Shown here piece by piece: positions 1 through 20,311 of a stretch of DNA of 20,311 nucleotides. Source of the stretch: a virus. Within the stretch, counting starts at the first letter, position 1. The number at the start of each line of letters is the position of its first letter. The notes beneath the pieces were generated by a model. It searched no databases and had not been told where the DNA came from. It saw only the letters and a program-made list of their open reading frames with translations. A program made the position numbers and the translations under genes. The DNA lies in IMG/VR virus record IMGVR_UViG_3300036850_000249, positions 1 through 20,311 of that record; one strand, 5' to 3'.

Positions 1-944
1 TGGCCGAGCGCCGGGACATCACCTCCGACGACGCCGGCGGCACCGCGGAGTTCATCCCGCCGCTCTACCTCGCGAGCCTCTGGGCCGAACTGCCGCGGGC
101 GGGCCGCCCGTTCGCGGAGGCGCTCGGCTCGTCGCCGCTGCCGAGTGCGACCGGCACCAGCATCACCCTGCCGAAGATGTCCACGGGCACCTCCGCGGCC
201 GTCCAGACCAACGACCTGGACGCGGTGAGCGAGACCGACGCGACCTCGGAGACCATCACCACCCCAATGGTCACGATCGCCGGCCAGCAGGACATGAGCC
301 TCCAGCTGCTCGAGCGCTCGGACCCCGGCATGGACATGGTGATCTTCCGGGACCTGATGGGCGCCTACGACACGGCGCTCGACACCCAGCTGCTCTCGGG
401 CTCGGGCACCGGCAAGACCCACGCCGGCATCACCTCAATCGCATCGACGAACGCCGTCACCTACACCGACGGCTCGCCCACGGCGGCCGAGCTCGTGCCG
501 AAGCTCTACGACGCGATCCAGCAAATCGCCTCGAACCGCTTCCGGGCGGCGACCCACATCGTCATGCACCCGCGCCGCTCGGCGTGGCTGGCGAGCAACC
601 TGAGCTCGACCTTCCCGCTCCTGCAGTTGGGCAACTACACGCAGGCGCTCGGCTCGCAGGGTGGCGGCCGGACCCTGACCTTCGCCGGCCTGCCGGTCGT
701 CGAGGACGCGAACATGCAGACGACGGTGGGCGCGAGCACCAACGAGGACGAGATCTTCGTCATCCACGCCCCGGACCTGGTCCTCTTCGAGGGCCCGGTC
801 AGGACCCGGATCCTTCAGGAGGTGCTCTCGGGCACGCTGGCGGTCCGGCTCCAGGTCTTCGCCTACTCGTTCTTCGTCTCCGAGCGTTACCCGAAGGGAA
901 TTTCGGTCGTCAGTGGCACGGGCCTGGTTGCTCCGACGTTTTGA
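1..944 (+). CDS. Major capsid protein, HK97 fold (5' truncated)
   Basis: The reading frame is open from the window edge (first full codon at base 3) to TGA 942-944, giving 313 visible residues; the true start and any scaffold-like N-terminal region lie outside. The sequence reads as an HK97-type capsid subunit: ITSDDAGGTAEFIPPLYL near the start, an acidic E-loop-like stretch, then a block around ERSDPGMDMVIFRDL, a TQLLSGSGTGK turn followed by AGI, and HIVMHPRRSAWL before a beta-rich C-terminus. These are familiar landmarks of actinophage and proteobacterial phage capsid proteins. It would assemble the icosahedral head. The following genes (connector, tail) fit this position. The GSGTGKT stretch resembles a P-loop but lies where capsid proteins of this class carry a Gly-rich turn, so I do not read it as ATP binding. 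An internal ATG at 177 is not the start, because capsid-like sequence continues upstream of it. Confidence 0.85.
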   Translation, partial: AERRDITSDDAGGTAEFIPPLYLASLWAELPRAGRPFAEALGSSPLPSATGTSITLPKMSTGTSAAVQTNDLDAVSETDATSETITTPMVTIAGQQDMSLQLLERSDPGMDMVIFRDLMGAYDTALDTQLLSGSGTGKTHAGITSIASTNAVTYTDGSPTAAELVPKLYDAIQQIASNRFRAATHIVMHPRRSAWLASNLSSTFPLLQLGNYTQALGSQGGGRTLTFAGLPVVEDANMQTTVGASTNEDEIFVIHAPDLVLFEGPVRTRILQEVLSGTLAVRLQVFAYSFFVSERYPKGISVVSGTGLVAPTF

Positions 945-958
945 GCCCTAGACTCTAG

Positions 959-980
959 TATACTGAGGGCGCTAAAGCCC
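959..980 (+). promoter_or_regulatory. Candidate promoter and small hairpin in front of the HNH gene
   Basis: The short gap after the capsid gene holds an unusually AT-rich patch with TATACT (959-964), a five-of-six match to the -10 consensus. It is followed by a small hairpin, GGGC-GCTAAA-GCCC (967-980). A convincing -35 is not visible at 17-18 bases upstream. The arrangement suggests separate transcription of the downstream endonuclease gene inside the late operon; the hairpin has no T-run and could equally be a weak attenuator or 5'-UTR structure. Confidence 0.35.
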
Positions 981-1000
981 GATGGATACTGGAGGCAGGG

Positions 1001-1630
1001 ATGTTCCACTGCGGACGATGCAAACGCCATCTACCACCCGAAGCCTTCTCGCCGAGTGCGCGGAAGAACGGCGCCTGGTGCAGGGAATGCACCGCGGCTT
1101 ACTACCGCCGCGACTTCGACAGGACGCCGAGAGTCTGCGAGAGCCCCTTGTGTGAGAACGTCTTCACGCCGAAGCGTCCGGCGCACATCTTCTGTTCGGC
1201 GCGCTGCAAGCAACGGGGGCTCTACCACCGCCGAACGGCGGTGGTTCGGGCGGGGCGCGTCTGCGCCATCTGCGGCGCGCCGATCGATCACATGCGGCTC
1301 GACGCCAAATGGTGTTCGGATGCCTGTTTCCGCCGCCGCCCGGCGAGGGTCGCGGTTGCGCGGCGAGCCCGGCTGAAGAAGTACGGCCTCACCCCTGAGC
1401 AGATGGCAGCGATGCTGGCTGCTCAGGGTGAGGCCTGCGCCATCTGTGAGAGCGGCGACCCCGGTCAGCGCGGCTGGGCAACCGATCACGACCATGCCAC
1501 GGGCGCTGTTCGGGGGATCCTCTGCGGCGCCTGCAACCTCGGACTCGGGAAGTTCGGGGACGACCCTGAGCGTCTGCGCCGCGCAGCCGAGTACCTCGAC
1601 GCCCACGCGGTGGGAGGAGGAACGCCATGA
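1001..1630 (+). CDS. Endonuclease VII-type HNH nuclease with three extra zinc fingers
   Basis: 209 residues; ATG 1001 is preceded by a GGAGGCAGGG ribosome site. The C-terminal part matches the recombination endonuclease VII family: KKYGLTPEQMAAML, then CAIC (C146, C149), the catalytic DHDH (162-165) with ATGAVRGILC, and CGACN (C175, C178, N179). Ahead of it are three Cys4 clusters: C4/C7/C27/C30, C46/C51/C65/C69 and C88/C91/C105/C109, which look like zinc fingers for DNA recognition. The family cleaves branched or specific DNA. Free-standing HNH genes next to phage capsid genes often behave as homing endonucleases or packaging helpers; which applies here cannot be read from sequence. Codon use looks less GC-biased than in the neighbours, and the gene interrupts the head module, both consistent with insertion. 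The last codons overlap the next gene (ATGA). Confidence 0.85.
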   Translation: MFHCGRCKRHLPPEAFSPSARKNGAWCRECTAAYYRRDFDRTPRVCESPLCENVFTPKRPAHIFCSARCKQRGLYHRRTAVVRAGRVCAICGAPIDHMRLDAKWCSDACFRRRPARVAVARRARLKKYGLTPEQMAAMLAAQGEACAICESGDPGQRGWATDHDHATGAVRGILCGACNLGLGKFGDDPERLRRAAEYLDAHAVGGGTP

Positions 1631-1809
1631 CCGAGGAAGAGCGGGCGGATCGCATCCGCGCCCTCGAGCGCGAGCTCGTGGGCTATGAGCAGCGCGGCCT
1701 CAAGGACCGCGCGAAGGAAGTCGAGAAGGCCATCGCCGCGCTGACGGGCGACGTCACCCCCGTCAAGCGGGCCGAGCGGCGGCCGCGCGCTCAGGGCGAG
1801 CAGCGCTAG
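1627..1809 (+). CDS. Small charged helical protein
   Basis: 60 residues, beginning at ATG 1627 inside an ATGA overlap with the HNH gene and preceded by GGGAGGAGG, an excellent ribosome site. The first 40 residues (MTEEERADRIRALERELVGY onward) are rich in Glu, Arg, Leu and Ala with heptad-like spacing, so a short coiled coil is likely; the C-terminus is Arg/Lys-rich and probably flexible. Small proteins of this sort are common between the capsid and connector genes of phages and may be minor head components, but I do not recognise a named family. The coding call rests on the strong ribosome site, the overlap and the sensible composition. Confidence 0.65.
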   Translation: MTEEERADRIRALERELVGYEQRGLKDRAKEVEKAIAALTGDVTPVKRAERRPRAQGEQR

Positions 1810-1812
1810 CCC

Positions 1813-1965
1813 ATGCCCCAGGCGCTCTCCAGATCCGGCGAGCTTCGCGTCGCGGCGAAGGTGATCCGGGCGGATGGCCGGATTGAGGACCTGGGCACGA
1901 TCGGCTACTGGCACAAGAACCCACTGCGCCGCCTCTGGTGGCGGCTTCGCCAGAGGAGGCGCTGA
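1813..1965 (+). CDS. Conserved 50-residue phage protein (ADGRIEDLG...NPLRR type)
   Basis: 50 residues from ATG 1813, three bases after the previous stop; its TGA (1963-1965) shares one base with the ATG of the next gene (TGATG). The core VIRADGRIEDLGTIGYW followed by HKNPLRR and a Trp/Arg-rich end resembles a short family I have seen encoded in phage structural regions just before a small beta-rich virion protein, which is also the arrangement here. The function of that family is unknown to me. The basic WWRLRQRRR tail could touch nucleic acid or another virion protein. No clear Shine-Dalgarno motif is visible, so translational coupling to the upstream gene is likely. Confidence 0.6.
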   Translation: MPQALSRSGELRVAAKVIRADGRIEDLGTIGYWHKNPLRRLWWRLRQRRR

Positions 1966-2330
1966 TGGCCACGGTGTTCTGCGACACGGGCAAGGCGGTC
2001 ACCACCAACCGCCTGAAGGGTTCCGGCACCGAGCCGCTTTACGTCGCCATCGGCACCGGCGCCGGCACGGCTGCTGCAGGCGACACGACGCTTTTCACCG
2101 AGGTCGAGACCCGCACCGCCGGCACCAGCTCGAGGACGACGACGACGGTCACGAACGACACCTACCAGGTGGTTGGCACCGTCACGGCGACAACGTCTCG
2201 GGCGGTCACGAACGCGGGGCTCTTCGACGCCTCATCGAGCGGCAACCTGTTCGTCAAGACCGACTTCTCCACGGTCAACCTGGCGAGCGGCGACTCGATC
2301 CAGATGACGATCAGCCTGAAGTACGCCTAG
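1965..2330 (+). CDS. Small beta-rich virion structural protein
   Basis: 121 residues. ATG 1965 overlaps the previous stop and is preceded by AGAGGAGGCGC; an upstream GTG at 1938 in frame is less likely because it sits inside the previous gene without a ribosome site. The protein is Thr/Ser/Gly/Ala-rich and beta-like, with KAVTTNRLKGSGTEPLYVAI, a GTGAGTAAAGDTTLF loop, ITNAGLFD-like SRAVTNAGLFD, and an ending of ASGDSIQMTISLKY. This pattern (threonine-rich strand, NAGLFD, GNLFVK, SGDSIQ) recurs in small phage structural proteins often labelled tail-fibre-like or decoration-like. Its place between capsid and connector favours a head decoration or neck-associated role, but this is inference. Confidence 0.65.
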   Translation: MATVFCDTGKAVTTNRLKGSGTEPLYVAIGTGAGTAAAGDTTLFTEVETRTAGTSSRTTTTVTNDTYQVVGTVTATTSRAVTNAGLFDASSSGNLFVKTDFSTVNLASGDSIQMTISLKYA

Positions 2331-2333
2331 GCC

Positions 2334-3545
2334 GTGGCCGTCCCGTTCGTCCAGAGCGCGGCCAACCCGAGCACCGGCCTCAACGTCACCGCCACCCTCG
2401 GCGCGGCGCCGACTCAGAACAACCTGCTGGTGGCCCACGTCGCCCAGCAGGCCACCAACACCTTCACGCCATCGGCCGGCTGGGCCGCCCTCACCGAGGT
2501 CACCTCGACCGATGAGGGTCTGCTCCTCTGGAAGATCGCCGGTGCGGCCGAGCAGGCAGCGCAGACGCCCTGCGTGACCTCCAGCGCGACCCGCAACTGG
2601 GAGTGCATCGTCGCGGAGTACAGCTCCGTGGCGGCGAGCCCGCTCCTCGCCGAGAACGGTCAGGCCGACAACGACGCCACCAAGACCTCGCCGTCGGTCA
2701 CCCCGACCGCGGGGCTCCGCGCGCTTTGCATCGGCGCCGCCTTCTCCACCACCGCCAGCACCGGCTTCTCGGCCCAGAAGCTCAACGGCTCGACCACCGG
2801 CGTCACCGAGCGCCAGGACCAGGGCTCCGGCTCCGGCTCGAACCAAGTCCGGGGCTGTCTCTGGGACGCTGAGATCACCTCCACCTCCGGCAGCTACACC
2901 GTGGAGGCGACCGCATCGGTGTCGGAGGCGGGTGGCGTCAGCATCGCGATCTTCAAGCTGACCTCGGGGACGACGTTCAACCAGTCCGCGAGCGCCACCT
3001 CGACCGGCACGCCGACGGCTGTCCGGCAGACCGGGCTGGTGCGTTCGGCGACCAGCACCGGGACGTCCACGGCGGCCAGGCAGGTGGCCCTCGTGCGTTC
3101 GACGACCAGCACCGCCACCGCGACCGCCCGTCGATCGGCCGAGCTCGTCCGCGCGGCCTCCTCGACCGCCACCGCCAGCGCACTGCGTGCCGTGGGCAAG
3201 CTCGTCACCGCCTCGAGCACAGGCACCGCCGCCGCGCTGAGAAGCGTCGCGCTCGTGCGGAGCGCCACGGCGACGGGCGCAGCCGCAACAGCACGGCTGG
3301 TGGCCAAGAGCGCTGCGGCGACCGCCACCGGCACGGTGACCATGGCCAAGACCGTCAGCAAGAGCGTCACCGCGCTCGCCACCGGCACGGCGAGCGCCAT
3401 CGCCAGCTTCGCCGCGGAGGCTCTCCTTTTCCTGCGCGACGCCCTGGTCGCCACGGTTGCCCTCGTGCTCGCTCCCCGCGCCACGGTGCGGCTCAGCGAG
3501 GCACTGGTCGCGACGGTCACCCTCTCGGATGTCGAGCTTGCCTGA
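2334..3545 (+). CDS. Virion appendage-like protein with eight exact 18-residue repeats
   Basis: 403 residues from GTG 2334, three bases after the previous stop; no strong ribosome site, so probably coupled. Residues 1-210 form a beta-rich domain (NNLLVAHVAQQATNTFTPSA, then WECIVAEYSSV and SIAIFKLTSG) that looks like an Ig- or galactose-binding-type fold used in surface proteins. Residues about 219-358 are a low-complexity array in which STGT or a variant recurs at 223, 241, 259, 277, 295, 313, 331 and 349, an exact 18-residue period, with a conserved Arg and a hydrophobic LVR at each unit end. The last 40 residues contain EALVATV twice and a hydrophobic LLFLRDALVATV segment. It could be a head fibre, decoration protein or receptor-binding element. 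Its site in the head module rather than after the tape measure gene is unusual. Confidence 0.7.
   Translation: MAVPFVQSAANPSTGLNVTATLGAAPTQNNLLVAHVAQQATNTFTPSAGWAALTEVTSTDEGLLLWKIAGAAEQAAQTPCVTSSATRNWECIVAEYSSVAASPLLAENGQADNDATKTSPSVTPTAGLRALCIGAAFSTTASTGFSAQKLNGSTTGVTERQDQGSGSGSNQVRGCLWDAEITSTSGSYTVEATASVSEAGGVSIAIFKLTSGTTFNQSASATSTGTPTAVRQTGLVRSATSTGTSTAARQVALVRSTTSTATATARRSAELVRAASSTATASALRAVGKLVTASSTGTAAALRSVALVRSATATGAAATARLVAKSAAATATGTVTMAKTVSKSVTALATGTASAIASFAAEALLFLRDALVATVALVLAPRATVRLSEALVATVTLSDVELA
2991..3410 (+). repeat. In-frame 54-bp degenerate tandem repeat
   Basis: This segment of the 403-residue gene encodes eight units of exactly 18 codons. Units diverge strongly at DNA level while the Thr/Ser/Ala-Gly-Thr core, Ala-Arg middle and Leu-Val-Arg end persist, so the repeat is old and kept by selection on protein structure rather than being a recent slippage array. 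Confidence 0.75.
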
Positions 3546-3839
3546 ATGGCGCGCGGCGCCTACGAGGTCGGCGCGCTCGTGAGGGCCACGGCCACCTTCC
3601 AGGTCGGATCCACGGCGACCGACCCAAGCACGATCACCGCGATCGTGCGGCCGCCCAGCGGCTCGAGCGCGACCTACGTCTACGGCACCGACGCCGAGCT
3701 CGTGAAGGACTCGACCGGCGTCTACCACGTGGACATCGACGTCAACGCGGCCGGCCGCTGGGTTTACCGCTTCGCCGGCAGCGGCGCAGCCCAGGCCGCC
3801 GGCGAGGAGATCTTCATCGTCGAGGACAGCGAGGTCTGA
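3546..3839 (+). CDS. Small Ig-like head-region protein
   Basis: 97 residues; ATG 3546 directly abuts the previous TGA, and its own TGA shares a base with the next ATG (TGATG). The sequence alternates beta strands and turns: VGALVRATATFQVGSTATDP, ITAIVRPPSGSSATYVYG, STGVYHVDIDVNAAGRWVYR, then FIVEDSEV at the end. The pattern of a polar strand, a Pro-rich turn and a G-x-Y-x-V-D-I strand resembles single Ig-like or carbohydrate-binding-like domains found in small head or tail proteins. I do not recognise a named family. The gene is tightly packed between the repeat protein and the head-tail connector, so a virion part is likely. Confidence 0.6.
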   Translation: MARGAYEVGALVRATATFQVGSTATDPSTITAIVRPPSGSSATYVYGTDAELVKDSTGVYHVDIDVNAAGRWVYRFAGSGAAQAAGEEIFIVEDSEV

Positions 3840-4474
3840 TGGCCTGGGCTCCGGTCTACGCAACGGTCTCCGACCTGAAGGCCGCGCTGGGGATCACGGA
3901 CACCGAATCCGACGCCGAGCTCATGTACGCGCTCACGGCCTCGAGCCGGCTCATGGACCAGCACACCTCGCGCCAGTTCGGCCTCGTCGAGGTCGCCGCG
4001 GCCCGCTACTACCGTCCGCAGTGGGATCGCCGGCGCGGCCGCTGGTACGTCGCGATCGACGACCTGATGACGACCGACGATCTCGTCGTCAAGACCGACG
4101 ATGGCTCCGGCGCCTTCGCGACCACGCTGGCGCTGGACAGCGACTACCGGCTCTATCCCTGGAACGCCGCCGCCGACGAGCGGCCCTGGACCTCGCTCGC
4201 CGTCGACGCCGGGGTCACCTTCACCCAGGGCGGCACTGGCTCCTTCGCCGACCGCGCGCTCGAGGTGACCGGGCTCTGGGGCTGGACGACCACGCCGACG
4301 ACAGTGATCCAGGCCTGCCTGCTCCAGGCCGGGCGGCTCTTCAAGCGCAAGGACGCGCCGTTCGGTGTGGCGGGAAGCCCCGAGATCGGCTCCGAGATCC
4401 GCTTGCTCGCCCAGATCGATCCCGACGTGGCGGTCCTCCTCGACCCGTTCCGCCGGAACTGGGGCGTGGCGTGA
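3839..4474 (+). CDS. Head-tail connector protein, HK97 gp6-like
   Basis: 211 residues from ATG 3839. The N-terminus, YATVSDLKAALGITDTESDA followed by ELMYALTASSRLMDQHTSRQF, is typical of the gp6-like DNA-packaging/connector family: a helical region that begins with a DLKA..L.I....D motif and packs into a ring under the portal. The later part (TTPTTVIQACLLQAGRLFKR, KDAPFG and an acidic/hydrophobic IDPDVAVLLDPFRR end) also matches the long-helix, C-terminal pattern of this family. These proteins extend the portal channel and join head to tail after packaging. The length is larger than the shortest members (about 100 residues) because of a middle insertion rich in Arg, Trp and Asp. Its stop overlaps the next start as GTGA. 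Confidence 0.8.
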   Translation: MAWAPVYATVSDLKAALGITDTESDAELMYALTASSRLMDQHTSRQFGLVEVAAARYYRPQWDRRRGRWYVAIDDLMTTDDLVVKTDDGSGAFATTLALDSDYRLYPWNAAADERPWTSLAVDAGVTFTQGGTGSFADRALEVTGLWGWTTTPTTVIQACLLQAGRLFKRKDAPFGVAGSPEIGSEIRLLAQIDPDVAVLLDPFRRNWGVA

Positions 4475-4875
4475 GCATGAGCGTCGGTGCGGTCATGGAT
4501 GGGATCGGCGCGCGCCTCGCCACGATCAGCGGCCTACGTATCTACGACTATCCGGCCGACGCGGTCGCGGTGCCGGCGGCCGTGATCCGCTTTCCGGAGC
4601 TGACCTACGACGCCACGATGGCGCGCGGGGCCGACCGGGCGACGTTCCCGGTGACCGTCCTGGTGAGCAAGGTCTCCGACCGCGCCGCTCGGGACGCGCT
4701 CTCGCTCTACCTGAACGGGACGGGCGCTAGGAGCATCAAAACGGTGGTCGAGGCCGACCGGACGCTCGGCGGCGCGGCTCAGTCGACGCGCGTCACCGAC
4801 GTCGTCGTCGAGGCATTCACCGTCGGCGGCGTCGAGCTCCTCGGCGCGACCTTCAATATCGACGTGGTCGCGTAG
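4471..4875 (+). CDS. Probable tail terminator / tail completion protein
   Basis: 134 residues from GTG 4471, which overlaps the connector stop (GTGA); an in-frame ATG at 4477 is the alternative start. The protein has the make-up of tail terminator proteins: an N-terminal helix (VGAVMDGIGARLATISGLRI), YDYPADAVAVPAAVIRFPEL with a turn, a central strand PVTVLVSKVSDRAARDALSL, a Tyr-Leu-Asn-Gly-Thr-Gly segment and a C-terminal hydrophobic beta strand. Such proteins cap the tail tube and meet the connector. Position between connector and tail tube genes is exactly that of terminators in siphoviruses. The family assignment is by pattern and position, not by a diagnostic motif. Confidence 0.65.
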   Translation: MSMSVGAVMDGIGARLATISGLRIYDYPADAVAVPAAVIRFPELTYDATMARGADRATFPVTVLVSKVSDRAARDALSLYLNGTGARSIKTVVEADRTLGGAAQSTRVTDVVVEAFTVGGVELLGATFNIDVVA

Positions 4876-4894
4876 GCCACAGGAGGGCTGAGCA

Positions 4895-5305
4895 GTGGCG
4901 TTTGTGCATGGGAAGGACAGCGTCTTCACGGTCAACTCGAAGGATCTCTCCGCCTACCTCACCCAGGCCGATCTCTCGAACTCGGTCGACATGGCGGAAA
5001 CCTCGACGATGGGAAGCGAGGCCAAGAGCTACATCAGCGGCCTTTCGGACAACACGATCTCGATCGCTGGGTTCTACGACTCCACCGGCACCAGCGGCCC
5101 GGATGCGGTCCTGAACGCACTGGTCGGCAGCGACAGCTCGACGACCTTCGAGTACGGCCCCGAGGGTGGCACCAGCGGCAAGGTCAAGTACTCCGGCAGC
5201 TGCTTCCTGACGAGTTACAACGTGACCGCGCCGATCGGCGACGTCGTGGGGTTCGCCGCCGACTTCCAGACCACCGGTGCGGTCACGAAGGGCACCTACT
5301 CTTGA
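4895..5305 (+). CDS. Major tail (tube) protein
   Basis: 136 residues from GTG 4895, with AGGAGGG (4881-4887) at good distance. The chain reads as a small tail tube protein: FTVNSKDLSAYLTQADLSNS, then VDMAETSTMGSEAKSYISGL, DNTISIAGFYDSTGT, and a late CFLTSYNVTAPIGDVVGF strand. The DLS-A-Y-L ... V-D-AETSTMG-S-AK-YI-GL layout is common to actinophage tail tube proteins that stack as hexamers. It is followed at once by the chaperone genes and precedes the tape measure gene, the classic order. A separate strong ribosome site suits a protein needed in many copies. The stop overlaps the TTG start of the next gene (TTGA). Confidence 0.8.
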   Translation: MAFVHGKDSVFTVNSKDLSAYLTQADLSNSVDMAETSTMGSEAKSYISGLSDNTISIAGFYDSTGTSGPDAVLNALVGSDSSTTFEYGPEGGTSGKVKYSGSCFLTSYNVTAPIGDVVGFAADFQTTGAVTKGTYS

Positions 5306-5616
5306 GCCTGCCGACGATTGCGCCGCAGACGGCGGTCGTCGAGCTGGAGGGCGGCCACAGCGTGAGCGTGCGCGGGCTCAGCCGCGGGGAGGCGCTCGAG
5401 ATGGCGGCGGTCGGCAATGCCCTCGCCGACGGCGGGACCGACGGCCTGGCCGAGGGCGAGATCCAGCTGCTCGCCTATGGCACCGACACGCCGCTCGACG
5501 AGGTCCGCCAGTGGTATGCGACCGCACCGTCGGTGGCGGTGAAACCGATCCTCGACAAGATCCTCGAGATTTCCGGGCTGGGGGAGAACGGCGCCCGCCC
5601 TACGAGCGAGGGCTGA
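5302..5616 (+). CDS. Tail assembly chaperone, upstream frame (gpG-like)
   Basis: 104 residues from TTG 5302 (TTGA overlap with the tail tube gene). It is a small acidic, helical protein with VELEGGHSVSVRGLSRGEAL at the front, then a regular helical middle ending LDKILEISGLGENG. Its place between tail tube and tape measure genes identifies it as the G part of the G/GT chaperone pair that holds the tape measure protein soluble while the tail forms. The rare TTG start would lower initiation from this gene, leaving coupling to the tube gene as the main route. A GGGGGA run near its end may allow a -1 shift into the next frame (separate entry). Confidence 0.7.
   Translation: MSLPTIAPQTAVVELEGGHSVSVRGLSRGEALEMAAVGNALADGGTDGLAEGEIQLLAYGTDTPLDEVRQWYATAPSVAVKPILDKILEISGLGENGARPTSEG
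5580..5586 (+). promoter_or_regulatory. Candidate -1 ribosomal frameshift site
   Basis: In the upstream chaperone frame the codons are CTG GGG GAG, making GGGGGA (5580-5585). A P-site tRNA on GGG can re-pair perfectly with GGG after a -1 slip. The -1 frame is open from here into the downstream chaperone ORF and reads GERRPPYERGLMLGAIDAFD, without a stop. It is not a canonical X-XXY-YYZ heptamer with full A-site re-pairing, so the site is tentative. Confidence 0.4.
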
Positions 5617-5771
5617 TGCTCGGCGCGATCGACGCGTTCGACTTCGAGCTCGCGCTCGACCTCGGCAAGACCCTTGGCGAGATCCGCGACCTCCCCAATC
5701 AGGAGATCGTGGCCTGGCGCGCCTACTACAGGGTGCGCAACGAGTTGCAAAAGCTGCACGCGGGCCGCTGA
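5616..5771 (+). CDS. Tail assembly chaperone, downstream frame (T-like)
   Basis: 51 residues if started at ATG 5616, which shares one base with the previous stop (TGATG); it may instead be made only as a fusion by a -1 frameshift from the upstream gene. The sequence AIDAFDFELALDLGKTLGEI followed by LPNQEIVAWRAYYRVRNEL is characteristic: the downstream chaperone frame of siphoviruses carries an E-x-x-W-x-A-Y-Y-x-x-x segment. It lies in the -1 frame relative to the 5302 gene, the same relation as in lambda G/T. Function would be binding of tape measure protein and recruitment of tail tube subunits. Confidence 0.65.
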   Translation: MLGAIDAFDFELALDLGKTLGEIRDLPNQEIVAWRAYYRVRNELQKLHAGR

Positions 5772-6190
5772 TGGCAGTCGCATCGACCGCCATTCGGATC
5801 GAGGGGCTCCGGGAATTCCAGGCGGCCCTGCGGAAGATGGACAAGGGTCTGCCAAGGCAGATCCGCATCGTCCTGAACGAGACGGCCGATCTCGTCGCCA
5901 GCCCTGCCAAGCTGCGAGTTCCCCGGCGATCCGGTCGGGCTGCCGCCAGCATCAGGGTCGCCTCCTCGCAGCGGGAGGCGAAGGTCAAGGGCGGCGGCGG
6001 CCGGGTGCCCTACTACGGCTGGCTGGAGTTCGGAGGCGCCGTCGGTCGCCGTCACAGCGTGCGGCGACCGTTCGTCAAGGAGGGGCGCTACCTCTATCCG
6101 GCCTACGAGTCGCGTCGGTCGAGGATCGAGCCCACCATGCTCAAGGGGCTCGAGGATCTCGCGCGCCGCTCCGGCGTGGCGATGAGCTGA
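5771..6190 (+). CDS. HK97 gp10-like minor virion protein
   Basis: 139 residues from ATG 5771 (TGATG overlap). It matches the gp10-like family: an N-terminal IRIEGLREFQAALRKMDKGL helix, IRIVLNETADLVASPAKLRVP, then the diagnostic PRRSGRAAASIRVASS strand pair, PYYGWLEFGG and a terminal region with YLYPAYESRR before a helix. In phages this family is a minor head-tail component with a role at the neck. It is normally encoded just before the tail terminator gene; here it comes after the chaperone pair and before the tape measure gene, a rearranged order worth noting. The domain itself looks intact and of usual length. Confidence 0.8.
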   Translation: MAVASTAIRIEGLREFQAALRKMDKGLPRQIRIVLNETADLVASPAKLRVPRRSGRAAASIRVASSQREAKVKGGGGRVPYYGWLEFGGAVGRRHSVRRPFVKEGRYLYPAYESRRSRIEPTMLKGLEDLARRSGVAMS

Positions 6191-6441
6191 TGGCGGTCAG
6201 GAAGCAGCCTGTGCAGCCCAAGAGCGAGCCTTCGGCTGCTGCAGCGCCGGCCCCAACCGCGCCTGTCGTCGACTGGGACGCGCTGCCGGAGGATTGGCGA
6301 GCGCGGCATCCCGGCCGGACCTACGGGGACGAGACGCCTTCCCAGCACGCCAACCGTCTGCGGGCTCTTGCCGAGGCGGTACCGGCCAAGCGCGAGCGCT
6401 TCCTCGAGCGCGCTGAGCAGCTTCTCGAACGAGACGGTTGA
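6190..6441 (+). CDS. Small protein between gp10-like and tape measure genes
   Basis: 83 residues from ATG 6190, sharing a base with the previous stop and with the tape measure ATG at 6441. Residues 1-27 are Pro/Ala/Lys-rich and probably unstructured; residues 28-50 contain VDWDALPEDWRARHPGRTYG, and the rest is a charged helix (NRLRALAEAVPAKRERFLER). I do not recognise a family. Because it sits within the chaperone/tape measure group and is fully coupled to both neighbours, a helper role in tail assembly is plausible but unproven. The unbroken coupling on both sides is the main coding evidence. Confidence 0.6.
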   Translation: MAVRKQPVQPKSEPSAAAAPAPTAPVVDWDALPEDWRARHPGRTYGDETPSQHANRLRALAEAVPAKRERFLERAEQLLERDG

Positions 6442-8075
6442 TGGCGAAGAACTACGTCCAGCTCGTCTTCGCCGGCGACACCAAATCGCTGATGCGCGCC
6501 CTCAGCGACGTCGTCAAGGAGACCGGCAAGACCGAGAGCAAGCTCAAGAATCTCGGCAAGGCCTCCGCCATCGGCCTCGCCGGCATGGCGACGGCCGCCG
6601 TCGGCCTCGGCGTGAAGATGATCAGCTTGGCCTCCGACGCCGAGGAGGTCCGCTCCAAGTTCGAGACCGTCTTCGGCAAACAGGTCCCGAGGCTCAACAA
6701 GAACATCGAGGATTTCGCGAAGGCGACGGGCGCGAGCACATTCGCGATGCGCGAGCAGATCGCCAACATGGGCGCGCTGCTCTCGCCGATCCTCGGCAAC
6801 GCGAAGGCCGCCGGCGAGATGAGCTTCAAGTTCACGGCGCTGGCGAACGACCTCGCGTCCTTCAATAACGTTCCCGTCGCGGACGCGCTCGCCGCGATCC
6901 GCTCAGGTCTGGTCGGCGAGGCGGAGCCGCTCCGCGCCTTCGGCGTCCTCATCAACGACGCCGCGGTCAAGGCCGAGGCCTACCGCTCCGGCATCGCCAA
7001 GGTCGGCACGGCGCTGACCGAGCAGCAGAAGGTCCAGGCTCGCGCCAACCTCATCACGCAGCAGACCGCGCTCGCCCAGGGTGACGCGACGCGCACGGCG
7101 GGTTCCTTCGCGAACCAGATGAAGACCCTGCGGAACAAGATCTCGGACACCGCCACCGAGATCGGGATCAAGCTCCTGCCCAAGGCCCTGGAACTGCTCC
7201 GGTGGATCAACAAGGACGCCATCCCGGCCATAGAGGCCTTCGCCGAGAAGGTCGGGCCGATTCTCGGCGGCGCCTTCGAGTGGGCTTCCAAGCAGATCGC
7301 GATCTTCAAAAGCGACGTCGAGGCCATCGTCGGGGTGGTCAAGACCGCCAAGCGCGTCGTGGAGACGGTGGGGACCGCCTTTAGCCCCAATCGGTACGAC
7401 ACGATCCCCTCGGGCGACCCGCAAGTTCTTGGCGGCCGTCCAGGCAGCCAGGGCCGCGGCGCAGTGGTCCCGGGCAAACCGGCCGTACCCGGCAAGCCTT
7501 CGCCGGGTTCCGCCGGCGGTGGTAGTTTCAACGAGAAGTCGTGGACCAGCGCCTTCAAGAACGCGATGGCGCCGAAGAGGCGGAGGGCGACCGCCCGGTC
7601 AACCCCAGAGCAGCTTGCGGCTTGGCAGGGGGAGGAGACCCCGGGCAGCGTCGCCTACGCGATGGCGCAGCTCACGCAGGGCGTGAGCGATGACCTGTCG
7701 GCACTCCAGATGCTCGTTACCGAGGCCGAGAAGGCCTACTCGCGCGCCCAGGGTCCCGCCGCCATCGTCGAGGCCGCCGGCGCGCTCGCGTCGGCCCGCA
7801 GCAACCTGGCCGGCCTCGGGCCCCTGCAGCGTTTGGCGAGCGGCGAGCTCGTCGCCACCGGCACGGGAACCGCCGCGGAGGCGAGCGACGCGCTCCTGCG
7901 GGACATCCTGCGCGCGAAGGGCCAACTCCCCGCCGTCAGCGTAAGCGCCGGCACCGGCGTCACCGGCGCGTCGGTCATGAACATCACGATCAACACCGCC
8001 GCCTCGGGCGACGACGTGATTCGGGCGATCCAGACCTACGAACGCCAAAACGGCCAGCAGTTCGCGCGGGCCTGA
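6441..8075 (+). CDS. Tape measure protein
   Basis: 544 residues from ATG 6441 (TGATG overlap; a TTG at 6438 is possible but needless). The N-terminus (YVQLVFAGDTKSLMRALSDV) and a hydrophobic stretch AIGLAGMATAAVGLGVKMIS are typical of tape measure proteins, followed by VFGKQVPRLNKNIEDFAKAT, the conserved MGALLSPILGN, FNNVPVADALAAIRSGLVGE, AEPLRAFGVLIND and LTEQQKVQARANLI blocks. A Gly/Pro-rich linker lies at about residues 330-360, and the end MNITINTAASGDDVIRAIQT is a standard C-terminus. It sets tail length and is ejected with DNA. At roughly 0.15 nm per residue the tail would be near 80 nm, short for a siphovirus. No lytic domain is visible. Confidence 0.9.
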   Translation: MAKNYVQLVFAGDTKSLMRALSDVVKETGKTESKLKNLGKASAIGLAGMATAAVGLGVKMISLASDAEEVRSKFETVFGKQVPRLNKNIEDFAKATGASTFAMREQIANMGALLSPILGNAKAAGEMSFKFTALANDLASFNNVPVADALAAIRSGLVGEAEPLRAFGVLINDAAVKAEAYRSGIAKVGTALTEQQKVQARANLITQQTALAQGDATRTAGSFANQMKTLRNKISDTATEIGIKLLPKALELLRWINKDAIPAIEAFAEKVGPILGGAFEWASKQIAIFKSDVEAIVGVVKTAKRVVETVGTAFSPNRYDTIPSGDPQVLGGRPGSQGRGAVVPGKPAVPGKPSPGSAGGGSFNEKSWTSAFKNAMAPKRRRATARSTPEQLAAWQGEETPGSVAYAMAQLTQGVSDDLSALQMLVTEAEKAYSRAQGPAAIVEAAGALASARSNLAGLGPLQRLASGELVATGTGTAAEASDALLRDILRAKGQLPAVSVSAGTGVTGASVMNITINTAASGDDVIRAIQTYERQNGQQFARA

Positions 8076-8095
8076 AATTGCCAAAGGCCAAGTAG

Positions 8096-9331
8096 ATGGC
8101 GGCCTTCAAGGTGGCTTTCAACTTCCAGCCCGACACGGTCGTCGGCTTCCCGCATGACGTCACCGCGTTCGTGCGCTCGCTCTCGATCAACCGCGGCACC
8201 TCGGTCGAGGCCGTCTACCCCACGCGCTATCAGGCGGGCACGGCATCGGTCGTGCTCGACAACTCGGATGGCCGCTTCGACCCTTTCAACCTGGGCGGCA
8301 CCTACGTGGCCGACGGGGCAACGCTCATCGTGCCCATGCGCCCGATGATCCAGATCAGCGTCGATGACGGTAACGGCTCGGATCTCCAGCCCATCTTCAC
8401 CGGCTTCGTGGACCGCTGGATCCCGACCTACCCGGCCACGGGCAAGGACGCCGTGACGAGCGCCGAGTGCGTCGACGGGATCGCGCGCCTTGCCGCCGTC
8501 GATCGCGCGGCCGTCGCGCCGACCGGGACCGATGACCCCACCTCCGACCGCGTGGACCGGATCCTCGACAGCGCCGGCTGGAGCGCCACCGATCGCGACA
8601 TCGCTCCGGACACCGGGTTCACCCAGGCTATCCTCGACTCGACCACGCTCGCGGGGAACCCGTGGGCGGAGCTGCAGCTGACTGCCGACTCGGAGCCGGG
8701 GGAGATCTTCGTATCCAAGGCGGGCGACGTCACGTTTCTGGACAAGGCCACGCTTTTCTCCTCCGGCACCGCCGCCTCGGCGCACACCTTCACGGATGCC
8801 ACGCCGCCCACGAACGGGTTCCGCGACGTCGCGCTGGCGAGCGACGCCACGCTCGTGGCCAACGACATCCGGATCACGAGCGCCGATAACGAGGAGGCCA
8901 CCGCCTCGGACCTCACCTCCATCGACCTCGTCGGGATCCGAAGCTACGTCCGCGAGGATCTGCTCTTCATCGACTCGGCCGATCCCGGGGTCACACAGGA
9001 GTACGCCGACTTCATCCTCAGCGTCCTCAAGGACGCCCAGCCGCGGATCGAGACGCTGACCTTCATGCCGGCGTCCGACACGGCGAACCTCTGGGACCAG
9101 GTGAAGCTGCGCGAGCTCGGCCACCGCATCACGGTCGCCTTCACGCCGCTCGGGTCCGACCCGATCGAGCGCCGGTGCATCATCCGCGGCATCTCGCACA
9201 TCTGCGGCCCGGGGTTTACTAGTAGCTGGATCACCACCTTCCGACTCCAGGACGCGGCAGCGCTGACGCCGCTCATCTTCGATGACGCCTACGCCGGGCG
9301 CTTCGACTTCGGCCGCTTCGGCATCCCCTAG
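8096..9331 (+). CDS. Distal tail / baseplate hub-like minor tail protein
   Basis: 411 residues from ATG 8096, with AAAGG eight bases upstream. Diagnostic features are in the first third: FVRSLSINRGTSVEAVYPTR, ASVVLDNSDGRFDPFNLGG, VPMRPMIQISVDDG and PIFTGFVDRWIPTYP. The L-D-N-x-D-G-R-F-x-P motif, the RP-x-x-I strand and the F-T-G-F-V-D motif are shared by minor tail proteins that follow the tape measure gene in actinophages and that form the tail tip. The remainder is beta-rich with a YADFILSVLKDAQPRIETLT region. It probably combines distal tail and hub functions, because no other hub gene is seen before the lysis region. Confidence 0.8.
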   Translation: MAAFKVAFNFQPDTVVGFPHDVTAFVRSLSINRGTSVEAVYPTRYQAGTASVVLDNSDGRFDPFNLGGTYVADGATLIVPMRPMIQISVDDGNGSDLQPIFTGFVDRWIPTYPATGKDAVTSAECVDGIARLAAVDRAAVAPTGTDDPTSDRVDRILDSAGWSATDRDIAPDTGFTQAILDSTTLAGNPWAELQLTADSEPGEIFVSKAGDVTFLDKATLFSSGTAASAHTFTDATPPTNGFRDVALASDATLVANDIRITSADNEEATASDLTSIDLVGIRSYVREDLLFIDSADPGVTQEYADFILSVLKDAQPRIETLTFMPASDTANLWDQVKLRELGHRITVAFTPLGSDPIERRCIIRGISHICGPGFTSSWITTFRLQDAAALTPLIFDDAYAGRFDFGRFGIP

Positions 9332-9343
9332 CAGGAGGTAGCG

Positions 9344-9808
9344 ATGGCGTCGCGCACTCTGTACACGGCCGTCGCCCTCGAGGTCTACACGGCCGCCAAC
9401 CATCTGCGGATGCCCAAGGGCGCATTCGGCTACGGCACGGCGACGAGCAATCAGACCGGGATCACCTCCGACACCGATCTCACCGGCCTGACGACGGGTT
9501 CGATCACGGTCCCCGCCAACCGCCTGATCCGCATCACGGCGAAGCTGCGCCTCTCGGGCACGGTGGCCGACGGCATCACGATCCCGTCCATCAAGGAGGA
9601 CGGGACGATCGTCCAGTACTGGTACGGCAAGCGGCACTCGACCGACGACATGACGGTGATGTTCAGCGTCTTCCGGTCGCCCACGGGGGGCTCCCACACC
9701 TACAAGGTGAGCCTGCAGCGGTTCTCGGGAACCGGCACCGTCGGCAACACCGCCGACGGCACGAACCCGAGCTTTATCCTCGTCGAAGACCTCGGGCCGT
9801 CGTTCTGA
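9344..9808 (+). CDS. Minor tail protein, small beta-rich type
   Basis: 154 residues from ATG 9344 with AGGAGG (9333-9338) at ideal distance. After a short head (ASRTLYTAVALEVYTAANHL) the core reads GITSDTDLTGLTTGSITVPA then NRLIRITAKLRLSGT, ITIPSIKEDGTIVQY, SPTGGSHTYKVSLQRFSGTG and FILVEDLGP. This layout (T-D-x-D-L-T-G-L, V-x-A-N-R-x-I-R-I, I-x-E-x-G, T-Y-K-x-x-x-x-R-x-x-G-T-G-T, I-x-V-E-D-L-G) recurs in jelly-roll-like minor tail or fibre-tip proteins of actinophages. It may sit at the tail tip and touch the cell surface. It is the last clear tail gene before the lysis region. Confidence 0.7.
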   Translation: MASRTLYTAVALEVYTAANHLRMPKGAFGYGTATSNQTGITSDTDLTGLTTGSITVPANRLIRITAKLRLSGTVADGITIPSIKEDGTIVQYWYGKRHSTDDMTVMFSVFRSPTGGSHTYKVSLQRFSGTGTVGNTADGTNPSFILVEDLGPSF

Positions 9809-9864
9809 TGACCCGGGGCGCGGCCGGATGGTGGCGGCCGCAGATGATCAGGCGCCCGGGTTGA
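9808..9864 (+). CDS. Possible 18-residue coupling peptide
   Basis: An ATG at 9808 overlaps the previous stop (TGATG) and opens an 18-codon frame ending at TGA 9862-9864, two bases before the TTG start of the next membrane protein. It is Arg/Trp-rich and too short to fold. Its likely value is to carry ribosomes to the weak TTG start downstream; it could also be chance. Confidence 0.25.
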   Translation: MTRGAAGWWRPQMIRRPG

Positions 9865-9865
9865 G

Positions 9866-10090
9866 TTGGGTCACGAGCCGCCCTATCCCGGCCCATCCGG
9901 AAGGGCCGAGCGCATCCGCGCCACCTTCGACCTTCTCTGGCCGGTTGTGCTCGCCGTGTTCGGCCTCGTGGTCTTCGCCGTGCTCCTCATTCGACCGGAG
10001 CTTCGCAGCGTCGAGGTGTTCGCGGTCGTCGGGGCGATGCTTTCAGGCGGTTCGATCATCGGATTGGCGACGCGCGGCCGTGGCTCGTAA
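9866..10090 (+). CDS. Small membrane protein with two hydrophobic segments
   Basis: 74 residues from TTG 9866, just after the 18-codon frame. A Pro/Gly-rich cytoplasmic-type head (GHEPPYPGPSGRAERIRATF) is followed by a strong transmembrane segment LLWPVVLAVFGLVVFAVLLI, a short polar link RPELRSVE, and a second hydrophobic stretch VFAVVGAMLSGGSIIGLA, ending in RGRGS. Two short spans with a basic tail suit a holin or holin-partner, and the gene stands at the entry to the lysis region. The weak start suggests low or coupled expression. I do not recognise a family. The last bases overlap the GTG of the next small gene. Confidence 0.55.
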   Translation: MGHEPPYPGPSGRAERIRATFDLLWPVVLAVFGLVVFAVLLIRPELRSVEVFAVVGAMLSGGSIIGLATRGRGS

Positions 10091-10187
10091 GCGCACCTGC
10101 CCGACCGTCTGCCTGGTCGCGCTCTGGGCCTCGTTCGCTGAGGGGGTCGCGTTGCTGGCGATCGCCGTGGTCTGGATCGTCCGCTGA
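10080..10187 (+). CDS. 35-residue single-span membrane protein
   Basis: 35 residues from GTG 10080, overlapping the previous gene by 11 bases and ending in TGA that shares a base with the next ATG. After a basic head (MARKRTCPTVC) there is one hydrophobic segment, LVALWASFAEGVALLAIAVV, and a short WIVR tail. The longer open frame beginning at 9828 is not credible upstream of this point because it is Ser/Arg-rich shadow sequence. Tiny single-span proteins like this are common partners in phage lysis cassettes, either as holin, antiholin or spanin-like factors; no specific assignment is possible. Confidence 0.45.
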   Translation: MARKRTCPTVCLVALWASFAEGVALLAIAVVWIVR

Positions 10188-10897
10188 TGTTCTGGCGTCT
10201 GCGCGGCGTCGTGCCGACCTGGGTCTACGCGGTATCGCTCGTGCCGCTGATCGTGAGCACCGTGATCTCGTTGTCGCTGGCCGTGAGCGCCCGCACCCAG
10301 GTGCGCCAGGAGGCCGAGCAGCGGGCGGCGCTGGCGCTGGAGGTCGCCCGGTCGAGCCGGCAGGCGACGATGGTGCTGCGCGCCCAGAGCCGGCGGGCCG
10401 ACAACAACACCTGCCGGCTGATCAACGGGCTGGGCCGGGCCATCGCCCAGGCCACCGGCGCCCGCTTCGAGGCGGTGGGTTGCAGGACGTTTCGCCTCAC
10501 GGGGCGGGTGGTGGGCGCCAGCGGCCCCGCCGGCCCCTCCGGCCAGCCGGGCCAGCCGGGCACCCCGGGGCGGCCCGGGCGACCGGGGCGGCGGGGCCCG
10601 CCCGGTCCTCGAGGTCCGATGGGAGCGCCCGGTCCTGCAGGGCCGGCGGGGCCGGCCGGGCAGGAGTCGCTCATCTCCGCCGAGGAACTCGGCCGGCTGC
10701 GCGCCGGCGTGGTCGACGCGGCCGGCCGGCTCGACGTGCTCGAGCGGGTGGCGCTCCGGGCTGGCGATCTCACGGAGCTGCGCCAGCGCATCGAGACGCT
10801 GGAGGAGAACATTCGCAATCTGAACGCCCAGGTCGCGGCGCTCGAAGCAATGGCGGTCGCCGCCGCGCCCACCGCCAGCGCACCGGTGGCGCCGTGA
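10187..10897 (+). CDS. Membrane-anchored collagen-like / coiled-coil protein
   Basis: 236 residues from ATG 10187 (TGATG overlap). Order: a transmembrane segment near residues 11-33 (TWVYAVSLVPLIVSTVISLS then LAV); a helical Arg/Ala/Gln-rich stalk to about 75; a segment with two cysteines (C76, C99); fifteen uninterrupted Gly-X-Y triplets from G113 to about residue 157, rich in Pro and Arg; then a long amphipathic helix to about 225 with LDVLERVALRAGDL and LRQRIETLEENIRNLNAQVA, a likely trimeric coiled coil that could register the collagen triple helix. An Ala/Pro tail ends it. Phage collagen-like proteins are usually fibre parts; here the membrane anchor and place before the endolysin suggest instead an envelope-spanning rod, possibly doing a spanin-like job or decorating the lysogen. 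That role is inference. Confidence 0.75.
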   Translation: MFWRLRGVVPTWVYAVSLVPLIVSTVISLSLAVSARTQVRQEAEQRAALALEVARSSRQATMVLRAQSRRADNNTCRLINGLGRAIAQATGARFEAVGCRTFRLTGRVVGASGPAGPSGQPGQPGTPGRPGRPGRRGPPGPRGPMGAPGPAGPAGPAGQESLISAEELGRLRAGVVDAAGRLDVLERVALRAGDLTELRQRIETLEENIRNLNAQVAALEAMAVAAAPTASAPVAP

Positions 10898-11133
10898 CCG
10901 CCTGTGGCACCCGCGACACCGCGCTCGCGCGCTTCCTGCGCGAGGCGCGCTACGAGCGGGGCATGAGTCAGGAGGACGTGGCCCGCCGCGTGGGCGTGAA
11001 CAAGGAGGCCGTGTACCGCTGGGAGAACGGCCTGCGCCGGCCTCGCTTGCGCCAGCTCTATGCGTTGTCGGATGTGTTCTGGATCAGCCGGCGGCGAATC
11101 GTCGACATTGCATCGGAAGGAGACTCACCATGA
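10894..11133 (+). CDS. Small XRE-family HTH regulator in the lysis region
   Basis: 79 residues from GTG 10894, overlapping the collagen-like gene (GTGA). The helix-turn-helix is plain: LARFLREARYERGMSQEDVA, RRVGVNKEAVYRWENG then LRRPRLRQLYALSDVF. This is the Cro/C1-type fold: helix 1, the S-Q-E-x-V-A turn, the recognition helix with V-Y-R-W-E-N-G, and closing helices; there is no ligand or dimerisation extension of note. It is encoded inside the late operon rather than in the regulatory region, so it would be made late and may shut off early genes or control the lysis genes. The stop overlaps the next ATG (ATGA). Confidence 0.8.
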   Translation: MTACGTRDTALARFLREARYERGMSQEDVARRVGVNKEAVYRWENGLRRPRLRQLYALSDVFWISRRRIVDIASEGDSP

Positions 11134-11237
11134 TCCACGGCATCGTCGCGGCGCTCGCGAAGCTTTTCGAGCCGCCCATTTCCACGCTCCTGCGCGACAT
11201 CGCGCGGGCGCTGAACCTGCCGGGGCCCCTGTTTTAA
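11130..11237 (+). CDS. 35-residue amphipathic peptide
   Basis: 35 residues from ATG 11130, in an ATGA overlap with the XRE gene and preceded by GGAAGGAG, a good ribosome site. It begins MIHGIVAALAKLFEPPISTL and ends in hydrophobic PGPLF. The two halves form short amphipathic helices around a PP hinge. It is too short for a full holin span but could sit in the membrane surface. Its strong ribosome site and overlap support coding; the function is unknown. Its PIS-x-LL stretch is echoed in the peptide encoded at 11293. Confidence 0.5.
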   Translation: MIHGIVAALAKLFEPPISTLLRDIARALNLPGPLF

Positions 11238-11258
11238 ACATCTGCCGACGGGGGACGG

Positions 11259-11277
11259 GCAAGGATGTACACCTTGC
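11259..11277. promoter_or_regulatory. Perfect 6-bp inverted repeat between two tiny lysis-region genes
   Basis: GCAAGG-ATGTACA-CCTTGC lies in the only non-coding gap of this part of the operon, 16 bases before the start of the 29-residue peptide gene at 11293. It could be an operator for the nearby XRE protein or an RNA hairpin tuning translation; there is no T-run, so it is not a standard terminator. Confidence 0.4.
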
Positions 11278-11292
11278 GTCAAGGAGATGAAC

Positions 11293-11382
11293 ATGGGTCC
11301 CATCAGCGGCCTCTTGAACCTTCTCGGCTTCGTCCTGAGCGGGCTCGGCAAGATCATCGCCATCATCCCGTTGCCACTGTGA
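11293..11382 (+). CDS. 29-residue highly hydrophobic peptide
   Basis: 29 residues from ATG 11293; AAGGAG at 11281-11286 is six bases upstream, better spaced for this ATG than for the in-frame ATG at 11287. The peptide is almost wholly hydrophobic with regularly placed glycines and one lysine: MGPISGLLNLLGFVLSGLGK, then an IIAIIP segment. This composition resembles membrane-active peptides and very small holin-like proteins; it could insert as a single span or lie on the membrane. Placed four genes before the holin-like gene and just before an amphipathic helix protein, it is a good candidate member of the lysis set, but no family is recognised. Confidence 0.5.
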   Translation: MGPISGLLNLLGFVLSGLGKIIAIIPLPL

Positions 11383-11393
11383 GGAGGTAGCTC

Positions 11394-11624
11394 ATGCCGT
11401 TCGGTCTCGACCTCAACGCGATGGTCGATCGGGCCGCCAGCAAGATCGGCCCGCTGCTCGATCAGGCGCTCGCCAAGGTCCAGCCGATCATCAACGAGGC
11501 GTTCGCCACGGCGACTGCGGGCCTTGCGGCGCTCGATACCTCGATTGACGCCCTGACCGCCGAGCAGGTGAAGACGAACGCGCTCCTGCGTCAGATCCTC
11601 ATGGAGCTGCGGAAGGGCACATGA
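11394..11624 (+). CDS. Small helical protein of the lysis region
   Basis: 76 residues from ATG 11394, preceded by GAGGAGG (11381-11387). The chain is one long predicted amphipathic helix series: FGLDLNAMVDRAASKIGPLL, DQALAKVQPIINEAFATATA, then LDTSIDALTAEQVKTNALLR and a basic end. No transmembrane stretch or cysteine is present. It may be soluble and oligomeric, and could be a partner of the collagen-like coiled coil or a chaperone/antiholin for the peptides just upstream. The stop overlaps the endolysin ATG (ATGA), so the two are translated together. Function not recognised. Confidence 0.6.
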   Translation: MPFGLDLNAMVDRAASKIGPLLDQALAKVQPIINEAFATATAGLAALDTSIDALTAEQVKTNALLRQILMELRKGT

Positions 11625-12415
11625 ACGACGGCGACCGGGTGATCGCGCTGGCGCTCGGCCACCTGGGCGTACGCGAGACGCGCCCGAACCGCGGGCCGGA
11701 GGTCGATCGCTTCACGGGCCAGTACGGCATGCGGGGTGTGCCCTGGTGCGGCTGCTTCGCGGGCTACGTCTACGCCGAGGCGGGCGTGGATGACGCCGGG
11801 CTGTGCAGCCCGTCGGTGGCGGTCACCTGCGAGCGCGCGGACGCGCTCGGCGGCCTGGCGCCGGCGGGGCTCGCGCCCCCGGGCACCCTCATGGCCAAGT
11901 GCGGCGTGCACGTCGGCCTCGTGGTGCGCGACCGCGGCGACGGCGTGCTCGACTCCGTGGAGGGGAACACCGACAACATGGTGGCCAGGCGCACCCGCGC
12001 CAAGAGCGATTGGCGCCTGATCGTGCCGCCGGCGCTCGCCGCCCAGGCGCCGCGGCCGCCGCTGATGATCCCGAGCTACGGCTTCGATGACCTGAACCTG
12101 AAGCCGGATCGCTACGGCGGCTGGTCGACGCCCGAGGCGCGCGATGCCCAGATGACCGCCTACCAGCAGGCGCACCCCGGCGACTGGACGCGGGCGCTGA
12201 GGACCACCGCGCCGGCGCCCTACGCCTTCGAGGCTGGCCCCGCCGGCAGCTACGGCGCGCCCTGGAAGTTCGGCGGCTGGGCCTCCAAGGCCACCCGCGA
12301 CGCCAAGATGGCGAGCTACCAGCAGGCGCACCCGCTCGCGCCTCTGCGCCCCTGGGCCACCAGCGTGCCGGTGCCCGCCGGCGCCCCGCCGACCACAGGA
12401 GACTCATGGACGTGA
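11621..12415 (+). CDS. CHAP-domain endolysin with tandem C-terminal repeat
   Basis: 264 residues from ATG 11621. Residues 1-140 form a CHAP-like cysteine amidase/endopeptidase: ALGHLGVRETRPNRGPEVDR, the nucleophile in VPWCGCF (C43), a catalytic His in KCGVHVGLVV (H97) and the acidic partner in VEGNT (E114). It would cut peptidoglycan at lysis. Residues 151-240 contain two copies of a 52-residue-spaced unit: YGGW...ARDAQMTAYQQAHP (165-186) and FGGW...TRDAKMASYQQAHP (217-238), each preceded by a Tyr/Pro/Lys stretch. This looks like a cell-wall-binding module that I cannot match to a known binding repeat. There is no signal peptide, so release depends on a holin, in keeping with the small membrane genes on both sides. 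Confidence 0.8.
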   Translation: MNDGDRVIALALGHLGVRETRPNRGPEVDRFTGQYGMRGVPWCGCFAGYVYAEAGVDDAGLCSPSVAVTCERADALGGLAPAGLAPPGTLMAKCGVHVGLVVRDRGDGVLDSVEGNTDNMVARRTRAKSDWRLIVPPALAAQAPRPPLMIPSYGFDDLNLKPDRYGGWSTPEARDAQMTAYQQAHPGDWTRALRTTAPAPYAFEAGPAGSYGAPWKFGGWASKATRDAKMASYQQAHPLAPLRPWATSVPVPAGAPPTTGDSWT

Positions 12416-12507
12416 CCGAGACCCCGCCCCGCCTTCCCGACGACGCGGAGGTTCTGGAGCCGCCGCCCGAGACGCCCACCGACGTGCCGAAGGAGCAGCT
12501 GTCGTGA
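12406..12507 (+). CDS. 33-residue acidic, proline-rich peptide
   Basis: 33 residues from ATG 12406, overlapping the end of the endolysin gene by ten bases and preceded by CAGGAGAC. It is made almost entirely of Pro, Glu, Asp, Thr and Val (TPPRLPDDAEVLEPPPETP) and should be disordered. Its TGA overlaps the GTG of the holin-like gene (GTGA). The good ribosome site and its link to both neighbours support translation, perhaps mainly to feed the holin start; an independent function is unknown. Confidence 0.45.
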   Translation: MDVTETPPRLPDDAEVLEPPPETPTDVPKEQLS

Positions 12508-12758
12508 GCCTCGCGCCGATCCGCAAGATCCTCGCCGCCGCCATCGGCGCCGTCGTCGCCGGCGGCGGGCTGATCGCGTTCGTGACGACCGGCGAGGGCG
12601 ACTGGCGCTCCATCCTCGGCGTGGCGCTGGCGGCCGCACTGCCGGTCATCGTCGGCTACCTCACGCCGGCGGACGTCCGGCAGGGGGAGCAGGCGATCGC
12701 GGCCGGCAAGATCCCGGTCGCGGCGCCGGCGATCAAGGCTGGCCAGCCGCCCTACTGA
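12504..12758 (+). CDS. Holin-like membrane protein
   Basis: 84 residues from GTG 12504 (GTGA overlap). A short basic head (SLAPIRKI) is followed by transmembrane segment one, LAAAIGAVVAGGGLIAFVTT, a charged turn GEGDWRS, and segment two, ILGVALAAALPVIVGYLTPA, then a soluble tail with many Ala and Pro. Two spans, N-terminal basic start, small size and a place right after the endolysin are the standard picture of an actinophage holin, which would permeabilise the membrane at a set time and let the endolysin out. The LP-x-I-V-G-Y-L-x-P motif in span two is frequent in such holins. It is the last gene of the late operon. Confidence 0.65.
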   Translation: MSLAPIRKILAAAIGAVVAGGGLIAFVTTGEGDWRSILGVALAAALPVIVGYLTPADVRQGEQAIAAGKIPVAAPAIKAGQPPY

Positions 12759-12765
12759 CGAGAAG

Positions 12766-12791
12766 CGGCCCGGAGCCGAAGCCCCGGGCCG
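12766..12791 (+). terminator. Hairpin closing the late operon
   Basis: CGGCCCGG (12766-12773) pairs perfectly with CCGGGCCG (12784-12791) across a 10-base loop, starting seven bases after the stop of the holin-like gene. There is no T-run, as usual in high-GC actinobacteria. Confidence 0.65.
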
Positions 12792-12807
12792 TCCGCCCTG
12801 CGGCAAT

Positions 12808-12842
12808 CCCCCGACCGCCGCGAGGCGGCTGCGGGTCGGGGG
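12808..12842. terminator. Large hairpin between convergent operons
   Basis: CCCCCGACC (12808-12816) pairs with GGTCGGGGG (12834-12842), and inside it GCCGC pairs with GCGGC around a GAG loop, leaving a four-base bulge. It ends ten bases from the stop of the minus-strand zinc-ribbon gene, so it can serve both strands as a bidirectional terminator. Confidence 0.65.
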
Positions 12843-12852
12843 GGTGGGCAGC

Positions 12853-13170
12853 CTACTTCTTGAAGAGGCCGGACTGGATGGCGGCGACCTCGGCGAGGAA
12901 GGCGTCGTCGCGGTCCGGGGGCAGGAGAATCCGATCGACCCTGCGGGAGAGGGGCGACTGGACGGGGGGCCCGTAGGGCTCGCCTCCGCGCTTCAGGTTC
13001 TCGCCGCAGCCGTTGCACTTGAGCCGCTTCGGCATCGCGAGGACGCCGACGCCGACGGTCACGACGCCGATCACCTTCGCCTTGCCGGTGCGCTTCGACG
13101 TGAACGAATTACGGGCGCCGCAGACGGGGCAGCGCACATCGCCATTGGCGTCGATCTGCGTGGACTTCAT
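12853..13170 (-). CDS. Zinc-ribbon protein
   Basis: 105 residues from ATG 13170 on the minus strand. Two CxxC pairs, CPVC (C14, C17) and CNGC (C52, C55), frame a zinc ribbon with a conserved centre: NSFTSKRTGKAKVIGVVTVG then VLAMPKRLKCNGCGENLKRG. Between the cysteines is a hydrophobic VIGVVTVGVGVLA stretch that is a feature of this family, small proteins that I have seen in actinobacteria and their prophages. The C-terminus has a helical end (DDAFLAEVAAIQSGLF). No function is established to my knowledge. The gene is on the opposite strand to the late operon, fenced by terminators and driven by the shared element described at 13185-13250, so it behaves as a cargo gene. Confidence 0.75.
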   Translation of the reverse strand: MKSTQIDANGDVRCPVCGARNSFTSKRTGKAKVIGVVTVGVGVLAMPKRLKCNGCGENLKRGGEPYGPPVQSPLSRRVDRILLPPDRDDAFLAEVAAIQSGLFKK

Positions 13171-13184
13171 GTGGAGCTCTTTTC

Positions 13185-13250
13185 GGTCGGGGGAGTAGCA
13201 CCCCCAGTGTCGGGCACGATCCCGTCCGGGCCCATCCCCCAGAAGGGGGG
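13185..13250 (-). promoter_or_regulatory. Shared upstream element of the zinc-ribbon gene
   Basis: On the minus strand this reads CCCCCC-TTCT-GGGGGATGGG, 18 bases, CGACACTG, then CCCCCGACC before the ATG. The same three blocks precede the collagen-like gene, with the same 18-base gap between the first two. The perfect G/C inverted repeat resembles an operator or activator site and CGACACTG may hold the -10 region. Confidence 0.6.
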
Positions 13251-13263
13251 TTGTCGGGACCGT

Positions 13264-13758
13264 CTAGGCGATGAGGCAGATCGCGGTCGTGTGGTGCTCG
13301 TTCGGTACCGCAGTGCGCGACCGGACACCGTTCGATGCGATCCAGACGTCGTTCGGGATCGGGGAGCCGGCCCCGTCCTCCGCGCTACCGCCGATGACCT
13401 TGCCGCCAGCCGGGCAAATCGCCGTGTTGACCGTGACGCCGCTCATCCTGGTCGTCACGTAGACGACGCGGCCTAGGTCGCCAGGGGCGCCCTGCGGCCC
13501 CTGAGGGCCCTGGGGACCCTGCGCCCCCTGCGGCCCCTGCGGCCCGGCCGGCCCCTGCGGGCCCGTGATCGCGTTGGGCACCACACCGCGGGCGAGCTTC
13601 GCCTTCGTGATGGCGCCGTTGGCCAGCTGGCGCGCCGTGATCGTTCCCGGGGCGATCTGGCTGCCCCGGATGAGCTTCGGAGCGGCGATGCCCACGCCGG
13701 AGCCGGCGACGAAGAGGGCGGTGGCGGCGACGATCATGGAGGGGCTCGGACGCTTCAT
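13264..13758 (-). CDS. Secreted collagen-like protein
   Basis: 164 residues from the ATG at 13758; an in-frame ATG at 13767 would add three residues, but the AAGGA motif fits 13758 better. Order: basic head MKRPSPSM, a hydrophobic signal segment IVAATALFVAGSGVGIAA, a region with repeated GTITARQLANGAITKAKLAR, nine Gly-X-Y triplets rich in GPQ (about residues 66-92), and a compact C-terminal domain with two cysteines (AICPAGG near the middle and TAICLIA at the very end) that could form a disulphide. Proteins of this build are abundant in Thermoleophilia genomes and are presumably displayed outside the cell. In a phage it is most simply a cargo (moron) gene altering the surface of the lysogen, possibly taken from a host. 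Confidence 0.8.
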   Translation of the reverse strand: MKRPSPSMIVAATALFVAGSGVGIAAPKLIRGSQIAPGTITARQLANGAITKAKLARGVVPNAITGPQGPAGPQGPQGAQGPQGPQGPQGAPGDLGRVVYVTTRMSGVTVNTAICPAGGKVIGGSAEDGAGSPIPNDVWIASNGVRSRTAVPNEHHTTAICLIA

Positions 13759-13771
13759 GGGGTCCATCCTT

Positions 13772-13832
13772 GGTCGGGGGTTCCCTCAGTGTCGACCACG
13801 AGCGGCCGCGCCCCCATCCCCCGGTTGGGGGG
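13772..13832 (-). promoter_or_regulatory. Shared upstream element of the collagen-like gene
   Basis: On the minus strand: CCCCCC-AACC-GGGGGATGGG, 18 bases, CGACACTG, then CCCCCGACC next to the AAGGA ribosome site. Block order and the 18-base gap are the same as in front of the zinc-ribbon gene, while the sequence between blocks differs, which indicates functional conservation rather than a fresh duplication. Confidence 0.6.
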
Positions 13833-14074
13833 TCTTGCCCCGTCTGCGCACGGGGGGCCTCGCGCGCGCGCGCGTTCGCCTGCAATGCGGCGGCTCCTGG
13901 GCGGCGGCCGAATCTCAGGCCACAAACGGCCTCTGATGCCCCGGGCATCGACCGCTCCCCCGCGTGGCGTTTAGTGTGGAGGCGCGGTTGACACCCGGAG
14001 CATTCGGTGGCACCGTGGGTTCAACCCGCACCGCCCACGATGGGGGAGCCATCCAGCCCCGCGAGAACAACGAT
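13833..14074. other. Non-coding stretch between the cargo genes and the regulators
   Basis: No credible gene is seen here. It holds an alternating CGCGCGCGCG run near 13861-13874, a TTGACA at 13987-13992 without a fitting -10 at 16-19 bases, and a small GGGTT-C-AACCC inverted repeat near 14017-14027. The open frames that cross it are Arg/Ala/Pro-rich shadows. Confidence 0.5.
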
Positions 14075-14089
14075 TACTATGGGTTCATG
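14075..14089 (+). promoter_or_regulatory. -10 box for a probable leaderless start
   Basis: TACTAT (14075-14080) matches four of six -10 positions and lies six bases before ATG 14087, so transcription would start at or next to the A of the start codon. There is no Shine-Dalgarno motif. No good -35 is visible. Confidence 0.5.
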
Positions 14090-14332
14090 CGCCGAGCGCA
14101 GAGGGCCGCTGGCCGCCGCGCCACCGTCGAGGACCTCCAAGAGCTCGTCGCGCTGCACGACGAACTGGGCCAGATCATCCGCGATACCGTTCGCCGGCTG
14201 CGTGCCGAACCGGAGTGCGCGAGTTGGACCGAGATCGGCGCTGCGCTCGGGATCAGTCGTCAGGCCGCGCAAAAGCGGTTCGGCGGGGAGGGCGCCCGCA
14301 AGGTCGGGGGCCAGCCGGCGAACCTGCGCTAG
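14087..14332 (+). CDS. Small HTH DNA-binding protein
   Basis: 81 residues from ATG 14087; the open frame runs upstream to 13964, but that part lacks protein-like sequence, and the -10 box ending six bases before this ATG decides the start. A basic head (MRRAQRAAGRRATVED) leads into a long helix LQELVALHDELGQIIRDTVR, then the helix-turn-helix SWTEIGAALGISRQAAQKRF with a Gly-rich basic end. The I-G-x-x-L-G-I-S-R-Q-A-A-Q-K-R motif is a common short DNA-binding unit in actinobacterial and phage proteins, akin to sigma-type or MerR-type recognition helices. It is the first gene of the regulatory region and could regulate the adjacent promoters. Confidence 0.7.
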   Translation: MRRAQRAAGRRATVEDLQELVALHDELGQIIRDTVRRLRAEPECASWTEIGAALGISRQAAQKRFGGEGARKVGGQPANLR

Positions 14333-14440
14333 CTGCTCCTGCCCTTGGCAGGTTGCGCCCGGCAGGGCTGTTCGCAAGGCTAGACATCCCTGCACAGGCC
14401 GCGGGCGAGCGCGGCGCCTCTTGGGGAGGCCGTTGCCCCT

Positions 14441-14641
14441 GTGGATCCCTCCGCCGGTCGGAGCGGTGATTATCTGAGCGACGAAGAGGCCTCGCGGCTG
14501 ATCTTGCTCTACCTGGCCCGGGAGATCATTCCTCGCCTGAGGCCCGGCTCGAGTCTCCGCCGCGAGCTCTGGGCTTCCGCCGATGCTCAGCATGGCGCCG
14601 CGCCGCTGCTACGAGTCGTGCCGCCTCCTCGCGAGAGCTGA
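14441..14641 (+). CDS. Small ORF overlapping the end of a minus-strand XRE gene (copy 1)
   Basis: 66 residues from GTG 14441 with GGGGAGG 11 bases upstream. The protein has a helical middle, YLSDEEASRLILLYLAREII, a L-R-P-G turn, then RRELWA and a closing PLLRVVPPP. Its last 116 bases overlap the 3' end of the minus-strand XRE gene. It resembles the ORF at 16648 in the same relative place: Y-x-[ST]-x-E-[EQ] at the front, an L-x-P-G turn, RRELW/LQRW and PLLR[VL][VL]PPP at the end. This repeated context is the main reason to take it as real. No function is recognised. It could also be only antisense shadow over its second half. Confidence 0.45.
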   Translation: MDPSAGRSGDYLSDEEASRLILLYLAREIIPRLRPGSSLRRELWASADAQHGAAPLLRVVPPPRES

Positions 14642-14933
14642 CCGGAACAAGGTCGGCGAGGAGCTCGTCGCCGGGCACGTTGAGGACGACGTGGATCATC
14701 GCGAGATGGTCGCCGCGGGGGATCGTGTCGCCACGCTCCCAGCTCTGGACGCTGCTCCTACTGGCGCCGACGAGGAAGCCGAAGCCGTCCTGAGTCAGCT
14801 CCAGATCCTCCCGCCAGCGCTGCACGCGCCGGCCAAAAGCGACGAGGTCCACCGCACCGGAGGCTAGGGCCGGCGAGCCCGCCTGGCGACTCGGTAAGTC
14901 GGGCAACTTGACACGCTCAGATTCCTGAGCCAA
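14526..14933 (-). CDS. XRE-family HTH regulator, minus strand (copy 1)
   Basis: Up to 135 residues if TTG 14933 is the start; GTG 14852 is an alternative that begins just before the DNA-binding domain, frees the divergent promoter and gives an intergenic region (91 bases) like that of the second pair (105 bases). The HTH reads VAFGRRVQRWREDLELTQDG, FGFLVGASRSSVQSWERGDT, then IPRGDHLAMIHVVLNVPGDE, a complete Cro/C1-type domain with the W-E-R-G signature. The C-terminus is Arg/Ala/Glu-rich and probably disordered. As the leftward member of a divergent pair of XRE genes it is a natural candidate for a repressor of the rightward promoter, where the dyad at 14915-14930 lies. Confidence 0.75.
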   Translation of the reverse strand: MAQESERVKLPDLPSRQAGSPALASGAVDLVAFGRRVQRWREDLELTQDGFGFLVGASRSSVQSWERGDTIPRGDHLAMIHVVLNVPGDELLADLVPVSSREEAARLVAAARRHAEHRRKPRARGGDSSRASGEE

Positions 14934-14946
14934 GATCCCGGCCGTG
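14908..14946 (+). promoter_or_regulatory. Leaderless promoter with operator in the spacer (switch 1)
   Basis: TTGACA (14908-14913, perfect -35), 17 bases, CAAGAT (14931-14936), seven bases, then GTG 14944. The spacer contains GCTCAG-ATTC-CTGAGC (14915-14930), a perfect 6-bp inverted repeat, so a bound dimer would block polymerase. No ribosome site precedes the GTG. Confidence 0.65.
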
Positions 14947-15240
14947 TTCCCCGGTCAGCAGATTCGAGCCCGTCGCCGCGCTCTCGGCATGTCCCAGGAG
15001 GAGCTCGCGAGGCGCGCCGGCGTGGGCCGACGCACCGTCATCAACGCGGAGGCCGGCACCCGCCGGACCATCCCGAGCGTCATGCAGGCGCTCGCCGGCG
15101 TGCTCGATCTCGACCTGTCGCAGCTGCATCTCGCCAGAGGTATCGGCAAGGAAGCCCCTGCACGGGTCACCAAAACGGGGGATGCCGGCACGACAGCGGA
15201 CTGCACCTGCGGCCGCTTCATCATCGACGAGGAGGACTGA
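14944..15240 (+). CDS. XRE-family HTH regulator, plus strand (copy 1)
   Basis: 98 residues from GTG 14944, probably leaderless. HTH: QQIRARRRALGMSQEELARR, AGVGRRTVINAEAGTRRTIP, then MQALAGVLDLDLSQLHLARG. It shares this layout with the protein from 17150 (L/I-R-x-RR-x-ALG-x-SQE-x-x-ARR-x-G, RTV, AE-x-G, L-x-L, H-x-A-x-G), so the two are close paralogues. The C-terminal 35 residues differ and contain a CTCGRF pair of cysteines that might hold metal. It probably binds the dyads in this region. The TGA shares a base with the ATG of the following gene, so regulator and DUF6192-like protein form one operon. Confidence 0.8.
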   Translation: MFPGQQIRARRRALGMSQEELARRAGVGRRTVINAEAGTRRTIPSVMQALAGVLDLDLSQLHLARGIGKEAPARVTKTGDAGTTADCTCGRFIIDEED

Positions 15241-15773
15241 TGCCCGATCGGGCATGGGAGGAGCTGGTCGCCGAAGGGCGCCAGCTCGACAAGAAGGAGG
15301 GTGAGCTGCGGTTCGCCTGGGGTGACTGGGCGCTGAAGGTGGCGCCCATGGGGCGCAGGGGCGCCCACAACGACAGCACTACTGCTCTTCAGCAGGCGAT
15401 GGTTGACGCCGGCGTCGCGTCGGTCAGCTTCGGAATGCTCCTCAAGGCGCGAACGGTGGCCCACGCATGGCCTCCTGCGCGACGTCGCCTAGGAGCAGCG
15501 TGGTCGGTTCACGAGAGCCTTGCTGCTCATGAGGACCGGTTCGACCTGATCCGCCCCGGCATGACCGTGGACGAGGCGCGCCGCCTTCTCGGTCGCCCGG
15601 CGCACCGCCCGTCCGACGCCGACGGCAAGGCGGCCGTGATCCGCGAGCAGCTCCGTGATCCCGAGGTCGCCGCCAAGGCGCTCGCGCCGCGCCGCCCCAC
15701 CGCTCGGTCCTACGGCTTCAGGAGCGCCAGCAGTTCGCGGATACTGGCGTCCTTCTTGGCGCCGGACTTGTGA
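15240..15773 (+). CDS. DUF6192-like protein
   Basis: 177 residues from ATG 15240 (TGATG overlap). The middle reads like the actinobacterial DUF6192 family: LRFAWGDWALKVAPMGRRGA, a helical QQAMVDAGVASVSFGMLLKA, RTVAHAWPPARRRLGAAWSV then HESLAAHEDRFDLI, and MTVDEARRLLGR. The G-D-x-A-L-x-V-x-P-M, x-A-x-x-W-P-x-x-x-R and S-V-H-E-x-L-A motifs are what I use. The family resembles ParB-like or HTH partners and is often found beside regulators, but its activity is not established. The last 64 bases run over the 3' end of the minus-strand gene ending at 15710. It is cotranscribed with an XRE regulator, so it may be its effector or partner. Confidence 0.6.
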   Translation: MPDRAWEELVAEGRQLDKKEGELRFAWGDWALKVAPMGRRGAHNDSTTALQQAMVDAGVASVSFGMLLKARTVAHAWPPARRRLGAAWSVHESLAAHEDRFDLIRPGMTVDEARRLLGRPAHRPSDADGKAAVIREQLRDPEVAAKALAPRRPTARSYGFRSASSSRILASFLAPDL

Positions 15774-16420
15774 GGTCCGAGCGCCTTCTGGGCGCGCTCT
15801 TGGGCGCCCCTGATCGCGGCCATGCGGGCGTTGAAGGCCTCCGTGCGGGCGGGGTCGTGAGGGGCCACGATGGTGCGCTCCGTCTCTGGGCGCACCTCCC
15901 AGGAGAGAAGTACGTTCGGGGCGCGCTCGCCCGCGAACCAGCGGTCGCCATCGCGGCGGGCAGTGCGCTCCTTCCGCATCTTGCCGAGCTTGTCGCGGAT
16001 GGCCCAACGTCGGCCGCGGCGCATGAACTCCGACGTGAAGTTGCCGTCCGCGTCAGCGGCTCCTGGCAGCGGCTCGGCGAGGGCGGCGCGCCGCGCTGCC
16101 GCCCCGTCCTCCCCTCTCGAGGCCGCCCGCTGGGCCACCTTGCGTGCATTGTCCAACCGCCGCTTTCGCTCGTACGCCCTGTACTCCCCTGTACCGATCA
16201 GGTGCTCCAGCCGGTCGTCCAACTCATCGACGGTGGCGCCCTGGTCGCCGGCAGCGACCAGGGCCTCGTAGATGAACCGGGTGGTGGAGCTCGCGCCCGC
16301 CGGGCGCTTGCCGATCCGCTTGGGGTCGTAGGAGAGGTCAATCTCCGGCGGCTCTTCGTCATCCGGCATGAGGAGATCCACGATCTTGGCGATCACGACC
16401 GGATCGTTGATCGCCCTCAT
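15710..16420 (-). CDS. Unknown minus-strand protein, possibly winged-helix
   Basis: 236 residues from ATG 16420, which overlaps the stop of the upstream minus-strand gene (ATGA); the frame is open further upstream, but the overlap and the sensible start MRAINDPVVIAKIVDLLMPD decide it. A region TTRFIYEALVAAGDQGATVD followed by ELDDRLEHLIG looks like a winged-helix or similar DNA-binding fold; later parts are charged and Arg/Ala-rich (KLGKMRKERTARRDGDRWFA) with a helical end (FNARMAAIRGAQERAQKALG). I do not recognise a family. It is convergent with the DUF6192-like gene and shares 64 bases with its end. The opposite-strand frame from 15770 is judged a shadow. Confidence 0.6.
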   Translation of the reverse strand: MRAINDPVVIAKIVDLLMPDDEEPPEIDLSYDPKRIGKRPAGASSTTRFIYEALVAAGDQGATVDELDDRLEHLIGTGEYRAYERKRRLDNARKVAQRAASRGEDGAAARRAALAEPLPGAADADGNFTSEFMRRGRRWAIRDKLGKMRKERTARRDGDRWFAGERAPNVLLSWEVRPETERTIVAPHDPARTEAFNARMAAIRGAQERAQKALGPHKSGAKKDASIRELLALLKP

Positions 16421-16626
16421 CCCGCCGCCGGCGGCGCGACCGCCAGCACCGCCGTCACCAGCGCGCCGGCGGCGGTCCACTTCTCGCGGTCACCCTCGGT
16501 CTCGCAGAGCGTGGCCGGATCCTGGTCGGCGAGCTTGAGCAGGCCGCCCAGGTGCATGCGCGCCTGCTGGAGCGCCTTGGCGGCGTTCGGCCGGCGCGGC
16601 GGCGGGCCCGCGGGGGCGACCTCCAT
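16417..16626 (-). CDS. Small helical protein, minus strand
   Basis: 69 residues from ATG 16626; the frame is open to 16668, but the upstream residues overlap the divergent plus-strand ORF and add little. After a Pro-rich head (MEVAPAGPPPRRPNAAKALQ) it has a helix QARMHLGGLLKLADQDPATL, CETEGDREKWTAAGALVTAV and a short Ala/Pro end. The stop overlaps the next minus-strand start (ATGA), so the two form an operon. No clear ribosome site was seen. The family is unknown. The hydrophobic end is too short for a confident membrane span. Confidence 0.5.
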   Translation of the reverse strand: MEVAPAGPPPRRPNAAKALQQARMHLGGLLKLADQDPATLCETEGDREKWTAAGALVTAVLAVAPPAAG

Positions 16627-16647
16627 GCGGAGCTCAGAATCTCCCCG

Positions 16648-16962
16648 ATGTCCACCGCTCGACAGCAACAGCGGCTCTACACCACTGAGCAGCGTGCCGC
16701 CGCCGCCTACCGCGTTCTCGCTGCCATCATGAGCGCGATGGCAGCCGAACTGGGCCCCGGCCCCGACGCCGCTCTTCTCCAGCGCTGGGCGCGGCTGCTA
16801 CGTGGCGAACGCGGGCCGCAGCCTCTTCTTCGACTGCTGCCTCCTCCCACATGGCAAGCAGCCGGTTCAGATCGAGGCCGTAGAGCGCGGCCACCGCAGG
16901 TAGCTGCTTCGCGCGCGGCTTGCTGTGGCCAGCCTCCCAGCGGGCGACGGCGCGCTCGGTGA
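16648..16962 (+). CDS. Small ORF overlapping the end of a minus-strand XRE gene (copy 2)
   Basis: 104 residues from ATG 16648. Residues 1-68 carry the protein-like part: LYTTEQRAAAAYRVLAAIMS, then a G-P-G-P turn, LLQRWARLLRG and PLLRLLPPP; the remaining 36 residues look like antisense shadow of the XRE gene, so the biological end is unclear. A CAGAAT box seven bases before the ATG could give a leaderless transcript, but no -35 is visible. It resembles the ORF at 14441 in sequence and in its place over the end of a leftward XRE gene. It starts 21 bases from the divergent ATG at 16626. Confidence 0.4.
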   Translation: MSTARQQQRLYTTEQRAAAAYRVLAAIMSAMAAELGPGPDAALLQRWARLLRGERGPQPLLRLLPPPTWQAAGSDRGRRARPPQVAASRAACCGQPPSGRRRAR

Positions 16963-17044
16963 TGCCGAGGCGGTGCGAGACCTGGCGCTGAGTCAGGCCC
17001 GCGGCTTCCCTGCCCGCCCGCAGGGCTTTGGCTAGTCCGGACAT
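16727..17044 (-). CDS. XRE-family HTH regulator, minus strand (copy 2)
   Basis: 105 residues from ATG 17044; the frame extends upstream to 17332, but that part covers the divergent promoter and the plus-strand regulator. The HTH is complete: MSGLAKALRAGREAAGLTQR, QVSHRLGITERAVARWEAGH, then LPAVAALYGLDLNRLLAM. The R-x-G-R-E-x-A-G-L-T-Q, I-T-E-x-A-V-x-R-W-E-x-G signature is classic Cro/C1-type. The C-terminus (EEAAVEEEAAARVRHVAAAP) is charged and probably disordered, like that of the first minus-strand XRE. It is divergent from the XRE gene at 17150 and would control the HNH-helicase operon. A dyad (17051-17088) lies directly upstream. Confidence 0.8.
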   Translation of the reverse strand: MSGLAKALRAGREAAGLTQRQVSHRLGITERAVARWEAGHSKPRAKQLPAVAALYGLDLNRLLAMWEEAAVEEEAAARVRHVAAAPSAGEERRRGRGPVRLPSRS

Positions 17045-17050
17045 CTCAGC

Positions 17051-17088
17051 GTCATCTTCGGTCGATCGGGAGGCCGAAACAAGATGAC
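17051..17088. promoter_or_regulatory. Dyad upstream of minus-strand XRE gene (switch 2)
   Basis: GTCATCTT (17051-17058) is repeated inverted as AAGATGAC (17081-17088), with CGG and CCG also facing each other inside. It begins seven bases upstream of the XRE start at 17044, a fitting place for autoregulation. Confidence 0.5.
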
Positions 17089-17113
17089 GCGCCGGTTCGC
17101 GGTGCCAGTATTC

Positions 17114-17152
17114 TTGACGGCCGGCGTCCGGACGTTCTAGTGTCCGGCCATG
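17114..17152 (+). promoter_or_regulatory. Leaderless promoter with palindromic operator (switch 2)
   Basis: TTGACG (17114-17119), 18 bases, TAGTGT (17138-17143), six bases, ATG 17150. CGTCCGGACG (17125-17134), a perfect 10-bp palindrome, sits in the spacer, the same design as in switch 1 although the operator sequence differs. Confidence 0.6.
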
Positions 17153-17404
17153 CCGGCCGACCAGCTCCGCGAACGCCGCGAGGCCCTCGGGCTTTCCCAG
17201 GAGGCCGTCGCCCGCCGGACGGGTCTTTCGGTCCGCACCGTGTTCCGCGCCGAGCAGGGCTTCCCGCTCCGCCAGGAGACGCTCCGCCAGATCGCCGACG
17301 CCTTGGGCCTCCGGGTGCATCTGGTGCTGCACGTCGCTGATGGTGAAGACGATTGCGTCGGCGCGCGTCCCCCGGAAGGGGGATTGTCGGAGGGCGGGGC
17401 GTGA
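17150..17404 (+). CDS. XRE-family HTH regulator, plus strand (copy 2)
   Basis: 84 residues from ATG 17150, with no ribosome site but a promoter placed for a leaderless mRNA. HTH: ADQLRERREALGLSQEAVAR, RTGLSVRTVFRAEQGFPLRQ, then LRQIADALGLRVHLVLHVAD. It is a close paralogue of the 14944 protein. The last 15 codons include a CCCCC-GGAA-GGGGGATTG stretch similar to the cargo-gene element (17369-17386), in the orientation of the next gene. The TGA overlaps the GTG of the HNH-helicase gene (GTGA), so this regulator heads that operon and can report on or limit its expression. Confidence 0.8.
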   Translation: MPADQLRERREALGLSQEAVARRTGLSVRTVFRAEQGFPLRQETLRQIADALGLRVHLVLHVADGEDDCVGARPPEGGLSEGGA

Positions 17405-19305
17405 GCGGTCGCCGATTCAGCGCCAGCGAGAAGGCGGCGCTCTGGGTTGCCGCCGACGGGCGCTGCGAGTCGTGCGGCTCCCCGCTTGAGCCCGGCTGGC
17501 ACGCCGATCACCGGCTGCCCTGGTCCCGTGGCGGGGCAACCGACGTCCTGAATGGCCAGGCGCTCTGCCCGGCCTGCAACCTCCAGAAGGGAAACCGCAT
17601 GGCGCCTGCTCCATCTCCGTGGCCGATCAGCCTCCCGCTCCGCGGCTGGCAGTCGAGCGCGCTCGCGCAGGTCCTGTCCCGGTTCAGCGCCGGCGAGCGC
17701 GACTTCCTCACGGTCGCGGCGCCCGCGGCCGGCAAGACGCGGTTCGCCGCCAGGGTGGCGCACGAGCTCCTGCGCAGCGGCGCGATCGAGCGCGTGGTCG
17801 TGGTCGTCCCGACGGAGCCGCTCAAGACGCAGTGGGCGCGGGCAGTGACGCCCGCCGGCATCCACCTCAACCCCAGGCTGGCGAACGCCCACGGCCAGGA
17901 GGTTGCCGCGACCTACCACGGCGCCGTCGTGACCTACGCGCAGGTCGCGAGCGAGGCTGCCGTCCACCGCATCGGCTGCCGCCGCCCGACGCTCGCCGTG
18001 TTCGACGAGATCCACCACGCCGGCGACGAGCGCTCATGGGGCGGTGCCGCGGCCCACGCCTTCGACGGCGCGGCCTACCGGCTCCAGCTCTCCGGCACGC
18101 CGTTCCGCACGGACGGCACCTCCATCCCCTTCGTCAGCGGCGCCGACGGCCGGCTCCGGATCGACTTCGCCTACACCTACGGCGAGGCGATCCGCGACGG
18201 CGTCTGCCGCTCGGTCGTCTTCCCCTCGTGGGAGGGCGAGCTCAACTGGTCGAGCGGTCCCCAGGACTTCGACCGCGTCGCGTTCGGCGACGACCTGCCG
18301 GCGTACGAGCGCGGGCGCCGCCTGCTGGCGGCGATGGAGGTCGGCGGCGGCTGGCTCGAGCCGTACCTGATCGAGGCGAACGCGCACCTCGACCTCCTGC
18401 GCCGGAACGGCGATCCGGGCGCCGGCGGCCTCGTGCTCGCGCGCGACCAGCGCCACGCGGCCGAGATCCAGCGGTTGCTCGGGCAGATCACGGGCGAGCA
18501 GCCGGTGCTCGCCACGAGCGACGTCGAGGGCGCGGCCGATCTGATCTCCGCATTCGCGGGCTCGCGCGAGCGCTGGATCGTGGCAGTGAGGATGGTCAGC
18601 GAGGGCGTCGACATCCCGCGCCTCCGGCTGGCGGTGTTCGCCACCAACACGACCACGGACCTCTTCTTCCGCCAAGCGGTCGGGCGGATCACCCGCTGGA
18701 TGGCCGACGGCCCGGAGGAGCAGTCCGCCTACTTCTACATTCCACGGCTGCCGGAGCTCATCGATCTGGCGAGCAGCATCAAGGGGATGCAGGCCGAGAC
18801 CGCCCAGGCGCTCGAGGATCTCGACCGCGCGGCGCGGGAGCCGCGGGAGCCCGGGCAGGGCCGCCCGTTCGTCAACCGCGGCGGGACCGCGGTCGCCGAC
18901 GACTGGCTCCTCGCCGACGGCGTCCGCGACGCCGCCGCAGTCGCCATCGACGAGATCAGCCGTGCGCAGGCCATCGCCGCCGCCACGGGGCTTCCCGTGC
19001 CGCCCGAACAGATCGCGCTGATCGCGCGCGAGCTGGAGCGCCGCGCCGGCATGGCCGCAGAGGAGGCGGACGAGGCCGCGACGCCCGATCCCCGCCCCGC
19101 CTACCTCATCATCGAGGGGCTGCGGCAGGAGCAGGACCGGCTCGTCCGGCGCTACGCCGGCGCCACGGGCAGCGACTTCAAGGACATCTACGACCTGATC
19201 GCTCGGCGCGTCGGCGCCTACCGCGACGAGGCGACCGAGGAGCATCTGCGGCAGGGCAACGAGTTGATCCGCGAGCTCCTCGCGGAGCGGGGTCGTGGTC
19301 GCTGA
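17401..19305 (+). CDS. HNH nuclease - SF2 helicase fusion
   Basis: 634 residues from GTG 17401 (GTGA overlap). Residues 20-66 are an HNH domain: CESC (C22, C25), HADHRLPWSRGG (H34, D36, H37), then LCPACN (C56, C59, N60) and KGN. Residues about 78-440 form an SF2 helicase of the ResIII/DEAH group: LRGWQSSAL as Q-like motif, Walker A APAAGKT (107-113), motif II DEIHH (202-206), motif III SGTPFRTDG (231-239), a second RecA fold with MVSEGVDIPRL (398-408), and motif VI QAVGRITRW (425-433). All key residues are present. The last 200 residues are helical. It should track or unwind duplex DNA and cut it. It could serve phage recombination and replication initiation, act like a UvsW-type helicase, or attack competing DNA; the sequence cannot choose. 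Confidence 0.85.
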   Translation: MSGRRFSASEKAALWVAADGRCESCGSPLEPGWHADHRLPWSRGGATDVLNGQALCPACNLQKGNRMAPAPSPWPISLPLRGWQSSALAQVLSRFSAGERDFLTVAAPAAGKTRFAARVAHELLRSGAIERVVVVVPTEPLKTQWARAVTPAGIHLNPRLANAHGQEVAATYHGAVVTYAQVASEAAVHRIGCRRPTLAVFDEIHHAGDERSWGGAAAHAFDGAAYRLQLSGTPFRTDGTSIPFVSGADGRLRIDFAYTYGEAIRDGVCRSVVFPSWEGELNWSSGPQDFDRVAFGDDLPAYERGRRLLAAMEVGGGWLEPYLIEANAHLDLLRRNGDPGAGGLVLARDQRHAAEIQRLLGQITGEQPVLATSDVEGAADLISAFAGSRERWIVAVRMVSEGVDIPRLRLAVFATNTTTDLFFRQAVGRITRWMADGPEEQSAYFYIPRLPELIDLASSIKGMQAETAQALEDLDRAAREPREPGQGRPFVNRGGTAVADDWLLADGVRDAAAVAIDEISRAQAIAAATGLPVPPEQIALIARELERRAGMAAEEADEAATPDPRPAYLIIEGLRQEQDRLVRRYAGATGSDFKDIYDLIARRVGAYRDEATEEHLRQGNELIRELLAERGRGR

Positions 19306-19891
19306 GAAGGCCGATCGGCGGTTCGCGGACACGATCATCCGCGAGTTGGCCCGGATGCTCGGCGGCGGCGAGGGCGCCTTCCGCCATGCGCCCGAGCCGC
19401 TGGAGAAGGTCATCGACGAGGGCTGGTGGCGCGAGCGCGAGGTCCACGAGACCGGAGAGGTCCGCCGCTTCACCCACTTCGCCGACTTCGTCGTCGCCCA
19501 CCCGCCGGCGGGGCTCGGCTCCACGCCGGACCTGCTCCTGCGGATCTGCAAGGACACTCCGCTCGAAGCGAAGCTGGATGCAGCGCTGGAGCGCCCGGCC
19601 CACCGGCCAGCTACGAACGGAAGCGTGGATATTATCCACAGTTCTGTTCGACCGGATGGCACCGGCCGTCAGCGCGCCATCCGTCGCCTCCGCCGCCAAC
19701 GCCCCGATCTCCTCGCGCGGGTCGAGGCCGGCGAGATGAGCCCCCACGCGGCGATGATCGCCGCCGGCTTCCGCCGACCGACCTTCAGCGTGCCCGCCGA
19801 CGTTGAGGCGGCCGCGGCGACGCTTCGCCGGAAGTTCTCGCGTGAGGAGCGGCTGCGGTTGCGGGAGCTGCTGTCGGAGAACGGCGCGTGA
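19295..19891 (+). CDS. Conserved phage protein with RPDL-x-ARVEAGEMSPHAA motif
   Basis: 198 residues from GTG 19295, overlapping the helicase gene by 11 bases. The first half is a charged region containing FADTIIRELARMLGGGEGAF and a WWREREVHETGEVRRFTHFA segment. The second half has SVDIIHSSVRPDGTGRQRAI followed by RRLRRQRPDLLARVEAGEMS and PHAAMIAAGFRRPTF. That last unit recurs in many phage and plasmid proteins and looks like a short HTH related to KorB/ParB-type recognition. The usual role is unknown to me; it is often encoded among early or replication genes, which fits here. The C-terminus is helical. Coupled to the next gene by GTGA. Confidence 0.6.
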   Translation: MVAEKADRRFADTIIRELARMLGGGEGAFRHAPEPLEKVIDEGWWREREVHETGEVRRFTHFADFVVAHPPAGLGSTPDLLLRICKDTPLEAKLDAALERPAHRPATNGSVDIIHSSVRPDGTGRQRAIRRLRRQRPDLLARVEAGEMSPHAAMIAAGFRRPTFSVPADVEAAAATLRRKFSREERLRLRELLSENGA

Positions 19892-20157
19892 ACGACGCTC
19901 CCCACGACTCCCTGATGCGCGCCCTGGAGGCCGAGCAGGTGGAGCGCACCGCCCCGCGGGAGGTCCCCTGCCCCGGCTGCAACGGCGCCGGCCGGTTCCT
20001 CGACCGCCCCTGCTGGCGCTGCGCCGGCATTGGCCGGGTGCCCTTCTGCGCAACCTGCGGTGGCCGCGGTCAGGTCCTCCGCGACAGCGGTCCCTTCGGT
20101 TCCCGCATGACCTACGTCATCTGCCCCGACTGCTCCTACGCGCGGGTGACGCCGTGA
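19888..20157 (+). CDS. DnaJ-type zinc-finger (CxxCxGxG) protein
   Basis: 89 residues from GTG 19888 (GTGA overlap). Four CxxC pairs follow one another: CPGCNGAG (C28, C31), CWRCAGIG (C42, C45), CATCGGRG (C54, C57) and CPDC (C79, C82). The first three carry the CxxCxGxG form of the DnaJ cysteine-rich domain, which binds two zinc ions; no J-domain or substrate-binding domain is present. Short proteins with only this domain occur in phages and may be RNA- or protein-binding adaptors. It is encoded after the helicase and the 19295 protein, so may belong to the same early operon. The TGA overlaps the next GTG. Confidence 0.7.
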   Translation: MNDAPHDSLMRALEAEQVERTAPREVPCPGCNGAGRFLDRPCWRCAGIGRVPFCATCGGRGQVLRDSGPFGSRMTYVICPDCSYARVTP

Positions 20158-20311
20158 TCGGCGACGAGGACCTGGTCCGGCTCCTGGCGCCCAAGCGCTA
20201 CATCGCCATCAGCCGCGAGGAGGCCGAGCTCCTTGGTCCCGGCCTCGTCGAGGACTGGGACGCCGGCGACCCGTTGGCGCGCGTCTGCGCGCCCGCCTAC
20301 CTCGCGCTCCT
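20154..20311 (+). CDS. Unknown protein, 3' truncated by window end
   Basis: GTG 20154 overlaps the previous stop (GTGA) and opens a frame that runs beyond the window. The visible 52 residues begin MIGDEDLVRLLAPKRYIAIS and go on with an acidic helix, REEAELLGPGLVEDWDAGDP. It is a soluble-looking acidic protein. No motif is recognised. Coupling and the unbroken frame support coding. Confidence 0.5.
   Translation, partial: MIGDEDLVRLLAPKRYIAISREEAELLGPGLVEDWDAGDPLARVCAPAYLAL

Follow-up and report, generated by a model that had tools for sequence, protein, structure and literature searches.

The fibritin whiskers of phage T4 are a neck fibre, built as a trimeric coiled coil. In the Anabaena myophage A-1(L), gp80-gp82 are described as long neck-ring appendages that carry a carbohydrate-binding module distally (PMC10966104). 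In Alishewanella phage LSH1, gp34-36 constitute an "extra structural module", whose products have been reported as virion proteins on the basis of mass spectrometry (PMC13243795). According to that paper, the module consists of a payload, a protein matching chain 8JOU_g of the podophage GP4, and an Ig-fold protein; this trio always co-occurs in the related IMG/VR genomes considered there, and in the payload an N-terminal beta domain is followed by a C-terminal part that was predicted poorly (PMC13243795). The same paper names phage Slicko01 as a relative of LSH1. A literature search, with subscription journals mostly outside its coverage, returned no description of 18-residue repeats in phage neck fibres among the listed titles and beginnings of abstracts. 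Here, we analysed a 20,311-nucleotide stretch of viral DNA (IMG/VR record IMGVR_UViG_3300036850_000249, positions 1-20,311; hereafter, the window), which encodes a protein with such repeats in its head module.

Genes surrounding the repeat protein

The genes of the window discussed here lie on the (+) strand, in the order capsid, endonuclease VII, gp80-like protein, repeat protein, Ig-like protein, adaptor and tail terminator; a major tail protein comes next. The major capsid protein, of the HK97 fold (3-944; PF05065, E 6e-16; phrog_2263, major head protein, E 4e-47), has the 5′ end of its gene cut by the window. An endonuclease VII-like gene (1001-1630; PF02945, E 2e-25; phrog_2633, E 4e-33) separates the capsid gene from the fibre cassette.

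The cassette begins with the gp80-like protein, a possible fibre anchor (1938-2330; phrog_5417, E 5e-10), for which the ATG at 1965 suits the relatives better as a start than position 1938. This protein matched PF23140, "Podophage GP4 fiber I gp80", with 23.6 bits and E 7e-5, below the family cut-off of 27.0. The repeat protein follows (2334-3545; 403 aa), with a GTG start that agrees with the MA[IV]..VQ starts of several relatives. Immediately downstream are a 97-aa Ig-like protein (3546-3839), whose seven-sequence profile matches filamin Ig repeats with E 0.003, the head-tail adaptor (3839-4474; phrog_442, E 6e-17) and the tail terminator (4477-4875; phrog_17840, E 4e-31). Between the stop of the gp80-like gene at 2330 and the start of the adaptor gene at 3839, adjacent genes overlap or leave gaps of 0-3 bases. 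The preliminary description had located the repeat protein between capsid and connector genes, which is borne out by the Pfam and PHROGs matches of its neighbours, and the repeat gene indeed keeps the company of neck genes, just ahead of the Ig-like and adaptor genes.

Elsewhere in the window, 10187-10897 on the (+) strand encodes what by eye is a collagen-like Gly-X-Y stretch with a coiled-coil-like end behind it. Additionally, a G+C-rich tandem repeat of 9/27 bases is present at 13489-13564, and a single ORF at 17353-19305 combines an HNH endonuclease match (about aa 16-90) with a phage DNA helicase match (aa 91-448).

The 18-residue repeat array

The repeat protein is composed of an N-terminal beta-sandwich domain that lacks repeats (2334-2966; about aa 1-211; motifs NNLLVA, GW and KIAGA.E), eight in-phase 18-residue units (2982-3413; aa 217-360) and a C-terminal segment of 43 residues (3414-3542; aa 361-403). 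The exact 18-residue step over eight units, noted before from the letters alone, is real, and the array is free of gaps. At lag 18 (aa 213-360), the mean BLOSUM62 score was 2.06, with 49% identity and a z of 11.9, and in none of 2000 residue shuffles did the highest score at any lag from 2 to 59 come up to it; the scores at lags of 36 and 54 residues were likewise above every shuffle. The top lag score of the front 212 residues was just -0.23. Within the units, Thr occupies position 8 in all eight, Gly position 9 in six, Thr position 10 in seven, and Arg or Lys position 15 in seven, while Ala, Ser and Thr together make up 64% of the array.

At the DNA level, the array shows 54% identity at lag 54, compared with 32% on average across lags 3-169. 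Third codon positions at a lag of 18 codons are hardly above background (identity 0.44 versus 0.41); thus, the units are old and constrained at the protein level, with no recent DNA expansion. DNA repeat tools detected the array in part, as several families of 24-54 bases, some spaced by 54 bases, and the tandem-repeat tool called no 54-base tandem array in the window. The final 43 residues do not make up a ninth unit; they form a separate segment with a 10/20-residue rhythm. Short-period C-terminal ends that are similar by eye occur in L022, L042, L043 and L008.

No sequence match of the repeat protein was found in Pfam, NCBIfam or the PDB, and its best PHROGs matches (E 0.08 and 0.68) are uninformative. 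A close orthologue of the whole protein was found neither in a scan of viral contigs nor by tblastn in phages and plasmids, and none was detectable in 15 capsid-related viral records, many of which are fragments. Scanning with the units of the window itself yielded 600 pattern matches, of which not one was confirmed. Such absence of repeat matches is weak evidence, because BLAST masks low-complexity sequence.

Fold of the repeat units

The preliminary description had raised a left-handed beta-helix built from hexapeptides, a proposal that the periodicity of the array does not support, as lags 6 and 12 are not among the window's lags with |z| above 2.5. In the comparison of arrays, the window scored 0.46 and 0.40 at these lags versus 2.36 at lag 18, and ten related 18-residue arrays scored at most 0.16 versus 1.4-4.1, values that carry no significance test. 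Four of the 11 arrays (L026, L059, L061 and L062) have their hydrophobic-moment maximum at 100 degrees; in the remaining seven it falls at 115-160 degrees, with the window at 120. The conserved Gly and Pro of L026, L057 and L059 argue against one long helix.

In the AlphaFold2 model, the repeats were not confidently folded, with block pLDDT values of 33-68, mostly below 50, and a helical lean at low confidence. For comparable segments of LSH1, low-confidence beta-helix models have been reported (PMC13243795). Strands, a trimeric fibre or helices are all possible for the repeats of the window.

The N-terminal domain

Based on AlphaFold2 with 22 sequences, residues 1-210 form a beta-sandwich, with block pLDDT values of 85-96 for aa 1-100 and 54-85 for aa 101-210. 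A beta fold is thus predicted with good confidence, and together with the structure searches it upholds the jelly-roll-like front domain suggested earlier. These searches gave 73 matches at E<=1e-3 among the predicted viral proteins of BFVD, and several of the 50 listed are annotated as minor tail proteins. Against solved structures, Foldseek returned nothing at E<=1e-3, and the best VIA-align match (Z 6.0) was within the range of common arrangements. The front-domain profile found nothing better than E 2.3 in the PDB. A single-sequence folding attempt was discarded (mean pLDDT 33.5).

The domain belongs with the beta-sandwich of Gordonia phage Jamzy gp32, with which it shares motifs in a 13-sequence alignment; against Pfam, the 13 members gave single-member matches only (best E 0.035). 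Direct comparison with the Jamzy gp32-type domain by phmmer gave E 1e-8, a value that does not come from a database search, whereas in the tblastn database search Jamzy gp32 and Sphingomonas phage MMDA13 gp24 were reached at E 0.6 and 4. The alignment seeded with these two tblastn relatives identified 26 viral-contig loci, and a second front-domain alignment added four, giving 30. A scan of genome contigs yielded one further relative, the prophage-like locus L053 in a Patescibacteria MAG, in which the array scan found no repeats of the 18-22-residue type.

The front domain may be a glycan-binding head, as judged from the sulfatase, SGNH hydrolase and LamG-like heads found nearby in relatives. 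A sulfatase gene lies immediately ahead of the repeat protein in L021 (2676-4004), an SGNH hydrolase is encoded a few genes upstream of the repeat gene in Rhizobium phage RHph_TM16, and LamG-like heads were recognised by eye in L055, L006 and L059.

Repeat arrays in other loci

To compare arrays, 1370 ORFs of at least 150 aa were scanned in 63 sequences, the window included; L065 contains L063, copies (L001, L054 and L056) were dropped, and shadow frames of the same DNA also score. An array with a period of 18-22 residues occurs in the same ORF in 11 of the 30 front-domain loci (L021, L022, L024, L026, L030, L032, L034, L035, L036, L042 and L043), which amount to fewer than 11 independent cases because the front domains of L035, L036 and L043 are near-identical. 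The filter was also passed by further ORFs, such as collagen-like repeats in L019 and neighbouring ORFs in L033, L038, L039, L040 and L050; since these pass as well, the filter alone defines no family.

The period is 18 in the window, L021, L022, L026, L055 and L057-L063, 19 in L030, 20 in L006, L008, L024, L034 and L043, 21 in L035/L036, and 22 in L032 and L042. L055 and L057-L060 are not independent evidence for the period, because they were found with L026-type repeats; L006/L008, from the capsid search, and L061-L063, from the gp80-like search, are independent in this respect. By eye, about every third unit of L057 (4206-5729) is two residues longer than 18. In L062 (MW202615), an unannotated open frame of 1000 residues (4710-7709) contains near-identical 18-residue units, and mostly minus-strand genes are annotated over it in the record.

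Permutation analyses showed that the TPxG arrays of L026, L055, L057, L059 and L060 are mutually related, with 0 of 1000 permutations reaching the observed score in each of the ten pairs. Ten comparisons were made with the window unit. Against the five TPxG arrays, its score was reached by 62-473 and, in a repetition, 63-487 of 1000 column permutations; against L063 (RHph_TM16 EVB27_046), the column order was reached by 3 and 8 of 1000 in two runs, and against L061 (the 430-aa protein of ct2os315) by 4 and 12. Among the arrays compared, L063 and L061 alone show an appreciable resemblance to the window unit. These values replace those of a first test with a strict position matrix (193/5000), in which the units had been gathered with an anchor that introduced a bias. 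A repeat architecture shared across loci is well supported, and a common descent of all units is not.

The TPxG-unit profile matched nothing in the PDB better than E 0.93, and tblastn with the L008 repeat protein found nothing in phages at E<=1e-3. The repeat proteins of L021, L022, L026 and L035 match small PHROGs of unknown function (E 1e-6 to 9e-3). A Pfam assignment of L035 to WGR (23.7 bits, cut-off 22) was set aside; it looks like a repeat artefact, because no single stretch passes.

Recurrence of the cassette

The gp80-like profile matched eight of 57 loci, and seven of these (L021, L022, L026 and L057-L060) also encode 18-residue repeat proteins; the eighth, L028, carries the beta domain. 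In L022, L057, L058 and L060, no more than 250 bases separate the gp80-like gene from the repeat protein downstream of it; in L021, L026 and L059, at least one gene lies between the two. With the gp80-like protein alone as the query, three annotated phage records were found, and in all three an ORF with 18-residue repeats follows on the same strand: as the next gene in MW202796 and MN988459, and as the unannotated frame about 1.4 kb downstream in MW202615. An extension of the gp80-like family to L006, L008, L042 and Slicko01, proteins that are similar by eye, was dropped, as the profile comparison did not support it.

The Ig-like profile matched seven of the 57 loci (L006, L008, L042 and L057-L060). 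The homologues in L057 and L058 form the N-terminal portion of a head-tail adaptor, with an independent adaptor match for L057 (5733-6560; phrog_442, E 2e-19), and in each of L006, L008, L057 and L058 a single ORF is hit by both profiles, Ig-like and adaptor. L006 and L008, which share 49% and 43% capsid protein identity with the window, have 20-residue repeat ORFs immediately ahead of the Ig-adaptor gene. In L002/L003, the end of the capsid gene and the start of the adaptor frame are about 300 bases apart, which leaves no room for a repeat gene, and in the Mycobacterium phages Cracklewink and Dallas, with related capsids, other genes occupy the slot. The slot rather than the sequence seems to be conserved.

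In L021, L035, L057, L058 and L059, the repeat protein and a major capsid gene are no more than about 3 kb apart. In MW202796, the repeat gene is flanked by the capsid gene on one side and by several annotated tail-fibre genes in a row on the other. The 42 kb around the gp80-like/repeat pair of MN988459 contain no annotated capsid or tail gene, and no head gene was identified among the neighbours scanned, a part of the total, in L022, L042, L055 and L060. In L030, a single ORF (2012-4525) contains two stretches that match head closure Hc1, along with 19-residue repeats and, at its C-terminal end, a beta domain; this fusion is the clearest indication that stalks of this kind can be attached at the neck.

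Discussion

We consider it about an even chance that the repeat protein is the distal part of a head-tail neck appendage, with a repeat stalk, an exchangeable beta head and a gp80-like/Ig-like anchor. In such an appendage, the gp80-like protein and the Ig-like protein of the adaptor ring would form the anchor, the eight 18-residue units would form a rod-like stalk, and the N-terminal beta-sandwich would be an exchangeable binding head, probably for glycans. The head would help the phage to hold cells or surfaces before the tail tip engages. The two parts that a stalk with a distal domain calls for, a repeat array and a separate beta domain, are present, with a low pLDDT for the stalk; presence in the virion, the oligomeric state and which end is distal are what we infer for this protein.

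The preliminary description favoured a head fibre over a tail fibre. Its fibre part holds, because comparable arrangements are found again next to capsid, connector and anchor-like genes of other phages, and a neck or collar fibre is the more precise wording, with a position that stays inferred because location in the head module does not fix it. Part of the evidence would also suit a tail-tip or side-fibre protein whose gene merely lies within the head module and whose beta domain binds a receptor at the tail end. By eye, the beta domain terminates the tail-fibre-like proteins of L033, L039, L050 and L052; Jamzy gp32, which carries it, adjoins a minor tail protein, and MMDA13 gp24 lies among tail genes. 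The domain also resembles predicted minor tail proteins, and the cassette of MW202796 is followed by the tail-fibre genes mentioned above. Nevertheless, recurrence by capsid, portal, terminase or connector genes, the fusion of the Ig-like partner to the adaptor and the head-closure fusion of L030 all speak against a tail location, which we regard as unlikely.

A decoration fibre on the capsid shell instead of the neck ring, in which the repeats would act as a flexible spacer, would be in keeping with the capsid gene upstream, from which only the endonuclease and gp80-like genes separate the repeat gene, and capsid head fibres of such a kind are known in other phages. Nevertheless, the partner genes match connector and collar proteins, not shell decoration proteins, and we judge this placement quite improbable. 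Slightly less credit still is due to the view that the array is an Ala/Ser/Thr-rich, low-complexity linker, perhaps glycosylated, that has no defined structure and acts as a mere spacer. Its composition and its mostly low pLDDT would fit such a linker, but the strict 18-residue register, with the invariant Thr8 and the conserved Gly9 and Arg/Lys15, would not; nor would the near-background third codon positions, which indicate that selection keeps the protein pattern, or the recurrence of the 18-residue unit length in arrays of quite different composition.

Beyond the window, the neck-fibre reading could extend to a widespread modular system of tailed phages, with one stalk architecture whose unit length is kept at 18 (about 18-22) residues as the unit sequence drifts almost without restraint, swappable binding or enzyme heads and a gp80-like plus Ig-like anchor, a generalisation that we offer as tentative and somewhat doubtful. 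If it is true, many unannotated repeat proteins of head modules could be read as neck appendages with swappable heads, and stalk length could be tuned through the number of units. It would also provide a testable reason for failed structure predictions and a gene-order rule for finding such proteins.

Among the known systems, T4 fibritin resembles the proposed fibre by description, both being neck fibres, and differs in its coiled-coil stalk. The collar fibre of the Ralstonia podophage GP4 (8JOU; PF23140) is a weak match to the gp80-like product of the window. The likeness to A-1(L) is again one of description, in a long neck-ring appendage with a distal binding module; its stalk is made of about 14 trimers of one bead protein (PMC10966104), whereas the stalk encoded in the window would be a tandem repeat inside one chain. 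The LSH1 module differs in its location after the lysis genes, whereas the cassette of the window lies between the capsid and the adaptor, and in its lyase-like payload (PMC13243795). Slicko01 encodes an 1843-aa hypothetical protein with 20-residue tandem repeats (L067: 8570-14101, (-) strand), and neither the gp80-like nor the Ig-like profile matched the neighbours that were compared. This protein may be the homologue of LSH1 gp34, in which case its repeats would explain why the C-terminal segment of LSH1-type payloads defeats structure prediction; a modular neck-fibre system, if real, would likewise account for the "unpredictable" C-terminal domains of LSH1-type modules. The LSH1 module and the window share the combination of a beta-domain payload, a GP4-matching protein and an Ig-fold protein (PMC13243795), and the sole PDB match of the window's gp80-like profile at E<=1 (8jou_a, E 0.048) is to the same GP4 entry, 8JOU, that the LSH1 module matches.

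Follow-up and report, generated by a model that had tools for sequence, protein, structure and literature searches.

A compound, precisely spaced upstream element shared by two reverse-strand cargo genes of a phage fragment

Two otherwise unrelated genes on the reverse strand of a phage fragment, one encoding a zinc-ribbon protein and the other a collagen-like protein, are each preceded by a copy of the same long cis element, (A)CCCCCC-N4-GGGGGATGGG-N11-TCGTG-N2-CGACACTG-N-GGG, which stands on the minus strand, some 25-80 bases ahead of both cargo start codons. The element is probably regulatory for both genes, and we give about an even chance to the reading that it forms a promoter and operator region common to the two. 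From its layout we infer transcription from a -10 box within the downstream block and a regulator, of either sign, acting at the inverted repeat. If confirmed, a single dedicated and tightly spaced switch would run unrelated reverse-strand cargo genes of one phage, and the element could serve as bait for its regulator.

Architecture and setting of the element

The phage fragment is an IMG/VR virus record of 20,311 bases with 70% GC, the whole of which was analysed and is termed the window here. Its structural genes run rightward and include those for the major head protein, the tape measure and endolysin-like proteins, while the two leftward genes have the lysis genes on one side and a region of helix-turn-helix (HTH) regulators on the other; several XRE-type HTH proteins are encoded within the fragment. 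A strong hairpin (CCCCCGACC...GGTCGGGGG, Table 1) separates the convergent lysis genes from the zinc-ribbon gene and is likely a terminator, though it has no good U-tract. The collagen-like protein would comprise 167 aa instead of 164 aa if begun at the upstream ATG at 13767.

Table 1. Coordinates of the shared element, the cargo genes and associated features in the window
Feature	Position	Strand	Remarks
Hairpin (CCCCCGACC...GGTCGGGGG)	12805..12845	.	strong; between convergent lysis genes and zinc-ribbon gene
Cargo gene 1, zinc-ribbon protein	12853..13170	-	105 aa; CxxC...CxxC, hydrophobic stretch
CCCCCGACC, zinc-ribbon copy	13185..13193	-	14 bases before ATG
Copy 1, downstream block TCGTG-CC-CGACACTG	13205..13219	-	11 bases after GGGGGATGGG; GGG follows one base on
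Copy 1, inverted repeat + GATGGG: CCCCCC-TTCT-GGGGGATGGG	13231..13250	-	upstream of zinc-ribbon gene
Cargo gene 2, collagen-like protein	13264..13758	-	164 aa from ATG after AAGGA
CCCCCGACC, collagen-like copy	13772..13780	-	13 bases before ATG at 13758
Copy 2, downstream block TCGTG-GT-CGACACTG	13787..13801	-	GGG follows one base on
Copy 2, inverted repeat + GATGGG: CCCCCC-AACC-GGGGGATGGG	13813..13832	-	upstream of collagen-like gene
Third dyad CCCCC-GGAA-GGGGG	17369..17382	+	inside small XRE gene end; weaker inverted repeat 17364-17387

The first-pass annotation had placed two copies of the element before the two cargo genes, and both are present where it put them, with CGACACTG standing 18 bases after the GGG of each inverted repeat. 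Both C6-N4-GGGGGATGGG and CGACACTG occur exactly twice in the window, always on the minus strand, the latter at 13205-13212(-) and 13787-13794(-). For the former, the window has just one more near match, the weaker inverted repeat at 17364-17387. The two copies are direct, 582 bp apart and placed on either side of the collagen-like gene, and copy 1 lies 13 bases after the stop of that gene. Each occupies a short upstream region and is oriented like the gene that it precedes, at a similar distance from the start codon, with 34 nt between CGACACTG and the ATG of the zinc-ribbon gene vs 28 nt for the collagen-like gene. The 18-base gap, which had been described as differing in sequence between the copies, is exact in its length but only partly different in its letters, with TCGTG being common to both and the free spacers shrinking to 11 and 2 bases. 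The further block CCCCCGACC had been counted as precisely spaced as well, which does not hold, as it lies 11 bases from CGACACTG in one copy vs 6 bases in the other and tracks the start codon. Since the window holds five occurrences of this 9-mer, of which two fall inside the terminator-like hairpin, it has been left out of the element, to which its claim is weak.

The zinc-ribbon protein is weakly related to gp16 of Gordonia phage Madeline (L157 3001-3609), a protein with extra membrane segments whose gene adjoins the tape measure gene and runs opposite to the structural operon; the element is absent from this related gene. No homologues of the zinc-ribbon protein have been found among the viral contigs. 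The N-terminus of the collagen-like protein has matched one weak locus there, over 24 residues, and nothing in phages or plasmids, and a query with the lysis protein, made in search of neighbouring cargo regions, has returned no relatives. The window also encodes a second, rightward collagen-like protein at 10187-10897 (+), and a similar rightward collagen-like gene is found in G017 (L072 6831-7472); this relative has been set aside as a different gene, rightward and without the element.

Chance versus constraint

When the two upstream regions are aligned locally with no gaps allowed, the match extends over 51 bases, 37 of which are identical, and scores 23; 1000 dinucleotide-shuffled pairs average 9.4 (sd 1.4) and score 18 at most. 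Upon scoring of the two blocks together, each copy attains 31/31, while the best non-self site in the window reaches 22 and shuffled sequences 20-22. The element is not a chance pair. Within it, the block positions agree in 33/33 cases and the N positions in 4/18, the latter being near the 0.29 expected for the composition. Because the blocks were drawn up from these very copies, clustering is judged fairly by a runs test along the alignment, which finds the matched positions clustered (P = 0.028). The earlier proposal of a compound, precisely spaced cis element before both cargo genes is borne out by these values, and the pattern fits free spacers between conserved blocks better than it fits a duplication of recent date.

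Promoter, operator and competing readings

The position of the element, with CGACACTG 28 and 34 nt from the two start codons, suits a promoter. The hexamer GACACT inside this block is a candidate -10 box, in which A at 2 and T at 6, the strongest two positions of such a box, are retained. Only G-rich hexamers, and none like TTGACA, lie 15-20 bp upstream of GACACT; likewise, a consensus scan has returned no sigma-70 promoter in the region, with no TTGACA-like -35 at 16-18 bp. As no TTGACA stands beside GACACT, activator-dependent initiation is the leading guess. One may postulate a dimeric DNA-binding protein on the C5/6-N4-G5 dyad, whose centre lies 31 bp, or about three helical turns, upstream of GACACT and which would therefore come to stand near -43, about the position of a class II activator. 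Initiation would then depend on the dyad-binding protein and proceed without a TTGACA-like hexamer, transcripts would begin some 20-30 nt before each ATG and outside the rightward structural operon, and both cargo genes would be expressed together. The number of copies, which is just two, and the lack of comparative support count against such a promoter and operator, and with about 33 fixed bases the element is longer than one would expect of a simple activator promoter.

Phage morons and other lysogenically expressed cargo have a promoter of their own, as is the case for reverse-strand genes of actinobacteriophages, and morons are often expressed together. The cargo described here resembles them in consisting of small genes that run opposite to the structural operon, lie between lysis genes and regulatory region with a hairpin as boundary, and each have an upstream control region of their own. 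It differs from them in that one long compound element is common to two unrelated genes and that a recognisable sigma-70 promoter is missing.

The main rival to an activator-dependent promoter is a phage repressor operator, which we regard as possible but clearly less probable. An XRE-type phage repressor would bind the C5-N4-G5 dyad and thereby keep the cargo silent or set its timing; the helicase gene close to a third such dyad might come under the same control. Several XRE/HTH genes of the fragment could supply this protein, and the third dyad lies 18 bases before the GTG start of the HNH-helicase gene (17401). It is suggestive because shuffled sequences are expected to contain 0.1 C5-N4-G5 dyads per window, in which three are observed. 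However, the third dyad lies within a coding region, no downstream block accompanies it, and it probably falls outside the element; moreover, one XRE gene has a TTGACA promoter dyad of its own (TTGACACGCTCAGATTCCTGAGCCAAGAT, 14908), which is the likelier operator, and a repressor alone leaves the conserved TCGTG-N2-CGACACTG unexplained. The third dyad has a plus-strand flank (GGAAGGGGGATTGTCGG) that closely resembles copy 1 as read on that strand (AGAAGGGGGGTTGTCGG).

Two promoter-like sites stand before XRE genes. A good sigma-70-like promoter, TTGACA-N17-CAAGAT, stands at 14908-14936 (+) directly before the XRE gene at 14944-15240, and its spacer holds the dyad CTCAG-ATTC-CTGAG, which looks like a phage repressor operator. 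A second site, TTGACG-N18-TAGTGT with inverted repeats (GGCCGGCGTCCGGAC ... GTCCGGCC), is located at 17114-17150 (+). The small XRE gene that it precedes (17150-17404) shares its last four bases with the start of the HNH-helicase gene (17401-19305 (+)), which encodes one phage protein in which an HNH endonuclease domain is fused to a ResIII/DEAD-type helicase.

It is improbable that the element is an ECF-like host sigma promoter, with GGGGAT as -35, 15 bases of spacer and CGTG as -10, by which the cargo would join a stress regulon of the host. Both copies carry an identical GGGGAT-N15-CGTG, which bears a loose likeness to the promoters of actinobacterial SigH and SigE, which follow GGAAT/C, 17-19 bases and (c)GTT (PMC10012870); a GG-rich -35-like motif, a CGT -10-like motif and a short distance between them are shared with SigH/SigR and SigE promoters. 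However, the spacer is at least 2 bases shorter than in GGAAC-N17-18-cGTT or GGAAT-N18-19-GTT (PMC10012870), and neither the AA of GGAA nor the last T of GTT is retained, CGTG standing in place of CGTT. In addition, the C6 arm and CGACACTG would be left unexplained, and no such compound element has emerged from bacteria in the genome scan described below; the SigH/SigE assignment has been rejected.

Slightly less credit still is given to an element acting at the level of RNA or of transcript ends, in which the C6-N4-G5 hairpin would end or buffer read-through ahead of each gene, with an mRNA leader hairpin before the ribosome site. Copy 1 does lie 13 bases past the collagen-like stop, and a C5-loop-G5 hairpin folds in both copies. 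Yet the U-tract that follows the GC hairpin of an intrinsic terminator at the end of a gene is absent, the fold energies are about those of shuffled sequences (z -0.30 and -0.11), the leader folds are unlike between the copies, and no Rfam family reaches its gathering score. On the minus strand upstream of copy 2 there is no convincing gene, and so a role as terminator of an earlier gene falls away for this copy.

A similarly small probability is assigned to a more novel reading, by which a class of regulator or sigma factor not yet described, from a poorly sampled actinobacterial lineage, would bind the element and initiate transcription there; if true, the phage could match the expression of its surface-related and zinc-ribbon cargo to a state of its host. 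Least credible is a mere duplication remnant, by which the upstream region would have been copied on acquisition of the second cargo gene with no special regulator involved, as the direct arrangement on either side of the collagen-like gene might suggest, since differences are confined to the spacers, matches are clustered and both flanks and genes are unrelated, although an origin by copying may be compatible with function.

Besides sigma-70, terminator and RNA-leader readings, which have been compared with the element and not adopted, two known site types have been considered. Type 2 operators of CsoR/RcnR/FrmR consist of two G/C tracts 2-4 bases apart that form a dyad, and CsoR binding needs a TAC/GTA dyad outside these tracts (PMC3902906). 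The element shares the G/C-tract dyad, but the TAC/GTA flanks are missing in both copies and this assignment has been rejected; no CsoR-family gene (PF02583) is present within the fragment. GACAC is the WhiA motif in Streptomyces (PMC3781837) and occurs within both CGACACTG blocks, but a motif of 5 bases turns up often by chance and leaves the dyad of the element unexplained, and this reading has likewise not been adopted.

Searches for further copies

The first-pass annotation had gone on to propose that the cargo belongs to a host regulon, to be recognised by copies of the element in Thermoleophilia genomes. We scanned one genome per species, covering 84,980 bacterial and archaeal species, with one relaxed pattern, C4-N6-GGGGATNGG-N17-19-CGACACT, applied to all species together; it would miss less similar variants. 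It has yielded a single match, in a Methanomicrobiales MAG. Three pattern scans of 2.9 million viral contigs have returned no copy of the compound element, and blastn with each copy has found nothing in 50,697 phage records. Nor is there a good match in 18 records related by head protein or helicase. As no copy has been found in the searched bacteria or other viruses, the idea of a host network is unsupported. What stands of the original interpretation is a shared cis element in a position that suits a promoter; at present it amounts to two isolated but well-supported sites, and nothing points to a wider network.

Partial patterns have given viral matches that were all rejected. GGGGATGGG-N15-21-CGACACT is found in 39 stretches, none of them with an upstream C-run, and is judged to match by chance; C5-N4-GGGGGATGGG occurs in 73 stretches, none with the downstream block, and TCGTG-N2-CGACACTG-N-GGG in 11, with the dyad upstream in none. 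Five viral contigs (L105, L112, L131, L134, L139) have in common a long stretch, C5-N4-G5ATGGGGGGA(A/T)TCTTTTCTGACGGTTGAATCTGACGG, that is conserved except for its variable N4; it contains a dyad of the same type but is an element unrelated to the one described here.
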